Source: Crocinitomicaceae bacterium
GTDB lineage: Bacteria > Bacteroidota > Bacteroidia > Flavobacteriales_D > Crocinitomicaceae
NCBI GenBank assembly: GCA_014762645.1
Contig: JABURP010000093.1
Location: forward strand, 1-62,417
Direction: 5' to 3'
DNA: 62,417 bases
Positions 1 through 62,417 of the stretch are shown here, piece by piece (positions within the stretch are counted from its first letter, which is position 1; the number at the start of each line of letters is the position of its first letter). The position numbers and the translations under genes are program-made. Below the pieces are notes generated by a model. The model ran no database searches, was not told the origin of the DNA, and worked only from the letters and a program-made list of their open reading frames with translations.

Positions 1-117
1 TTTTTCCAAAATGGCAACAACATATAAACAAAACCAATGTACTTTAGTTCCATTAAAAGGAATAAAACCCATTAAACTTTATTTCAGAAATAATTAAACC
101 CGTAATAGGGTTACTTT

Positions 118-184
118 TCAAAAAAAAAGACCTCAAAATCAAATGATTAAGAGATCTTTTTTGTACCTGAGGCCGAGACTCAAC
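118..184 (-). pseudogene. tRNA-Leu 3' end remnant with its terminator
   Basis: Read on the minus strand, 184-164 is the last ~21 nt of a leucine tRNA: a T-loop missing one C, the 3' half of the T stem (TCGGC), the acceptor strand CTCAGGT and discriminator A. It is followed at once by a hairpin (arms 123-134 and 151-162) with a U-rich tail; the one mismatch on the plus strand is a G-U pair on the minus strand, so minus-strand transcription is favoured. The acceptor strand pairs perfectly (one G-U) with GCCTGAG at the 5' end of the broken tRNA at 10474-10536. Homology stops in the T-loop, as for attachment-site scars. Confidence 0.6.
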
Positions 185-321
185 TGTAAATGAAATGATC
201 TGAAAATTGATGAATGAAATATCATCAATTCAAGATCAGCTCTAACGTTGAGGTGAAATACATTGCAAAGGGATGAAAACTTGGCGGTGTCTTTGTCGGT
301 GTCACCGGATATTAGAAACAC

Positions 322-347
322 AAAACCCCCAGCATTAGCTGAGGGTT
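322..347 (-). terminator. Displaced tRNA-Leu terminator
   Basis: Hairpin with arms 326-333 and 338-345 and loop ATTA. The C-A mismatch on the plus strand becomes G-U on the minus strand, so it acts in minus-strand RNA. It lies just beyond the left attachment repeat, where the terminator of the original tRNA-Leu gene would be left after integration. The hairpin at 10329-10349 has the same design beside the intact tRNA. Confidence 0.55.
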
Positions 348-356
348 GTTGTTCGA

Positions 357-380
357 TTTGTACCTAGGGTGGGAATCGAA
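357..380. repeat. attL: left 24-bp direct repeat of the integrative element
   Basis: The sequence TTTG followed by TACCTAGGGTGGGAATCGAA is identical to 10350-10373, which is the 3' end of tRNA-Leu(CAA). Flanking bases differ on both sides. A short copy of a tRNA 3' end 10 kb from the tRNA, with an integrase gene in between, is the standard signature of tRNA-targeted integration. This copy is the displaced end of the original tRNA gene. Confidence 0.85.
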
Positions 381-486
381 AAAGTCAATAAAATTAAGTG
401 TTACAGGTTAGTATTCTGACAAAGTAGTAACAGCGATTCTATGTTAATAACTTCTCTTTTTAATTTGAAGGAATTAACAATGATCG

Positions 487-1311
487 TTATTCAAATTTGA
501 GCTTCAGTTGAGGTTCAATTTTAGGGTAAAAGACACCTATAATTACAAATGGATTTGGTGCTCTCATGTGATTTATAAATGTAGTTCCTAAGAAAAAATA
601 TAGATCTTTTTTAGTTAACTCATTAAAAAATTTCTGTTTCACAGACTCACAGGCTTCTTTCTCATCACCATACTTCCTCCATTCTTTCCAATACAATGCG
701 CCAACTTCCCAATCCTCTATCATGAGATGAGATTGTTTGCCAGAATCATCCTCAAATAAGTACTTGAATTTATATGGTAGTTTTTTCACAATTTTAGTTT
801 TTCTAGAAGACGCTTCTTCAAATAAATTTTGCTGATTAAATAGTGCCAATTTATTTTGAGGCCATTCTCTCTCAGCTTCTTCTTTATATGTGAAATCCAA
901 AATTACACTAGGTTTGAACACCGCTAGGGAGATTCTTTCATCACTCTTTGCTTCAGCTATAAGCTCATCTAGATTTGTGTATAGTCTTGCTTTATCAAGT
1001 ACAACTGCTTTTCTTTGAGCCCAATTTCCAGCAGAAGTAATTTTCCCTAGTTTTTTAATTGGTTCATCTACGTCTATATCTTTAGGCCTATAGCTTTCCT
1101 TTCTGAAATCTTTGGTATTCTTCACAAGATCTAGCTCTATCCAGTCATACTTACTATATTGCTGACCATAGGGAAGTCTTCTATATGGTACAGGGTATAT
1201 TCTGTACCAATTACCGTCTTCATCAAACCCTGCTGTACAAACTAATTCCTCATATCTAGTTGAGATATTAGGGTAGGTCTTAACAGTAATAAGGATTTTC
1301 TTTTTACTCAT
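487..1311 (-). CDS. Hypothetical protein partnered with DUF488 gene
   Basis: A 274-aa soluble protein. The ATG at 1311 shares its A with the TGA of the upstream DUF488 gene, so translation is probably coupled; a TTG one codon earlier is less likely. The N-terminus (VKTYP, then a stretch rich in W, Y and P ending in WIELDL near residue 60) looks beta-rich, and I recall such proteins beside DUF488 genes, possibly with OB-like folds, but that is memory rather than proof. No catalytic motif, signal peptide or membrane segment is visible. Its tight pairing suggests that it works with the DUF488 protein. Function unknown. Confidence 0.75.
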   Translation of the reverse strand: MSKKKILITVKTYPNISTRYEELVCTAGFDEDGNWYRIYPVPYRRLPYGQQYSKYDWIELDLVKNTKDFRKESYRPKDIDVDEPIKKLGKITSAGNWAQRKAVVLDKARLYTNLDELIAEAKSDERISLAVFKPSVILDFTYKEEAEREWPQNKLALFNQQNLFEEASSRKTKIVKKLPYKFKYLFEDDSGKQSHLMIEDWEVGALYWKEWRKYGDEKEACESVKQKFFNELTKKDLYFFLGTTFINHMRAPNPFVIIGVFYPKIEPQLKLKFE

Positions 1312-2204
1312 CAAATGTGCTTTACTGTAATAGTAGGATCAAGTTCTTGCACTTTTTTAGCAATCTCACCTCTATGGCACATACATTGGTCATGTTCAAA
1401 ACAAGTTATTGCTACCCTATTACCTTTAGACACAGCGGATATTAATCTTCTAACTTGTTGAAGATTTTTTTTCAAGGTAGTTTTTTCATATTCTTTGAAC
1501 AATTTCTTATAGTCCTTAATAGAATTTAAGACTTGTCTTTTTTCAGAATCAATACCAAGGTCAGGAACATGAAAAAATACAATCCCAACTCCTTCACATG
1601 CATGTTTTAATTGATTCTTTGAAAAGCCATACTTCCTTGATAAAGAATTTTTTCTGACATCCCAAAGAACGTCAACACCATTAATAAGAAGCTTGTTAAT
1701 ATAAGATTCTAGCGTAAGACCTTCATATCCTATGGTTAATAAAGCTGGTTGATCATATTGCGATTTTTGATCATCAATTTTGCTCAATTCATCACTGTTC
1801 AACAATTCATTAGCTATAGTACTGTTGATTGCCCAAAAGGGGTAGTTCCTGTAAGTATACTTTATCAATTCTTTATTGCTATACTCATTGAATTGTGATG
1901 AAACTTTCCGGATTATCTCTATGTCCTTCTTGTTTAGCATATTCAAGTACGAAATATTATCAAGCTTGAGCCAAGTAGATTGGCCTGAATTTTCAGTTAC
2001 AGCAACTATTCCATACTTCCCAAGAGTTTTCATATCTTGATTAGCAGTGAATGAGTAGCATCCAAACTGATATGGGACAAAGTCATAAGCCTTCTTAACT
2101 TGTTGTCTTGTTACTAGTAATAGTAGTTTTTGGAGCCTAGTGCTATTTATTTTTCCACCACAAGCTTCTAATAATCCGAGTATCAATTTTCTCCTATAAT
2201 ACAT
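1311..2204 (-). CDS. DUF488 protein with N-terminal winged-helix-like region
   Basis: A 297-aa protein. The C-terminal half from about residue 155 is a DUF488 domain: TIGYEG, then DVRKNSLSRK, then the Cys-rich CFEHDQCMCHR signature near the C-terminus, which in the family may bind metal. The first ~100 residues (RLQKLLLL followed by FVPYQFGCYSF) resemble the winged-helix region of SocA/Panacea-like proteins, hinting at a DNA- or protein-binding role. A TAnnTTTG-type -7 box lies at 2209-2216, only 4 nt before the ATG, so the mRNA may be nearly leaderless. It is first in a two-gene operon. Biochemical function of DUF488 is not established. Confidence 0.85.
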   Translation of the reverse strand: MYYRRKLILGLLEACGGKINSTRLQKLLLLVTRQQVKKAYDFVPYQFGCYSFTANQDMKTLGKYGIVAVTENSGQSTWLKLDNISYLNMLNKKDIEIIRKVSSQFNEYSNKELIKYTYRNYPFWAINSTIANELLNSDELSKIDDQKSQYDQPALLTIGYEGLTLESYINKLLINGVDVLWDVRKNSLSRKYGFSKNQLKHACEGVGIVFFHVPDLGIDSEKRQVLNSIKDYKKLFKEYEKTTLKKNLQQVRRLISAVSKGNRVAITCFEHDQCMCHRGEIAKKVQELDPTITVKHI

Positions 2205-2208
2205 ATTA

Positions 2209-2216
2209 CAAAGTTA
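2209..2216 (-). promoter_or_regulatory. -7 promoter box for DUF488 operon
   Basis: TAACTTTG on the minus strand fits the Bacteroidota -7 consensus TAnnTTTG. It ends 4 nt upstream of the DUF488 ATG, implying a very short or absent leader. No convincing -33 TTTG is seen at the ideal distance. Confidence 0.45.
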
Positions 2217-2395
2217 TGAATAGAAGATTGTAAAATATACAAGTTTATTAAAACGTCTCCACAGGTTAATGTGTTTACTAACAAACGCTGATACAAACTT
2301 GATTTATTTTGGTTTGTGAAATTCCGAAAAAACCGTATTTCTACGCATAAATCTAGCTTCTATATTATATATATTTGAGAAAACCATATTTACTT

Positions 2396-3373
2396 ATGGC
2401 TAACGAAGTTAAGCTTGAAGCATTTCATATAAAAATTAGAGATAGAAGCGGAAAGAAGTCAAAGCAAAAGGATAGGTTGTACTATTATATGGGAGATGTT
2501 GAAGGTCGAGACTTTTATGATATTTTCCTTCGTTTTTTAGATGTGCACAAAGTAAAGTTTGACAGGGATAAAAATCTGAAAAGGTCATTTATTGTTGTTA
2601 ATGATGGCACAAAAGAAGACATTAATCCTACAAGTAGATATATAAGTGGAATTATTGAAAGTGGGGAATTTGGTTTTAGCTCAAATATCAAAGATGAAAT
2701 TGGTACAACAGTTTATGCAAAAGATAGAGTTGAGTCTGTTGATATACCCTTTTACTTTCTAATTCATATCCCCAAAGGGAAGGATAGGGCAATATTAATT
2801 ACTCAGAGAACAGGGGTACATGGATTGTCGTCTATTTTGAAACACAAATTAATGTCCTTCGTTAGGGATAATTATTATGAATATATCCTTGAAATAAAGT
2901 CTCGATTGTCAAAGGCTATGGCAGAAAAAATATTAGATGAAGGATTAGCGAAAAAATTGGTATTGACAAGATATGTTGCTCCTCATGATATTGCGGATCA
3001 ATTAGGAGATGGAATAGGGGATGATACTTTAGCTCAAGAGGGTATTAAAATTGAACTAAGTATTTCTTCAAAAGGAAGGACCTTTCTAAACCTCAAAAGT
3101 AAGCTAAAGCAATTCATCAAAAATAGAGATCTGAAAATATTAGACATTGAAGATTTTGGGTTTAAGGAAGGAGGATATACAGCAAGTGTACAGATGATTC
3201 ATGGTGGTAGACCAAGAATTATTGACCTATCTGACACTATGAATATTAAACCTTATTATGACATTGAAAAAGATGGACTTGAGAAAGATGTGGTCGATAA
3301 TCATCCTATTTTTTCAAGTATTAATGGAATTGCGCTTGAAATACTTGAAGAGATGGAGAATGAAACTATTTAA
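2396..3373 (+). CDS. Unrecognised cytosolic protein, first gene of two-gene module
   Basis: A 325-aa protein counted from the ATG at 2396 (MANEVKLEAF); an upstream TTG at 2375 would add seven residues. No signal peptide or membrane segment. A hydrophobic core strand pattern FYFLIHIPKG followed by AILITQRTG near the middle resembles a motif I associate with uncharacterised island proteins, but I cannot name the family. The stop codon is followed after 2 nt by the ATG of a 4-TM protein, so the two are almost certainly one operon. The pairing of a soluble protein with a small multi-pass membrane protein inside an integrative element is the layout of sensor/effector defence systems. That role is inference. 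Confidence 0.8.
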   Translation: MANEVKLEAFHIKIRDRSGKKSKQKDRLYYYMGDVEGRDFYDIFLRFLDVHKVKFDRDKNLKRSFIVVNDGTKEDINPTSRYISGIIESGEFGFSSNIKDEIGTTVYAKDRVESVDIPFYFLIHIPKGKDRAILITQRTGVHGLSSILKHKLMSFVRDNYYEYILEIKSRLSKAMAEKILDEGLAKKLVLTRYVAPHDIADQLGDGIGDDTLAQEGIKIELSISSKGRTFLNLKSKLKQFIKNRDLKILDIEDFGFKEGGYTASVQMIHGGRPRIIDLSDTMNIKPYYDIEKDGLEKDVVDNHPIFSSINGIALEILEEMENETI

Positions 3374-3375
3374 GA

Positions 3376-3846
3376 ATGTCAAAAATTAACATAAATAATA
3401 TTATAGTTGAACACTTTAAATCTCAGTTTACAACTGGATTTGATTATTTTATTTTTATGTTAATTCCAGCCCTATTAACCACTTTACTTGTTTGGTTTGA
3501 GATCTCTTTGAAATTCCAGGCCGGAATAATTATTTCAAGCCTTTCTATTTTTATAGGTCTTTTTATAAATGTACTCGTTCTGCTATTTGACATTATAAGG
3601 AGATATACAGATAGATCAATAAAAATTGAAGTCCTAAAGCAAGTAATGGCTAATATTTCATTTACTGTTCTTCTTTCTGGAATAGCAATAATCTGTTTGT
3701 TCTTGACTAAGATTCACCATGAACTTAGCAGTAAGATATTTAATGGAATAACAATCTATTTACTAGCTTGGATCATGCTTAATATTTTGATGATTCTAAA
3801 ACGTATATATGTACTATTTCTTGATGAAATAAATCAAGGCAAATAG
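3376..3846 (+). CDS. Small four-TM membrane protein, second gene of module
   Basis: A 156-aa protein with four predicted membrane segments at about residues 23-42, 48-72, 92-110 and 122-145, and a basic residue cluster after segment two (DIIRRYTDR). It has no enzymatic motif. It starts 2 nt after the preceding gene and ends 3 nt before a densely structured intergenic region. It could be an inner-membrane effector that disrupts the membrane when triggered by its soluble partner, or simply an uncharacterised transporter-like protein. No family recognised. Confidence 0.75.
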   Translation: MSKININNIIVEHFKSQFTTGFDYFIFMLIPALLTTLLVWFEISLKFQAGIIISSLSIFIGLFINVLVLLFDIIRRYTDRSIKIEVLKQVMANISFTVLLSGIAIICLFLTKIHHELSSKIFNGITIYLLAWIMLNILMILKRIYVLFLDEINQGK

Positions 3847-3849
3847 TCC

Positions 3850-4137
3850 GTGAGCCTTTGCGAGTTAGGCTAGGGTCTGGGAGTGGGAATCAGCTTTGCT
3901 GATGAAGCTACCAGATATGTATGCAATACACTTTAGCCCTAGCCGCAAGCAGGCGAGCACAAATATTAAGCAGCGGTGATTTTAAATGGCTTCGAAGAAG
4001 TTATTTAAAAGCAGAGTAGCTGCGGATGATGAAGAAAAGTATGCTCAAATTTCATGACATTATGGCGATAGCCACCTGTAAGGCATCAAATGTGCTCGCA
4101 GAGCTCTTTTGATGTAATGGCGGGATAATTTGAAATG
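3850..4137. ncRNA. Densely structured intergenic region, candidate ncRNA
   Basis: This gene-free stretch folds into three domains. Domain 1 (3850-3960) is one long nested stem: GTG/CAC, GCCT/AGGC, TTGC/GCAA, GGCTAGGG 3868-3875 with CCCTAGCC 3937-3944, TCTGG/CCAGA and an apical ATCAGC-TTT-GCTGAT hairpin. Domain 2 (3970-4023) nests GCAGC/GCTGC, TTTTAAAT/ATTTAAAA and CTTC-GAA-GAAG. Domain 3 (4045-4133) has TCAAATT/AATTTGA and CATTA/TAATG enclosing TGGC-GATA-GCCA and a CATCAAA/TTTGATG stem capped by GCTC-GCA-GAGC. The arms are symmetric, so the strand is not certain. It starts 3 nt after the membrane-protein gene. No reverse transcriptase is present, so it is not a typical retron. Confidence 0.55.
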
Positions 4138-4201
4138 CTTTGATGAAGAATGCCTTATTTCCTGTTTCTATCAACTGCAATAATTCATTTGATTTAAATT
4201 G

Positions 4202-4573
4202 TCAAGAGTTAATTTTCCAATATTTAAAATAGATAGTTTTATCTCCATGGATTGTTACCATCTTATGTTCCTCACCGTCATTGTCATAAAAAGAAAATCC
4301 TTTACCCAAATTCCTCCAATAAGTGAATTGAACTGCTCTTGGTATATTTAGATTCTTAAATAATTCCGATTTAAAGATTTCTTCTTCAAAGTTCCTTGCT
4401 GTGTCTTCAGTTAAAATAGGGCCAATTTTTGCTTTTGCTTTTTTATTAGATCCATTGAAGAGTAGTTTCGTTTCCAAACTCTCTTCCGTCTCATTACCAC
4501 ATCCACAACTCAACTTGGAAATTGTAACATTCCTTCTAGACAAATCCTCACCATAATTATACAATTCAAACAT
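4202..4573 (-). CDS. Hypothetical protein following RES-domain gene
   Basis: A 123-aa soluble protein of unknown family. It contains a CGCG-type cysteine pair near residue 23 (SCGCGNE) and a C-terminal aromatic-rich strand region ending in FKYWK. Its ATG directly abuts the stop of the RES gene (TAAATG), so it is co-transcribed and probably translationally coupled. A small partner encoded next to a RES NAD+-phosphorylase toxin could be its antitoxin, but canonical RES antitoxins are Xre-type DNA-binding proteins encoded upstream and this one has no helix-turn-helix that I can see. Confidence 0.7.
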   Translation of the reverse strand: MFELYNYGEDLSRRNVTISKLSCGCGNETEESLETKLLFNGSNKKAKAKIGPILTEDTARNFEEEIFKSELFKNLNIPRAVQFTYWRNLGKGFSFYDNDGEEHKMVTIHGDKTIYFKYWKINS

Positions 4574-5416
4574 TTAATTATTGGACATCCTTACTTTTGA
4601 TATTGTGGAACTTATTTTTTCTTTAGTATTTTCTTTTAATGTCATGTGAAATAAATTATCAATAGACATAAAATTATCTACAAAACTTGGGAGTATAGCA
4701 AAATTCATCCCTTTAAACTCAGCTTCAATACTTGGAAATATCAGAATTGGAAAATGAACTGTATTGGTATTATCCATTGTATTGTACATTATATTATGTG
4801 CAACATAAGCAGTGAAAGGATATAGTTTAGTGTTTGTCGAACAGAAAAGTTTAGATATTTCTTTAATTAAAAACATGAATCGTTTTGCTTTAAGCTTTCC
4901 TTCTTCTTTAATAATGCGTTCTTCAAATCCAGAAGTCTTAATTAAGTTATTCCAAAAACCATCTTTAAATTCTAACCCCAAATACATTGGAGATACCATG
5001 ATTTTCTTAGACCGAATCTTTGTAGTATCAAAACTCCAACGTGATATATAAAACTCTTCGTCAATGTCATGAAATTTTAATTCTGCAATTGCAGTTTCAG
5101 GAGATAAGGAGCAATAAAAAACAGAATGCCCTGTCCAATTTGCTCTTTGAGGTGATGTACACATAATTACAGGATCAGGAGGGTAATAATATGGCTTTAT
5201 TGAATATTCATCTTCGACACTTTTTTTAGGCCTTGCTCTAAACACATGAAGCTCATTTAAAACATCAACATCAAGAAATAAAGTAGGAATTGGAAACAGA
5301 CCAAAGTTTTGATAATAAAAGGTTTTAATATCCGCTAAACTCATTCTTGTGAAATCCGTATTGTGGATATTCTTAATAGCTTCTTTGGTCTGTTTTATGG
5401 TGGGAAAATCTTGCAT
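4574..5416 (-). CDS. RES-domain protein (putative NAD+ phosphorylase)
   Basis: A 280-aa protein. RES hallmarks are in order: FRAR at residues 59-62, the strand GHSVFYCSLSPETAIAE at 96-112 with its conserved Ser and Glu, and IFPS at 226-229 followed by GMNFAI. In RES toxins an Arg, a Glu and a Ser in these positions form the NAD+ pocket, and the enzyme depletes NAD+ by phosphorolysis. The N-terminal ~50 residues are extra compared with short ResT toxins. It lies third in a leftward operon behind two small genes. It may be a toxin, an addiction module of the element or an anti-phage effector. Domain call firm, role inferred. Confidence 0.85.
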   Translation of the reverse strand: MQDFPTIKQTKEAIKNIHNTDFTRMSLADIKTFYYQNFGLFPIPTLFLDVDVLNELHVFRARPKKSVEDEYSIKPYYYPPDPVIMCTSPQRANWTGHSVFYCSLSPETAIAELKFHDIDEEFYISRWSFDTTKIRSKKIMVSPMYLGLEFKDGFWNNLIKTSGFEERIIKEEGKLKAKRFMFLIKEISKLFCSTNTKLYPFTAYVAHNIMYNTMDNTNTVHFPILIFPSIEAEFKGMNFAILPSFVDNFMSIDNLFHMTLKENTKEKISSTISKVRMSNN

Positions 5417-5431
5417 TCAACATACATTTAA

Positions 5432-5647
5432 CTACAAGATAATAAAGTTGAAATAGTAATAAGGTCTTCCTTTTATGTAGTAGACAAGTACTTCCTTAGG
5501 GTCTACTTGTATGCTCTGCACAAGATATGCCTTGTAAAGTTCTAACTTTGGAACTTCTTTTATTAGCTGAACCCTGAAAGGAACCTTAAGCCGAAGCAAG
5601 ATTCCTTCCTGGGACACAACTAAAAGTGATTCTTGATCAAATGTCAT
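5432..5647 (-). CDS. Small hypothetical protein
   Basis: A 71-aa protein without recognised family, signal peptide or membrane helix; it is rich in Val, Leu and aromatics and looks all-beta. It sits 21 nt after the 107-aa gene and 15 nt before the RES gene on the same strand, so it is likely part of one operon. Coding character is supported by context and spacing only. Confidence 0.55.
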   Translation of the reverse strand: MTFDQESLLVVSQEGILLRLKVPFRVQLIKEVPKLELYKAYLVQSIQVDPKEVLVYYIKGRPYYYFNFIIL

Positions 5648-5668
5648 TTTAGTTATTTAATTGCGACA

Positions 5669-5992
5669 TTAACCTAGAACCGTCTCAACAACATTATCAA
5701 CATCTTCCTGATATTCATAAGTGAAGTCAAGCTCAATTGACTCACCAGAGTCAGTTTCAAACTCATAAGGATCACAAGGGATTTTTTTAATGCAACCCGG
5801 CATTTTACTTCCTATAAGAGCCTTAGCTGTTGATTCATCAACTGTTGAAGCAATAGAAGCTTTGCGAACTGTTGCATAAAATTTACCTGATAATTTGGAT
5901 TTTACCATCTCTAGCCCGCCAGCTAGGATTAAGGCAATGAATTTATTGCCGTCGCTGTTTTCACGTACAGCGTAATCTTGCACGATAATCAT
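5669..5992 (-). CDS. Small hypothetical protein, possibly ssDNA-binding
   Basis: A 107-aa protein, first in the leftward operon and divergent from the polymerase-like gene. It starts MIIVQDYAVR and alternates short hydrophobic strands with turns, with an acidic C-terminal third (ELDFTYEYQEDVD). This size, fold impression and position beside a replication-type gene would suit a small OB-fold ssDNA-binding protein of a mobile element, but I see no signature that proves it. No membrane segment or signal peptide. Confidence 0.6.
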   Translation of the reverse strand: MIIVQDYAVRENSDGNKFIALILAGGLEMVKSKLSGKFYATVRKASIASTVDESTAKALIGSKMPGCIKKIPCDPYEFETDSGESIELDFTYEYQEDVDNVVETVLG

Positions 5993-6015
5993 AATACTTA
6001 TTTTAGTTATGTATA

Positions 6016-6052
6016 ATAATGTGGTACATTATGAAGGGTAATAAATAACCCT
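6016..6052. promoter_or_regulatory. Paired inverted repeats between divergent operons
   Basis: Two inverted repeats lie back to back: ATAATGT-GGT-ACATTAT (6016-6032, perfect 7-bp arms) and AGGGT-N8-ACCCT (6035-6052). They sit in the 158-bp gap between the leftward 107-aa gene and the rightward polymerase-like gene. They could be a repressor operator controlling both sides or part of a replication origin of the element. No canonical TAnnTTTG promoter is seen here. Confidence 0.4.
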
Positions 6053-6150
6053 GAAAAGCACCGGGGGGACATTCCCAAAGACTTGAAGGGGTACACCCAA
6101 TTTGCTAGTTAGAAAAGACTCTGAGATAAAAATTTTTTTTATTATAACAC

Positions 6151-7641
6151 ATGTTTCTGATACAACCAATAAATCTTGATCTCAACTCTTTAAGAGAAAG
6201 TATTCCCTTAGATAGTTCTACATCAAATGATAGAATCTTATTAATAATAAATCAGATTTATCAAACATATGTCTTTGATGAAGGCATGAGAAGAAATGAT
6301 GATTATGTTTATGTATATGCTCATGTGTTAGAATCTTGTTATTATAAGTATCGGAAAATTCTAGATTGGCTTAAAGAAAATGAGGTAATAGAAATCTATG
6401 AGGGTTTTTCAAAGGGTGTATATCCCAAATGCTATAGGTTACATTCTACCTATAGGCATCAAAAATCTAAATTGGTACACGTAACAGACCCAAGAGTAAT
6501 CAAATACCTACGAAATAATCAATTAGACCTGTCAGAGACCACAATAAACAGGTATCCAGCTCTATGGAAATTTTTTAGAGAAGGTAAGTTGAAATTTGAC
6601 CGCACTAATATTGAATCAATTTTACAGGACCAATTGGATCAAGATATTCTAAATATTGGGGAAGACAATGCATATAGAAGATATTCAGAGAAGGTCTTTA
6701 GTATTGGTTGGATTGAATCAAATAGGTACTGGTTTAAACAGGACAAATTTGGTAAGAGACTTCATACTAATATTACAAATCTTAAATCAGAACTAAGAAG
6801 TAATCTCTTATATGATGATTCTTCAAAACTTGTAGAGGTAGATATAAGAAACTCTCAGCCATATTTTTCAATACCTGTTTTAGAAAAGGTTTTTGAAGAT
6901 AATCAGGAAGAAATAAGAGAATACATGATGGAAGAATATGGGATAGGGATTGATATTATGAAGAATGATCAAGATAATTCTATTAATGTTTCATATACTC
7001 TCCAGGAAACACAATCAAACCCTTTGTTTATGGGGTATTCAGAATACAAAAACTTAATATTATCAGGGGATTTATATGATGTATTTAAATTTAAAGGCCA
7101 AGAGCAATACGGAGAAAATTACTTGCAAGATTACGTAAATCGACTTCTCATAGTTCGCAACTATCAGGTAATTAATAATGGCGGTAAAAAAATTTCCTAC
7201 GGAGGTAAAACACCAAGAAAACAGCCAATAAGTAATTCGTCATGGGTAGCTCCTGACTTACGTGGATACCAGGACAGAACCATAATTAAAACAATGATAT
7301 TTGGGGTGTTCTATGGGAAACATGAAATATCTTCTTCTCATGGAGACTACAAGAGTCTTTTTAAGTCCCTTTTCCCTGATGTGTGGTATGCTTTAGGCAT
7401 CATTAAAGGTGGAGAAGGTAAAAGTGGAAGAGAATTTGCAAAGAAATTGCAAAGAATGGAATCTGCGTCTATACTGGATGTAATATGTAAACGATTAACA
7501 AAAGCCAAAAGAAACCTTCCTCTATATACAATTCATGACTGTGTAATGACAACAGAAGAAAATGTAGATTATGTAACTGAGGTTCTTCAAGAGGAATTAA
7601 CTAGAATAACAGGATATCCACCTGAAATCAATATTCATTGA
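6151..7641 (+). CDS. Divergent protein with family-A polymerase palm motifs
   Basis: A 496-aa protein. Motif B at residues 376-389 (RTIIKTMIFGVFYG) has the Arg, Lys, aromatic and Tyr at exactly the +0, +4, +8 and +12 spacing of the Pol I O-helix (E. coli R754, K758, F762, Y766). Motif C at 459-464 is YTIHDC, matching the HDE of Pol I with Cys for Glu. A candidate motif A is VEVDIRNSQP at 228-237 with Asp231. The A-B distance (~145 residues) is long, so an insertion is present. No exonuclease motifs. The N-terminal ~100 residues look like a winged-helix initiator-type region (ILDWLKENEVIEIY). Likely role: replication of the element. Polymerase activity is inference. Confidence 0.7.
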   Translation: MFLIQPINLDLNSLRESIPLDSSTSNDRILLIINQIYQTYVFDEGMRRNDDYVYVYAHVLESCYYKYRKILDWLKENEVIEIYEGFSKGVYPKCYRLHSTYRHQKSKLVHVTDPRVIKYLRNNQLDLSETTINRYPALWKFFREGKLKFDRTNIESILQDQLDQDILNIGEDNAYRRYSEKVFSIGWIESNRYWFKQDKFGKRLHTNITNLKSELRSNLLYDDSSKLVEVDIRNSQPYFSIPVLEKVFEDNQEEIREYMMEEYGIGIDIMKNDQDNSINVSYTLQETQSNPLFMGYSEYKNLILSGDLYDVFKFKGQEQYGENYLQDYVNRLLIVRNYQVINNGGKKISYGGKTPRKQPISNSSWVAPDLRGYQDRTIIKTMIFGVFYGKHEISSSHGDYKSLFKSLFPDVWYALGIIKGGEGKSGREFAKKLQRMESASILDVICKRLTKAKRNLPLYTIHDCVMTTEENVDYVTEVLQEELTRITGYPPEINIH

Positions 7642-7682
7642 AAGTATCAATCAAATCCTTCTGAAAAGAAATTTTCCGTTGT

Positions 7683-7778
7683 ATGACAACAGAAAAGACT
7701 GTAAAGTACGTTGCAGAAAAACTACTAACTGAAGTAAGAAAAAATTACGGGATATCAGCCTCAGTTCTCATGGAATAA
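7683..7778 (+). pseudogene. C-terminal remnant of a second polymerase-like gene
   Basis: Thirty-one codons plus a stop beginning MTTEKTVKYVAEKL. They match the end of the upstream protein (MTTEENVDYVTEVL, just after its HDC motif) at M, T, T, E, V, Y, V, E and L. There is no start region, so this is the 3' scrap of a related gene left by recombination or a decayed tandem duplication. It lies 41 nt after the intact gene. Confidence 0.6.
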
Positions 7779-7812
7779 TTCTATAAAATTTCTTTCGTTA
7801 CTTTTTTTAAAA

Positions 7813-7851
7813 CGTATCATTTATTCAATGATACGGAATGTCGTATCTTTG
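7813..7851 (+). promoter_or_regulatory. Operator-embedded promoter
   Basis: A perfect 9-bp inverted repeat CGTATCATT-TATTC-AATGATACG (7813-7835) is followed by a third half-site CGTATC (7842-7847) that overlaps the -7 box TATCTTTG (7844-7851, fits TAnnTTTG). The design is that of a promoter repressed by a small dimeric DNA-binding protein such as an Xre/HigA-type regulator. No such regulator is encoded in the element. Transcription would start near 7858 and run into the structured region 7888-8001. Confidence 0.5.
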
Positions 7852-7887
7852 ATTTAAAATATTGAGTTAGCGTAAGCTATTTATCTT

Positions 7888-8001
7888 GCCTTTGAAAATC
7901 GCCAGTTTATAAAGTGTACAAGAAAATAGACTTCACGCTCACGCTACAGGCGTGGGCTGTTGTTTATCTGTACACAGGGTGTCTGGCGATACCTCAAAGG
8001 C
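7888..8001. ncRNA. Nested long hairpin, candidate ncRNA or folded DNA site
   Basis: Four helices nest inside each other over 114 nt: GCCTTTGA 7888-7895 with TCAAAGGC 7994-8001; TCGCCAG 7899-7905 with CTGGCGA 7983-7989; GTGTACA 7914-7920 with TGTACAC 7969-7975; CACGC 7934-7938 with GCGTG 7950-7954. Asymmetric linkers separate them. It lies just downstream of an operator/promoter and upstream of a small membrane protein gene. Length and nesting are similar to domain 1 of the 3850-4137 region. It may be a regulatory RNA, a leader, or a single-stranded recombination site. Confidence 0.5.
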
Positions 8002-8077
8002 GGAGGGCTTCAGTTCCACGCTTCTTTCTTACTTATTAATAATCTGTTATTCGGAGCTGATAACATAAGTGCTTATT

Positions 8078-8266
8078 ATGTTGTATAGCTTTTTAAATTA
8101 TGAATTAATGCTTGTTGGGTTAGTAATTACAACGGGAATTGTCGAAACCTGTATTACTAAAGCAGAGGAACTAAGCCGGAGCAAAGTGAAATGGGGGTTA
8201 TTTGCCCTTCTCTTTCCCTTAATTGCAATCATCTGGATTAATCTATTAAAGTCAAAATCTACCTAA
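8078..8266 (+). CDS. Small membrane protein
   Basis: A 62-aa protein from ATG 8078; a GTG at 8069 would add three residues. Two hydrophobic segments are visible, at about residues 7-21 and 38-56, with a charged loop (KAEELSRSKVKWG) between. Its TAA is followed at once by the next gene's ATG. No family recognised. It lies downstream of the structured region and may be the gene served by the 7844-7851 promoter. Confidence 0.5.
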   Translation: MLYSFLNYELMLVGLVITTGIVETCITKAEELSRSKVKWGLFALLFPLIAIIWINLLKSKST

Positions 8267-8702
8267 TGAACATGAAACTTCTGTTGGCTTCATTATTGCT
8301 TTGGGCTCCTATTATTTATGCGCAAATATCAGAAGATATTTATAACGAGAATGATTCAATTATTAGCTCAGAGGCGTACACAGCTACAACGGTTATTTTA
8401 GAATTAGACCTAGAAGACTCAATTTTATTTTGGAATGTTGAGAATGAGGCTCAGGAGACTTTTATAGTAATGAATATAATGTGATTTCTATTGATAATTA
8501 CTACGAACATAATAGTCCAGGGCTTGACAGCACTTACTTTTGTAGAATTGATGCTATTAGTAGAGACACCAATGATAAAGTTGTGTTCATAGCCAATTTC
8601 GATTCTAACAGCTTTAGATATATTCCCATTGTAAAGCATCAAGCCACGGAGTCCTACTATGTATTATATGGTACTGGAATAATTCTCAATCTACCAAAAT
8701 AA
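8266..8702 (+). pseudogene. Secreted protein gene broken by a frameshift
   Basis: The first frame (8266-8484) encodes a start and signal peptide (MKLLLASLLLWAPIIYAQ) and continues to NEAQE; it then runs out quickly to a stop. A second frame, open from 8448 to 8702, continues as FYSNEYNVISIDNYYEHN and on for about 80 residues. Joined near 8450-8462, around a short T run, they give one ~145-aa exported protein. Either a real frameshift mutation or a sequencing error. No family recognised. Confidence 0.55.
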
Positions 8703-8736
8703 AACTAGCCTCCATTGGTTCTACTGGTATTTTGGG

Positions 8737-9006
8737 TTAAAATCTGTTTTTATTAAACTCTAAGCCTACCTGATGAGGTAGATATATTTTATCCTTCAAT
8801 TTTTCCATTAATTCAAGAATCTCGTCACGAGTATCTTTAGAATATCTGTATAGATTTAAGAGAACATTCGTATCAAAACAAATCAATGCATTTTCCCAAA
8901 TTGCTTTTAATTCTTCGCTAGATTTTTTTTGAAATTCTGAATATGTCGCTTTCATGGTACCATTTGTTGGAAGACTGAAAGTAACAATCTTATCTACGGT
9001 ATCCAA
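8737..9006 (-). pseudogene. Truncated PIN-like domain protein (N-terminal fragment)
   Basis: Eighty-nine codons matching the start of PIN-like (PIN_8/DUF4935) proteins: a segment LKAIWENALICFDTNVLLNLYRYS carries the first catalytic Asp of the nuclease fold, followed by LKDKIYLPHQVGLEFNKNR. Full-length members are several hundred residues long, and the later acidic catalytic residues are absent here. The reading frame ends right after the EF.KNR motif. It is a leftover of a toxin or defence-type nuclease gene, so the element has turned over cargo at this place. Confidence 0.7.
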
Positions 9007-9073
9007 TTATATAATAGGATGTTTTGTGAATTTCTGACTTCTTGAAATGAGTACTGTGCATATGAATTCCTTT

Positions 9074-10183
9074 TCAGAGGCATGGTAATTTATTTAGCGC
9101 ATTTACCTTTAACTCATTTACATGGTTTAGATATTTTAGAGTATGTGCAGTGGTTGTATGTCCTAAACAATCAGCAACTGTTTTCAAATTTGTTTGGGAT
9201 TCAGATAAGAGCATAACTGCAAAAGTGTGCCGAGCACAGTAGAAAGTTATATGCTTTTTAATCTTTGCTCTGGCTATCCAGCGCTTAATAGTTTTATTTA
9301 CTGAGTTAGTACTTGGAAGTTTGAAAATTAAACCGTCTTTTTCTTTATAGTTACTTAAAATATTGAGGGCAGATTTTGGTAGTGTATTTTGAATAAGAGT
9401 ATTGGTTTTTTGACGTCTAATAGAAATACAATCTCCAATGATATATGTCCAATCTAGTTGCCGTAGTTCAGCTAGCCCTAATCCTGTGAAACAGGCAAAG
9501 AAGAATGCGTCACTTACATTAGAATTTCCACATGGGGTTTGTTGTAGGATTCGCAATTCTTCAATTGTTAGAATTTGTTTGGTAAGCTCGTGATTTTTTA
9601 ATCGCTTTACCTTTTCATTGGGTCGAAGCATTTCCACTGGATTTACTTGAAGAAGTTCTTTTTGTTTCAATGAAATAAGAACAGAATTAAATTTTGAGAA
9701 GTAATTGTACGGTGTTTCTCCGGTTAGGTGGGAATTTTTCAAATAGTTAGCAAAACCTCTGCAAAAATCAGGTGAAATATCCTTTATTCTATGTTTCCTG
9801 ATGTCAAATCCATTGTGACACATGTAATCTACTAAAATTGATTTGGTGGCCTTAAACATCCTTAAATCACCCTTCTGGTAATTTTCTACAAAGTCATTGA
9901 AATATTCAATGAAATTTATGGATTCCTTTCTTTCCTTTAAAAAAGAAAATTCACGATACAGTAGCTCACTTTCTCTTTGAATTCTTATTTGATTTGCTAT
10001 TGCTTTCTGCTTCGAATAATCACCGTATTCTGTTGAGCCTGGAATGTACTTTATTGGTAATGTTTCTGTAAACCTTCCTTCTTCCTTTGAGTAATAATCA
10101 AGATAAAAGACTATAACTTGTTTTCCTTTATGATTTCCTTTGGTTCGTTTTTTCCCTTTTCTTTCTCTTAAAGCTACATTCAT
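9074..10183 (-). CDS. Tyrosine recombinase (integrase) of the element
   Basis: A 369-aa site-specific recombinase from the ATG at 10183; the reading frame extends further upstream but only through the tRNA gene. It has an N-terminal arm-binding region, a SAM-like core-binding domain (~90-195) and a C-terminal catalytic domain. Visible catalytic positions: Lys259 (RRQKT), Arg318 (CARHTF), His342 (LGH) and nucleophile Tyr351 (LKYLNH). The Box I arginine is replaced by Gly236 (FTGLGLAEL) and the first Box II residue is Tyr315 rather than His. Bacteroidota conjugative-transposon integrases such as IntDOT also lack the Box I Arg, so the enzyme may still work. It inserts the element into the adjacent tRNA-Leu. 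Confidence 0.9.
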   Translation of the reverse strand: MNVALRERKGKKRTKGNHKGKQVIVFYLDYYSKEEGRFTETLPIKYIPGSTEYGDYSKQKAIANQIRIQRESELLYREFSFLKERKESINFIEYFNDFVENYQKGDLRMFKATKSILVDYMCHNGFDIRKHRIKDISPDFCRGFANYLKNSHLTGETPYNYFSKFNSVLISLKQKELLQVNPVEMLRPNEKVKRLKNHELTKQILTIEELRILQQTPCGNSNVSDAFFFACFTGLGLAELRQLDWTYIIGDCISIRRQKTNTLIQNTLPKSALNILSNYKEKDGLIFKLPSTNSVNKTIKRWIARAKIKKHITFYCARHTFAVMLLSESQTNLKTVADCLGHTTTAHTLKYLNHVNELKVNALNKLPCL

Positions 10184-10328
10184 GGTCCTGATTTGTACTA
10201 ACAAAGTACTAACAAAACAATCAGATATTGAATAAAATCTTATCCACAGCCCAAGGGTTTTTAACAATTCAGAAAACTCTAAAAGATCTGCAAAACCGTA
10301 GGTTTTATAATGGATTGGAATAAAATAA

Positions 10329-10349
10329 CCCCCGACGAAGTGTCGAGGG
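10329..10349 (-). terminator. Terminator after tRNA-Leu, supplied by the element
   Basis: Hairpin with arms 10329-10336 and 10342-10349 and a 5-nt loop, located 4 nt beyond the tRNA 3' end. The C-A mismatch on the plus strand is a G-U pair in minus-strand RNA. It is inside the element, so the element brings its own terminator for the tRNA it rebuilds. Confidence 0.55.
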
Positions 10350-10373
10350 TTTGTACCTAGGGTGGGAATCGAA
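10350..10373. repeat. attR: right 24-bp direct repeat, tRNA-Leu 3' end
   Basis: Identical to 357-380. It covers the T-loop to the discriminator base of tRNA-Leu(CAA) plus 4 downstream bases. It marks the junction between element and tRNA gene. Confidence 0.85.
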
Positions 10374-10434
10374 CCCACACTCCAAAGGAACACGAGTTTG
10401 AGTCGTGCGCGTCTACCAGTTCCGCCACCTAGGC
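10354..10434 (-). tRNA. tRNA-Leu (anticodon CAA)
   Basis: An 81-nt leucine-type tRNA. Acceptor arms GCCTAGG and CCTAGGT pair throughout with one G-U, discriminator A. The anticodon stem CACGA/TCGTG closes the loop CTCAAAC, giving anticodon CAA (10400-10398) for UUG codons. A long variable arm and the T-loop TTCGATT follow. CCA is not encoded. Its 3' 20 nt are the integration target of the element. Confidence 0.92.
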
Positions 10435-10473
10435 ATTAGTTAAAGCTGTCTCATTTTTATAAAAACATACTCC

Positions 10474-10536
10474 CCTCGTTTGAGTCGTGCCTGCCTGTCT
10501 GCCGACAGGCGCGTCTAACAGTTCCGCCACTCAGGC
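10474..10536 (-). pseudogene. Broken tRNA-Leu 5' half with inserted palindrome
   Basis: On the minus strand from 10536: GCCTGAG acceptor, D-arm GCGGAACTGTTAGACGC, then an inserted 20-bp palindromic unit (10491-10510), then GCACGACTCAAAC, which ends in the anticodon loop. The rest of the tRNA is missing. The insert falls where the intact neighbour reads directly from the D arm into the anticodon stem. The acceptor strand complements the scar at 164-184 on the far side of the element. Confidence 0.7.
10491..10510. repeat. Small palindromic (REP-like) insertion
   Basis: The core GCCTGTC-TGCC-GACAGGC (10493-10510) is a perfect 7-bp hairpin. It is absent from the intact tRNA-Leu next door and is flanked by a GC dinucleotide on both sides, as expected for a small mobile palindrome. 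I see no second copy in the window. Confidence 0.55.
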
Positions 10537-10689
10537 ATCTGGTAATAGGACGGCAAATTTAGTAATTTTTTCATTCTATCTGAACTTATTTAAAGTAAAT
10601 CCAGAATCAAAACCAACGCATAAACACTTTACTTGTAATGCTTCTCAAACTTTATCTAAATCAATTATATTTGGAGTAAATCCAACGTT

Positions 10690-12204
10690 ATGAAATACTT
10701 GTATTCTTTTTTTACACTCACATGTACATTCTTATTACTCAACTGCGGAGGCGAAGAGCAATCAGATAGCACGTCAGATCTAGAGAAACACGCCAACGCT
10801 GGAGACAATTCCCTTGACGAGACAGATACCATTGCTGAAGAGCCCCAGGAACCTAAGATCTTTACAGTACACGCCATTGCAGATGGTCCGGAGAATTCCT
10901 ATTTTTTGATGGGGCCAACAGACGATAATGATGAAGAGTTGCCTTTTCCTGAGTTTAATGAATTACATATTATCCCGGATGCCGAGTGGGGAACAGATGA
11001 TGAGATTGACATGACAGTCTCAGGTATCATGTATGGCGATTTTCAACTATGGGATGAACGTTTTTCAGATGGTGAATTAAATGTGAAAGCATATTATAAC
11101 CGATCAAAATCAAAATTAGCTGCTGAGTACCATACGTTGGATGGAAAAGCTGATGGCATGGTTACCATGTACACTCCGGAAGGGGATGTCTATATGAAAA
11201 GAATGTATAATTATGGAGAACTGGAAGAGTCGATAAAAGCTCCTTATGGATTTGACTGGGAGTTCAATCAAGCTACATCCAGTTTAAGAATAAACGACGA
11301 AGATGATGCCTTTACGACTGAAGAAGGATTTACCGTGGTGAAACTTATGCCGTCCATGCATTATTCAAAAGAGAATTCACTGGAAACCATTGTAGAAAAA
11401 CCTTCTTTTGAAAATGTATTTAAAATAAACGGAGATCCATTTACCGGTTATTTAGAAGGATATGCGGAGCCTTATGATCTCAATCCTCCTCAAAAGTTTT
11501 CGCTACAGTTTAAAGATGGATGGCTCAATGGTGATATTAAAATTTACACTTTTTGGGGAGATCTTCAACTGCATGAAAAATTTGTTATGGGTGAGTTGGA
11601 TACGACTGTTTTTGTAATGGACCCGGAAGCAATGGATGGTGTGGCCAAACCAATCATTTATTTATACCCTGAAAAAGACCAAATCGTTGAGGTAAACTTG
11701 AATTTTAAAGGAAAACTAACGCATACCTACCCGAAATACAAAGATGGATGGAAAGTGCTGGCAAAACCGGATGGTACCTTGATAGACGGAGAGGGAAAAG
11801 AATACTATGCCCTCTACTGGGAAGGCAATAACCAGAAAGAATTTACAGTAAATGAAGGTTTTGTTGTCCCGGGAAATCAAACGGCTGAGTTTTTGGAAGA
11901 ATCATTAGCAATATTAGGTTTAAACAGACGTGAAGCCAATGAGTTTATTGTATTCTGGTTACCGCATCTGGAAGATAACCCTTACAACCTGATTCACTTT
12001 TCATCAGATGAGTACGAAGCCATGGCTCAAATGAAGATTCAACCACAACCCGAAACCATTATTCGTGTAATGATGGTGTACCAACCACTGTCAGAACCAA
12101 TTGAAATTCCTGTTCAGGACCTGAATAAACTGAAAAAGGAGCGTAAAGGTTTTACTGTCGTTGAATGGGGTGGGAGCGAACTATCAAAGAAAAACTCGCT
12201 TTAA
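10690..12204 (+). CDS. Lipoprotein with MORN-like repeats
   Basis: A 504-aa lipoprotein: signal peptide ending in lipobox LLLNC (Cys19) followed by an acidic, low-complexity linker. Residues ~120-200 have MORN_2-like repeats (GELNVKAYYN, GMVTMYTPEGDVYMKR). From ~325 comes a conserved module starting AKPIIYLYPEKDQ, with GW.V.A.PDG and YYALYWEG, known from uncharacterised Bacteroidota surface proteins. A -7 box TATATTTG lies at 10666-10673, so the leader is very short. It stands just outside the integrative element and is convergent with the next gene. Function unknown; likely cell-surface anchored. Confidence 0.8.
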   Translation: MKYLYSFFTLTCTFLLLNCGGEEQSDSTSDLEKHANAGDNSLDETDTIAEEPQEPKIFTVHAIADGPENSYFLMGPTDDNDEELPFPEFNELHIIPDAEWGTDDEIDMTVSGIMYGDFQLWDERFSDGELNVKAYYNRSKSKLAAEYHTLDGKADGMVTMYTPEGDVYMKRMYNYGELEESIKAPYGFDWEFNQATSSLRINDEDDAFTTEEGFTVVKLMPSMHYSKENSLETIVEKPSFENVFKINGDPFTGYLEGYAEPYDLNPPQKFSLQFKDGWLNGDIKIYTFWGDLQLHEKFVMGELDTTVFVMDPEAMDGVAKPIIYLYPEKDQIVEVNLNFKGKLTHTYPKYKDGWKVLAKPDGTLIDGEGKEYYALYWEGNNQKEFTVNEGFVVPGNQTAEFLEESLAILGLNRREANEFIVFWLPHLEDNPYNLIHFSSDEYEAMAQMKIQPQPETIIRVMMVYQPLSEPIEIPVQDLNKLKKERKGFTVVEWGGSELSKKNSL

Positions 12205-12216
12205 TCTGAAGATTAA

Positions 12217-13080
12217 TTAGGAGAAGTTTTCCGGGTCGTTGAGATCCATTAAAATGGAATCAATGGTTTGGGTAGATTCTCCAAGCAATCGTAAGAAGTG
12301 TTTAGCCTTCTTTAGTTCGATCAGGTAAAGTACTTGTTTTTCATCCATTTCCAGTTCAGTGGTCAACCTGCTTTCAAAGGACCTGTCGTGAAAGTAATTC
12401 ACGGCTTTTCTATATTGAGCACCACGGACACCAGTTTTGTGGTAAAAATTAAGTAATTGCGTATAGTGACCAATTGTCGTTAACCGGTCGGCGTGTAAAT
12501 CCGAATTAGCAATGGCAAACTGAGATTTCGGCAGGTCATAGAATGCGCCTCCATCTACATATTGCACCTCACCTTTCCCAATTTCAAATAATTGCGAATT
12601 TTCAGTAATGCCATCTACCATCTGGGATGTTCCGTAAACATGTATGGATAGGACATTTTCCCGGTAAGGGTTTCCCATTTGGTGAATAAGCGACTGGTCA
12701 ACCGGAATTACTTCTTCAGGTGCCAGTTTTTCTCTAAATAATGTGGTTAAATAATCGCCATCCAGTGAGTAAGTTGAATGTTCCAATCTACCAAAAGTCT
12801 TTACAGCCCCCCAATTGGTATACCCATGATTGTGTATGGCAGTAAAGTCACCCGGAGCCCAGGAGACAACTAGGACCTCAAAATGATTTGTCTGGTATAC
12901 CAGTTTCCGTCCATATCCCTCCTTTTTCGGGTGATCGAACGTAGTAAAATCTTTCAATTCCTTTTTCTGAATATTTGCTGCTTTAAGCAGTTGAGTAATT
13001 TCAGCCGTAGTGAAATCGGTTCGGTCGCCAATTGATTCGATCAAAGTTGACACCGAAAGTGGTAATGTAAGTTTATTCAT
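12217..13080 (-). CDS. Cysteine dioxygenase-family cupin protein
   Basis: A 287-aa cytosolic protein. The cupin core lies at ~65-155: HNHGYTNWGAVKTFGRLEHS carries the His-x-His and the downstream Glu/His pattern, and IHQMGNPYRENVLSIHVYG holds the third metal-binding His and the SIHVYG strand typical of cysteine dioxygenases (CDO type I). These oxidise cysteine to cysteine sulfinate with Fe(II) and O2. The C-terminal ~100 residues are an extension not found in short CDOs. Substrate not certain; a related thiol is possible. It is monocistronic between two convergent/divergent neighbours. Confidence 0.75.
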   Translation of the reverse strand: MNKLTLPLSVSTLIESIGDRTDFTTAEITQLLKAANIQKKELKDFTTFDHPKKEGYGRKLVYQTNHFEVLVVSWAPGDFTAIHNHGYTNWGAVKTFGRLEHSTYSLDGDYLTTLFREKLAPEEVIPVDQSLIHQMGNPYRENVLSIHVYGTSQMVDGITENSQLFEIGKGEVQYVDGGAFYDLPKSQFAIANSDLHADRLTTIGHYTQLLNFYHKTGVRGAQYRKAVNYFHDRSFESRLTTELEMDEKQVLYLIELKKAKHFLRLLGESTQTIDSILMDLNDPENFS

Positions 13081-13259
13081 CTTTCAATATTCCCTACCAA
13101 ATATAACGAATGAGGGTAGTGAATAATTGCAAAGTTAAGCAATTCTTTTAACGGGTTCATTGTGAATAACATGATTTTCAGGCTTATATATTGACGCATA
13201 AAGATTTTTTTTATAGAGCGATTAAACCATTTTAAAACCTTTTAGTCATAACAGAACAA

Positions 13260-15500
13260 ATGCAAAAAATCACCATGAAACAATTAAGTTTAGTTACAGC
13301 ACTTTTAATTCATTTCGGCATAAGTGCACAAGGTCTTTATGAGTTAAATAACATTACAGAAATCAAGTTGTATTTTGATGATGCTAATTGGGATGCCACT
13401 ATGGATACCTATTATGCAAATGATATGGATGAGCTTCTGTTTGGCTCATGTGAAATTAACGGTGTAAGTTTTGACAGTGTGGGGGTGGCATATAAGGGGA
13501 ATTCTACCTACAACGAAAACAATCTAAAGAACCCGTTAAAAATTAAATTGGCAGAGGTATATAGTTTTCAGGAATACCATGGGTGTCAAACTTTAAAGCT
13601 GTCAAATAGTTTTAAGGATCCTTCTTATGTTCGTGAGGTATTGTCTTATGAAATAGCACGAAAATATATGGATGCACCATTGTCTAACTATGCAAAGGTT
13701 TTTATAAATGATCAGTATTATGGCTTGTTTGTCAGCTCTGAATCCGTAAATGGTGATTATATGGAAAGTCGCTTTTACTGTGATGATGATAATACCCGTG
13801 TAAAGTGTAATCCGGAATATGGATTGGGTAGTTCTTCACTGGAGTATTTAGGAGCTGATAGTACGTTGTACTATAATTCGTATGAGATGAAATCAGATTT
13901 TGGTTGGACCGATTTGGTGGATTTATGTTATCAGCTTGAAAATAATCCTTCTCTTATTGAACAGTTTCTTGATGTGGATGCCGCATTGTGGATGTTGGCA
14001 TTTGACAATGTTTTGGTAAACCTTGATAGCTATATAGGGCCGCTAAAACAGAATTACTATCTCATCAGAGATGACAATGGTATTTTTCACCCTGTAATCT
14101 GGGACCTGAACCAATCTTTTGCCAGTTTTACCATGTTAGGAGGTCCTCCGGGTCCTCCAGTGCTAAGTGATTATACCGACCTGGATCTTTTTCATAATGA
14201 AACAGACGCCACTTATCCGCTGGTTTTCTTTTTACTCTCCAATCCGCGATACAGAAAAATGTATGTGGCGCATTGTAAAACAATAGTTGAAGAGAATTTT
14301 GCCAATGGAGAATATTATACAAGGGGACAGGCGCTTCAAAACATCATTGCTACTGAAGTACAGAGCGAACCCAATGGATTTTATTCCTATTCAGAATGTG
14401 TAGCAAATTTGGATGTGTCGGTTGGCAGTGGTCCGCAAAGTGTATATGGTATAAAAGAAGTGATGGATTCCAGAGTAACCTATTATACGAATCATGCATC
14501 ATTTAATTTAACTGCTCCCACCATTTCTAATATTGTAGCTGCCCCTTCGGTTCCGGAGGCCTATGATGTGGTTTCTTTTACTGCAGATATTCAAAATGCC
14601 ACTTACGCATATCTTGGATACAGGTCATACAAAGCGGATGCCTTTCAAAAAGTTCAGATGTTTGATGATGGTTTGCACAATGATGGTGCCGCCTCAGATG
14701 GTGTTTATGGCGTCAGTATAGTGTTGGGTGCGGCAGATATCCAATACTACATCTATGCCGATAATAATGATGCGGGCATGTTTTCACCGGAACGCGCAGA
14801 ACACGAATTTTATGAGTTAACGCTTTCGTCAGGTGTGGTGATCAATGAAATAATGTCATCCAATAACATTACTGCTTATGATGAATATGGCGAGTACAAT
14901 GACTGGATAGAACTCTATAATAACAGTAGCAGTGATGTAGATATTAGCGGATATTTCCTGTCAGATGACCTTTTAATTCCAACAAAATGGCAGATTCCTG
15001 CTGGAACAGTGATTGGAGCAAATGATTATCTGATTATCTGGGCCGATAATGATGGGCAAACCGGGCTTCATGCGAATTTCAAACTTGGCTCTGGTGGAGA
15101 AACATTGCTTTTCTCAGATGCACTAGGAAATCCAATTAATCAGGTGACTTACCCTGAGGTGCATGATAACGGAACTTATGGAAGGTATCCAAATGGAACC
15201 GGAGGTTTTATTCCAATGTATGCTACGTTTAGTGCTGAGAACAGCTATACCTCGGTTAGTATTGAGGAGGAAGAAGTAATTGAGTTGGTGGTTTATCCCA
15301 ATCCAGCGACAGATGTTTTTTATGCAAGGGGGATTGAGAATGAAGGTGAAACAATTCGAATATTTAATCTTAGTGGACAATTGTTAATGGAGAAAATGAT
15401 TCATAATGAAGAAGCTATTGATATCTCCGAAATGCCTTCAGGAACATATTTGGTGCAGTTTACAGTGTCGCAGCAAGTAAAAAAGCTGATGGTCAGGTAA
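13260..15500 (+). CDS. CotH-like protein with lamin-tail and T9SS domain
   Basis: A 746-aa exported protein. A signal peptide is followed by a CotH-like kinase fold (~30-390; VAYKGNSTYNENNLKNPLKIKL, then KLSNSFKDPSYVREVLSYEIAR, then an aspartate-rich HPVIWDLNQSF segment), an Ig-like stretch, a lamin-tail domain (~520-640; VVINEIMSSNN, EYNDWIELYN) and a C-terminal type A sorting domain (VVYPNPATD ... KKLMVR). CotH relatives phosphorylate secreted proteins in Bacillus; here the target is unknown. The sorting domain indicates export by the type IX system and surface attachment or release. The ATG at 13275 is an alternative start. Confidence 0.88.
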   Translation: MQKITMKQLSLVTALLIHFGISAQGLYELNNITEIKLYFDDANWDATMDTYYANDMDELLFGSCEINGVSFDSVGVAYKGNSTYNENNLKNPLKIKLAEVYSFQEYHGCQTLKLSNSFKDPSYVREVLSYEIARKYMDAPLSNYAKVFINDQYYGLFVSSESVNGDYMESRFYCDDDNTRVKCNPEYGLGSSSLEYLGADSTLYYNSYEMKSDFGWTDLVDLCYQLENNPSLIEQFLDVDAALWMLAFDNVLVNLDSYIGPLKQNYYLIRDDNGIFHPVIWDLNQSFASFTMLGGPPGPPVLSDYTDLDLFHNETDATYPLVFFLLSNPRYRKMYVAHCKTIVEENFANGEYYTRGQALQNIIATEVQSEPNGFYSYSECVANLDVSVGSGPQSVYGIKEVMDSRVTYYTNHASFNLTAPTISNIVAAPSVPEAYDVVSFTADIQNATYAYLGYRSYKADAFQKVQMFDDGLHNDGAASDGVYGVSIVLGAADIQYYIYADNNDAGMFSPERAEHEFYELTLSSGVVINEIMSSNNITAYDEYGEYNDWIELYNNSSSDVDISGYFLSDDLLIPTKWQIPAGTVIGANDYLIIWADNDGQTGLHANFKLGSGGETLLFSDALGNPINQVTYPEVHDNGTYGRYPNGTGGFIPMYATFSAENSYTSVSIEEEEVIELVVYPNPATDVFYARGIENEGETIRIFNLSGQLLMEKMIHNEEAIDISEMPSGTYLVQFTVSQQVKKLMVR

Positions 15501-15501
15501 T

Positions 15502-15975
15502 TTAAGGCATGGAGTATGCCTTTACTTTATCAAACTCTTTTTTATAGTTGGCCGTGTATGCTTTCTCACCAACGCGATATTTGCGGGCGTATTCCCAGCT
15601 CTTGTCGTATGGAATTACAACGTAGTAAATTCCTTTATGTTCTCGCGCATAGAATTTCTTTTGAACAGTGGTGTCCACCTGAGTAGTGGAGTCGGGATAT
15701 AATTCACGTTCAGGTTGGTATGATTGGTAACGCGATCCGTCAAAAATAACACTGTCACCTTTGGCCAGTGATAAAGGTTTACCATCAAAATAAATATATG
15801 GCAGTGTTAAATTGGTGTGTGCGATATAGGTATAACTGAAACTATAAGACACGCCACCATCTGCAATACCAGAATAAGTGGTGGTTGAAGTTGCAAGGAT
15901 ATTCTCAAAATGTGATTGTGCTATCGCATTTTGCACGCCAACGAAAAAAGCAATGGTCAATACAATTGTCTTCAT
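15502..15975 (-). CDS. Hypothetical exported protein
   Basis: A 157-aa protein with a clear signal peptide (MKTIVLTIAFFVGVQNAIAQ). The mature part is beta-rich and ends in a lysine/tyrosine-rich tail. No family recognised. It converges with the CotH gene, whose stop is 1 nt away, and starts 35 nt after the SDR gene on the same strand, so the two may be co-transcribed. Confidence 0.7.
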   Translation of the reverse strand: MKTIVLTIAFFVGVQNAIAQSHFENILATSTTTYSGIADGGVSYSFSYTYIAHTNLTLPYIYFDGKPLSLAKGDSVIFDGSRYQSYQPERELYPDSTTQVDTTVQKKFYAREHKGIYYVVIPYDKSWEYARKYRVGEKAYTANYKKEFDKVKAYSMP

Positions 15976-16009
15976 ATTAATTCTTTATACAAATATGAGA
16001 CCAATTTGT

Positions 16010-16927
16010 TCAACGATCGAGCATCAAATTCTTGACAGATTCGTTCAATTCTGAGTGGTCAAACTCAAATCCTGTACGCAACAATTTCTCACTGGATACC
16101 CGGCTACCTTTCAGGACAATATTTGCCATCTGACCAAACATCAGCTTGAGTACAAAAGAAGGAGCGTTCGGAAGCCATATTTTTTTATTGAGAGCATGGG
16201 CTATGGCCTGTGTAAGCTGATTGTTCGTAACATGATCCGGAGCAACGACATTGTACGGTCCTTCAAACTTTTTATCTGCTATCGATTTTATATAAAATTG
16301 AACCAGATCATCAATGTGTACCCAGGGAACATATTGTTTACCTGATCCCAATGCAACACCAACCCCCATTTTTACTGGTTTAGCAATGCGCTCCAGTGCT
16401 CCGCCGCTTCTGCTCAAAACTACTGGTGTGCGTACTTTAACTACACGATCTGCGTTAGCGCTGAATAGATCTGCTGCGGCTTCCCAGTCTTTTGAGACTT
16501 TAGCTAAAAAGTCATTGTCATCATACGATTCTGGGACATCATCTTCAGTAAAAATTTTTTCGGTTGTAACTGTTCCATAGATACTTACACCTGAAGCAGA
16601 AATAAAAGCGTTGATCTTTTGATTGTTTAAATGCTTTCGTAAAACGTGGATGGACTTTATTCTGGAATCATAAATAAGTTGCTTCCTTTTATTCGTCCAT
16701 CTTCCTGAACTCACGTCATAACCGGCAAGGTGAATTATATGGTCAACTCCTGCTAATGCACCTGTCTCAATTGTTTCCTGGTCCACATCCCAGGTGAAAA
16801 CTTCTACTCCTTCTATTGGCTGCTTACTTCTGGATAAAACGCGAACACGATAACCCATCTCCAGCAATTTTGGAATGAGTGCCGAACCGATCATACCCGA
16901 TCCACCAGTTATAAGAATGGTTTCCAT
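16010..16927 (-). CDS. TIGR01777-family NAD(P)-dependent epimerase
   Basis: A 305-aa short-chain dehydrogenase of the YfcH/SDR39U1 type. Rossmann motif GGSGMIG is at residues 8-14, followed by HLAGYDVSSGRWT and a VSIYG Ser/Tyr region. The C-terminal ~60 residues (LPNAPSFVLKLMFGQMA, then GSRVSSEKLLRTGF) match the DUF1731 tail of the family. The natural substrate is unknown. It is cytosolic and conserved in Bacteroidota. Confidence 0.9.
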   Translation of the reverse strand: METILITGGSGMIGSALIPKLLEMGYRVRVLSRSKQPIEGVEVFTWDVDQETIETGALAGVDHIIHLAGYDVSSGRWTNKRKQLIYDSRIKSIHVLRKHLNNQKINAFISASGVSIYGTVTTEKIFTEDDVPESYDDNDFLAKVSKDWEAAADLFSANADRVVKVRTPVVLSRSGGALERIAKPVKMGVGVALGSGKQYVPWVHIDDLVQFYIKSIADKKFEGPYNVVAPDHVTNNQLTQAIAHALNKKIWLPNAPSFVLKLMFGQMANIVLKGSRVSSEKLLRTGFEFDHSELNESVKNLMLDR

Positions 16928-17006
16928 GCAATAAAGGTAAGATGAAATATTTTCCTTATACTGTTTTTAACAGCTCAATAAGAAAATTGTTTTGAAGTGA
17001 GTAAAA

Positions 17007-17243
17007 ATGTCCTTTTTTCGAAGACAAATAAGAAGGTTATTGACCACAGATCGTTATATATTGGATCTTGGACTAATTATTTCATTTGCTTTATCCATGC
17101 CGGTTTTTGCCGAGCTATTGCGAATTAACGCTTCCAGTTTACAGATTATAGGAGGTTGTCTTGTTCCTTGGGTTGTGGTTTGGGCAATTATTTTTCTCTT
17201 ACAAAAACGAATAGAAAAACAAGAAGCTATTCCTCCAGATTAG
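17007..17243 (+). CDS. Small two-TM membrane protein
   Basis: A 78-aa protein with a basic N-terminus (FFRRQIRR) and two hydrophobic segments at about residues 18-36 and 44-66, ending in a charged tail. Its last 17 nt overlap the 3' end of the convergent metH gene. Unrecognised; a real gene is supported by a clean start, membrane pattern and spacing. Confidence 0.6.
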
Positions 17244-19935
17244 GGGTTAACCACCTTTTCATTTCATCTGTTGATATTCCCTTTCGTTTTGCGAGACTTT
17301 CCACCTGATCCATTTTGATCTTTCCAACACCAAAGTAATGTGATTCAGGATGTGCAAAATACCAACCGCTAACGGATGAAGCCGGCATCATAGCCAAACT
17401 TTCAGTGAGTGTAACACCTGTTAATTCTGTCGCATTAAGTATTTTAAACAAACCTGTTTTTTCAGTGTGATCAGGATTGGCAGGATAACCTGGAGCTGGT
17501 CGAATTCCTCTATATTTTTCCTTTATAAGGTCATCATTGCTGAGTTTTTCTTTTTCGTATCCCCAAAACTCCTGTCTTACCCGTTCATGCATGCGTTCAG
17601 CAAATGCCTCTGCAAGTCTGTCAGCTAATGCTTTGAGCATGATCGCATTGTAATCGTCATGATCACTTTCAAACTCAGCCAGCTTTTTTTCTATGCCGAC
17701 ACCTGCTGTCACCACAAATCCACCAACGTAATCCTGGAAACCGCTTTCCTTTGGAGCAACAAAATCTGCCAGGCATTCATTTTTTGCAGATGCTACTTTT
17801 TGCAATTGCTGGCGCATTCCAAATTGAGTGTGTTTACCATCAGGTGTCTCAATTTCAATATCGTCATCATTCACCGAATTTGCAGGCCAAATACCAACTA
17901 CAGCTCTTGCTTCAAGCCATTTTTCTTCAATGATCTTATTGAGCATTGTTTGGGCATCATGGAACAATTGGGTGGCTTCGGCGCCCAGTTTGGTATCTTT
18001 CAAAATGTCCGGATATTTCTTCTTTAATTCCCAGGTATAAAAGAAAGGTGTCCAGTCAATATAATCTCTCAACTCCTGTAGGGAATAATCTGTAAAAACT
18101 TTAGTGCCTGTGAAGTTGGGAACAGCAATATCTTCTTGTTTCCAGTCAATTTTGTATTTGTTTTTGCGCGCTTCTTCCAGCGATAAGAACTTCTTGAAAT
18201 CTTTCTTTTTGGCGTAGTTTACTCGTACTTTCTCGTATTCCTCTTTTATTTTGGCATTGAAGTTATCTCGGTCTTCACTCAGCAAGCTTCCCACTACGGT
18301 AACAGAACGTGATGCATCCAGCACATGAACCGTTTGACCCTTTGTGTAGTTTTGATCAATTTTGACTGCCGTATGTACTTTTGAAGTGGTTGCACCACCA
18401 ATTAGAAGGGGGATATTCATATCCATTTTCTCCATTTCCTGGGCCACATGCACCATTTCATCCAGCGAAGGAGTGATTAATCCGGAAAGTCCAATGATAT
18501 CGACCTTCTGTTTTTTGGCTTCATCCAGAATTTTATCGGCAGGAACCATGACACCAAGATCAATGATTTCATAGTTATTGCAACCCAATACTACACCGAC
18601 AATGTTTTTTCCAATATCGTGAACATCTCCTTTTACTGTAGCCAGTAAAACTTTACCATTGGTTTGTCCCTCTTCTTTTTCAGCCTCAATATAAGGCAGC
18701 AGATGAGCTACAGCTTTTTTCATTACACGAGCAGACTTTACCACTTGCGGCAAAAACATTTTTCCCGATCCAAACAGGTCACCCACTACATTCATTCCTA
18801 TCATAAGATGACCTTCAATCACTTCTATAGGTTTATTCACAAGTAAACGGGCTTCTTCTACGTCCTGTTCAATGAAATCGGTTATTCCCTTTACCAGAGA
18901 ATGTGTGATGCGTTCCTGGAGATTATTCTTTCTCCACTCAAGATCTACTTTCTTGGCTTTGACACTTCCGGTAACCGTTTCCGCAAACTCCAGTAGGCGT
19001 TCGGTGGCATCTTCTCTCCGGTCCAGTAAAACATCTTCAACGTGTTCCAGCAAATCTTTGGGGATGTCGTCATATACTTCAAGCATGGTCGGATTCACAA
19101 TACCCATGTCCAGGCCTTCTTTTATAGCGTGGTATAAAAATGCAGAATGCATAGCTTCCCGCACCGAATTATTTCCACGAAAAGAAAAAGACACATTTGA
19201 AATACCACCACTTACATGAGCACCCGGTAAATTTTCGCGGATCCATCTTGTAGCCTTGAAAAAGTCCAGTGCATTTTTGCGGTGTTCATCCATTCCGGTT
19301 GCCACCGGAAATACGTTAGGGTCAAAAATTATATCCTGAGGAGGGAACTTAACCTGATCTACCAAAATACGGTAAGAGCGTTCACACATTTGTATTCGCT
19401 TCTCGTAGGTGTCAGCTTGTCCCTCTTCATCAAAAGCCATCACAACAACTGCGGCTCCGTATTGTTTGATTTTTTTAGCCTGACGAATAAACTCTTCTTC
19501 TCCTTCTTTGAGTGAAATGGAGTTGACCACACATTTTCCCTGTACACATTGGAGTCCTGCTTCAATGATCTCCCATTTTGATGAGTCAATCATTACAGGA
19601 ACACGGGCAATATCCGGCTCTGCAGCAATTAAATTCAGGAATTTCACCATGGCTTCTTTCCCGTTGATCAATCCATCATCCATATTGATGTCAATGATCT
19701 GGGCACCACCTTCTACCTGATCCCTGGCAATGGAAAGTGCTTCATCAAAATTCCCTTCATTGATCAAACGCAAGAATTTCCGGGATCCGGCTACATTGGT
19801 CCGTTCTCCAACGTTAATAAAATTGGAATCCGGCGTTACAACAAGAGCCTCCAATCCACTCAACTTCATAGGTGGAAGATCACTCCACTTGAATTCGTAT
19901 TTACCTGTATAATCCGGGTGTATGCTCATGGTCAA
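17227..19935 (-). CDS. metH: Methionine synthase, pterin/B12/activation half
   Basis: A 902-aa protein covering the C-terminal modules of cobalamin-dependent methionine synthase. Order: pterin-binding domain ([17 protein letters not shown] near 41), B12 cap, cobalamin-binding domain with the lower-ligand motif DVHDIGKN (~435), and the AdoMet-binding activation domain ([17 protein letters not shown] near 825). It transfers the methyl group from methyl-tetrahydrofolate to homocysteine via cobalamin. The homocysteine domain is on a separate gene (20993-21988); together they equal the 1.2-kb-residue single-chain enzyme of E. coli. Regulated by the SAM riboswitch upstream of the operon. Confidence 0.95.
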
Positions 19936-20040
19936 TTATCAATGTTCAATTATCAATTATCAATTATCAATGTTCAATTATCAATTATCAATGTTCAATT
20001 ATCAATTATCAATGTTCAATTATCAATGTTCAATTGTCAA
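19932..20040. repeat. Tandem AT-rich repeat flanking IVP gene
   Basis: About eight head-to-tail units of TCAATTATCAATGT or TCAATTATCAAT fill the gap between metH and the four-helix-bundle gene; the last units form the end of that gene (IDN-stop). A diverged set of similar words (CAATTGGTCATTG, CAAATTGTCCATTG) lies on the other side at 20470-20513. Such repeats are the usual borders of IVP-type insertions. Confidence 0.8.
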
Positions 20041-20398
20041 TTGGGAATTTTGATTTCTTTGTTGTTCTAATAATTGTGAATAAAATTTTCGCTAGTTCAT
20101 CTGCCTCAGTTATAAATGGGTCTGTGATCTTCCTATCAACCAGCCCTGAATCACGCATTAATCTTAGCCAGAATCTTGATTCTCTTGCTTCTTTGTAGGC
20201 GATTCCTAGTTTAGCTGAAAAATCTTTTCTGCTGTATCCTCCAACACCCTCTTCACTATTTGCCCCAACAGAAGTAGAAGAACGAATTAGTTGACGCGTT
20301 AGATCATATTCTTTCTTTTGTTTTTGTACCTCCCAACACATCTGTAAAACATTTAGACTAAAGTCATAACTTTTCTTAAGTAGGATATTCTCTTTCAT
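20030..20398 (-). CDS. Four-helix bundle protein (IVP/S23 family)
   Basis: A 122-aa protein matching the 23S rRNA intervening-sequence (IVP) four-helix-bundle family: LIRSSTSVGANSEEGVGG at residues 37-54 is the family hallmark, followed by EARESRFWLRL. The natural role is unknown; members occur as mobile-looking single genes scattered in Bacteroidota genomes. This one sits inside the metH operon, flanked by AATTATCAAT-type repeats on both sides, so it is probably an inserted unit co-transcribed with the operon. Confidence 0.92.
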   Translation of the reverse strand: MKENILLKKSYDFSLNVLQMCWEVQKQKKEYDLTRQLIRSSTSVGANSEEGVGGYSRKDFSAKLGIAYKEARESRFWLRLMRDSGLVDRKITDPFITEADELAKILFTIIRTTKKSKFPIDN

Positions 20399-20513
20399 TT
20401 TATAGATTTTGATTAAAATCTGAAAACTACTTAAATATTTAAATTCCAGATGTTAAGGGTGAGGGAAGTTCAATTGGTCATTGTGCATTGTCTATTGCAA
20501 ATTGTCCATTGAA

Positions 20514-20951
20514 CTACATAACAACGGCCCATTCATCTTCGCCACCGCTGGCATTGGTCCAATCTTTGAATTTTTCAGATCCTCCTCTGGCAGACCAGTC
20601 TGAATCAATCGTAAGTTTTGAACTGATTCCTCCACGTGGATTACAAACCATAGTGATTCTAAGTCTTTCCGGCGTATAAACCTCCATTAAGTGATCGTAA
20701 AATATATTGATCAGACGTTCATACGAAACCACGATATCTCTGAGATGGTAGGCGTAATGTTTTAATGATTTCAATTCAATGATTTTGTCGTTTGGATAAA
20801 AGGTAAGAAACACCGTTGCGAAGTCAGGTTGTTCCTGCACGCCCAAAAATGTGAATTCAGGAATTTTCACTTTGATTTCGTATGCTTCTTTCGTTGGATT
20901 TGGAAGTGCTACCAAAATTCCTTTATCTATTTCTTTCCAGAGTTTTGCCAT
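20514..20951 (-). CDS. QueF-like T-fold protein lacking the catalytic Cys
   Basis: A 145-aa protein of the tunnelling-fold (QueF) family: PEFTFLGVQEQPDFA at 31-45, ELKSLKHY at 59-66 and NPRGGIS at 104-110 align with B. subtilis QueF. The catalytic Cys55 is Gly37 and His96 is Tyr78; Asp62 (Asp43) and Glu97 (Glu79) remain. It therefore should not reduce preQ0 by the known thioimide mechanism. It lies between the two metH halves, 41 nt after metH1. Relatives of the same fold act on pterins and folates, so a folate-linked role is an attractive guess; annotation as preQ1 synthase would be doubtful. Confidence 0.75.
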   Translation of the reverse strand: MAKLWKEIDKGILVALPNPTKEAYEIKVKIPEFTFLGVQEQPDFATVFLTFYPNDKIIELKSLKHYAYHLRDIVVSYERLINIFYDHLMEVYTPERLRITMVCNPRGGISSKLTIDSDWSARGGSEKFKDWTNASGGEDEWAVVM

Positions 20952-20992
20952 AATAATTCAATGTTTCGTGCCGCGAAGTTACACAACACGTT

Positions 20993-21988
20993 TTAACTTA
21001 CTTTTTTATATTGTGTTTGATTTTCTACTAATTCTACCATTGCTTTGATGTGGTCTGGAGTGGTTCCGCAGCATCCACCAACAATGTTTACTAATCCTTC
21101 GTCCAGGAAAGTTTTAATTTGATCAGCCATCATTTCAGGCGTTTCATCATATTCGCCCATTTCATTGGGTAATCCCGCATTTGGGTGGGCCGATACAAAA
21201 AACGGTGCCTTCTTTTTGAGTACCTGTAAATAGGGGCGCAAGGCATTTGCTCCCAAAGCACAATTCAACCCGATACTTAATAGATCAGCATGTTGAACAG
21301 AAATTAGGAATGCTTCAGCCGTTTGGCCGGATAATGTTCTGCCGCTGGCATCCGTAATAGTACCAGAAACCATAACAGGTAAGTTCGTACCGAGTTCTTC
21401 CTGAACCTCGTTAATTGCAAATAAAGCTGATTTGGCATTGAGGGTATCAAATACCGTTTCCACCAACAAAATATCCGAGCCCCCTTCGATTAAGCCTTTC
21501 ACCTGCTCCTTATATGCTTCTGTGAGTTTCTCAAAAGTGATAGCTCTGTATCCGGGATCATTTACATCCGGTGAAATGGACAACGTTGCGTTCGTTGGAC
21601 CTATTGATCCTGCAACAAACCGGGGTTTATCAGGCGTTAGTTCATTGTATTTTTCACATGCTTCTTTTGCAATTTTTGCGCCGTGAAAATTGATGTCGTA
21701 AACTGCCTTTTCAAGTCCGTAATCCGCCTGTGCAATTGAAGTTCCTGAAAAAGTGTTAGTTTCTAAGATGTCTGCACCTGCCTCCAGGTAAGCTTCATGA
21801 ATTTCCCGTATAATCTCCGGCCGCGTTAATACTAAAAGATCATTGTTACCCTGTAAAGACGAAGGATGATCTTCAAACCATCCTTTTCGGAAATCTTCCT
21901 CCGTTAATTTGTAGCGCTGGATCATAGTGCCCATAGCGCCATCCAGTACCAAAATGCGATCCTTCAATATTTCTTTTATATCTGCCAT
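20993..21988 (-). CDS. metH: Methionine synthase, homocysteine methyltransferase half
   Basis: A 331-aa Hcy-binding domain protein: [10 protein letters not shown] at 14-23, ETNTFSGTS near 76, GLNCALG near 240 (first zinc Cys) and GGCCGTTP near 307 (zinc Cys pair). It binds zinc-activated homocysteine and accepts the methyl group from the B12 half encoded at 17227-19935. First gene of the operon, directly under a SAM riboswitch, with an ATG at 21988 after a small hairpin (22001-22017). Split metH is found in several Bacteroidota, but here two genes stand between the halves. Confidence 0.95.
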
Positions 21989-22024
21989 AAATTCATTTTT
22001 CCGATACGAGATCGGAATATGTGC

Positions 22025-22160
22025 GGGACCGGTATGTGATCGATTTTCAACTTATATTATCAGGAAAAAAATCCTGATGGGAATTGGCACCTTTTCAGTT
22101 CGAAAACCGAGAGGTTGCCAAGGTTTCACAGGGCCGGTCCCTCCACCTTTCTTTATAAGT
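22025..22160 (-). ncRNA. SAM-I riboswitch and expression platform
   Basis: Minus-strand aptamer 22160-22051: P1 CTTATA/TATAAG, the conserved CTGTGAAACCTTGGCAACC core and GGTGCCAATTCC. Downstream, CCGGTCCC (plus-strand GGGACCGG 22025-22032) is the exact 8-nt complement of GGGACCGG in the 5' part of the aptamer (22141-22134), giving a ready alternative pairing. A small hairpin (22001-22017) lies just before the metH start. It should shut off the operon when S-adenosylmethionine is high. Confidence 0.93.
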
Positions 22161-22178
22161 TTATACTAAGAACTGGTA

Positions 22179-22209
22179 CAAAGGTATAATGAATCTTTTT
22201 AATGGCAAA
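22179..22209 (-). promoter_or_regulatory. metH operon promoter
   Basis: Minus-strand TTTG (22209-22206), exactly 19 nt, then TACCTTTG (22186-22179): a perfect match to the Bacteroidota consensus TTTG-N19-TAnnTTTG. Transcription would start ~12 nt before the riboswitch P1. Confidence 0.8.
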
Positions 22210-22268
22210 GTAAGATATGGGAACTTTGTGGCGAGAAGACATCATTTTCGAATTCAATTTCGATAATG

Positions 22269-22276
22269 TATCTTTG
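22269..22276 (+). promoter_or_regulatory. -7 promoter box for FG-GAP protein gene
   Basis: TATCTTTG fits TAnnTTTG, 33 nt before the ATG at 22310. No good -33 element is seen. It supports the later start codon over the one at 22217. Confidence 0.45.
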
Positions 22277-22309
22277 AATGGTATACGCTTTTGCCCAAAA
22301 CTATTTTAC

Positions 22310-25300
22310 ATGCATAAGGTTATTATATTTTGCTGGTGTTTTATCTTATCTCAAACATCTTGGGGGCAGTTTGGACTTCCTACAGGATTGAATGTCACTT
22401 TTTCATACCCGACGGAAGGAGAATTGGTAGATTGGGATGACGACGGAGACCTTGATATTGTTGTTGTTTCTAGCAAGGATAGTAAAATTTCATGGTTTGA
22501 AAATTATGGACTGGGTAATTTTAGTGAACAAACTTCTTTAGTTGAGGATGTTTTAGATGTTTATCGGGTTGATATTTTGGATGTTGATTCAGATGGAGAT
22601 AAAGATATCATTTGTAGCTCAACTAGTTCAGGACCATATTTTTATGAAAATTTGGGTAATGGTGTTCTAGGGAGTCAAATAGCAATGTCGGGATTGGTGA
22701 GTGGATATTTACATGCTGAAGCCGCAGATTTTGATGGAGATAATATTAATGAATTGATCATCAGTGGAAGCAATGATATTACTAGCTATGAGTATATGGG
22801 TAACGGTGTTTTGGATACAGCTATAACCTTTACTACTTTGGTAAGTATTGTTAAGGATTTTGATACCCTTGATATCGACTTAGATGGCGACTTGGATATT
22901 GTATCAATATCCTATAATGATGATAAAATTGCTTGGTATGAGAATGATGGGCTTGGAAATTTTGGTCCTCAAATAATAATTAGCACTGCTTTTATTGCTC
23001 CCAGAAATCTTATTATTGCCGATATCAATATGGATTCTTTGGTTGATATAGTAGTAAGCAATTTTTCCTCGATCATTTATTTGGAAAACCTTGGGGGAGG
23101 GTCATTTAGCTCACCTATTAATATTGCAAATTCACTTGCTGCGATTCCTAGTATTTATGTTACAGACTTAGATAATGATTCGGATAATGATATTGTAACA
23201 GGTGAAGCCGGAAATGGACCAAGTGAACAATCCGTAGTGATTTTTAGAAATCAAGGTGACGGTTCGTTTGATCCAATTGAATATGTTACTGGCCAAATTT
23301 GGAAATTAACCGACGTTTTGGCAGAAGATCTCTTGAATAATGGGTGGCACGATATTGTTACCATTTCAAATTTAGACCAAAAAGCAGCATGGTGTTTTAG
23401 CTTGGGTGATACCATTTTTAATCCGCCCAATGAGCTCACAAATCACCTAAATCAGGCTTACGGTTCTCATAATGCAATTCTTGAAGATATGGATCAGGAC
23501 GGTGACTTAGATATTCTGTTTGAGTCATTTTTAACGTATACAATATTATGGGGTAAAATTGGATGGTACGAGAATGACGGATCAGGTAACTTTGGATTAG
23601 AGTATATTGAATTGGTAGATACTATGTTGGGTTCTTCCTTCATTGAGTATATCGACCTTAATAATGACGGATTAAAGGATATTGTATGGCATAATTCACA
23701 AACGAATGAAATTTTCTGGCGTGAGAATCTTGGTTCAGGAAATTATAATATTGGATTACCAATTTTGTCACTGGTAAATTCACCAACTGCAATTTGCCCT
23801 ATGGATCGAGAACTAGATGGAGATATAGATTTTCTGGTTTGCTCTAGTAACGAACTAAAGTGGTATACAAACTATGGAAATTTAACTTTTTGGGGACCAA
23901 ATATAATCGATTCTTCAACAGGACTTAATTATTTGGATGATATTGATATAGATATGGATGGAGATTTAGATATTATTTGCTTTAATTATAGCACCGATAT
24001 GATAACCTGGTATGAAAGGTTATCACCAACTAATTTTAATCAAGAACAGGTACTTATCAACATGGTAATAAACAATGGTAGAATTAAGCCTGAAGATATA
24101 GACATGGATGGTGATAAGGATATTATTTATTTTGTAGGATCTTCAGGAGTTTATGTCGTTGAAAATCTTGGACAAGGCAATTTTTCAAGTTCTCAATTAA
24201 TAAATGCAAATGGAACAGTGAATGATGTTACTTGCGGTGATGTAGACCAAGATGGGGTCAAGGATGTTGTTTATGGACGAGGTGATAACAGTCAATTTGT
24301 GTGGCGGAAAAATAATGGAAATTTCTCTTTTGGTCCTGAGAATATTATATATGTAGATGAGTTTTTTATGAGAGGACCGAATCATGTAGAGCTTGGAGAC
24401 TTGAATGGAAATGGCGTTAAAGATTTGGTTGGGTTTTCACATGCAGGTAGAACTAATGTAGCAGTATTTGAAAATCAGTCATGCCCGAATCTTTCAGTAA
24501 GTCTTCAGAGTGTTGAAATATGTCCAGCTGATTCTATCATAATATTTGGTGCGTATCAGACTCAGCAGGGTATTTATTATGACACATTACAAGCGGTAAG
24601 TGGATGTGATTCAATTCTTCAACAAGAATTAATTATCTCTTCCACACAACCAATTGATCAAGGAGCGGTGAATATATGTATTGGCGATAGTGCAGTGATA
24701 TTTGGTAACTATGTGTCAACATCTGGAATTTATTATGATTCATTGCAATCTAATCTTGGTTGTGACTCGATATTGATGGCTGAGTTAATTGTACATTCAG
24801 GCTCTACTGCGGTTTTACCCAATCTTGATTTTTGCCAGAATGATTCCATTTTAATATTCGGAGGTTACGAATCATCTCCTGGCCTTTATTACGACACACT
24901 TCAAAGTATATATGGCTGTGATTCCATCCTTTCACAAGAACTCGTTTTACACTTCTCGGATACAATTTACCTGGGCCAGAATCAAATCTGCCAATATGAC
25001 TCCGCCCTAATTTTTGGAAATTACCAATCATCTCCAGGTCTGTACTACGACACCCTCCAAACTGTCTACGGTTGCGATTCGGTTTTATCACAAGAGCTGA
25101 TAGTGAACCCGCTCCCCTCAGTATCCATGGATCAGCTTGCCAGTGACACCATTTGCGAGTATATGCCGCCCTATAACTTAACAGGTACTCCATTTGGTGG
25201 GACATTCTTAGGGCCGGGAGTTATAGGAAACATTTTTTACCCAAGTATTCCAAGCTGGGGAGAACATACCCTGTATTATTTGTATACTGACGGAAACGGT

Positions 25301-25615
25301 TGTGAGGCTACTGATTCAGTTAAAATATGGGTGGATGCTTGTTTAGATGTAGGTTCAGATATCTTCCCAAACCTCACCATCTACCCAAATCCGTTCACTG
25401 ATTTCACCACCATCTCATTTGGGCGAATACTCAACGGTGGTTATAACATTAAAATATATGATGCTCTGGGTCAGGAAGTATATGTGAAAAAATATGTTAC
25501 TGGAACTCAGCTCCTAATTCAGAAGGAACAGTTGGGAACAGGGGTTTATCTGTTCTCAATCTTTAACAATTCAACAAAAGAAAAAGTATACATTACTAGG
25601 TTGATTGTGGAATAA
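22310..25615 (+). CDS. FG-GAP/VCBS repeat surface protein with T9SS domain
   Basis: An 1101-aa exported protein; the ATG at 22310 gives a proper signal peptide (MHKVIIFCWCFILSQTSWGQ). Residues ~30-720 are about ten FG-GAP/VCBS units, each with a calcium-binding-like D.D.DGD.DI motif and WYEN strand, expected to form beta-propellers. Residues ~735-940 are four ~50-residue Cys-containing repeats (IFG.Y...G.YYDTLQ...GCDS). A PKD-like segment and a type A sorting domain (IYPNPFTD ... ITRLIVE) end the chain. Probably a surface adhesin or structural protein secreted by the type IX system. Confidence 0.88.
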   Translation: MHKVIIFCWCFILSQTSWGQFGLPTGLNVTFSYPTEGELVDWDDDGDLDIVVVSSKDSKISWFENYGLGNFSEQTSLVEDVLDVYRVDILDVDSDGDKDIICSSTSSGPYFYENLGNGVLGSQIAMSGLVSGYLHAEAADFDGDNINELIISGSNDITSYEYMGNGVLDTAITFTTLVSIVKDFDTLDIDLDGDLDIVSISYNDDKIAWYENDGLGNFGPQIIISTAFIAPRNLIIADINMDSLVDIVVSNFSSIIYLENLGGGSFSSPINIANSLAAIPSIYVTDLDNDSDNDIVTGEAGNGPSEQSVVIFRNQGDGSFDPIEYVTGQIWKLTDVLAEDLLNNGWHDIVTISNLDQKAAWCFSLGDTIFNPPNELTNHLNQAYGSHNAILEDMDQDGDLDILFESFLTYTILWGKIGWYENDGSGNFGLEYIELVDTMLGSSFIEYIDLNNDGLKDIVWHNSQTNEIFWRENLGSGNYNIGLPILSLVNSPTAICPMDRELDGDIDFLVCSSNELKWYTNYGNLTFWGPNIIDSSTGLNYLDDIDIDMDGDLDIICFNYSTDMITWYERLSPTNFNQEQVLINMVINNGRIKPEDIDMDGDKDIIYFVGSSGVYVVENLGQGNFSSSQLINANGTVNDVTCGDVDQDGVKDVVYGRGDNSQFVWRKNNGNFSFGPENIIYVDEFFMRGPNHVELGDLNGNGVKDLVGFSHAGRTNVAVFENQSCPNLSVSLQSVEICPADSIIIFGAYQTQQGIYYDTLQAVSGCDSILQQELIISSTQPIDQGAVNICIGDSAVIFGNYVSTSGIYYDSLQSNLGCDSILMAELIVHSGSTAVLPNLDFCQNDSILIFGGYESSPGLYYDTLQSIYGCDSILSQELVLHFSDTIYLGQNQICQYDSALIFGNYQSSPGLYYDTLQTVYGCDSVLSQELIVNPLPSVSMDQLASDTICEYMPPYNLTGTPFGGTFLGPGVIGNIFYPSIPSWGEHTLYYLYTDGNGCEATDSVKIWVDACLDVGSDIFPNLTIYPNPFTDFTTISFGRILNGGYNIKIYDALGQEVYVKKYVTGTQLLIQKEQLGTGVYLFSIFNNSTKEKVYITRLIVE
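24510..25110 (+). repeat. Four tandem ~50-codon repeats within surface protein
   Basis: Four in-frame units start near 24510, 24668, 24821 and 24979. Each encodes a Cys, DS, IFG.Y, YYD.LQ and GCDS in the same order. The last two units are the most alike and their codon use shifts to higher GC, suggesting recent duplication. Confidence 0.75.
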
Positions 25616-25701
25616 CCAAGGAGGTATTCACACTGAAGTTTGACCCAATCAGACCATGGGAGTGACCAAATTTTCCCTAACTTCGAATAAAAATTAACCT
25701 C

Positions 25702-27144
25702 ATGAGATATATATTTGGATTGCTAACATTTGTTATTGCATCAACTTCCTTCGGACAAAATTTTGCCAAAACTGCACCAATTCCTGTTGCTACAGGTTAT
25801 GGATATTACCACCCACAGATTGAAATCACCAATGATGGTTTTCCTGCTGTTATTTGGACGGATTTTAATGCAAACAACATCTATTTTTCAAAACATAACG
25901 GAACCGATTTTGACACCCCGGTTACTTTGAATCCACCAAATCTAGATGTGCAATCATACAACTGGAGCGGTCCGGATATAAGTATTGATGGAGACAATGT
26001 GTATGTTGTTTTTCGGTCACTCGGCTATGAAACCGGTCATGTATATATGGTAAAATCAACCAATAACGGAACAACATGGAGTGATACCATTCGGGTGGAT
26101 GATTTACCAACTGGTTTTGGTCAATACCCTGATATCGTTGCGTTGAATGATACGGTTTGGGTAACTATGATGGATCACGACAACGGAGGAGCGAACCCTG
26201 AATATGTGGTTACCCGTTCAACAGATGGTGGAACTACCTGGGAGCCGGCTGTTGCGGCAGGATCACTTTGGGCTGGAGAAGCTTGTGATTGTTGCCAGCC
26301 TGAAATAGTTGCAAATGATAACTACGTGATTGTGTTCTTCAGGAATAACCTTAGCAATATTCGTGATATTAAAGCAGTGGTTTCTTTTGATAGAGGAGCA
26401 ACTTTTACTGGGCAGTTTTCAGTGGACGACCACATGTGGAGCATTGCAGGATGTCCTAGTATTGGCCCGGATGCACGTATGATGACAGCAGATAAGGTGT
26501 TGTGTGTTTATCGAACTTATGTGTCAAATACGGCAAAAATATTTATCAATGAATATGATGTCAACAATGATGTATCTGTGGATTTAATTGAAGTAAGTGC
26601 AGATGCCTCAACAGGTCCACTTATTAATTATCCGCAGATGGATTATAGAAATGGCGACCTTGGTGTTGTTTGGGAAGGATCAGGAAATTCTATTGATGTA
26701 TTTTTCAATGCCTCAACAACTGGAGCATCAGGCTTAGATCCGGCGAACGCAATCAATATTACAGATGCATCTGTCAGCCAAAATAAACCGGATATAATTA
26801 TTGATGCCAACGGGAAGTTTCATATTGTTTATGCCGATTCTGATGGACAAGACATCAAATATGTGCAGGTTACAAATTCCGGTGCAGGACTTGAAGAGAT
26901 GGACGTTTTCCATACCAGCGTTTACCCGGCTCCTGCAACAGAAGTGGTGACATTTAAATTTGATAACCCGGAGCAACAAAAGTTCACATTTGAACTATAC
27001 GCATTGAACGGTACACGTTTGCAACAGATAACCGCAAGCGGATCTCAATACGTATTGAACCGTGGAGACCTGGCTGCCGGAACTTACCTCTATAAAATCC
27101 AATTAGAGGATGCGATTTCTGAAGGTAAGGTGGTGTTTAAGTAA
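25702..27144 (+). CDS. Sialidase-fold (BNR-type) secreted protein with T9SS domain
   Basis: A 480-aa exported protein with signal peptide (MRYIFGLLTFVIASTSFGQ). Asp-box-like turns STNNGTTW, STDGGTTW and FDRGATF mark a six-bladed sialidase-type propeller, and a CDCC cluster lies near residue 195. The C-terminal ~80 residues form a type A sorting domain (VYPAPATE; one P.P variant of the usual YPNP). Catalytic sialidase residues are not evident, so enzyme activity is uncertain. The 3' end overlaps the convergent protease gene by 8 bp. Confidence 0.8.
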   Translation: MRYIFGLLTFVIASTSFGQNFAKTAPIPVATGYGYYHPQIEITNDGFPAVIWTDFNANNIYFSKHNGTDFDTPVTLNPPNLDVQSYNWSGPDISIDGDNVYVVFRSLGYETGHVYMVKSTNNGTTWSDTIRVDDLPTGFGQYPDIVALNDTVWVTMMDHDNGGANPEYVVTRSTDGGTTWEPAVAAGSLWAGEACDCCQPEIVANDNYVIVFFRNNLSNIRDIKAVVSFDRGATFTGQFSVDDHMWSIAGCPSIGPDARMMTADKVLCVYRTYVSNTAKIFINEYDVNNDVSVDLIEVSADASTGPLINYPQMDYRNGDLGVVWEGSGNSIDVFFNASTTGASGLDPANAINITDASVSQNKPDIIIDANGKFHIVYADSDGQDIKYVQVTNSGAGLEEMDVFHTSVYPAPATEVVTFKFDNPEQQKFTFELYALNGTRLQQITASGSQYVLNRGDLAAGTYLYKIQLEDAISEGKVVFK

Positions 27145-29269
27145 TCTTTAAACTAAACAACTTACCAAGATGTACCAGGTCGTTACTCGTAACAAATGGC
27201 TGGGCAATTATATCATCTGATTCCATGACATAAACATTGGTGAGCACCCGCTTTTTGTGATTAAAGTTGAGATGATCCCAATGTGGTATTAAAATCAGCT
27301 GATTGGTATAATAGCCATTGTACATAACCGGTTGGCTTAACTGGGCAATGTAGGCGTTTAGATTATCATCCACAACAAAACGGCGTAAAAGCTGAACCTC
27401 CTGATTTAACAGTTCCAGGTCATGCAGTAATTCTGCTTCCAACTGATGGGATTTCGAGATGCTCAGTTGTAATCCTAATCCTGTAAGATCAATTTCATTT
27501 TTAGCAGGTGGAAATAGCCCACGCAATGGAACATAAATTCCACTTACGTACCCCCTTATGTTTCGAATAGCACTTATAGAAAGGAGAAAAAAGAACATAT
27601 AAAACAATAATTGAGTCACTGTTACCCACAAAAATTCCTTCCCATGATTAAATCCTATAACGTAACTGATAACAGAGAAACCGAGCATGATACAAATTAC
27701 ACAGATGATCAAAGCGAAATACACAATCCCGTCTAAATTGAGTTTGATTTCTGGTTTGTAGAAATTTGAAATGTTCAGTGTGTTATTCGTAAAGTAAATC
27801 AACAAATGAATGCATAAAATTATTACGAGATAACTCACCCAAAAATATTCTTGTCCCCACCAGTCAATTAACCAAAAGTCATAAAAACCATGCATGAAGG
27901 CTGCTACCAGGAAGAAAACAGAAAACATCAGGTATTTGTTATAACCCCTGTATTTGGCTAGCATCAAGCCATATCCGATCAATGCAGAAAAAGACATATG
28001 CCCGAGGTAACAATAAAAACCTCTGATGCTGATATTATAAGGACTCTCATAATAGTACTGTACGTTTTCCATAAAGGCAAACCCTAAGGCTCCAATCGCC
28101 GCATAAAGGATATAATCAAATGGTTCATTTACAGCTTTGGTGAACTTTATCATTATCAAAAGCGGTAAGATTTTGACGAACTCTTCTACCATACCAACGG
28201 AAACGGTTATGTACATCAGGTCGCTAAACGGATTTAAGGGTCGGTAATAATGAAGTACCGCCCATTGAAAATCATGGATGGGATAGAGCAGTTGCATGGT
28301 GAGAACACTGATGAAAAATGTAGCGATCACATACTTCCATTTTTCAGGTTCGTAGATGTCAAATTTTCGTAAGAATAGTAGCCACAACACTAATAAAATG
28401 GCAGCAGCTCCTGCATTGATTAATCCCCAGTGATGAACTTCATAATCAAACATCAGTTTCCAATAATCGGCCCAATCAAAATCAGTGAAGTAAATCTGAC
28501 GTCGGATGCCGAACGGGACCAAATTCTCAGTATCTGAATTGTAGACTAATGCCTCTAATTTATCCGTTTGATGAAAGTACCAGTAAAGTCGCGAAAGCCC
28601 AGCATAAGATTCTTCTATGCACTCGCCTTTTTCTATGGAAGCGAGAAAAAATTTTTCCGAATTATCAAGATTCCCCCAAGAGCGTGAGTTAAGATGTGTT
28701 AAACCCTGAATGTACGGAAAGTAGGGGATGTCCTTGTTCGTGATTTTAATCAAGTGTTTTTGAATATGGCGACTTGGTTGTTCCAGGTTATTCATGTGCA
28801 ATGCATAGAATAGATGTCCCACATCCCGAATTAAAGAATCGGAAGATTGTTGATAAGCGAGATACTTCTTCATAATACTTTGACTCCAGTGATGATCTGA
28901 GTAATATGCAGGCGTTTGATTTACATGCCTTAACTTGTGTTCCATCCAACGTTTAAAGGATTGAACTTCGTTAAAATGAGAATGGTAAGAAAGGGAGTCA
29001 CCGTACCTATTAGCGATAGAATCTGCGGGCTGAATGATCTCTATAGAGGTATTATCTCCATAGCTCCAAAAATTAGACTTGTCAGAAGTATATTTAAAAT
29101 ATTGAAAGGGTGCGACCGCCAATAATGTAAGTATTACAGCACCTATCAGGGTTCGCCTAATTGTTTTACTGTTATTCCGGTTGTTGTATATGTTTCGAAT
29201 AAAACCGACAACCAGAATTACCCCCATGACAAGGGCAATAATTGTTGTAATCAGAGAAAATGTTTCCAT
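27137..29269 (-). CDS. PrsW-family intramembrane metalloprotease
   Basis: A 710-aa membrane protein. A periplasm-facing N-terminal region (~45-260) with helical TPR-like character is anchored by one N-terminal helix; then come about eight to ten membrane helices. Family motifs: GMVEEFVKILP (EExxK), GFAFMENVQYY, GHMSFSALIGYG and HGFYDFW. PrsW proteases cleave anti-sigma factors in Bacillus, but the targets in Bacteroidota are unknown. It is much longer than Bacillus PrsW (~220 aa). Monocistronic on the minus strand. Confidence 0.88.
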   Translation of the reverse strand: METFSLITTIIALVMGVILVVGFIRNIYNNRNNSKTIRRTLIGAVILTLLAVAPFQYFKYTSDKSNFWSYGDNTSIEIIQPADSIANRYGDSLSYHSHFNEVQSFKRWMEHKLRHVNQTPAYYSDHHWSQSIMKKYLAYQQSSDSLIRDVGHLFYALHMNNLEQPSRHIQKHLIKITNKDIPYFPYIQGLTHLNSRSWGNLDNSEKFFLASIEKGECIEESYAGLSRLYWYFHQTDKLEALVYNSDTENLVPFGIRRQIYFTDFDWADYWKLMFDYEVHHWGLINAGAAAILLVLWLLFLRKFDIYEPEKWKYVIATFFISVLTMQLLYPIHDFQWAVLHYYRPLNPFSDLMYITVSVGMVEEFVKILPLLIMIKFTKAVNEPFDYILYAAIGALGFAFMENVQYYYESPYNISIRGFYCYLGHMSFSALIGYGLMLAKYRGYNKYLMFSVFFLVAAFMHGFYDFWLIDWWGQEYFWVSYLVIILCIHLLIYFTNNTLNISNFYKPEIKLNLDGIVYFALIICVICIMLGFSVISYVIGFNHGKEFLWVTVTQLLFYMFFFLLSISAIRNIRGYVSGIYVPLRGLFPPAKNEIDLTGLGLQLSISKSHQLEAELLHDLELLNQEVQLLRRFVVDDNLNAYIAQLSQPVMYNGYYTNQLILIPHWDHLNFNHKKRVLTNVYVMESDDIIAQPFVTSNDLVHLGKLFSLKIT

Positions 29270-29376
29270 AGCTTTGAGTAATTATTAAAGTAGTAATATA
29301 CTAAAATAATTAGCAAAAAGCAAATATTATTAGATGTGTAGTTCCTGTTGCTCGAAGAATGACCTCAATATGACGC

Positions 29377-31242
29377 TTAAATTACTTGCTGAATCTCGCA
29401 CAGGGACTTGTAATAACCATTTTTAGCAATAAGCTCGGCATGCGTTCCCTGTTCTACGATCTCACCTTTTTTCAGTACAATGATTTGATCAGCATCACGA
29501 ATAGTGCTAAGACGGTGCGCGATAATAAGAGAGGTTCGACTTTTCATGACGTTGTCCAGTGCTGTTTGAACCAGTTTTTCAGATTCTGTATCCAGTGCTG
29601 AGGTGGCTTCGTCCAGTATCATGATCGGTGCGTTGGAGAGTACAGCACGAGCAATGGATATACGTTGTTTTTGACCGCCCGAGAGTTTATTTCCACGATC
29701 GCCGATATTTGTTTCGTAACCATTTTCCGTTGCCAGGATAAATTCATGGGCATTCGCAACTTTAGCAGCTGCAATGATTTCTTCAAGTGAAGCTTCGGGA
29801 TTTCCAAATGCGATATTATTGGCAATGCTATCGTTAAATAGAATGGATTCCTGGGTAACAACGGCAATCATTTTCCTCAAATCCTCCTTCTTCATATCCC
29901 TGACATTGATACCGTCAATTTTAACGGCGCCTTGCTGCACATCATGAAATCTCGGAATCAAATCTGAAATGGTAGATTTACCTGATCCCGATTCGCCTAC
30001 TAATGCTACGGACTGACCCTTTTTAATCTGAAAGGTAACATCATTGAGTACAACTTCATCTGTATAGGAAAAAGTAACATGATCAAACGCTATGGCTTCT
30101 GCAAATTCTTTCTTTTCTACCGGGTTTTCAGGGTTTACGATTTTATCCTCAAGATCAATTACGGCATTAATTCGGTCAATAGAAGCAGATGCTTTACTCA
30201 TAAAAGCCATTCCGTTGGCAAATCCGGAAACCGGTCGTAACAACTGAGAGAAAACAATTATAAAAGTCATAAACTCACTCCCAGACATTGAGTCGGGGCC
30301 GGCTACTTCGCCGCTTACTTCTGGAATGAGACTACCACCAAAATAGACAATGGAAACTAAAACGCAGGCACCTAAAAACTCATTTAATGGTGAAGAAAGG
30401 TCTCTTTTTCTAAAGGTTCTCGTAATGATTTTTTGATGATGGTCATTTTCTTTTTTGAATCGGGTTAAAGCCAGTTTTTCCGCCGTAAAAGCTTTGATAA
30501 TCCTAACACCACCCAGAGATTCTTCAATAATAGACAGCAACACGCCCATTTGCTTTTGTCCTTTGGCAGATGTTCTTTTTAAACTCTTTCCAATCCTAGA
30601 TATTGCCAGGGCAGAAATAGGCAAGAGAATCAAGGCGAACAAAGTTAGTTCTGTACTCCAGTAAAATAATATTGCCAGATGCATGGCAATGGAGATAGGT
30701 TCCCGAAAGATCATCTCCAGGGCAAAAACAACCGCAATTTCAATTTCATTTAAGTCGGAGGTCATTCTGGAAAGAAGATCACCCTTTCTTTCCTCAGAAT
30801 AATACGACAAGGGTAAGTGAATAGATTTTACAAAAAGTTGAGATCGCAAGTCACGAACTACCGCCATACGCATAAATGACTTAAAATAAATAGCCGCATA
30901 TCTGAAAAAATTCTTGAAGAAGAATGCGAGTAAAACAGTAACACAAATAAATGCAAGTGCACCAACTTTTCCTTCTTTTAAAATATACTGGGCCATTTCA
31001 TAATCATACAAATCGGAGAAAAACTCAAAGAGGTCTTCTTTCTTGGCCCAGTTTGGTTTAGGAACATCCAACAAATCTGCGTCAGTATCTGAAAATATCA
31101 ACTTCAAAAACGGTACAAATAGAACCAGCGATATTAAATTGAAAATGATAAATAGGAGATTGCAGATAATAACCATCACTGCCGTAGATCGGTGCAGGAA
31201 TGCAAGTCTCAATATTTGTAAAAATCCTTTCACAGGCCACAA
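29377..31242 (-). CDS. MsbA-like ABC exporter (permease-ATPase fusion)
   Basis: A 621-aa half-transporter: six membrane helices (~15-340) fused to an ATPase domain. Walker A GESGSGKST (~415), signature LSGGQKQR, Walker B MILDEATSALD and the switch His in IIAHRLSTI are intact. Typical of lipid A/lipid or drug exporters that act as homodimers in the inner membrane. It is divergent from rbfA and shares a ~195-bp intergenic region with it. Confidence 0.9.
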   Translation of the reverse strand: MWPVKGFLQILRLAFLHRSTAVMVIICNLLFIIFNLISLVLFVPFLKLIFSDTDADLLDVPKPNWAKKEDLFEFFSDLYDYEMAQYILKEGKVGALAFICVTVLLAFFFKNFFRYAAIYFKSFMRMAVVRDLRSQLFVKSIHLPLSYYSEERKGDLLSRMTSDLNEIEIAVVFALEMIFREPISIAMHLAILFYWSTELTLFALILLPISALAISRIGKSLKRTSAKGQKQMGVLLSIIEESLGGVRIIKAFTAEKLALTRFKKENDHHQKIITRTFRKRDLSSPLNEFLGACVLVSIVYFGGSLIPEVSGEVAGPDSMSGSEFMTFIIVFSQLLRPVSGFANGMAFMSKASASIDRINAVIDLEDKIVNPENPVEKKEFAEAIAFDHVTFSYTDEVVLNDVTFQIKKGQSVALVGESGSGKSTISDLIPRFHDVQQGAVKIDGINVRDMKKEDLRKMIAVVTQESILFNDSIANNIAFGNPEASLEEIIAAAKVANAHEFILATENGYETNIGDRGNKLSGGQKQRISIARAVLSNAPIMILDEATSALDTESEKLVQTALDNVMKSRTSLIIAHRLSTIRDADQIIVLKKGEIVEQGTHAELIAKNGYYKSLCEIQQVI

Positions 31243-31358
31243 AAGTAGTGCTGAATCTTAGAATACGTCAAAAAAGTTGAATTGTTTTATTTCTACCCAA
31301 CCAGAATCGCAGTAAAACAGAATGTTTCTGTTATTTTTGTTTTTCGTGGTGAATAGGC

Positions 31359-31390
31359 TTGTTCGCCCGATCACATTGACAATAAATTTG
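31359..31390 (+). promoter_or_regulatory. Promoter for rbfA operon
   Basis: TAAATTTG (31383-31390) fits the -7 consensus, with TTG (31359-31361) 21 nt upstream as a partial -33. It lies 46 nt before the rbfA ATG. Confidence 0.5.
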
Positions 31391-31436
31391 GAGTTTAGGA
31401 ATTTAGCTTGTTTGAACTCTATCAGCAAAAGAAATT

Positions 31437-31775
31437 ATGTCCATACGACAAAAGAAAATAGAATCTGTTTTACAAAAAGAACTCAGCAACATTTTTCGGG
31501 AAAATGCGCGAGAATATTGTCTTGGGGCAATGGTTACTGTTACAGCTATTAACGTTGCACCGGATTTATCATTTGCCAAAGCATTCCTTTCTGTTTTTGG
31601 TGCTAAAGACAATGATGAGGCATTTAAACAAGTCCAGCAATCTAAAAGAGAAATACGTTTTCATTTGGGTAAACGGTTGGGAAAATCTATGCGTAGAATT
31701 CCGGAATTGGCCTTTGAAATTGACGACTCTTTAGATTACGCAGAAGAAATTGACCGGATATTGAAGGATGATTAA
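31437..31775 (+). CDS. rbfA: Ribosome-binding factor A
   Basis: A 112-aa protein of normal RbfA length with the KH-like fold. N-terminal helix RQKKIESVLQKELSNIF, strand LGAMVTVTAINVAPDLSFAKAFLS and helix REIRFHLGKRL are conserved. It helps mature the 16S rRNA 5' end and 30S subunit. Its TAA directly abuts the ATG of the next gene, so it is operonic with the LolC/E-like permease. Confidence 0.93.
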   Translation: MSIRQKKIESVLQKELSNIFRENAREYCLGAMVTVTAINVAPDLSFAKAFLSVFGAKDNDEAFKQVQQSKREIRFHLGKRLGKSMRRIPELAFEIDDSLDYAEEIDRILKDD

Positions 31776-32990
31776 ATGAATTCATCTTTTTTCATAGCGA
31801 GACGATATCTTTTTTCAAAGAAATCACACAATGTAATCAACTTGATTTCTATCGTATCGGTTGTAGGAATTATGATCCCTACGGCAGCACTTGTAATAAT
31901 TTTATCCGGATTTAATGGGATTGAGCAGCTTGTGGTGACTTTGGTCAGTTCGTTTGAGCCCGATATTGAAATTGAATCCGCTCAAACAAAAACATTCAAC
32001 ACAGATTTTATACCTGATAAAGTGTTCCAGGTAGATGGTCTTGCTCATTATTCAAAAGTGATTGAGGAAATTGCAATTATTAAGAATGATGAACAGTTTG
32101 TAATAGGTTCTGTTAAAGGGGTAGAGGAGTCATTTCTTGAGATTTCTAACATGCAGGATCACCTCTTAGATGGCGAGAATAGACTGTACCTAGATGCCCA
32201 GCCTCTTGGACTCGTAGGAGCGGGAGTGCTTGAGAATTTAGGAGCTTTTATCTATGAATCCGACTTTCCCCAGGAAAATTTCACCCTTTATGTACCCAAT
32301 AAAAATGAAAAGATATCCAGAACTAATCTGGATGCATTTACAACTTCTCGAATTCCTATAGTCGGTACATTTTCTTTCAATAATGAGATAGACCACAATT
32401 ATCTTGTTGTTCCGTTGGATTATGCATCTGAAGTATTGAACTACAAAAATGAAATTACGGGCTTGGAGATGGATTTTGAGGACGGAGTGAACCTGGAATC
32501 CAAAAAAGAAGAATTACAGGGAATCTTAGGTCCAAGCTTTACGGTAAAAACCGTTTATGAACAGAATGAGATGATATTCAAAACGAGTCGTTCTGAAAAA
32601 TGGATGGTGACCATGCTCCTGACGTTTATCTTTTTCCTGGCAACATTTAACCTGGTGGCTTCAATTACAATGTTGGTAATTGAGAAACGCAATAACATGC
32701 AAACTTTATATTCGTTGGGAGCCAGAAAAACCCAGCTGCAAAGAATTTTCTTTTACGAAGGTCTTCTTATTAATTGGATGGGAGTCATACTTGGATTGTT
32801 AATTGGGTATGGCGTTTGCATGGCACAACAACAATTTGGGTTTATTTCATTAGAGAATAGTCCTGTTGAATATTTTCCAATAAAATTTAAACTAAGCGAT
32901 CTATTTGTAATTTTATCGGTTGCATTAAGTTTTGGCTTGCTGGCCACTTATTTACCGAGCAAATTTTTAATTAAACGAATAATAACATGA
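31776..32990 (+). CDS. LolC/E-like ABC transporter permease
   Basis: A 404-aa inner-membrane protein with the LolCE/FtsX topology: one N-terminal helix (~20-45), a large periplasmic domain (~50-265) and three C-terminal helices. The start FFIARRYLFSKKS and the LITSIISVVGI-like helix are typical. With a LolD ATPase encoded elsewhere it would release lipoproteins to the outer membrane. Stop overlaps the next start by 4 bp. Confidence 0.88.
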   Translation: MNSSFFIARRYLFSKKSHNVINLISIVSVVGIMIPTAALVIILSGFNGIEQLVVTLVSSFEPDIEIESAQTKTFNTDFIPDKVFQVDGLAHYSKVIEEIAIIKNDEQFVIGSVKGVEESFLEISNMQDHLLDGENRLYLDAQPLGLVGAGVLENLGAFIYESDFPQENFTLYVPNKNEKISRTNLDAFTTSRIPIVGTFSFNNEIDHNYLVVPLDYASEVLNYKNEITGLEMDFEDGVNLESKKEELQGILGPSFTVKTVYEQNEMIFKTSRSEKWMVTMLLTFIFFLATFNLVASITMLVIEKRNNMQTLYSLGARKTQLQRIFFYEGLLINWMGVILGLLIGYGVCMAQQQFGFISLENSPVEYFPIKFKLSDLFVILSVALSFGLLATYLPSKFLIKRIIT

Positions 32991-35017
32991 TACAACGTAT
33001 TGCCCTTCTTTTTTTCGTACTGATTTCTATTACTACTGTTGCACAAGACAGAATGACACCAGAACTTTTATGGAAGTTAAAGCGTGTAGGCGGAGCAATT
33101 GTCGCTCCTGATGGCGCTAAAATGATGTACAGTGTTAGACAGTACGACCTAAACAAAAACAGTTCGACATCAGACCTGTGGGTAGGGATGCTAGACGGTA
33201 CTCCTGCAAAGCAAATTACGCATTCCCCTGCCGGAGAAGGAAGCCCTCAATGGTCAGCGGATGGGAACAAAATATATTATCTGGCAGACGGAGAAGGAGG
33301 TACCAATATTTTTGAAATGAGCTGGAATGGCCGTGAACAGAAGCAAATTTCTTTTGTTGAAGGTGGAATGAATGGCTTTAAAATATCACCGGATGGAAAA
33401 AAGGTCTTGTTCATTGCTGATGTGAAAATGAACAAAGTTTCTGGTAAAGAATTTCATCCTGACATGCCGGAATCTAACGTGAGAATATATGACGATTTAA
33501 TGTATAGACATTGGGGAAACTGGGAAGACGGAAAACGATCTCATGTGTTTGTTGCAGATATTACAGATGGTAAAGTACAGGGAAATGGCAAGGATATTAT
33601 GGAAGGAGAAAATTACGATACACCACTTATGCCATTCGGAGGAATGGAGCAGATCGTGTGGGCGCCGGATTCAAAATCAATTGTGTATGTCTGCAAGAAA
33701 AAAGTAGGATCTGATTATGCCGTAAGTACAAACTCAGATTTATATCAATACAATATAGAAACGGGTAAAACAGAGAATCTTACACCTGACAATAAGGGGT
33801 ATGACAATAATCCTGCATTTTCACCTGACGGAAAGAAACTGGCCTGGCTTCAAATGAAAAAAGATGGGTTTGAGGCAGATAAGAATGACATTATTGAAAT
33901 GGATTTGTCCACAGGTGAGATAGCTAACCTTACTGGTGCCAATGATATTACGGTTGCTGGATTTATTTATGGGAATAATTCTGACGTGATTTACTATAAA
34001 GCAGTAACAGAAGCAACCTATCAATTGTTTGAATTGAACACCAAGTCCATGAAACCGCGGCAGGTAACCAGTGGAATTCACAATATAACTTCTTTTACCA
34101 CCGCTGGAGATCAGTTGATAGTTGGGAAACAGTCTATGAATCATCCTACAGACCTTTATGCTGTTACCGTTGGTGACGGAACCATTAAACAAATCACGGA
34201 TGCAAATAAGGCTATTTATGACAAGCTAAAAGTGGGTGAAATAGAAAAGAGATGGGTGGCCACCACAGACGGTAAAAAAGAATTGGTGTGGGTGATTTAT
34301 CCACCAGATTTTGATGAAACAAGAAAATATCCTGCATTGCTTTATTGTCAGGGAGGACCGCAATCTGCAGTAAGTCAGTTTTTCTCGTACCGTTGGAATT
34401 TCCAACTAATGGCAGCGAATGATTACATTGTTGTTGCTCCTAACAGAAGAGGGTTGCCAGGTTTCGGTCAGGAATGGAATGACGCAATATCGGAAGATTG
34501 GGGTGGGCAACCTATGGACGATTACCTATCGGCTATTGATGAACTGAAAAAAGAACCATTTATTGACGAAAATCGATTAGGGGCAATTGGCGCATCTTAT
34601 GGAGGGTATTCGGTGTATTATCTTGCCGGAATTCACGAAAAGCGGTTTAAGGCCTTTATTTCTCATTGCGGATTGTTTAACCTGGAGAGTTGGTATGGAA
34701 CTACAGAAGAATTGTTTTTTGCTAATCAGGATATCGGTGGTCCATACTACGGTGATGAAATCCCGGAAGGATATATCAAAAATTCACCTCACCGCAATGC
34801 ACACAAGTGGGATACACCAATGCTGATCTTTCACGGAGAACGAGATTACCGTGTACCGTTAAATCAGGGTATGGAGGCATTTCAGGCACTTCAAATACAG
34901 GGGATCGATTCAAAACTGATAACTTTTCCAGACGAAAATCACTGGGTTTTATCACCACAAAATGGCGTGATTTGGCACAGGGAATTTTACGCCTGGTTAG
35001 ACAAGTACTTGAAGTAG
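32987..35017 (+). CDS. S9-family prolyl oligopeptidase-like peptidase
   Basis: A 676-aa exported peptidase: signal peptide (MIQRIALLFFVLISITTVAQ), a WD40-like propeller (~40-400) and a C-terminal alpha/beta hydrolase. The catalytic triad is visible as Ser in GASYGGYS, Asp in GERDYRVP and His in DENHWVL. Such enzymes (dipeptidyl-peptidase or acylaminoacyl-peptidase type) trim peptides in the periplasm. Co-transcribed with the preceding permease. Confidence 0.93.
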   Translation: MIQRIALLFFVLISITTVAQDRMTPELLWKLKRVGGAIVAPDGAKMMYSVRQYDLNKNSSTSDLWVGMLDGTPAKQITHSPAGEGSPQWSADGNKIYYLADGEGGTNIFEMSWNGREQKQISFVEGGMNGFKISPDGKKVLFIADVKMNKVSGKEFHPDMPESNVRIYDDLMYRHWGNWEDGKRSHVFVADITDGKVQGNGKDIMEGENYDTPLMPFGGMEQIVWAPDSKSIVYVCKKKVGSDYAVSTNSDLYQYNIETGKTENLTPDNKGYDNNPAFSPDGKKLAWLQMKKDGFEADKNDIIEMDLSTGEIANLTGANDITVAGFIYGNNSDVIYYKAVTEATYQLFELNTKSMKPRQVTSGIHNITSFTTAGDQLIVGKQSMNHPTDLYAVTVGDGTIKQITDANKAIYDKLKVGEIEKRWVATTDGKKELVWVIYPPDFDETRKYPALLYCQGGPQSAVSQFFSYRWNFQLMAANDYIVVAPNRRGLPGFGQEWNDAISEDWGGQPMDDYLSAIDELKKEPFIDENRLGAIGASYGGYSVYYLAGIHEKRFKAFISHCGLFNLESWYGTTEELFFANQDIGGPYYGDEIPEGYIKNSPHRNAHKWDTPMLIFHGERDYRVPLNQGMEAFQALQIQGIDSKLITFPDENHWVLSPQNGVIWHREFYAWLDKYLK

Positions 35018-35032
35018 CAGAAACATAACACC

Positions 35033-35752
35033 ATGAAAAGACCGGTATTTAATGGGTTGGATGAATTCAGCACGTTAGAGAAGATATTCCTTCGTGTCTT
35101 TTTTGTGTATATCATACTGGGGCCGGCTATAAGTGTGCTGGGGTATGACATGTTTATCGAAACTACGTCATACAGGCATACCGCTCCAGGATTTTGGCAA
35201 TTCGTGTTTGCTTTTGTAATTGTCATACAAATAGGAATGGTAATCAATAACTTACATGTAGGAAAATCTGCCCTTCATGTATTCATGCTAACATTTCGAA
35301 CCCCAATTGAAGTCGCAATTTTAGCTTTGTTGTTTCAATGGAATGTGTGGTATGCCATAAGTGTAGTTTACGCAATTGAGGTGTTAGGATTATGTATTGG
35401 GATATTTGCCGGAGTCGTGTTCAGAAAAGCCAATATTACTGTTACTCATAGATTGCTTTCAGCAGGAGTTATCGCCCTATTTTTGATGGCTACCTATTTT
35501 AGGTTTGAAGTGGTCCTTAATTTATTCCTGGAAGTCACAACGGATTCCTTTTGGTCATGGGTGATTGCTGCAGCATGTCTTGTTCCTGCATCACTTCCAT
35601 ATATTAAGATGTTTGTATCAGGTGAAGATGGTAAAAATCTAAATATGGGGACAACACCACTTATGCATAAAATGACGCCGGTTTTGGGAATTGCTGCCCT
35701 GTTTTATTTTATCGGATTACCCCTTTTGAGTGCTCTGCTATCTGAAATGTAA
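35033..35752 (+). CDS. Hypothetical multi-pass membrane protein
   Basis: A 239-aa protein with about six or seven hydrophobic segments (for example near residues 18-37, 56-76, 88-106, 108-130, 140-158, 170-190, 215-235). No motif or family recognised. It begins 15 nt after the peptidase stop, so it is probably the last gene of the rbfA run. It converges with the LytTR regulator. Confidence 0.75.
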   Translation: MKRPVFNGLDEFSTLEKIFLRVFFVYIILGPAISVLGYDMFIETTSYRHTAPGFWQFVFAFVIVIQIGMVINNLHVGKSALHVFMLTFRTPIEVAILALLFQWNVWYAISVVYAIEVLGLCIGIFAGVVFRKANITVTHRLLSAGVIALFLMATYFRFEVVLNLFLEVTTDSFWSWVIAAACLVPASLPYIKMFVSGEDGKNLNMGTTPLMHKMTPVLGIAALFYFIGLPLLSALLSEM

Positions 35753-35761
35753 AGCGCAACT

Positions 35762-36448
35762 TCAAAAAACTTCCTGAATCACTTTATCCTTATAACTCTG
35801 CCCAATCGGAATGGACTTTCCCTGGATTACTAACGAATTCCCTTCAAGCTCTTCTACCAGTGATTTATTGACAATGTAAGATTTATGACAACGGATAAAT
35901 AACTCATGAGGTAAGCTCTCTTCCAGGTGCTTTAGGGATAACAGAGCCGTTATTCTACCACTTGGTACATGAAAAGACACGTATTCCCGTTGACCTTCAA
36001 TATATTTAATGTCTTTGTATTGAACCTTGTAAAGCTTATGATCTGCCTTTATAGTAAGGTAATCTTTTTTAAGATTAACTTCTTTGCTGGAATTGGCATC
36101 AAACTGCTCTTTTGCCTTGTTAATGGCTGTCATAAATCGCTCAAATGCAAAAGGTTTTAACAAATAGTCTACAGCATTCAGCTCAAAGCCTTCAACTGCA
36201 TAGCCTTCGTGTGCAGTGGTGAATATTACCATGGGAGGTTGCCGTAATGACTTCACCAAGTCGGTACCCAGTAGTTCAGGCATTTGAATGTCAGTGATGA
36301 GCAGATCTATTTCCTCCTTCTGCAAATGTTCAGCCGCCTCTAATCCATTTTTACAAGTGGCCACAAGTTCCAAAAATGGAATTTTTTCGACATAGCCTTC
36401 AATTAATGATCGGGCCAGTTTTTCGTCATCTGCAATTATACATTTCAT
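35762..36448 (-). CDS. LytTR-family response regulator
   Basis: A 228-aa regulator. Receiver domain (1-120): acidic pair DDE near 8-10, phospho-acceptor Asp in LLITDIQMPE (~54), Thr/Lys switch residues in FTTAHEG and LLKPF. A LytTR DNA-binding domain follows (~130-228; YIEGQREYVSFH, FIRCHKSYIVN). It pairs with the kinase whose gene overlaps its start by 4 bp. The target may be the divergent TonB operon, but that is only by proximity. Confidence 0.93.
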   Translation of the reverse strand: MKCIIADDEKLARSLIEGYVEKIPFLELVATCKNGLEAAEHLQKEEIDLLITDIQMPELLGTDLVKSLRQPPMVIFTTAHEGYAVEGFELNAVDYLLKPFAFERFMTAINKAKEQFDANSSKEVNLKKDYLTIKADHKLYKVQYKDIKYIEGQREYVSFHVPSGRITALLSLKHLEESLPHELFIRCHKSYIVNKSLVEELEGNSLVIQGKSIPIGQSYKDKVIQEVF

Positions 36449-37482
36449 GTGCTTAAGTCTAATTCAAGTCGTACATTATAAGTAGCCGTGTCTTGCCTGA
36501 TTTCTAATTTGTGCTTCTTTGGATAAATTAAAGATAAACGTTTCTTTACGTTCTCCATCCCCACGCCTCCGGTTGTATCTTTTTTACTATCCTGCAATTT
36601 GGCGCTATTACTTAATTTCATAATAAAGTAGGATCCTTCTATCTGAATATCAATGTTAATCCACCCTTTTGCTTGGTCTTCAAAATGCGAATGTTTAAAG
36701 CTGTTTTCTATAAATGGGAGAAGTAACATAGGAGCAATTTTAAGATGAGACGGACAATCCGGGATATGATAGGAGATGTTATCATGATCCTCAACTTTTA
36801 GAAATTGCAACTGAATAAAATTGTCAATCTGTTTAAGTTCTTCCTGAAGGTTTACTTTGTCCTTATCACTTTCATAAGTCACATAGCGCATAATTTCAGC
36901 TAATTGCAGAATTGCATCTCCCGTTTTATCAGACTTCATTTGAGATAAGGAATAAATATTATTCATGGAATTGAATAAAAAATGAGGGTTGATCTGTGCT
37001 TTTAACGCTTTGGTTTCAGCCGATAATACCTGATTTTTTAACTCCATACTATCTTCCCGTTCCCGTTGAAGTTGTAGGGATTTCCATAACAAAGCACTGA
37101 TCACCAAAGGTGGGATCGAAGCCATAAACCTTGTAAAAAAAACCATGTAAACTGGACGATCGATAATGTGAGGAACATTGTACAACATGGTGTTATCAAT
37201 GTAAATATCCAGAAATCCAAAGAACAACACGTGCATTATTACCAGGGCCGTGAGTATCAAAAAATACATTTGTTTTCGACCTTTTTCTAGATAATGGTCA
37301 GACAACCAAAGCAGGTTGATATAGAATAAGGCCATTTCAGGAATAACAAAACTACTTACCCTTACAAGTGAGGTCATATGGTTGCTCATTTCAAAAATGA
37401 TCCAACCAAATAATAATGTAAACACCAACCACCCAATCAAAGAGTATTTCACGTAAGTTTTCACAAAATCAAAAATAGACAA
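36445..37482 (-). CDS. LytS-like sensor histidine kinase
   Basis: A 345-aa membrane kinase with four hydrophobic helices in the first ~130 residues, a short coiled coil, and a His_kinase domain: QINPHFLFNSMNNIYS with the phospho-acceptor His (~165), and LLPFIENSFKHS as the N box. No extracellular sensor domain is present, so the signal is probably sensed in or at the membrane. First gene of a two-gene operon with the LytTR regulator. Confidence 0.92.
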   Translation of the reverse strand: MSIFDFVKTYVKYSLIGWLVFTLLFGWIIFEMSNHMTSLVRVSSFVIPEMALFYINLLWLSDHYLEKGRKQMYFLILTALVIMHVLFFGFLDIYIDNTMLYNVPHIIDRPVYMVFFTRFMASIPPLVISALLWKSLQLQREREDSMELKNQVLSAETKALKAQINPHFLFNSMNNIYSLSQMKSDKTGDAILQLAEIMRYVTYESDKDKVNLQEELKQIDNFIQLQFLKVEDHDNISYHIPDCPSHLKIAPMLLLPFIENSFKHSHFEDQAKGWINIDIQIEGSYFIMKLSNSAKLQDSKKDTTGGVGMENVKKRLSLIYPKKHKLEIRQDTATYNVRLELDLST

Positions 37483-37570
37483 AGCATTCGCATGCCAATA
37501 ATCTCATCAACAAAACAATGAACTTTCTCAACGTGAGCGGTTTTTTTATTTAATTACCACAGATCAATTG

Positions 37571-37578
37571 TAAATTTG
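37571..37578 (+). promoter_or_regulatory. -7 promoter box for TonB receptor operon
   Basis: TAAATTTG fits TAnnTTTG in the 215-bp gap between the kinase and the receptor gene, 119 nt before the receptor ATG. No clear -33 element. Confidence 0.35.
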
Positions 37579-37697
37579 ACCATTCATTGATAAAAAAAAT
37601 ATGTTTATAGATATTTAACACAGTATTCATGGATAATGATGAAATTTAGCCAACATTCCTATGACCTTTTGCGTTCTAGGAAACACAAACAATAAAA

Positions 37698-40073
37698 ATG
37701 AACCTCTTGAAATATTTTTTATTCGTTGCAGTTTTCTTCAGTACTGCCAATTTTTCCTTTTCTCAGGAAGAAAAATTTACACTAAGTGGATCTTTGAAAG
37801 ATGCCGCCAGTGGTGAAGATTTAATAGGTGCGCGTCTTGTGGTTGTAGAGTTGCCCGGAACAGGTGCCATTACTAATGAGTATGGTTTTTATTCATTGAC
37901 ACTCCCAAAAGGAACTTATACAATACAATATAAATCCCTGGGGTATGAACAGGGTGAATTTGTAGTTGAATTAACACAAGATGTACAAAAAAACATTGAG
38001 CTGCAACCCGAAGGCAGGCAACTGACAAAAGTTGACGTAACTGCTGAAAAAGCAAATGACAATGTGACTTCAGTTGAAATGGGCGTGGATAAATTAAGTA
38101 TGTCGGACATTGAGAATATCCCGGTATTATTTGGTGAAAGGGATCCGCTAAAAACCTTGCAATTGCTTCCAGGTGTAAAGTCTGCAGGTGAAGGAAATGC
38201 GGGCTTTTATGTTCGTGGTGGAGGAGCAGACCAAAACCTGGTGTTGTTAGATGGTGCACCTGTTTATAATGCTTCCCATTTGTTGGGATTCTTTTCTGTC
38301 TTTAATTCAGATGCTCTAAGAGATATTAAGCTTTATAAAGGAGGTGCTCCGGCTGAATTTGGAGGGCGACTTTCGTCTGTGCTTGATATTCGAATGAAAG
38401 AGGGAAACATGAAACGTTTTGCTATGTCAGGTGGTATTGGATTGATTTCATCAAAACTAACCATAGAAGCCCCAATTGTAAAGGACAAAGGCTCATTTAT
38501 TATATCGGGCAGAAGAACATACGCAGACTTGTTTCTGGCATTATCTAAAGATCCAAACGCAAAAAATTCTACCCTTTATTTTTACGACCTAAATGCAAAA
38601 GCCAATTATAAACTGGGAGAAAAAGACAGGCTATTTATAAGTGGGTATTTTGGAAGAGATAATTTCGGGTTTGCTGATCAGTTTGGTTTTGACTGGGGTA
38701 ATGCCACAGGAACTATGCGTTGGAACCACATTTATAACGACAAATTGTTTGGTAATATGTCCTTCGTTTTTAGTAATTACAATTACAAAATCAAGTTTGG
38801 ATCTAACGACGAAACTTTTGAGATCGGTTCACAAATTCAGGATTTCAACTTAAGCAAAACTTTTGACTGGTACATTAATGAAAATCATACGCTTAGTTTC
38901 GGTGGCAACGTGATTCACCACACATTTAAACCGGGTGAAATTGATACCGGTCCGGGCATAGATTTTGTCCTAAACGACGTAGAGAATGGGTATTCTGTTG
39001 AAAGTGCAGTGTACGTATCAAACAAACATAAAATAGGCAAGCGAATAACTTTGGTATATGGAGTAAGAGGTTCTAATTTCACACAAATTGGACCTGGAAC
39101 AATTTATACATTTGATATAGACGGGAATATTACAAATACAGCAACCTATGATGATTGGGAAAAAGTGAAAACGTACTGGGGACTATCACCTCGATTCTCG
39201 TCTAATTTTAGACTGGATGAAAATAGTTCGATCAAAGCCAGTTATGCTCGTTCCTTTCAGTATTTACATTTAATTTCTAACTCAACGGCATCTTCTCCAA
39301 CGGATATTTGGTTGCCTTCTAGTCTTAATATTAAACCACAGATCGCAGATCAGGTGTCAATCGGATATTTCAGGAATTTCTTCAATAACCAACTTGAATT
39401 CTCAACCGAATTGTACTACAAGGACATGAGAAATGTGATCGATTATAGAGATGGTGCAGAGGTAACTTTAAATCCAACCATTGAGGGTGAACTGTTGTTT
39501 GGTGTCGGAAGAGCCTATGGAGCTGAAATTCTGTTTCGAAAGAAAAGAGGAAAACTAACGGGTTGGGTGAGTTATACCTTGTCAAGAACAGAGAAAAAAT
39601 TCACGGAAATCAATAATAATAACTGGTTCCCGGCTCGGCAAGATAGAACACATGATGTGTCCATTGTGGGGATGTATAACATAAACGAACAGTTCACGGT
39701 TTCTGCCACCTGGGTGTATTATACAGGAAATGCCGTAACCTTCCCATCTGGAAAATATGAAATTGACGGTCAGGTCGTAAATTATTATTCGGAACGAAAT
39801 GGGTATCGCATGCCAGATTACCACCGGTTGGATTTAGGTATGACGTTCTACCACAAAAAATATAGAGAAGTTACTGATCCGGAAACAGGAAAAGTGAAAC
39901 AAGTTCCCAAAAAATGGTTGTCCAGTTGGAACCTGTCCGTTTATAACTTATATGCTCGTGAAAATGCGTATTCAATCACCTGGGAAGAAAATGAACAAAC
40001 TGGTGAAACCGAAGCGGTACAGCTGGCTCTTTTCAAAATCATTCCATCCATCTCCTATAATTTTAAATTTTAA
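37698..40073 (+). CDS. TonB-dependent receptor with carboxypeptidase-like N domain
   Basis: A 791-aa outer-membrane receptor. Signal peptide (to SFSQ), a carboxypeptidase-regulatory-like domain (~25-115; SGEDLIGARLVV, LPKGTYTIQYKSLGYE), a plug (~125-235; GFYVRGGGADQNLVLLDGAPVYN) and a 22-strand barrel. The C-terminus ends in aromatic SYNFKF, the usual assembly signal. The substrate is unknown. It is followed at a 1-nt overlap by two DUF4249 lipoproteins, the common Bacteroidota pair. Confidence 0.93.
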   Translation: MNLLKYFLFVAVFFSTANFSFSQEEKFTLSGSLKDAASGEDLIGARLVVVELPGTGAITNEYGFYSLTLPKGTYTIQYKSLGYEQGEFVVELTQDVQKNIELQPEGRQLTKVDVTAEKANDNVTSVEMGVDKLSMSDIENIPVLFGERDPLKTLQLLPGVKSAGEGNAGFYVRGGGADQNLVLLDGAPVYNASHLLGFFSVFNSDALRDIKLYKGGAPAEFGGRLSSVLDIRMKEGNMKRFAMSGGIGLISSKLTIEAPIVKDKGSFIISGRRTYADLFLALSKDPNAKNSTLYFYDLNAKANYKLGEKDRLFISGYFGRDNFGFADQFGFDWGNATGTMRWNHIYNDKLFGNMSFVFSNYNYKIKFGSNDETFEIGSQIQDFNLSKTFDWYINENHTLSFGGNVIHHTFKPGEIDTGPGIDFVLNDVENGYSVESAVYVSNKHKIGKRITLVYGVRGSNFTQIGPGTIYTFDIDGNITNTATYDDWEKVKTYWGLSPRFSSNFRLDENSSIKASYARSFQYLHLISNSTASSPTDIWLPSSLNIKPQIADQVSIGYFRNFFNNQLEFSTELYYKDMRNVIDYRDGAEVTLNPTIEGELLFGVGRAYGAEILFRKKRGKLTGWVSYTLSRTEKKFTEINNNNWFPARQDRTHDVSIVGMYNINEQFTVSATWVYYTGNAVTFPSGKYEIDGQVVNYYSERNGYRMPDYHRLDLGMTFYHKKYREVTDPETGKVKQVPKKWLSSWNLSVYNLYARENAYSITWEENEQTGETEAVQLALFKIIPSISYNFKF

Positions 40074-40870
40074 TGAAGAACCTAATTTACATAGCGACAA
40101 TAGTGATATTAAGTGCTTCTTGTCAAAAGGTGATTGATGTTCCGGTGAATGATGCAGAAATTCAAACCGTTGTAGAGGGAACCCTTTTTGATGAGCCGAA
40201 TAAGAGCAGTGTTAAAATCTCCAAATCAGGTACAGTGTATGATGATACTGGGTTTCCGGCTGTAACCGGTGCAGTAGTTGTGGTATCTGATGATCAGGGT
40301 AATTCCTGGACGTTTGTAGAAGATGTGGCAGTACCAGGAATGTACAGAGATTCCTCGTTTGTTGCTCAACCAAACACAACGTATTACCTAAACATTACCA
40401 ATGGTGATGATGTGTATACTTCTGAAAGTGCCACGCAATCAGACATTGCGTTTGATTCACTGGATTATGAAATAACGGTGGGTGGATTTGGACAGCAATC
40501 TGCTGACACCAATTTTTTCACCTTCTTTAATTTTACCGATAACGGAGCGGAGACGAACTATTATCGGGCAATTCCAGTAATTAATGGAAAGCGAAGTAAT
40601 ACGTATTACCTCTCAGATGACGAGCTATATAATGGGGGAACTTATCGTCAACCATTTTTTGCAGAAGAAATGAAATCCGGTGATACACTACAGGCGTATT
40701 TGTATTCCATGGATAAAGCAAACTATACTTTTTTCTATACCCTCTCTAACAACCAGGGCGGTAGTCCTTTTAGTCCTACTCCCGGAAATCCGGTAAGTAA
40801 TATTGAAGGTGGTGCCATTGGTTATTTCGGAGTTTATATGACAGATAATGATACACTTATTTTTCCATAA
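40073..40870 (+). CDS. DUF4249 lipoprotein (first copy)
   Basis: A 265-aa lipoprotein: lipobox SASC (Cys17) followed by QKVIDVPV, the start typical of DUF4249. The fold is beta-rich with ELDT-like extracellular strands. DUF4249 proteins are linked to TonB receptors much as SusD lipoproteins are, and probably help capture the substrate at the surface. It is a paralog of the next gene (shared CQKVI start, similar length and motif order such as SPTPGNPVSNIEGG). Confidence 0.88.
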   Translation: MKNLIYIATIVILSASCQKVIDVPVNDAEIQTVVEGTLFDEPNKSSVKISKSGTVYDDTGFPAVTGAVVVVSDDQGNSWTFVEDVAVPGMYRDSSFVAQPNTTYYLNITNGDDVYTSESATQSDIAFDSLDYEITVGGFGQQSADTNFFTFFNFTDNGAETNYYRAIPVINGKRSNTYYLSDDELYNGGTYRQPFFAEEMKSGDTLQAYLYSMDKANYTFFYTLSNNQGGSPFSPTPGNPVSNIEGGAIGYFGVYMTDNDTLIFP

Positions 40871-41660
40871 TAAATTGACAGTTGTTCTCATTGGGGCACT
40901 TGTTTTATCATCTTGTCAAAAGGTGATAGAAGTTGAAATTGATGAGGATGATCAGGTGTATGTTTTTGAAGGTGTTTTGAAAGATCGGGACAGCACCTCA
41001 TTTTTTAAAGTTTCAAAAACAGTGAACATCTATGAGAATGCGACTCACGAAATCGTTTCCGGTGCTGTGATTACCGTTCAGGATGAAAACTCGGTGTCTT
41101 ATTCTTTTTCTGAAGACCCTGCTGATCCAGGCACTTATATTAACAACAATTTTGCTGCCGTTGAAAACATGACGTATTACCTCACGGCGAATGTTGAAGG
41201 ACATATTATCACATCCAGTTCTTTCTCTAAACAAAAGCCAATACTGGATTCCATTTACGCCCGTCCGAATCAACTTGACCAGAACACACCGCAATCCAAA
41301 TGGATCTTTTATCATTCTACAGATAGGGTAGAAGAAGAAAATTATTATCGACTGCGGATTTGGATTAATGGGAAAGAACCGAGCCAGTATTTTATCGGAA
41401 ATGATTATTACATCAACGGTGAGACGTATGAGGCACAATTCTTCACTGCTGATGCCTATCCGGGGGACAAAATAGATGTTGAAATGCTGGAAATGGACCC
41501 AAAGGTATATGATTATCTCTATGGCTTACAAAACACACTGACAACAGGGCCTTTTAGTCCGGCACCCGCTAATCCGCCTTCAAATTTGGAGTGTGATATT
41601 GAGGTTCAGGGGTATTTTGGTGTGTACATGACACAGACCGCCAGCATGATTGTTCAATAA
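40848..41660 (+). CDS. DUF4249 lipoprotein (second copy)
   Basis: A 270-aa lipoprotein with lipobox SSC (Cys24) and CQKVIEVEI, paralogous to the preceding gene. The called ATG overlaps the first copy by 23 bp; a TTG at 40875, 4 nt after that stop, would give a shorter and more usual signal peptide. The C-terminal SPAPANPPSNLE motif mirrors SPTPGNPVSNIE in copy one. Last gene of the TonB operon. Confidence 0.87.
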   Translation: MIHLFFHNKLTVVLIGALVLSSCQKVIEVEIDEDDQVYVFEGVLKDRDSTSFFKVSKTVNIYENATHEIVSGAVITVQDENSVSYSFSEDPADPGTYINNNFAAVENMTYYLTANVEGHIITSSSFSKQKPILDSIYARPNQLDQNTPQSKWIFYHSTDRVEEENYYRLRIWINGKEPSQYFIGNDYYINGETYEAQFFTADAYPGDKIDVEMLEMDPKVYDYLYGLQNTLTTGPFSPAPANPPSNLECDIEVQGYFGVYMTQTASMIVQ

Positions 41661-42031
41661 ATACCATTCCTTTACAAATCGAACTTTTATTGACTCAGCT
41701 TTGTTGCGGGAAATTGATGGGTGCAATGCACATTCATATCTGTTGAGTGAGTAAAAAATCACATCCCACAATACATCCTATCTTCCCACAAATTACCCCT
41801 TAACCTGTCCGGGCCAGTTTTTAGTACTGAATATTGGTGAATGTAAAAAACTGAAAGTGGTAATTATTGTTCGCAGGTAAATCACCTGCTTAAAATGCTT
41901 CAAACATTTCTTCTTTACATCTATAAAAGTCAGTTGTTCAACTGGTTAACAATCATGTTTTTAATACTTCAATAGGCTTTTTCACATTTCTATGTGAATT
42001 TTATTTCTTCATAAACTTTTCAACATAGAAT

Positions 42032-42062
42032 TTTTTTCTACCACTTTTTACCACTAGCTTTG
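42032..42062 (+). promoter_or_regulatory. mraZ promoter with embedded MraZ-like boxes
   Basis: -7 box TAGCTTTG (42055-42062) with TTTT at the -33 position (42032-42035), N19 spacing. Two ACCAC boxes (42040-42044, 42050-42054), exactly 10 bp apart, fill the spacer; on the minus strand they read GTGGT-N5-GTGGT. MraZ of other bacteria binds tandem GTGG/TGGG repeats at this spacing and represses dcw. Autoregulation is inferred. Confidence 0.55.
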
Positions 42063-42159
42063 TATTCCGTGAAACTACTATAAAATCAGTAACATTCTGA
42101 ACGTGAAACATTATATATAGAAATTAACACGTTTTGAGTTATTAACAATTAAGAAATAA

Positions 42160-42174
42160 GTGGTAAATTGTGGG
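42160..42174 (+). promoter_or_regulatory. Second pair of MraZ-like boxes
   Basis: GTGGT-AAATT-GTGGG, two boxes with 10-bp spacing, 34 nt before the mraZ ATG and within the predicted leader. Confidence 0.5.
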
Positions 42175-42208
42175 AAGTTAATATTTATTTTAGCAAACTA
42201 TTAGCAAA

Positions 42209-42673
42209 ATGGCCGGTTTAGTTGGAGAATATGAATGTAAGTTGGACAGCAAGGGAAGATTTCTTTTCCCTGCAGGTCTGAAAAAGCAGTTGGACCCAGC
42301 TGCTAACGAACATTTCATGGTGAACAAAGGGTTTGAAAACTGCCTTACACTCTATCCAATGAATGAATGGGATAAAGTAAGTCAGCGATTATCAAAACTG
42401 AATTTGTTCAAGGAAAAGAATAGAAGGTTTTACCGGTTGTTTCATCAGGGGGCAAAACAGCTAACGCTGGACAAAGCAGGTAGGATATTGATTCCGACTG
42501 CACTGATGGAGCGAATAGGCTTGAAGAAAGATATAATGTTAACCGCCTATAACGATAGGATTGAGGTGTGGGATAAAGCAGAGTACATGAGCATGATGGA
42601 TGAAAACATGGCTGATTTCTCTGATTTAGCAGATGAAGTGATGGGTGATATTGGTGAGGATGATGTCGACTAG
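42209..42673 (+). CDS. mraZ: Transcriptional regulator MraZ
   Basis: A 154-aa protein with two SpoVT/AbrB-like motifs: EYECKLDSKGRFLFPAGLKKQL at ~7-28 and AKQLTLDKAGRILIP near 80-95. It forms ring oligomers that bind tandem GTGG repeats upstream of its own operon. First gene of the dcw cluster; its 3' end overlaps rsmH. An acidic tail (DIGEDDVD) extends the usual length slightly. Confidence 0.95.
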   Translation: MAGLVGEYECKLDSKGRFLFPAGLKKQLDPAANEHFMVNKGFENCLTLYPMNEWDKVSQRLSKLNLFKEKNRRFYRLFHQGAKQLTLDKAGRILIPTALMERIGLKKDIMLTAYNDRIEVWDKAEYMSMMDENMADFSDLADEVMGDIGEDDVD

Positions 42674-43571
42674 TGAGTATCACACTCCGGTTTTGTTCCG
42701 GGAGTCGATTGAAGCACTTGACCTAAAAGAAGGAAGTGTTGTTGTGGATGTCACTTATGGTGGCGGTGGGCATTCAAAAGAAATATTGAAGTGCATTGGA
42801 AAAGAAGGGGTTTTGGTCGCGTTTGATCAGGATGAAGATGCTGTTGAAAATGTGGTAGATGATGACAGATTGATCTTCGTTGATTCAAACTTTCGGTTCC
42901 TGTACAATTTTATAAAGTTCCATGACTTATTGGGTGTAGACGGATTACTGGCAGATCTGGGAGTTTCCTCTCATCAGTTTGATGTTGGTGAGCGCGGATT
43001 TTCTATTCGGGAAGAAGGTGAGTTGGATATGCGGATGAATCAGAAGGCAGGGTTAACAGCTTTTAAAGTGGTAAATAATTATCCGGAAAAAGAGCTTTAC
43101 CGAATTTTTAATTCTTTCGCCGACCTTAAAAATGTGAAGCGTGTAGTGACAATGATAATCACAGAGCGAAGGAATCAGGAGATTAAAACTACCGGTCAAT
43201 TGGTGAGAATTCTTGAGGACCTGGTGCCACCGAAAAAAAAGAACCAGTTTCTCGCTCAGGTTTTTCAGGCTATCAGAATTGAAGTGAATGATGAAATGGG
43301 GGCTTTGATGGATTTGTTGGAGCAGAGCATTAAAGTGATAAAGCCCGGAGGAAGATTAGTGGTGATCGCCTATCATTCCATTGAAGATCGGATAGTAAAG
43401 AATTTTATTCGGTCTGGAAATTTTGAAGGGAAAATAGAAACGGATGTGTTTGGAGTGGCAAGCCTACCATTTAAAGCAGTAAACAAAAAGCCAATGGTAC
43501 CATCAATAGAGGAGATTGAAAGAAACCCAAGAGCAAGGAGTGCAAAATTAAGAGTAGCAATTAGAACATGA
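42660..43571 (+). CDS. rsmH: 16S rRNA m4C1402 methyltransferase RsmH
   Basis: A 303-aa SAM-dependent methyltransferase. YHTPVLFRESIEAL start, SAM loop VDVTYGGGGHSKEIL, ADLGVSSHQFD and the C-terminal AYHSIEDRIVKNF are family signatures. It methylates N4 of C1402 in 16S rRNA. The start is one of two adjacent ATGs at 42660 or 42663, both overlapping mraZ; an upstream in-frame ATA/GTG is less likely. Stop overlaps ftsL by 4 bp. Confidence 0.95.
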   Translation: MMSTSEYHTPVLFRESIEALDLKEGSVVVDVTYGGGGHSKEILKCIGKEGVLVAFDQDEDAVENVVDDDRLIFVDSNFRFLYNFIKFHDLLGVDGLLADLGVSSHQFDVGERGFSIREEGELDMRMNQKAGLTAFKVVNNYPEKELYRIFNSFADLKNVKRVVTMIITERRNQEIKTTGQLVRILEDLVPPKKKNQFLAQVFQAIRIEVNDEMGALMDLLEQSIKVIKPGGRLVVIAYHSIEDRIVKNFIRSGNFEGKIETDVFGVASLPFKAVNKKPMVPSIEEIERNPRARSAKLRVAIRT

Positions 43572-43999
43572 GTTCAAATGAATACATAGACCAGGAAACG
43601 GTTGACCAACAACAAATCGAAGATTCCAAAAAGTCGCGAAAACGGAGAACGCGAAAGAAAAGGGCAAATAAAAACAACGGTCGGTTAGTCGTGCAGATCA
43701 TGAACGGTGAATTTTTATCCCGTGACTGGTTTGTGCGCAATTTGCCCTTTACATTTTACATAGGGTTTCTTCTTGTAGTGCTAATTGGTTGGGGGTATTA
43801 CGGTGAAACGACTTCAAAAAAAGAGGTTCTCCTCCAGGAAGAGTTGAGCGAACTTAATTCAGAATATTTTACCCTCAGCAGTGAATATATCTCAAAGAGA
43901 GGCAGAATTCATATCAAAGAAAAATTAAACGGAACAGGTCTTCAGGAGAGTACAGTGTCACCTAGAAAAATACGCGTGAGACGGTATGTTTTTGAGTAA
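43568..43999 (+). CDS. ftsL: FtsL-like cell division protein
   Basis: A 143-aa single-pass protein: a highly basic cytosolic N-terminus (~15-40; KSRKRRTRKKRANKN), one membrane helix (~62-80) and a periplasmic coiled coil with leucine heptads (LLQEELSELNSEYFTL). This is the Bacteroidota FtsL-like family. It links FtsQ and the FtsW/FtsI synthase. Between rsmH and the PBP gene, the standard place for ftsL. Confidence 0.88.
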   Translation: MSSNEYIDQETVDQQQIEDSKKSRKRRTRKKRANKNNGRLVVQIMNGEFLSRDWFVRNLPFTFYIGFLLVVLIGWGYYGETTSKKEVLLQEELSELNSEYFTLSSEYISKRGRIHIKEKLNGTGLQESTVSPRKIRVRRYVFE

Positions 44000-44003
44000 T
44001 TGA

Positions 44004-46091
44004 ATGGATGATAAGAAACAAATATTGATCAAATCCTATGTCATGTACATCATCACAGCACTCGTTATGTTGGCGGTTGTTGTGCGTGTTGTGAATATTC
44101 AATACGGGGATATTGTACCGGATGCACCTATGGCTCCTGATTCAACCGGACAGGTTTCAATAAAAGTGGATTCAATTCCTGCTATGCGTGGTCGTATCCT
44201 TGCAGTGGACGGAAGTGATCTGGTTACATCAATCCCGCTTTATGATCTACATATTGATATGACAGTGATATCAAACGAATTGTTCAAAGAGGTTGATTCG
44301 CTGGCCTGGAACCTCGCTCAGGTTTTTCCGGAGAAAAATAAAACACAATGGGAGCAGTATTTAAGAAGTGGAAGAGCCAATAAAAGCCGGTATTTACTTA
44401 TTAAACACAATGTAAAATATACCACGCTTAAAAAGGTTGAGAAATTCCCGATACTGCGTGAATCTCAGTACAAAGGAGGGTTTATTGTTGAAGATGATCA
44501 GGTACGGCAAATGCCGAATGGTATGTTGGCTAAACGAACACTGGGGTATAAAAGATATGGTGCCAGACCAGTTGGTTTGGAAGGTGGTTTTGACGATTAC
44601 CTTTCTGGTGAAGTAGGATTAAGAACAAAACAATGGGTCAGTGGTAGTTGGAAGCCAGTAACGGCTGATTACCTCAAAGACCCTGTTCCTGGTGCGGATG
44701 TAATTACTTCTATTGATATAGATATTCAGGAGGTGGCGGAAAACGAATTGCGTTATCAACTGGAAACGCAAAACGCGGTTCATGGATCGGTGGTGCTGAT
44801 GGAAGTGGAAACTGGATTTGTAAAAGCAATTGCCAATCTTACAAAAGGTCAGGATGGTGGTTACTATGAAACATATAATCACGCCGTAGGAACCAAATCT
44901 GATCCTGGATCTACCTTTAAGCTGGCATCACTTATGGCTTTGCTGGAAGATGGGAAAGTAGACATCACGGATGAAATAAACGCCAGTGGGGAATACCATT
45001 TTTATGACAATACGATAGAAGATTCGCATCATGGGGGATATGGAAAAATTTCCATTCAGCGAGCCTTTGAAGTCTCCTCAAATGTCTTTTCAAAAATTGT
45101 ATATGATGCCTACCAAATGGATGCGCAGGCTTATGTCAACCGGTTAAAGTCATTTGGTTTGGGAGATACATTAGGCTTGGATATCGCCGGTGAACCTTTC
45201 CCAAAGATTAAAAACAGGGGAGAAGACGGTTGGTCAGGAATTACTTTGGCATGGATGGCAATAGGGTATGAGGTTGAATTAACACCTCTGCAAATTCTTG
45301 CTTTCTATAATGCAGTAGCGAATGATGGGGAATTGATAAAGCCGCAGTTTGTAAAGGAAGTACGACGAGGCAATGAAACCATAAAGAAATTTGAGAAGGT
45401 TGTTCTTGAAGAGAAAATTTGCTCGGATGAAACCCTGGAAAAAGTAAAGATTTGTCTGGAAGGTGTGGTAGAAAGAGGTACAGGACAAATGTTGCAGTCG
45501 GCTAACTTTAAAATTGCCGGTAAAACAGGGACGGCCAAATTGGTGAATTCTAACCAGGGGTATGGAGATGATTATCAGGCGTCTTTCGTAGGTTACTTTC
45601 CTGCGGATGATCCCAAATATTCATGTATTGTAAATATAGCCGGACCAACGAAGCAAATTTACGGTGCACAGGTTTCAGGAACAGTATTCACGGCCATTGC
45701 CGATAAAGTGTATTCAACATCTCTGCAATATCATGAAAACTACAATCTCACTCATGACAGAGTAGCATCAGTACCAGATGTGAAATACGGGAGCGCTATG
45801 GAAACTTCTACGGCACTCTCTTATCTAGATCTGGATTATTCGGATCAATCTCAGGGGCAAGAATGGTTAAATGCGAACAATGCAGCAAGTCTGCAAATGA
45901 TTCCACAAAAAATTGATGCGAAAAAAGTACCGGATGTTAAAGGTATGCCGCTAAATGATGCAGTGTATCTATTAGAAAATTTAGGCCTGCGTGTAAAAAT
46001 TGAAGGACACGGAAAAGTAGTTGCTCAATCGCAAACTCCGGGTAGCGTATTGCAGGAAGGCACACAGATAAAATTGGTATTGCAACAGTGA
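44004..46091 (+). CDS. ftsI: Division penicillin-binding protein with PASTA domain
   Basis: A 695-aa class B PBP: N-terminal membrane helix (~12-32), a dimerisation domain, and a transpeptidase domain with SxxK in SDPGSTFK, SSN in FEVSSNVFSK and KTG in AGKTGTAKL. A C-terminal PASTA domain follows (~635-695; VPDVKGMPLNDAVYLLENLG). It crosslinks septal peptidoglycan with FtsW. The stop overlaps the murE GTG start by 4 bp. Confidence 0.94.
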   Translation: MDDKKQILIKSYVMYIITALVMLAVVVRVVNIQYGDIVPDAPMAPDSTGQVSIKVDSIPAMRGRILAVDGSDLVTSIPLYDLHIDMTVISNELFKEVDSLAWNLAQVFPEKNKTQWEQYLRSGRANKSRYLLIKHNVKYTTLKKVEKFPILRESQYKGGFIVEDDQVRQMPNGMLAKRTLGYKRYGARPVGLEGGFDDYLSGEVGLRTKQWVSGSWKPVTADYLKDPVPGADVITSIDIDIQEVAENELRYQLETQNAVHGSVVLMEVETGFVKAIANLTKGQDGGYYETYNHAVGTKSDPGSTFKLASLMALLEDGKVDITDEINASGEYHFYDNTIEDSHHGGYGKISIQRAFEVSSNVFSKIVYDAYQMDAQAYVNRLKSFGLGDTLGLDIAGEPFPKIKNRGEDGWSGITLAWMAIGYEVELTPLQILAFYNAVANDGELIKPQFVKEVRRGNETIKKFEKVVLEEKICSDETLEKVKICLEGVVERGTGQMLQSANFKIAGKTGTAKLVNSNQGYGDDYQASFVGYFPADDPKYSCIVNIAGPTKQIYGAQVSGTVFTAIADKVYSTSLQYHENYNLTHDRVASVPDVKYGSAMETSTALSYLDLDYSDQSQGQEWLNANNAASLQMIPQKIDAKKVPDVKGMPLNDAVYLLENLGLRVKIEGHGKVVAQSQTPGSVLQEGTQIKLVLQQ

Positions 46092-47551
46092 AAGATATTC
46101 AGGACATATTGTACAAGGTGGCGCTCGTTGAAACACATGGTTCAATGGATGTAACCGCCAACTCAATCATTTTTGATTCGCGTCAGATTGTGAGCGGTTG
46201 TGCTTTTGTTGCTGTAAAAGGAGTTGCTACAGATGGGCATAAGTTCATTGATGATGCTATCGAAGGTGGTGCAGATGTAATTGTTTGTGAAGATTTGCCG
46301 GCAGAATTGAAAAAGCACGTGACCTATTGTCGGGTGAAAGATTCAGCAGAAGCATTGGGGATCATGGCGGCCAATTTTTTCGAAAATCCTTCCAGGGAAT
46401 TAAAACTGGTGGGCATTACCGGGACGAACGGAAAAACGACTACTGCTACTCTTTTACACCACCTTTTCATGGATATGGGGTATTCCGCAGGGTTAATTTC
46501 TACTGTAGTAAATAAAATTGATCGCGAGGAAATCAACACAACTCATACGACTCCTAATCCTGTTGAGTTAAATCGCCTTTTGAGAGATATGGCTGATTCC
46601 GGTTGTGAATTTTGCTTCATGGAAGTGTCGTCTCACGCAATTCATCAAAAGCGAATTGCTGGTCTGGCGTATGATGTGGCTGTATTCACCAACATTACAC
46701 ACGATCACCTGGATTATCATAAAACGTTCAAGGAATATATCTATGCTAAAAAGAAATTCTTTGATGACCTGGATGATAATGCCATTGCAATAGTTAATGT
46801 AGACGACAATAACGGGTCGGTTATGGTTCAAAATACTAAAGCCAAAGTAGTAACCCTGGCTATCCGAACTGTGGCAGATTATAAAGCCAAAATCATTGAG
46901 AATTCGTTTGCTGGACTAGTGCTGAGTATTAACAATCAGGAGTTGTGGACAAACCTCGTGGGAGGTTTTAACGCCTATAATGTCTTGTCTGTATTTGCAG
47001 TGGCTGTAGAGTTAGGGCAAGACGAAATGCAAGTTCTCACTGGTTTAAGTAAGCTGCAATCCGTGGAGGGAAGATTTGAGTATTTACGCTCTGAAAAAAA
47101 CATTATAGGTATTGTGGATTATGCCCATACTCCTGACGCTTTGAAAAATGTGTTGTCAACCATTCAGGATGTGCGAACAAAAAATGAACAGGTGCTGACA
47201 ATAGTTGGATGTGGAGGTGACAGAGATAAATCAAAGCGTCCTGTAATGGCAGAAATTGCAGCTCAACTTTCTGATAAGGTCATCCTGACATCTGATAATC
47301 CAAGATCTGAGGATCCGGATTCTATCATAAACGACATGAAAACAGGTATTCCTGTTGAAAAAACAGCCAAAGCAATGGCAATTACCAATCGTGAAGAGGC
47401 AATAAAAGTGGCCTGTTCACTGGCAGAACCAGGTGACATAGTCCTTGTGGCAGGCAAAGGTCATGAAAAGTATCAGGAGATCAAAGGTCAACGCTACCCT
47501 TTTGATGACTACGAAATTCTTAAACAAACCCTTAAATCCCTGAATAAATAA
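46088..47551 (+). CDS. murE: UDP-MurNAc-tripeptide synthetase MurE
   Basis: A 487-aa Mur ligase. P-loop [11 protein letters not shown] (~110) and the C-terminal DNPRSEDP motif, which specifies meso-diaminopimelate as the added amino acid. It starts with GTG at 46088, overlapping the PBP gene, and its TAA overlaps the mraY ATG by 1 nt. It acts in the cytosol, adding the third residue of the stem peptide. Confidence 0.95.
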
Positions 47552-48789
47552 TGTTGTATTACCTGTTTACATATTTGGATGAATTAGGAATGCCCGGAGC
47601 TGGTGTATTTGACTATATCTCGTTTCGTGCAGCTATGGCTATCATAACATCTTTACTGATTTCCATGGTGTTCGGCAACCGACTGATCAACCTTTTAAGA
47701 AAACAACAGGTAGGAGAATCTGTAAGGGACCTTGGTCTGGAAGGGCAAAAAGAAAAAGAAGGTACACCTACTATGGGAGGGTTGATTATTCTTGCTTCTG
47801 TATTAATCCCTACACTTCTTTTTGCTAAGCTGGATAACATCTACGTGATCCTTATGTTGGTCGCTACAGTCTTGTTTGGGTTGATTGGTTTTATTGATGA
47901 TTACATCAAGGTCTTCAAAAAGAATAAGAAAGGTTTAGCCGGTAAGTTCAAGGTGTTTGGGCAGATTTTCGTCGGAGGACTGGTAGGTGCTATTCTCTAT
48001 TTCCACCCGGATGTTCAGGTTCATGAAAATGTGCCGGAATCAGAAGTTGTAGCAAACAGTGTGGACGTTTCCGATAAACACCCTTCAGTTCCGGAGGGAA
48101 CCAAGTATGTGGTGACCAAGGATATGACAACCACCATTCCATTTATTAAGGATAATGAGTTCAACTACAACTGGTTAATCGGTGACGATAACAAAAAATA
48201 TGGCTGGTTGTTGTTTATTCCTATTGTAATCATCATTGTCACAGCTGTTTCAAATGGTGCTAACATGACAGATGGACTGGATGGTCTTGCTACCGGTACG
48301 TCCGCTATAATTGGAATTGCCCTCGCGATTTTTGCGTATGTATCCGGGCACATTGAATTTGCAGATTATCTGGGTGTCATGTATATCCCTTACTCATCTG
48401 AATTGGTGATTTTCATTTCTGCTTTTATGGGAGCTTGTATCGGCTTCTTATGGCACAATGCCTACCCGGCTAAAGTGTTTATGGGAGATACAGGGTCGCT
48501 TGCTATCGGAGGAATCATAGCCACGTTTGCCATTATTATCAGAAAAGAATTATTGATACCCGTGCTGTGCGGTGTGTTTTTGATGGAGAACCTGTCGGTT
48601 ATGATGCAAGTGGTTTGGTTTAAATACACCAAGAAAAAATTCGGAGAAGGTAGGCGCATATTCAAAATGGCACCGTTGCACCATCACTATCAAAAATTAG
48701 GTATGCATGAGGCTAAGATTGTCGCCCGCTTTTGGATTGTGGGGGTGATTCTGGCCGTGGTAACCATTGTGACACTAAAACTAAGATAA
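47551..48789 (+). CDS. mraY: Phospho-MurNAc-pentapeptide transferase MraY
   Basis: A 412-aa integral membrane enzyme with about ten helices. [21 protein letters not shown] with its catalytic Asp pair, [12 protein letters not shown] and [11 protein letters not shown] are diagnostic. It forms lipid I from UDP-MurNAc-pentapeptide and undecaprenyl phosphate. Residues ~150-205 contain the extra loop usual in Bacteroidota MraY. Confidence 0.96.
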
Positions 48790-48820
48790 ACAGAAAAAAG
48801 ACCAGAACCAGGAATAACAA

Positions 48821-50164
48821 ATGAAACAAGAATTCAAAAATATAGCAGTGTTGGGCGCCGGAGAAAGCGGCGTTGGAGCAGCTTTATTAGCACACTCCAA
48901 GGGGTTGAATGTCTTTGTTTCTGATAAAGGTTCCATTAAGGATTCCTACAAAAAAGAATTGGACCAGGCAGGGATTGAGTATGAGGAAGGACACCATTCG
49001 GTTCACCTGGTACTTGAGTCTGATTTAATCATTAAAAGCCCTGGAATACCTGAAAAAGTACAGCTGGTTCAAAAAGCGATCGAGAAACGTATTCCTGTGA
49101 TTTCTGAAATCGAATTTGCGGGTTATTACACGAATAAAAAGATGATTTGCGTGACCGGTAGTAATGGTAAAACTACCACCACCATGTGGATCCATCATAT
49201 TTTAAAAAATGCCGGAGTGAAATGTGCTCTTGCAGGAAATATAGGAGAGTCACTTGCAAGACAGGTGATAGAAGATGATGTGGATTACTATGTGATCGAG
49301 TTGAGTTCTTTTCAGTTAGATGGAATGTTCGATTTCAAGGCAGATATTGCGGTACTGCTGAATATAACACCAGATCACTTGGACCGCTACAATTTTGAAA
49401 TGCAGAACTACGTGGATTCTAAGTTTCGCATAACTCAAAATTTAACAGAGAATGATTGGTTTGTCTACAATGCAGACGACCCTATCATTTCAAAAGAATT
49501 AGCCGAACGTGCAATTGCTGCTCAATTGGCGCCATTCTCTATTGAAAAAACGGAGGGAATGGTTGGATATGTAAACAACAATCAAATCAATATTAATATT
49601 AAACCTGAGTTAACTATGTCGATTCACGATCTATCTTTAAAGGGTAAACACAATACCCAAAATTCGTTGGCGTCTGGAATTGCGTCTAAGATCATTGAGA
49701 TTCGCAACGAATCTATCAAAGAAAGTCTTTCAGACTTTAAAAATGTTGAACACCGTCTTGAATTTGTGGCCAAAGTAAATGGCATTGAATTCATCAATGA
49801 CTCAAAAGCTACCAATGTTAATTCAACATGGTATGCGCTTGAGAGCATGGATAAACCAACCGTCTGGGTTGTAGGTGGTGTGGATAAAGGCAACGACTAT
49901 GATAGCCTTATTCCATTGGTACAGGAAAAAGTAAAAGCAATTGTTTGCCTTGGAAAAGACAATGAAAAGATCAAGGAAGCTTTCGCCGGATGCGTGGATG
50001 TAATTGCTGAAGCAGGATCGGCACAGGAAGCCGTTGCGCTTGGGTACCGAATTGCAAAGGACAAAGAAACTGTACTACTTTCACCGGCATGTGCATCATT
50101 TGATCTCTTTGAAAATTACGAAGACAGAGGAGCACAATTTAAGGCAGCTGTTAGGGCACTTTAA
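48821..50164 (+). CDS. murD: UDP-MurNAc-L-Ala-D-Glu ligase MurD
   Basis: A 447-aa Mur ligase. Rossmann-like start VLGAGESGVGAALLA, P-loop CVTGSNGKTTTTMWI, the NITPDHLDRY motif and NDSKATNVNST. It adds D-glutamate to UDP-MurNAc-L-Ala. It follows mraY by 31 nt. Confidence 0.95.
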   Translation: MKQEFKNIAVLGAGESGVGAALLAHSKGLNVFVSDKGSIKDSYKKELDQAGIEYEEGHHSVHLVLESDLIIKSPGIPEKVQLVQKAIEKRIPVISEIEFAGYYTNKKMICVTGSNGKTTTTMWIHHILKNAGVKCALAGNIGESLARQVIEDDVDYYVIELSSFQLDGMFDFKADIAVLLNITPDHLDRYNFEMQNYVDSKFRITQNLTENDWFVYNADDPIISKELAERAIAAQLAPFSIEKTEGMVGYVNNNQININIKPELTMSIHDLSLKGKHNTQNSLASGIASKIIEIRNESIKESLSDFKNVEHRLEFVAKVNGIEFINDSKATNVNSTWYALESMDKPTVWVVGGVDKGNDYDSLIPLVQEKVKAIVCLGKDNEKIKEAFAGCVDVIAEAGSAQEAVALGYRIAKDKETVLLSPACASFDLFENYEDRGAQFKAAVRAL

Positions 50165-50184
50165 TTTCAAATCTTACCATTATT

Positions 50185-51390
50185 ATGAATAGGTTGTTCA
50201 AATATTTGGGCGGAGATAAGAATATCTGGGTATTATCTATAATACTTGGTCTTTTGTCTATTGTCTCCGTGTTTAGCTTTATCCCTATATTGGTTAAAAC
50301 CAAGGGTATGAGCTATTCCTACCTGTTTTTTAAACATTCTATTCTACTGATTTTGGGATTTGTTATCATGTATATCATCCACAAAGTCCCTATCAAGGTG
50401 TTTTCAAAACTTTCAAAAGTGCTGTTTTACCTGTCCATTATTTTGTTGGTGCTGACCATGTTCATGGGAGAGAGCATTAACGGTGCGGATCGTTGGCTTA
50501 AGATTCCTTTTCTACCTTTTTCGTTTCAAACCTCTGACTTTGCCAAACTTGCTTTAATTATTTATTTATCCAGACAATTGGTAAAGCGTAAAAATGATTT
50601 CCACGATCTCTCAACCGTTTTTAAATACATCATTCTTCCGGTAGGGCTAACCATGTTCCTGATACTCCCTTCTAATCTGTCAACAGCAGTGTTGGTGGGC
50701 GTGATCGCTCTGGTAATGATGGTACTTGCACGTTTTCCTTTTAAATGGATTGCATTATCGGCTGGTGGAGCTATAGCGCTTTTTTCATTGCTGTTGGTTA
50801 TTTCTAGTGCTTATCCGGAAGCCCTTCCCAGGGTGGATACATGGAGAAGTCGACTATCTAGCGTTATTTCGGACGAAAAAATTGTAGATCCGCATAAAAA
50901 TATGCAGGTAAATAATGCATTAGCGGCCATAAAAAACGGAGCTATAACAGCTTCAAGTCCCACTCCCGGTAAAGGTCCGGGTAATGGTGTACTGAAACAT
51001 TATATCCCGGAAGCTTACGCAGATTTTTATTTTGCCGCATTAATAGAGGAAGGTGGATTGCCTATGGCAATACTGGTTATCATGCTCTATCTCTGGTTGT
51101 TTTTCAGGTTTATTAAAACAGGGTTAGCGGCGAATGATCTTTTTGCTACGTACGTGGTGATAGGAATTGGGGTTATGATGATGTCTCAGGTGATGGTCAA
51201 TATGATGGTGAGTACTAAAATGATGCCGGTTACAGGGCAAAACATGCCCTTGTTAAGTATGGGGGGAACATCAGCCTGGTTCACCTGTATCGCATTTGGT
51301 ATTGTTCTAAGTGTGAGCAGAAATTATTCAAAAGAGAAAAAGAAAACAGAAGCAAATACTATACAAGAAGTTGAGAATGCCATTGCATAA
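50185..51390 (+). CDS. ftsW: Septal peptidoglycan polymerase FtsW
   Basis: A 401-aa SEDS glycosyltransferase with ten membrane helices. INGADRWLKIPFLPFSFQTSDFAKLALI and the C-terminal region MPVTGQNMPLLSMGGTSAW are SEDS signatures, and the catalytic loop Asp/Glu lies in AYADFYFAALIEEGGLP. It polymerises lipid II with the class B PBP. The end overlaps murG by 14 bp. Confidence 0.95.
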   Translation: MNRLFKYLGGDKNIWVLSIILGLLSIVSVFSFIPILVKTKGMSYSYLFFKHSILLILGFVIMYIIHKVPIKVFSKLSKVLFYLSIILLVLTMFMGESINGADRWLKIPFLPFSFQTSDFAKLALIIYLSRQLVKRKNDFHDLSTVFKYIILPVGLTMFLILPSNLSTAVLVGVIALVMMVLARFPFKWIALSAGGAIALFSLLLVISSAYPEALPRVDTWRSRLSSVISDEKIVDPHKNMQVNNALAAIKNGAITASSPTPGKGPGNGVLKHYIPEAYADFYFAALIEEGGLPMAILVIMLYLWLFFRFIKTGLAANDLFATYVVIGIGVMMMSQVMVNMMVSTKMMPVTGQNMPLLSMGGTSAWFTCIAFGIVLSVSRNYSKEKKKTEANTIQEVENAIA

Positions 51391-52492
51391 AGTTATCATA
51401 TCAGGTGGTGGAACCGGTGGACATATATTTCCAGCGATTGCTATTGCTAACAAGATAAAGGAAAAATATCCGGATTGCGATATTCTCTTCGTTGGTGCAG
51501 AAGGTAAAATGGAGATGGAAAAGGTGCCAAAGGCAGGATATAAAATAGAAGGTCTACCCATTCGAGGTATTCAAAGAAAACTATCCCTGAAAAACTTTGC
51601 AGTGCCGTTCAAACTAATAGCTAGTCTCTGGAAGGCCAAACGAATTATAAAGAATTTTCAACCGCAAGTGGCGGTTGGAGTTGGGGGGTATGCCAGTGCT
51701 GCAACTTTGCGAATGGCAGCTAAACTAAATGTCCCAACGCTCATTCAGGAACAAAATGGATACCCTGGAGTAACCAATAAAATTTTAGGTAAGAAAGTTG
51801 ACACCATTTGCGTAGCTTATGATCACCTGGAGCGTTTTTTTCCAGTAGAGAAAATGGTGAAGACCGGAAATCCGGTTCGTTCGGATGTCGTTCAAATAGA
51901 AGGAAAAAGAGAACGTGGTTTGCAGCATTTTGGCCTGGATACGAATAAAAAAACAATTCTGGCTATTGGCGGAAGTTTGGGTGCAAGGACCATCAATGAG
52001 AGTATTAAACAAAATATCAATGGTTTGTTGGACAAGGATATTCAGATCATCTGGCAATGTGGTAAGTTTTACTTGAATGACCTGCAGGATTTTGTTGTTC
52101 AATTAAACCATCCAAATGTATTCTTATCTGATTTTGTTTATGAAATGGATTTAGCGTACGCCTCAGCCGACTTAATAATATCCCGCGCTGGAGCAATTTC
52201 CGTGTCTGAAGTTTGTCTGGTGGGTAAACCGGTGATACTGGTACCGTCGCCTAATGTGGCGGAAGACCACCAAACTAAAAATGCCATGGCATTGGTAGAT
52301 GAAGAAGCCGCGGTATTGGTGAAAGATGACGCAGCACGCGAAAACTTGATAAATGAAGCGATTAAAATATTAGCCGATCATGATAGGTGCGCGGCGCTTT
52401 CCCAGAACATTAAAAAGTTAGGTATTGCAGATGCCACAGATAGAATAGTAAAAGAAATAGAAAAATTAGTTAAAGATAAAGCCTCAGAATAA
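51377..52492 (+). CDS. murG: Lipid II GlcNAc transferase MurG
   Basis: A 371-aa GT28 glycosyltransferase, from the ATG at 51377; an in-frame TTG at 51371 is less likely. N-terminal GGGTGGHIFPA, then GVGGYAS, and donor-site region GGSLGARTINESI and SRAGAISVSE. It adds GlcNAc to lipid I on the cytosolic face. Confidence 0.95.
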   Translation: MPLHKVIISGGGTGGHIFPAIAIANKIKEKYPDCDILFVGAEGKMEMEKVPKAGYKIEGLPIRGIQRKLSLKNFAVPFKLIASLWKAKRIIKNFQPQVAVGVGGYASAATLRMAAKLNVPTLIQEQNGYPGVTNKILGKKVDTICVAYDHLERFFPVEKMVKTGNPVRSDVVQIEGKRERGLQHFGLDTNKKTILAIGGSLGARTINESIKQNINGLLDKDIQIIWQCGKFYLNDLQDFVVQLNHPNVFLSDFVYEMDLAYASADLIISRAGAISVSEVCLVGKPVILVPSPNVAEDHQTKNAMALVDEEAAVLVKDDAARENLINEAIKILADHDRCAALSQNIKKLGIADATDRIVKEIEKLVKDKASE

Positions 52493-52497
52493 AGCAA

Positions 52498-53871
52498 GTG
52501 AATTTCAGTCAGATAAATAACGTATACTTCATAGGAATTGGGGGGATTGGTATGTCCGCATTAGCCAGGTATTTCTATTCACAAGGAAAAACGGTGTCAG
52601 GATACGACAAAACCCAAACCATTTTAACCCGGTCATTGGAAGCAGAAGGGATTGATGTTCACTATGAAGATCGTGGGATGGACGTATTAGATGAGTATTC
52701 AATAAAGGACACCTTGGTTGTCTATACTCCGGCTGTACCCGAAGAATTGGGTGAATTAAAAGCATTTAAAGAACACGGCTTTGATGTCATAAAAAGGGCC
52801 AAAGCACTTGGGGTGATTTCTCGTGAGTTTGAAACTTTTGCGGTAGCAGGCACACATGGTAAAACAACTACCTCAACCATTCTGGCACATGTACTCAACT
52901 CTACACCTGAAAAATGTAATGCCTTTATTGGCGGAATTGCAGCGAATTATGAGTCGAACTGCATAATCAACCCGGGTGCAGATCGTATTGTGGTTGAAGC
53001 GGATGAATTTGACCGTTCATTTCTTCATCTGAAGCCAGATTATACCATTCTTACTTCAATGGATTCCGATCATCTGGATATTTATGGAGACTCCAGCAGT
53101 TTGAGAAAGTCATTTAATGAGTTTATCAATCTTACAAAGCACGGAGGTACATTGATGGTAAATGCAGATGTAGATATCAGTGATTTTGAGTTTTCAACCG
53201 AATTACGTCTTATTACTTACGGTATTGCCAATCACGCAGACTATAGGCTGCATGCAATGAAGTACGAGGATGGAAAATTCTTTTTTGATATTCTCGGTAT
53301 GTCAGAAATCTATCGGAATGTTGAGTTTGGTTTACCTGGACAGCATAATGCAGAGAATGCCGTAGCAGTTTTTGGTTTGTGCATACAATTAGGAATACCG
53401 GAACAAACCATTCGGGAAGCGTTTGCAAGTTTTAAAGGTGTTCGTAGAAGATTTGATTTCAGACTTCGAAGAGATGACATTACAATCATTGATGATTATG
53501 CTCACCATCCATCTGAAATAGAGGCCTTTTTAAGATCCGTTCGAAAACTATACCCAAATCGTAAGATCACGGTTGTTTTTCAGCCGCACTTATATTCCCG
53601 TACCCGTGATTTTTTGGAAGGATTTGCAGAATCTCTTGCATTGGCAGATGAGCTTTATCTTCTGCCTATTTACCCTGCACGTGAAGCGCCAATTGACGGA
53701 ATTAATTCCGAAGTGTTGCTCGATATGGTAAATCTTGATGATAAGCACCTGTCATCTAAAGAAGAGATTGTTTCACATATTAAAAATGCTGAAAATGAAG
53801 TGATTTGTGTGATTGGAGCAGGAGATATAGACACAACAGTTGAACCTATTACCAATCTTTTCATGACATGA
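52498..53871 (+). CDS. murC: UDP-MurNAc-L-alanine ligase MurC
   Basis: A 457-aa Mur ligase starting at GTG 52498. Nucleotide fold GIGGIGMSALARYF, P-loop GTHGKTTT, and VVEADEFDRSF and DDYAHHPSEI motifs. It adds the first L-alanine. Stop overlaps ftsQ by 4 bp. Confidence 0.95.
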   Translation: MNFSQINNVYFIGIGGIGMSALARYFYSQGKTVSGYDKTQTILTRSLEAEGIDVHYEDRGMDVLDEYSIKDTLVVYTPAVPEELGELKAFKEHGFDVIKRAKALGVISREFETFAVAGTHGKTTTSTILAHVLNSTPEKCNAFIGGIAANYESNCIINPGADRIVVEADEFDRSFLHLKPDYTILTSMDSDHLDIYGDSSSLRKSFNEFINLTKHGGTLMVNADVDISDFEFSTELRLITYGIANHADYRLHAMKYEDGKFFFDILGMSEIYRNVEFGLPGQHNAENAVAVFGLCIQLGIPEQTIREAFASFKGVRRRFDFRLRRDDITIIDDYAHHPSEIEAFLRSVRKLYPNRKITVVFQPHLYSRTRDFLEGFAESLALADELYLLPIYPAREAPIDGINSEVLLDMVNLDDKHLSSKEEIVSHIKNAENEVICVIGAGDIDTTVEPITNLFMT

Positions 53872-54653
53872 AAAAATGGCTAAAAAATACAATGTGGCTA
53901 CTCTTTTTTGTAGCAGTAATTTTTGGAATGAGTTTCGTGAACAGTTCTCATGAAAATAAAGTGGTTGGATTACCCGAAGTGAACATCAAAATGTATGAAG
54001 ATATGATGTTTCTTACCAAAGATGATGTAATCCAACGACTTAAAGACAAACACCTGGTGGATACGACCAAGACTTACGATCAGTTAGAGCTGGAAAAAAT
54101 TGAGAATACATTGATTCAAATGCCTGAAATTAAGCATGCTGAAGCTTACTCTTTTGTGGGAGGAAATTGGAACCTTGATGTAGAACTCAGACAGCCAATT
54201 GCGCGCATTTTCAACCAGGATGGAACATCTTGCTACCTGGATAAAGATGGAACATTAATGCCTTTATCGGACAATTTTACGGCCCATGTAATTACAGTTG
54301 ATGGAAATATAAATGAGACTGATTTTTCCAAATCGGTGGACGGCATAATCAACAATGACTCATTGATAACTATTGAGATCCTGGACGATTTGTACAAGAT
54401 TTCAAATTATGTTTGTTCAGATGAGTTCCTTTCCGCTCAGATCACTCATATTCACATTAATGAGTATGATGAATTTGAGTTGATACCGAGAGTTGGGGAT
54501 CAACGAATACTGTTTGGAAAAGCAGATTACGTTGCCGGGAAGTTCAAAAAGCTTGAGTACTTCTATTTGGAAGGAATGAGCAGGGCCGGATGGGAAAACT
54601 ACGATACGATTAACATTATGTATAAGAGCCAGGTGGTGTGCTCGAAACGATAA
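53868..54653 (+). CDS. ftsQ: Cell division protein FtsQ
   Basis: A 261-aa single-pass protein with an N-terminal membrane helix (~6-24), a POTRA-like domain (~45-110) and a beta domain (VELRQPIARIFNQDG near 108). It recruits FtsL and the synthase to the septum. Weakly conserved, as usual for Bacteroidota FtsQ, but position between murC and ftsA is decisive. Confidence 0.9.
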   Translation: MKKWLKNTMWLLFFVAVIFGMSFVNSSHENKVVGLPEVNIKMYEDMMFLTKDDVIQRLKDKHLVDTTKTYDQLELEKIENTLIQMPEIKHAEAYSFVGGNWNLDVELRQPIARIFNQDGTSCYLDKDGTLMPLSDNFTAHVITVDGNINETDFSKSVDGIINNDSLITIEILDDLYKISNYVCSDEFLSAQITHIHINEYDEFELIPRVGDQRILFGKADYVAGKFKKLEYFYLEGMSRAGWENYDTINIMYKSQVVCSKR

Positions 54654-54769
54654 AATTTTAGATGAAAGACAAAAGATCAAAGACAAAAGAAAATTGTGCT
54701 GAAATGTGTGTTGAAAGTCTTTATTCTTTGAGCGTAAGGGTCTTTAATCTTTAATCTATTAAAAAACAA

Positions 54770-56065
54770 ATGGCAGAAGCAGGAAATAAAAGAAAAGTGG
54801 TTGTAGGTCTGGATATCGGAACTACAAAAATTGCGTGTATAGTAGGTGCGCAGAATGAACACGGCAAAGTTGAGATTATCTCCATGGGAAAATTTGAAAG
54901 TGTTGGAGTTACTAGGGGCGTGGTCTCTAACATTGAAAAAACTGTGCATTCCATAGAAGCTGCCGTTGAACAAGCTATTGATCGTGTGGATGGCCAACTT
55001 AACATTAAAGTGGTGAATGTGGGTATAGCCGGTCAGCATATCAGTAGTTTACAACACAGAGGGATGCTAATGAGGGATGACCTTGAACAGGAAATTGCTC
55101 AGGAAGATATTGATGCACTTATTGAGGATATGTATAAACTCGTTATGCAACCTGGAGAAGAGATTGTGCATGTGTTACCGCAAGAGTACATTGTAGATAG
55201 TGAAAAGGGAATAAAAGACCCAATTGGAATGGCTGGGGTAAGATTAGAGGCCAATTTCCATATCATTACGGGTCAGGTAGCTGCTGCTAAGAATATCCAC
55301 AAATGTGTTAACAAAGCCGGATTGGAACTGGATGAAGTAATCCTTGAACCGATTGCTTCAGCTGAGGCAGTGCTTTCTGAAGAAGAAAAAGAGGCTGGAG
55401 TTGTGTTGGTAGATATTGGTGGTGGTACAACTGATGTGGCCATTTTCCAGGATGGTATTATTCGACACACAGCTATTATTCCGTTTGGGGGAAATGTCAT
55501 TACAGATGATATAAAAGAAGGGTGTACCATCATGAAAAGACACGCTGAAAAGCTAAAACAAAAGTTTGGTTCAGCATTGGCTTCAGAATGTCAGGACAAT
55601 GAAGTTGTTTGTATTCCAGGGTTAAGGGGACGTGATCCAAAAGAGATTTCTATCCGAAATTTGGCTTCAATTATTCAGGCACGAATGGAAGAAATCATTG
55701 AGCATGTTTACTATGAAATAAAGAACTCAGGATTTGAGAAGAAATTAATTGGTGGAATTGTAGTGACTGGAGGTGGTGCACAACTCAAACACATTACACA
55801 ATTGTTTGAATACATTACCGGAATGGATACCAGAATCGGTTATCCGAATGAGCATTTAGCATCAACTTCACAAATTGAAAATGTGACGAGCCCAATGTTT
55901 GCAACGGGTATCGGATTAGTAATAAAAGGATTCAGCCCGGCAACAGTAACTCCGGATACAGAATCTAATACATCAGCGGCGAAAAACCATTCTACCAAAA
56001 GAAAAGGAAGTTTCTTTGATAAGATCCTTACTAAAAGTAGAGCATGGTTTGAAGAAGAAGATTAA
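54770..56065 (+). CDS. ftsA: Cell division ATPase FtsA
   Basis: A 431-aa actin-fold protein: VVGLDIGTTKIACIVG phosphate-1 loop, DIGGGTTDVAIF phosphate-2 loop and VVTGGGAQLKHI adenosine motif. A basic, aromatic C-terminal helix (KRKGSFFDKILTKSRAWF) serves as membrane anchor. It tethers FtsZ to the membrane. The 116-bp gap after ftsQ holds short AAAGACAAAAG repeats and no clear promoter. Confidence 0.95.
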   Translation: MAEAGNKRKVVVGLDIGTTKIACIVGAQNEHGKVEIISMGKFESVGVTRGVVSNIEKTVHSIEAAVEQAIDRVDGQLNIKVVNVGIAGQHISSLQHRGMLMRDDLEQEIAQEDIDALIEDMYKLVMQPGEEIVHVLPQEYIVDSEKGIKDPIGMAGVRLEANFHIITGQVAAAKNIHKCVNKAGLELDEVILEPIASAEAVLSEEEKEAGVVLVDIGGGTTDVAIFQDGIIRHTAIIPFGGNVITDDIKEGCTIMKRHAEKLKQKFGSALASECQDNEVVCIPGLRGRDPKEISIRNLASIIQARMEEIIEHVYYEIKNSGFEKKLIGGIVVTGGGAQLKHITQLFEYITGMDTRIGYPNEHLASTSQIENVTSPMFATGIGLVIKGFSPATVTPDTESNTSAAKNHSTKRKGSFFDKILTKSRAWFEEED

Positions 56066-56107
56066 ATAAGCTTTTTGTAGAAAGCGTATAAATAAAAAAG
56101 AACTGAG

Positions 56108-57772
56108 ATGACAGAAAAAGTACAGCAATTAGTAGAAATACTAGAAGCAGTAAAAGAACATCATCTCGCAACAACAACAAAACCAGGAATTATGGAATTC
56201 GATTTACCAAAAGATTCGTCTTCAATTATTAAAGTGATTGGAATTGGAGGTGGCGGTGGAAACGCAGTCAATCACATGTATAACCAGGGAATCAAAGGTG
56301 TGGATTTTGTGATCTGTAATACGGATCAACAAGCACTGGATATATCCCCGGTTCCTGTTAAAATCCAATTGGGTCAAAGTTTAACAGAAGGTAGAGGAGC
56401 AGGAGCAATACCTGAGATTGGAAAAAATGCAGCCATTGAGAATATTGACGATATCAAGGAAATCCTTGAAAAAAATACAAAAATGGTTTTCCTTACTGCT
56501 GGTTTGGGTGGTGGAACCGGAACCGGAGCTGCGCCTGTTATTGCTAAAGTAGCTAAGGAAATGGATATTCTAACCGTTGGAATTGTGACGGTACCATTTG
56601 CGTTTGAAGGCAGAAAGCGAAAGCAACAGGCTGAAGAAGGTTTGGACGATCTGCGTCAAAGCGTTGATACCTTATTGATCATTAATAATGATCGCTTACG
56701 TGAAATGTTTGGAAACCTTTCACTTGGTAATGCATTTGCACAGGCAGATGACGTATTGGCAACCGCAGCAAAAGGAATCGCAGAAGTAATCTCTGTTACG
56801 GGTATGATCAATGTGGATTTTAATGACGTTAGCACCGTAATGAAAGATTCTGGTGTGGCCATTATGGGATCTGCAGTAGCTTCTGGTGAAAATAGAGCAT
56901 TGGATGCCGTAAAAAATGCATTGGCTTCACCACTACTTAATGATAATGACATATCTGGTGCAAAATACGTACTTCTCAACATCACCTATGGTGAAAATGA
57001 AATTCTCATGGATGAAATTGGTGACATCACGGATTATATTCAGGATGAAGCAGGTGCAACAGCAGATGTGATTTGGGGACATGGTTTTGACGAAACATTG
57101 GGTGATGGAATTTGCATTACAGTAATTGCTACTGGATTTAAATCTTCTCCAATTACAGGTCTTGAAAGAGCGCCAGAGCGGAAAGTAGTGAAATTGGAAG
57201 AAGATGCTCCAAAAGAAATAACTGCTACTATAGATTCGCCTACTCAAGGGGCAAATACACTGAATGAGAAGGTTCAGGCTGATTATTCTTCAAATGTAGA
57301 GGAAGATGAAGATGAACCATTCCTTATTGTAAAGGAAGACGAAGAGGAAGTTGCTAAACAAGCCGAGATCAACTGGGATATGACAGGTTCGGCAAAGGAA
57401 GAATCAACGTCAGATGAAAAGGATGAAGAAGTTATCAAACATTACCTGACAGATGACTTAGAAGAGAAAATAGATAATGAGGAAACAGAGTCGAAAGCCG
57501 TTTTAACTCCTGAAGAACAGGCCCAGAAAGCAAAAGAACGCATGGAGCGCATTCAGTCGTATACTTCGAAGTTGAAATCAGCTGAAGGAGTCGCGGACCT
57601 GGAAAGCGAACCTGCTTATAAGCGTAAGAAAATTGAACTGGACGACGTACCTCATTCATCTGAAGAAAACATGAGTAAATTCACTCTGTCAGAAGGAGAT
57701 GAAGATGGTAATGGAGAAAAGAAAATTGAGCTAAAGCAGAATAACAGCTTCTTGCACGATAACGTAGATTGA
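56108..57772 (+). CDS. ftsZ: Cell division GTPase FtsZ
   Basis: A 554-aa tubulin homolog: GGGGGNAVNHM (~47), nucleotide signature GGGTGTGAAPV and the T7 loop NVDFNDVSTVM. After ~residue 360 there is a ~190-residue acidic, disordered linker and a basic C-terminal end, typical of Bacteroidota. A later ATG at 56192 (MEFDLPKD) would remove 28 residues; the earlier ATG is kept because it gives clean spacing after ftsA. It forms the Z-ring. Confidence 0.96.
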   Translation: MTEKVQQLVEILEAVKEHHLATTTKPGIMEFDLPKDSSSIIKVIGIGGGGGNAVNHMYNQGIKGVDFVICNTDQQALDISPVPVKIQLGQSLTEGRGAGAIPEIGKNAAIENIDDIKEILEKNTKMVFLTAGLGGGTGTGAAPVIAKVAKEMDILTVGIVTVPFAFEGRKRKQQAEEGLDDLRQSVDTLLIINNDRLREMFGNLSLGNAFAQADDVLATAAKGIAEVISVTGMINVDFNDVSTVMKDSGVAIMGSAVASGENRALDAVKNALASPLLNDNDISGAKYVLLNITYGENEILMDEIGDITDYIQDEAGATADVIWGHGFDETLGDGICITVIATGFKSSPITGLERAPERKVVKLEEDAPKEITATIDSPTQGANTLNEKVQADYSSNVEEDEDEPFLIVKEDEEEVAKQAEINWDMTGSAKEESTSDEKDEEVIKHYLTDDLEEKIDNEETESKAVLTPEEQAQKAKERMERIQSYTSKLKSAEGVADLESEPAYKRKKIELDDVPHSSEENMSKFTLSEGDEDGNGEKKIELKQNNSFLHDNVD

Positions 57773-57777
57773 TACAT

Positions 57778-57839
57778 AATGAGTTACATGTAATTCATTC
57801 AATTTTACTTGGATTCAAAATATGAGTGAATTCACTCAT
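57778..57839. repeat. Two palindromes between ftsZ and the LytTR regulator
   Basis: AATGA-G-TTACATGTAA-T-TCATT (57778-57799) is a near-perfect 22-bp palindrome and ATGAGTGAATTCACTCAT (57822-57839) a perfect 18-bp one. Both carry ATGAGT/ACTCAT-like half-sites about 40 bp apart. They have no U tail, so they look like operators rather than terminators. Confidence 0.6.
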
Positions 57840-57917
57840 TTATAGGTGATTTATCAGGATTAAATAAGATTTTTTATTGGAGTCTACGTACATTTAACCC
57901 GTGTATAAGGTTAGTGT

Positions 57918-58667
57918 ATGACCAGTCTTTCAGCTTTTATTGTAGATGATGAACCCAAAGCCTGTAATGTGCTGAAAAGTCTTATTAGGGATTATTGTAC
58001 TGATATTTCAGATATTCAGGTGTCTATGTCTCCTGATGAAGCACTGCAAAAAATTCCTCAATTCGATCCGGATATCTTGTTCTTGGATATTAATATGCCT
58101 GAGAAAACCGGATTTGACCTGTTAGATGAATTAGAAAGGTTTGACGGTAAAATAGTTTTTACAACAGCCTACCATCAGTATGCAATTAAGGCATTTAAGT
58201 ATTGTGCGTTTGACTATCTTCTTAAGCCGGTGAGAATCGACGATCTTGTTACAACAGTTGAAAGAATTATCACCGAAAGGCTAAACTCACAAATCAATAA
58301 CGGAGATATTAAAGAATTGTTTAAGCAGTTAAATGGTGGGTCAAATTATCCATCTTCAATTGCTATCCACGATAAAGGAGGAATGGTGTTTCTCAATCCA
58401 GGGAACATTATTTATCTAGAAGGTCAGGGGAATTATACAAAAATTCACTGTACAGATAAGTGTTTTATGACTACTAAACCGATTAAAAGCTTTGAGCAAT
58501 CCCTGGATCCTGAATTGTTTCTAAGGGTTCATAAATCGTATATAGTAAACATACACCACGTGTTAAGATACCTACCGCAGGATGGAGGAGAACTAATACT
58601 AACCAATAACTTACGCGTTCAGGTGTCCAGAAGAAAAAGACACTTGTTGGAGAGGTTTACCGTTTAA
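57918..58667 (+). CDS. LytTR-family response regulator
   Basis: A 249-aa regulator. Receiver domain (1-125): DDE near 10-12, phospho-acceptor Asp in LFLDINMPE (~59), TTAYHQY and LLKPV. LytTR domain (~145-249; IIYLEGQGNYTKIHCTD, FLRVHKSYIVN). The kinase at 58866-61796 is its likely partner, separated by a hairpin. Two palindromes upstream (57778-57839) may be its binding sites, though LytTR proteins more often bind direct repeats. Confidence 0.92.
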   Translation: MTSLSAFIVDDEPKACNVLKSLIRDYCTDISDIQVSMSPDEALQKIPQFDPDILFLDINMPEKTGFDLLDELERFDGKIVFTTAYHQYAIKAFKYCAFDYLLKPVRIDDLVTTVERIITERLNSQINNGDIKELFKQLNGGSNYPSSIAIHDKGGMVFLNPGNIIYLEGQGNYTKIHCTDKCFMTTKPIKSFEQSLDPELFLRVHKSYIVNIHHVLRYLPQDGGELILTNNLRVQVSRRKRHLLERFTV

Positions 58668-58801
58668 TCATTCAATTGACCGTTTTGTCAGTTATCTCGC
58701 CGTAACCTCAAAGACACTAGAATTATTAAAAATATGACTGTACTTTTATGATAGTTAATTACTTGAGAAACACGTAAGAGTTTCATTTTAATCCAAAACA
58801 C

Positions 58802-58832
58802 AAAAAGCCACCTCTTTATTGGTGGCTTTTTT
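58802..58832 (+). terminator. Rho-independent hairpin before kinase gene
   Basis: AAAAAGCCACC (58802-58812), loop TCTTTATT, GGTGGCTTTTT and a U run. It ends only 13-34 nt before the possible kinase starts, so it is either the terminator of the regulator gene or an attenuator for the kinase. Confidence 0.85.
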
Positions 58833-58865
58833 AGTATCTATGTAATGAATTACTCATTCTGCGCA

Positions 58866-61796
58866 ATGAAATTTTGGATAGCCCTCATATTGTTGTTTAT
58901 AAGTACGGTATTAAATCAAGCCTATGGACAGAATGTGTATTTCAGAAACTATGACATTTCTGATGGTCTTCCAAGTTCTGAAGTACATGATATATATGAA
59001 GATGCAAAGGGGTTTATATGGTTTGCAACAGATCGGGGAATCGTTAGATATGATGGCGAGCAATTTGTTACTTTCAATGAAGAAAACGGACTCAAGAACA
59101 TAGTTATCTTCAACTTTTACGAAGAGTCTTATGACAAAGTATGGATAAGTAATGTTAACAATGAACTATATTCCTTTAACCCCTTTAGCTTTCCGTTAAG
59201 GTTTGAACCTTTTCCCTATAACGACTCTTTAAAAATAAGATTTCAGGAACTTCGGTGGAGCAATCATATTCGTCAATTTTGGAAGGATGAAGGGGGGAAT
59301 TTTAACTTCTCGTTTCTTATAAATCCTGGTAGGATTGTAATATCTCCAGATGGAAAAACTGAAATTAAGAATTGGACTTTATTATCCTGGGAAAGTGGTT
59401 ACCTGGAAGATATCAACTACCACGATATTCTTGTACATGTTTCTCTCGACCCATTAGACAAGTATTTATATACGGAGTTGGTCATAGATACTTTGGATGC
59501 TGGTGATATTATTGTTTTTGATGAAAGAAGTGAAGAGAAAATCTGGGTTGATCAAAAGTATAGAGTTGACATCCGTGCTTTTGAAGGGATCACCGACTAT
59601 CTGTATACTAAAGAAGGAGTGCGGTTCTTAATTGGAACCAAGCTCATAATTTATGAGAATGGCTCATTAAAAACTATTGATGTTGGGGCAAACGGGTTGA
59701 GAATACGTATATGGAATGATAAAATGTATGTTGCCACTACACGCGGCTGTAATATATATACCAAATCAGGTACTTACCTTGAAACTATGTTGCCTGGTCA
59801 GTGGTGTACAGATGTACACATGGATCGTTTAGGTGGGTTATGGGTTTCAACCGCCAAAGAAGGGGTATTCTATTCTGCAAATCCAAAGATTAGATTATAC
59901 GGTAATGCGAATGAAAAAATGATTTTTAATCATATTGAACTGAATGATCAGTTTCTCCTATTGAAATCGTGGGACGAAGTATTGTGGGTATATGATAAAA
60001 GGTTTGGAGTTCCGAAAAAATATAAGAATGTTACTTTTTGGAGTGATGTGTACCTTCACTATCATAATGAAGAAAAACTCTCTTACATTTTTGGAAAGAA
60101 TGGTACCACGCCTTTCAGCGGTTCAGCAAATGATCCTTATTCGTTCCTTTATTTCAGTTTAAGCTGGGATGAGAAAAAGGATGTTTTTACGGCCAAAAAA
60201 GCATTGTATGTGTTTGAAGAGACCCATGCATATCACAGAGAGTTTAAGAACTGTGCGAAAGTTTATGACCAGGTACGGCTGGGGCATGATTCACTTTATT
60301 TAGCAACCGAGGAAGGGTTGTATGTGTCCGATTTAGAAGGGAATACTAAAGTTGTTGGAGAAAAAAATGAACTGTTGAGAAGCAAAATGAAGCAAATCGA
60401 ATGGTTTCAGGAAGGATTATTAATGTCAACTTATGTTAATGGGATGGTTTACTATAAAAGTGGAAAGGTATTCTCCATTAGCACAAGCAATGGATTGTCA
60501 TCTTCAAGTGTCTCAAGGTTTAGAGTGCAGGACGATTCCATTATATGGATAGCGACAAATAAAGGGCTAGACAAAGTTGTTCTGGATGAAGATCAAAACA
60601 TTAAAGGAATATACAATGCAAATGAGATCAAAGGACTTCCTTCTAATGAGGTTACAACTGTAGAGGTGCATAAGGATACAATTTGGGTGGCTACAAAAAA
60701 GGGACTTTTGTATTTTCCATCAACGACTGATTTTGGCCAAAACGTGTTACGAAAAGACCTTTTTTCAATTGATTCGGTTAGAATAAATAAAACCAAATCG
60801 TATTTCAAGAATGAGTTTGTTATGCAGGAGAAGGACGTTCTTGAGATTTATTTTACTCAAATAAGCTATAGTGCGACGAATGACATTACATATCAATATC
60901 GAATTCCAGAGCTGGATCTCCAATGGTCGGTTCTGGACGCCGGGTATCTAAGAATTGCTAATATGGTTAATGGTAGTTATAGCGTCCAAATCAAGTCGGC
61001 ATATGAAACTGAAAATGGTCCAATTATTACGATTCCTTTTAAAGTACATACACCCTGGTGGAAAACCTGGTGGGCTATTGTCCTGTACATTATACTTGGC
61101 CTCGGATTGATTGGGTTGGTCTTTAAGTTGCTTCTGATCAGAATCGATAGAAAGCGCCGGGGACAGCTTGAAAAAGTACAATTAGAATTAAAAGTGCTCA
61201 TTTCTCAGATGAATCCACATTTTACGTTCAATACCATCAACTCTATCCAGCATTATATCATAGAAAATGAAAGCAAATTAGCGCTAAACTATTTAGCTGA
61301 TTTTGCCCTACTGATCCGTAAATCACTGGACTATTCGAGACAGGAGTATATAACACTTGAAGAAGAGGTCGAGTTTCTTCAGTTATATGTAGGATTGGAA
61401 TCAAAGCGTTTTGGTAAGGAAATTCGATTAGAAGTTGATCTGAAGACCATTCATGATCCTGCAATTATTGCTTTTCCTGCACTTCTTTTACAACCTGTAA
61501 TTGAGAATGCGATTATACACGGTTTACAACCTCTTGAAAAGATGGGGGTGGTAAAACTCTTTATTAAAGATGCCGGTGAGTATTTTGAAATTGAAATTCA
61601 CGATAATGGAGTAGGACTATCCGGAAAAGTAAAGAGTAATAATCATAAATCACATGGTTTGGATATTTTGAAAAGTCGAATCAATCTGTACAATTCAACG
61701 CATAAGAAAAGTGATGATGTTCAGATTATTAATAACCCCAAGGGAGAAGGAACTATCGTTAAAATCAAATTGTATAAAGCGAGATACATTGAATAA
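58866..61796 (+). CDS. Two-component regulator-propeller histidine kinase
   Basis: A 976-aa sensor from the ATG at 58866; the earlier ATG at 58845 adds seven residues. Signal peptide (MKFWIALILLFISTVLNQAYG), two seven-bladed propeller-like regions of Reg_prop repeats (~20-640; for example GLPSSEVHDIYEDAKGFIWFAT), a Y_Y_Y domain (~650-725), one membrane helix (~735-758) and a LytS-type kinase domain with QMNPHFTFNTINS and LQPVIENAIIHG. It senses something in the periplasm and likely phosphorylates the LytTR regulator just upstream. Confidence 0.9.
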   Translation: MKFWIALILLFISTVLNQAYGQNVYFRNYDISDGLPSSEVHDIYEDAKGFIWFATDRGIVRYDGEQFVTFNEENGLKNIVIFNFYEESYDKVWISNVNNELYSFNPFSFPLRFEPFPYNDSLKIRFQELRWSNHIRQFWKDEGGNFNFSFLINPGRIVISPDGKTEIKNWTLLSWESGYLEDINYHDILVHVSLDPLDKYLYTELVIDTLDAGDIIVFDERSEEKIWVDQKYRVDIRAFEGITDYLYTKEGVRFLIGTKLIIYENGSLKTIDVGANGLRIRIWNDKMYVATTRGCNIYTKSGTYLETMLPGQWCTDVHMDRLGGLWVSTAKEGVFYSANPKIRLYGNANEKMIFNHIELNDQFLLLKSWDEVLWVYDKRFGVPKKYKNVTFWSDVYLHYHNEEKLSYIFGKNGTTPFSGSANDPYSFLYFSLSWDEKKDVFTAKKALYVFEETHAYHREFKNCAKVYDQVRLGHDSLYLATEEGLYVSDLEGNTKVVGEKNELLRSKMKQIEWFQEGLLMSTYVNGMVYYKSGKVFSISTSNGLSSSSVSRFRVQDDSIIWIATNKGLDKVVLDEDQNIKGIYNANEIKGLPSNEVTTVEVHKDTIWVATKKGLLYFPSTTDFGQNVLRKDLFSIDSVRINKTKSYFKNEFVMQEKDVLEIYFTQISYSATNDITYQYRIPELDLQWSVLDAGYLRIANMVNGSYSVQIKSAYETENGPIITIPFKVHTPWWKTWWAIVLYIILGLGLIGLVFKLLLIRIDRKRRGQLEKVQLELKVLISQMNPHFTFNTINSIQHYIIENESKLALNYLADFALLIRKSLDYSRQEYITLEEEVEFLQLYVGLESKRFGKEIRLEVDLKTIHDPAIIAFPALLLQPVIENAIIHGLQPLEKMGVVKLFIKDAGEYFEIEIHDNGVGLSGKVKSNNHKSHGLDILKSRINLYNSTHKKSDDVQIINNPKGEGTIVKIKLYKARYIE

Positions 61797-61828
61797 AATT
61801 TCGAACTTTGTTGGAAACAAATTGAAAA

Positions 61829-62275
61829 ATGAGCTTAACAGATCAGATCAATAATGACATTAAAGAAGCCATGAAGGCCAAAGAAAAGGAAAAGCTGGCT
61901 GCATTGCGAGATATTAAGTCCAAATTATTACTTGAAGCTACTAGTGGTGGAGGAGAAGTAACTCAGGAGGCAGAGAATAAAATTGTAATGAAGCTTTATA
62001 AACAACGAATGGATACTTACGAGCTTTATATAAAAGAAGGAAGAGAAGATCTTGCTGCTGACGAAAAGTTTCAGGCTGAAGTTATTTCCCAGTATTTACC
62101 TGAACAAATGAGCGAAGACGATATTCGCAAAGTAATTCAGGAAAAAATAAGTGCTGTTGGTGCATCCGGTCCTCAAGATATGGGTAAAGTTATGGGACCA
62201 GTAATGGGTGAGTTAAGTGGTAAGGCAGATGGAAAGGTGATTTCTCAAATCGTTAAGGAAGAACTAAGTAAATAA
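61829..62275 (+). CDS. yqeY: GatB/YqeY domain protein
   Basis: A 148-aa protein of the usual YqeY length. MKAKEKEKLAALRDIKSKL, AENKIVMKLYKQRMDTYELY, and QYLPEQMSE are typical; it is related to the tail of the amidotransferase GatB that binds tRNA. The precise function is unknown. In many Bacteroidota it lies next to ftsZ; here a two-component pair intervenes. Confidence 0.9.
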   Translation: MSLTDQINNDIKEAMKAKEKEKLAALRDIKSKLLLEATSGGGEVTQEAENKIVMKLYKQRMDTYELYIKEGREDLAADEKFQAEVISQYLPEQMSEDDIRKVIQEKISAVGASGPQDMGKVMGPVMGELSGKADGKVISQIVKEELSK

Positions 62276-62298
62276 AATTCCGGTTAAATAAAATAAAA

Positions 62299-62325
62299 AA
62301 GGCCGCCTTCTGGCAGCCTTCTTTT
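62299..62325 (+). terminator. Rho-independent terminator after yqeY
   Basis: AAGGCcGCC (62299-62307), loop TTCT, GGCaGCCTT (62312-62320), one mismatch, then a T-rich tail. It lies 24 nt after the yqeY stop; nothing else is seen in the last 90 bp. Confidence 0.8.
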
Positions 62326-62417
62326 CCCTTTTGAACCTCAATCTAGTAAATAGATTACCTTTAATTTTTTGACTTTACTTTTGCTTTATAAGCTTACTGT
62401 AAATTTAAGGACAAGTT

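Follow-up and report, generated by a model that had tools for sequence, protein, structure and literature searches.

A predicted exonuclease-less family-A polymerase with a winged helix in an integrative element at a tRNA-Leu gene of a Crocinitomicaceae bacterium

The integrative element and its genes

The window, by which the whole analysed stretch of 62,417 nucleotides is meant (contig JABURP010000093.1 of a Crocinitomicaceae bacterium), carries close to its beginning an integrative element inserted at a tRNA-Leu gene (Table 1). One of its genes encodes a 496-aa protein, which the first-pass annotation, made from the sequence alone, had tentatively described as an element-encoded polymerase used by a small integrative element. 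The carriage described there is borne out by the perfect 24-bp direct repeats at the two borders, the second of which lies at the 3′ end of the tRNA-Leu, and by the tyrosine integrase gene enclosed between them. The start of the integrase was set at the ATG at 10183, because the longest open reading frame (to 10393) enters the tRNA. The G+C content per kb is 0.31–0.35 over positions 1–10000 versus 0.35–0.43 beyond them. The host's ordinary polA is located on a different contig. In the search for the empty site of the window element, the left flank gave just 12–24-nt matches in congeners.

Table 1. Features of the element and of the polymerase gene (positions in the window)
Positions	Strand	Feature	Basis
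357..10373		integrative element, ~10.0 kb, attL to attR	repeats, tRNA-Leu, integrase, low G+C
357..380		attL, 24-bp copy of the tRNA-Leu end	perfect direct repeat
487..2204	-	cargo: PADLOC candidate defence system PDC-M19, two genes (M19B, M19A)	
2375..5416	+ and -	cargo: 332-aa and 156-aa genes (+), function unassigned; 123-aa and RES-domain genes (-)	
5432..5647	-	71-aa conserved partner, 35% to 86-aa protein of the circular contig	
5669..5992	-	107-aa conserved partner, without family match, 42% to 114-aa protein of the circular contig	
6151..7641	+	winged-helix / minimal family-A-like polymerase, 496 aa, ATG start	
6151..6534	+	N-terminal winged-helix domain (residues 1-128), RepA-initiator-like	AlphaFold; Foldseek/VIA
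6535..6720	+	helical region, paired helices 151-169/171-189; presumably thumb-like, by position	AlphaFold model
6757..6858	+	GR motif (R203) to motif A (D231; Q236 at usual steric-gate position)	
7276..7317	+	motif B / O-helix R376-K380-F384-Y388-G389	
7450..7542	+	Q434/E437 helix and motif C H462-D463-C464	
7683..7778	+	remnant, 3′ end of second polymerase allele	repeat found in window; frame by eye
9074..10183	-	tyrosine integrase (Phage_int_SAM_5 + Phage_integrase), beside tRNA	ATG start inferred
10350..10373		attR, overlapping the tRNA-Leu 3′ end	perfect direct repeat
10353..10434	-	tRNA-Leu (CAA), insertion site	

Among the cargo genes, the 123-aa and RES-domain genes are a possible toxin–antitoxin pair. 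Homologs of the 107-aa partner occur in 17 of the 80 best genome loci (out of 139), and tblastn matches to the 71-aa partner in 2 of these 80. The degenerate allele end just downstream of the polymerase gene is likely the scar of a recombination between elements.

Several minor features accompany the element. Just outside attL, the stretch at 157–185 resembles a tRNA end and matches the tRNA-Leu surroundings of two congeners over 17–19 nt; it may be the remnant of an older insertion. On the other side, beside the intact tRNA-Leu, a degenerate copy of part of the gene lies at 10509–10545 (84% over 37 nt). A hairpin at 7870–8020 (DNA fold z −4.4) has counterparts of 71–80% similarity in four related genomes (G001, G002, G006 and G021); close to it, inspection by eye showed a small open reading frame of secreted- or lipoprotein-like character in the window and also in G001 and G002. 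The hairpin was considered as the origin of the polymerase and rejected, because the four genomes with the similar sequence gave no match to the polymerase; it is possibly a gene-cassette or other mobile site.

Sequence motifs of the 496-aa protein

The motifs named in the first-pass annotation are located where they had been described. Arginine, lysine, phenylalanine and tyrosine are spaced every four residues as R376, K380, F384 and Y388, and their counterparts in E. coli Pol I are R754, K758, F762 and Y766. The candidate motif C is YTIHDC at 459–464, with H462, D463 and C464, and the candidate motif A is VEVDIRNSQP at 228–237, with D231. An extra motif, absent from that annotation, is GKR203LHTNITNL, which aligns with the GRLSS..PNLQN of PolA. 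Compared with PF00476 proper, C464 replaces the glutamate of motif C, and Q236 replaces the glutamate at position D+5 of motif A.

Conservation was followed in two sets of relatives. The set of 28 members, the window protein included, was gathered with no use of motif patterns, through searches by protein, by profile and by tblastn, and comprises the open reading frames of at least 330 aa, identical ones taken once, from 44 matches. In this set R203, D231, Y309, K380, E437, H462 and D463 are invariant, while Q236 is kept in 27 and R376 in 25 members, a conservation beyond what chance resemblance would give. The residue after HD is mostly serine (21 Ser, 3 Glu, 2 Cys, 1 Gly, 1 Ala), and Cys464 is therefore a local variant. 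The larger set was reduced from 173 family open reading frames of the retrieved loci to 157 of at least 370 aa, then to 105 by clustering at 70%, of which 100 were joined with the window protein. Among these 101 sequences, Arg or Lys is present at position 376 in 99, K380 in all, Phe or Tyr at position 388 in all (Phe at this Y766 position in 90), Gly at position 389 in 41, and Ser after HD in 94. D231 and D463 are also found in 101/101, but the counts of D231 and of N234–P237 in this set are biased, since those residues stood in the search patterns.

With the 496-aa protein alone, Pfam, PHROGs and PDB sequence searches returned only chance-level matches, and Pfam gave no match to PF00476, so that the protein was not placed in that family. 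For the remaining 100 members, the 25 commonest of 54 Pfam families do not include PF00476. Two profiles used to search PDB sequences also stayed at chance level.

Predicted fold of the catalytic part and of the N-terminal domain

The AlphaFold model, built with the 101 sequences, reached a pLDDT of 86.7 and a pTM of 0.84, with the loops 277–288 and 342–373 poorly modelled. Foldseek placed family-A DNA polymerases at ranks 1–16, the best being 1kfd (Klenow) with E 1.6e-4 and probability 1.00; the query-normalised TM scores over the whole chain are low (0.22–0.37), and the mitochondrial RNA polymerase POLRMT appears at ranks 17, 34 and 47. All 50 matches listed by VIA are family-A DNA polymerases with Z of 12.7–14.2, led by pol theta (Z 14.2, rmsd 3.4 Å, 257 residues aligned), and these alignments start at model residue 87–135 and end at 496. 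The best viral models are A0A516L5C2 (409 aa, TMt 0.75) and A0A8D9FR19, annotated as 'Putative DNA polymerase I' (TMt 0.68). A model without palm and fingers had been named beforehand as evidence against the polymerase reading; both are present in the predicted structure, and its family-A fold agrees with the proposal. Judging from the fold match and the alignments, the motifs probably cluster in space. The proposed lack of an exonuclease domain is also upheld: in the predictions, residues 1–128 form a winged helix and everything after them a polymerase. The model leaves no room for a fused helicase beside these two parts.

Modelled alone, residues 1–128 gave a pLDDT of 92.5. The top Foldseek matches of this domain are RepA initiators (4pql, 4pt7, 5kbj), with a best E of 3.4e-3 at probability 0.99 and none at or below 0.001. 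Of these, 4pql is a RepA whose entry title reads 'DNA binding protein'. With VIA, 4pql aligns over 90 residues (Z 7.3, 2.9 Å), and the winged helices of CRP, ORC and Fur follow within 1 Z; no match of the domain has a Z of 8 or more, and the tool warns that such similarity may reflect a common arrangement only. The protein has no Pfam match to RepA_N. The first-pass annotation had spoken of an initiator-fused polymerase. The winged helix itself is supported, with plasmid initiators as its best matches; as an initiator it is a candidate, these matches being tied with CRP, Fur and ORC at Z below 8. Structures resembling the RepA_N initiator of the PLE satellite are reported to include 4PT7 and 4PTA (PMC7145576).

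Relationship to Pol A and to RNA polymerase

Profile–profile comparison (hhalign) was made against a PolA reference of 25 Bacteroidota PolA domains and T7 gp5 (26 in all). The family profile alone reaches P 0.028 (reversed 0.47, shuffled 0.23), with motif B, the Q-helix and motif C weakly in register. Against T7-like RNA polymerase, the same profile reaches P 0.013 in an alignment of 31 columns around motif C (reversed 0.21, shuffled 0.75). A much clearer match is obtained with divPolA2, at probability 96.6 and E 6e-10 (reversed 0.34, shuffled 0.29), and the C-terminal part of the family alone matches it at probability 96.9. In turn, divPolA2 alone relates to PolA at P 0.0008 and to RNA polymerase at P 0.0055. 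When the 28 members are combined with 7 divPolA2 sequences, the match to PolA rises to probability 94.3 and P 9.5e-8, against P 0.036 for RNA polymerase, with reversed controls of 0.44 and 0.46. In this combined alignment, GR203 stands opposite the GR of PolA, D231 and Q236 opposite the Asp and Glu of motif A, R376/K380/F384/Y388 opposite the O-helix residues, and H462–D463 opposite the HD of HDE. With the combined profile all motifs, the Q-helix included, are in register with PolA.

Single members of the 101-sequence set show weak similarities of both kinds: RNA_pol PF00940 in 1/101 (E 0.003), the RNA polymerase families phrog_414 and phrog_2051 in 1 and 2 of 101, and an NCBIfam DNA polymerase model in one (E 0.047). 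PHROG 4756, with no function assigned, matches 17/101 members at E up to 0.1 (best 2.7e-8). A link to divPolA1 was considered as well and dropped, as no profile match was found (P 0.61, reversed 0.24); this sample comprised two sequences only, one immuto protein and the neighbouring PolA of LR756511, which blastp does not join to each other.

Distribution and gene neighbourhoods of the family

Relatives of the 496-aa protein were found in 4 of 59 genomes besides its own, and a profile built from five sequences found matches in 23 (its own among them) of the 399 genomes searched from the order. By tblastn, one Hymenobacter plasmid and six huge-phage records of 595–735 kb, two of them of equal length, were added. 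The scan of viral contigs with the single 496-aa protein gave no match, likewise with divPolA2; pattern scans of viral sequences confirmed 13 and 127 loci (best 80 of the 127 kept), and that of prokaryote genomes 139 (best 80 kept). These best 80 of 139 are, by genus name, nearly all from Bacteroidota, apart from one Ignavibacteria MAG and one 'MAG: bacterium'. The family is widespread and unnamed, in mobile elements of Bacteroidota and in giant phages. At G071:C4:215323-233873, four family matches lie within ~18.6 kb (a near-complete gene, a fragment, and one in two adjoining pieces), which suggests tandem or decayed elements.

The ratio dN/dS is 0.04–0.22 in all pairs for which it is defined, 24 of 26, with two equal values coming from near-identical contigs. 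The pairs consist of relatives only, the window protein being without a close enough partner, and this result supports purifying selection in the relatives.

Neighbours were counted at 79 of the best 80 of 139 genome loci, as locus L198 has no family open reading frame. A gene for a tyrosine integrase is present within 500 bp at 36/79, within 3 kb at 55/79 and within 6 kb at 57/79. For the background, 97 Phage_int_SAM_5 matches were counted in ~132.5 Mb of 39 other genomes, from which ~0.5% would be expected per 7.5 kb; the two counts differ in detection model and genome set. Within 6 kb of the same 79 loci, a DUF3871 cluster occurs at 29, a Sak4-like AAA_24 ATPase cluster at 27 and an HTH_17 cluster at 17, in 12 cases directly upstream with a one-base overlap, each cluster being named from one representative. 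A type I restriction cluster, named by eye, is present at 13. The window element has no DUF3871 gene, and no Sak4-like gene among its scanned open reading frames.

The contig G284:C29 closes to a circle of 32,175 bp, as its ends overlap exactly over 149 nt. It carries the polymerase, an integrase, AAA_24, DUF3871 and an AEP Prim-Pol together with the 114-aa and 86-aa homologs of window proteins, and also HTH, type I restriction and RadC-like genes (names by eye). The contig fits an excised circle or a plasmid, which by itself is no proof of replication. A single 361-bp stretch, used to look for its attachment site in the host, did not locate one. Terminal overlaps were absent in G134:C40, G344:C33, G345:C15 and four short loci. 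The Prim-Pol of the circle (L274:8006-9496) has a homolog in 1 of the 80 other loci (best 80 of 139).

Another DNA polymerase besides the family enzyme is encoded in all 11 phage records tested, PolB in 10 and PolA with PolC in LR756511, and in these records the family enzyme is therefore not the sole polymerase. In the huge phage LR756511, a 428-aa PF00476 polymerase (L038:7143-8426) directly follows the family gene, i.e., two PolA-like genes stand in tandem. On the Hymenobacter plasmid, a replication initiation protein and ParA are annotated in addition to the relative; that the relative is the sole Rep was rejected, since the plasmid has this initiator of its own.

Comparison with known polymerases and self-synthesising elements

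The closest described relative is divPolA2 (Virol J 2024, PMC11348598), whose catalytic domain is homologous. It is a protein of ~430 aa likewise without exonuclease, composed of an N-terminal domain and a palm with catalytic residues. The two differ in detail: in seven divPolA2 sequences, position D+5 of motif A is E in 4, H in 2 and W in 1, where Q stands here, and motif C reads FDE (2), HDS (2), YDE, HDD or HDA (1 each), where it is mostly HDS here. The N-terminal domains are not detectably homologous (P 0.24, reversed 0.59; the family alignment held 90 of 93 sequences plus the window protein), and its describers report finding no similarity for the N-domain of divPolA2 (PMC11348598). The same paper describes divPolA2 in phages only, namely Caudoviricetes (barbaviruses, Vibrio and Aeromonas phages), whereas members of the present family are found in integrative elements, huge phages and on one plasmid as well, with an N-domain that models as a winged helix. 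Carriage by a phage with a regular polymerase, as for divPolA2, was observed for the relatives in the 11 phage records tested and does not apply to the element in the window. Among the papers listed, two use the names divPolA1 and divPolA2, namely the Virol J article and the preprint of it.

With Pol I, T7 gp5, pol theta and apPol, the protein shares the predicted fold of residues ~121–496 and the GR, A, B and C motifs; unlike them, it is without exonuclease and has Q for E at D+5 and C or S for the E of motif C. The RepA_N initiators (4pql, 4pt7, 5kbj, 4pta) offer the best but tied fold match of the N-domain, which here is fused to a polymerase. Exonuclease-less PolA fused to an SF3 helicase is described in sputnik-like virophages and polinton-like viruses (PMC11071308), and the name TV-Pol is given in PMC11348598. 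Such enzymes serve as family-A replication proteins of small elements or viruses, a use that is proposed for the present family too; likened by description, they are helicase-fused and belong to eukaryotic viruses, whereas the present ones have a winged helix and belong to bacterial integrase elements. Pipolins are integrative bacterial elements that encode a polymerase (piPolB) and XerC-like recombinases and occasionally have episomal forms, but their polymerase is of family B with reported primer-independent synthesis (PMC7385651), in contrast to the predicted family-A fold here. The suggestion of the first-pass annotation that the replication strategy was possibly undescribed calls for qualification: divPolA2 and helicase-fused exonuclease-less PolA were already known. 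A bacterial integrative element with a family-A polymerase was not found in the literature, in a search that mostly lay outside subscription journals and brought up pipolins, casposons and polintons.

Possible function

The model and the motifs make it very probable that the protein is a catalytic polymerase of the Pol A superfamily. On balance, it is somewhat favoured as a dedicated replication protein of the element. The best explanation, for which the chances appear slightly better than even, is that an exonuclease-less Pol A polymerase with a winged helix is a core gene of Bacteroidota tyrosine-integrase elements and copies the excised element. This explanation is supported by the fold (as a model), the motifs, the purifying selection in relatives, the element borders and the integrase linkage, while we infer the catalysis, the target of the winged helix, the substrate and the use in element replication. 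In the proposed course, the element would be excised, the winged helix would take the enzyme to the origin of the element, the enzyme would make DNA there (or a first primer stretch), and the excised circle would be copied before reintegration. The nearness of the N-domain to RepA initiators, the HTH_17 and AAA_24/Sak4-like clusters, the circular contig with polymerase, integrase and Prim-Pol, and the separate polA of the host also speak in its favour. Several observations count against such a replicase: the other polymerases of the phage records, the plasmid's own initiator, the absence of direct repeats of at least 9 nt (possible iterons) at 5960–6200 upstream of the polymerase, the Z below 8 of the N-domain, the rarity of the Prim-Pol homolog, the missing Sak4-like and DUF3871 genes of the window element, the lack of a Pfam match above chance, and the family-only profile, closer to RNA polymerase (P 0.013) than to PolA (P 0.028).

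The phage records in which another polymerase is present would suit a repair or recombination polymerase. In elements, and in phages with a separate replicative polymerase, it would fill gaps and extend strands that the Sak4-like ATPase has annealed. A repair role is proposed for divPolA2 in PMC11348598, and the AAA_24/Sak4-like cluster at 27 of the 79 neighbourhoods agrees with it; yet the window element retains the polymerase without a Sak4-like gene, and a dedicated winged helix would suggest a site-specific over a general role. Repair is considered a less probable alternative of some weight. The serine after HD in 94/101 members, as in T7 RNA polymerase, the glutamine for glutamate at the usual steric gate and the phenylalanine at the Y766 position in 90/101 would suit a derivative of Pol A that makes RNA, as an RNA polymerase or in the manner of a primase; for divPolA2 such an origin and activity are suggested in PMC11348598. 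The weak PF00940, phrog_414 and phrog_2051 matches and the 101-sequence profile lean in the same direction. This is opposed by the combined profile and by divPolA2 alone, both closer to PolA, by the weak NCBIfam DNA polymerase match of one member, and by the VIA matches listed, all of them to DNA polymerases, though POLRMT is present in the Foldseek ranks; an RNA-making enzyme is considered quite unlikely. A defence or counter-defence cargo with polymerisation as the effector is highly improbable: the PADLOC candidate system and the RES-domain gene in the element and the type I restriction cluster (by eye) in 13/79 loci would agree with it, but the polymerase itself has no PADLOC match, is linked to integrase and HTH_17 genes, and is widespread in phages.

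The preferred reading, replication of the excised element, has a stronger form. Polintons, casposons and pipolins are described as self-synthesising elements with family-B polymerases (PMC7385651 and PMC11071308), and the present element might be a family-A counterpart of pipolins, self-replicating, in which one protein finds the origin and starts synthesis with a relaxed-gate polymerase. We regard this as unlikely, and hold equally doubtful what it would entail, namely a primer-independent initiator-polymerase with no separate primase, initiator or replicative polymerase supplied by the element. Apart from this stronger form, a family-A enzyme with a built-in winged helix and a linkage to integrases across many genera of Bacteroidota would give bacteria a further solution to self-synthesis. 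The winged helix suggests a targeting domain for a branch near divPolA2, and in an exonuclease-less polymerase of ~500 residues the choice of nucleotide, with glutamine at the gate, is directly testable.
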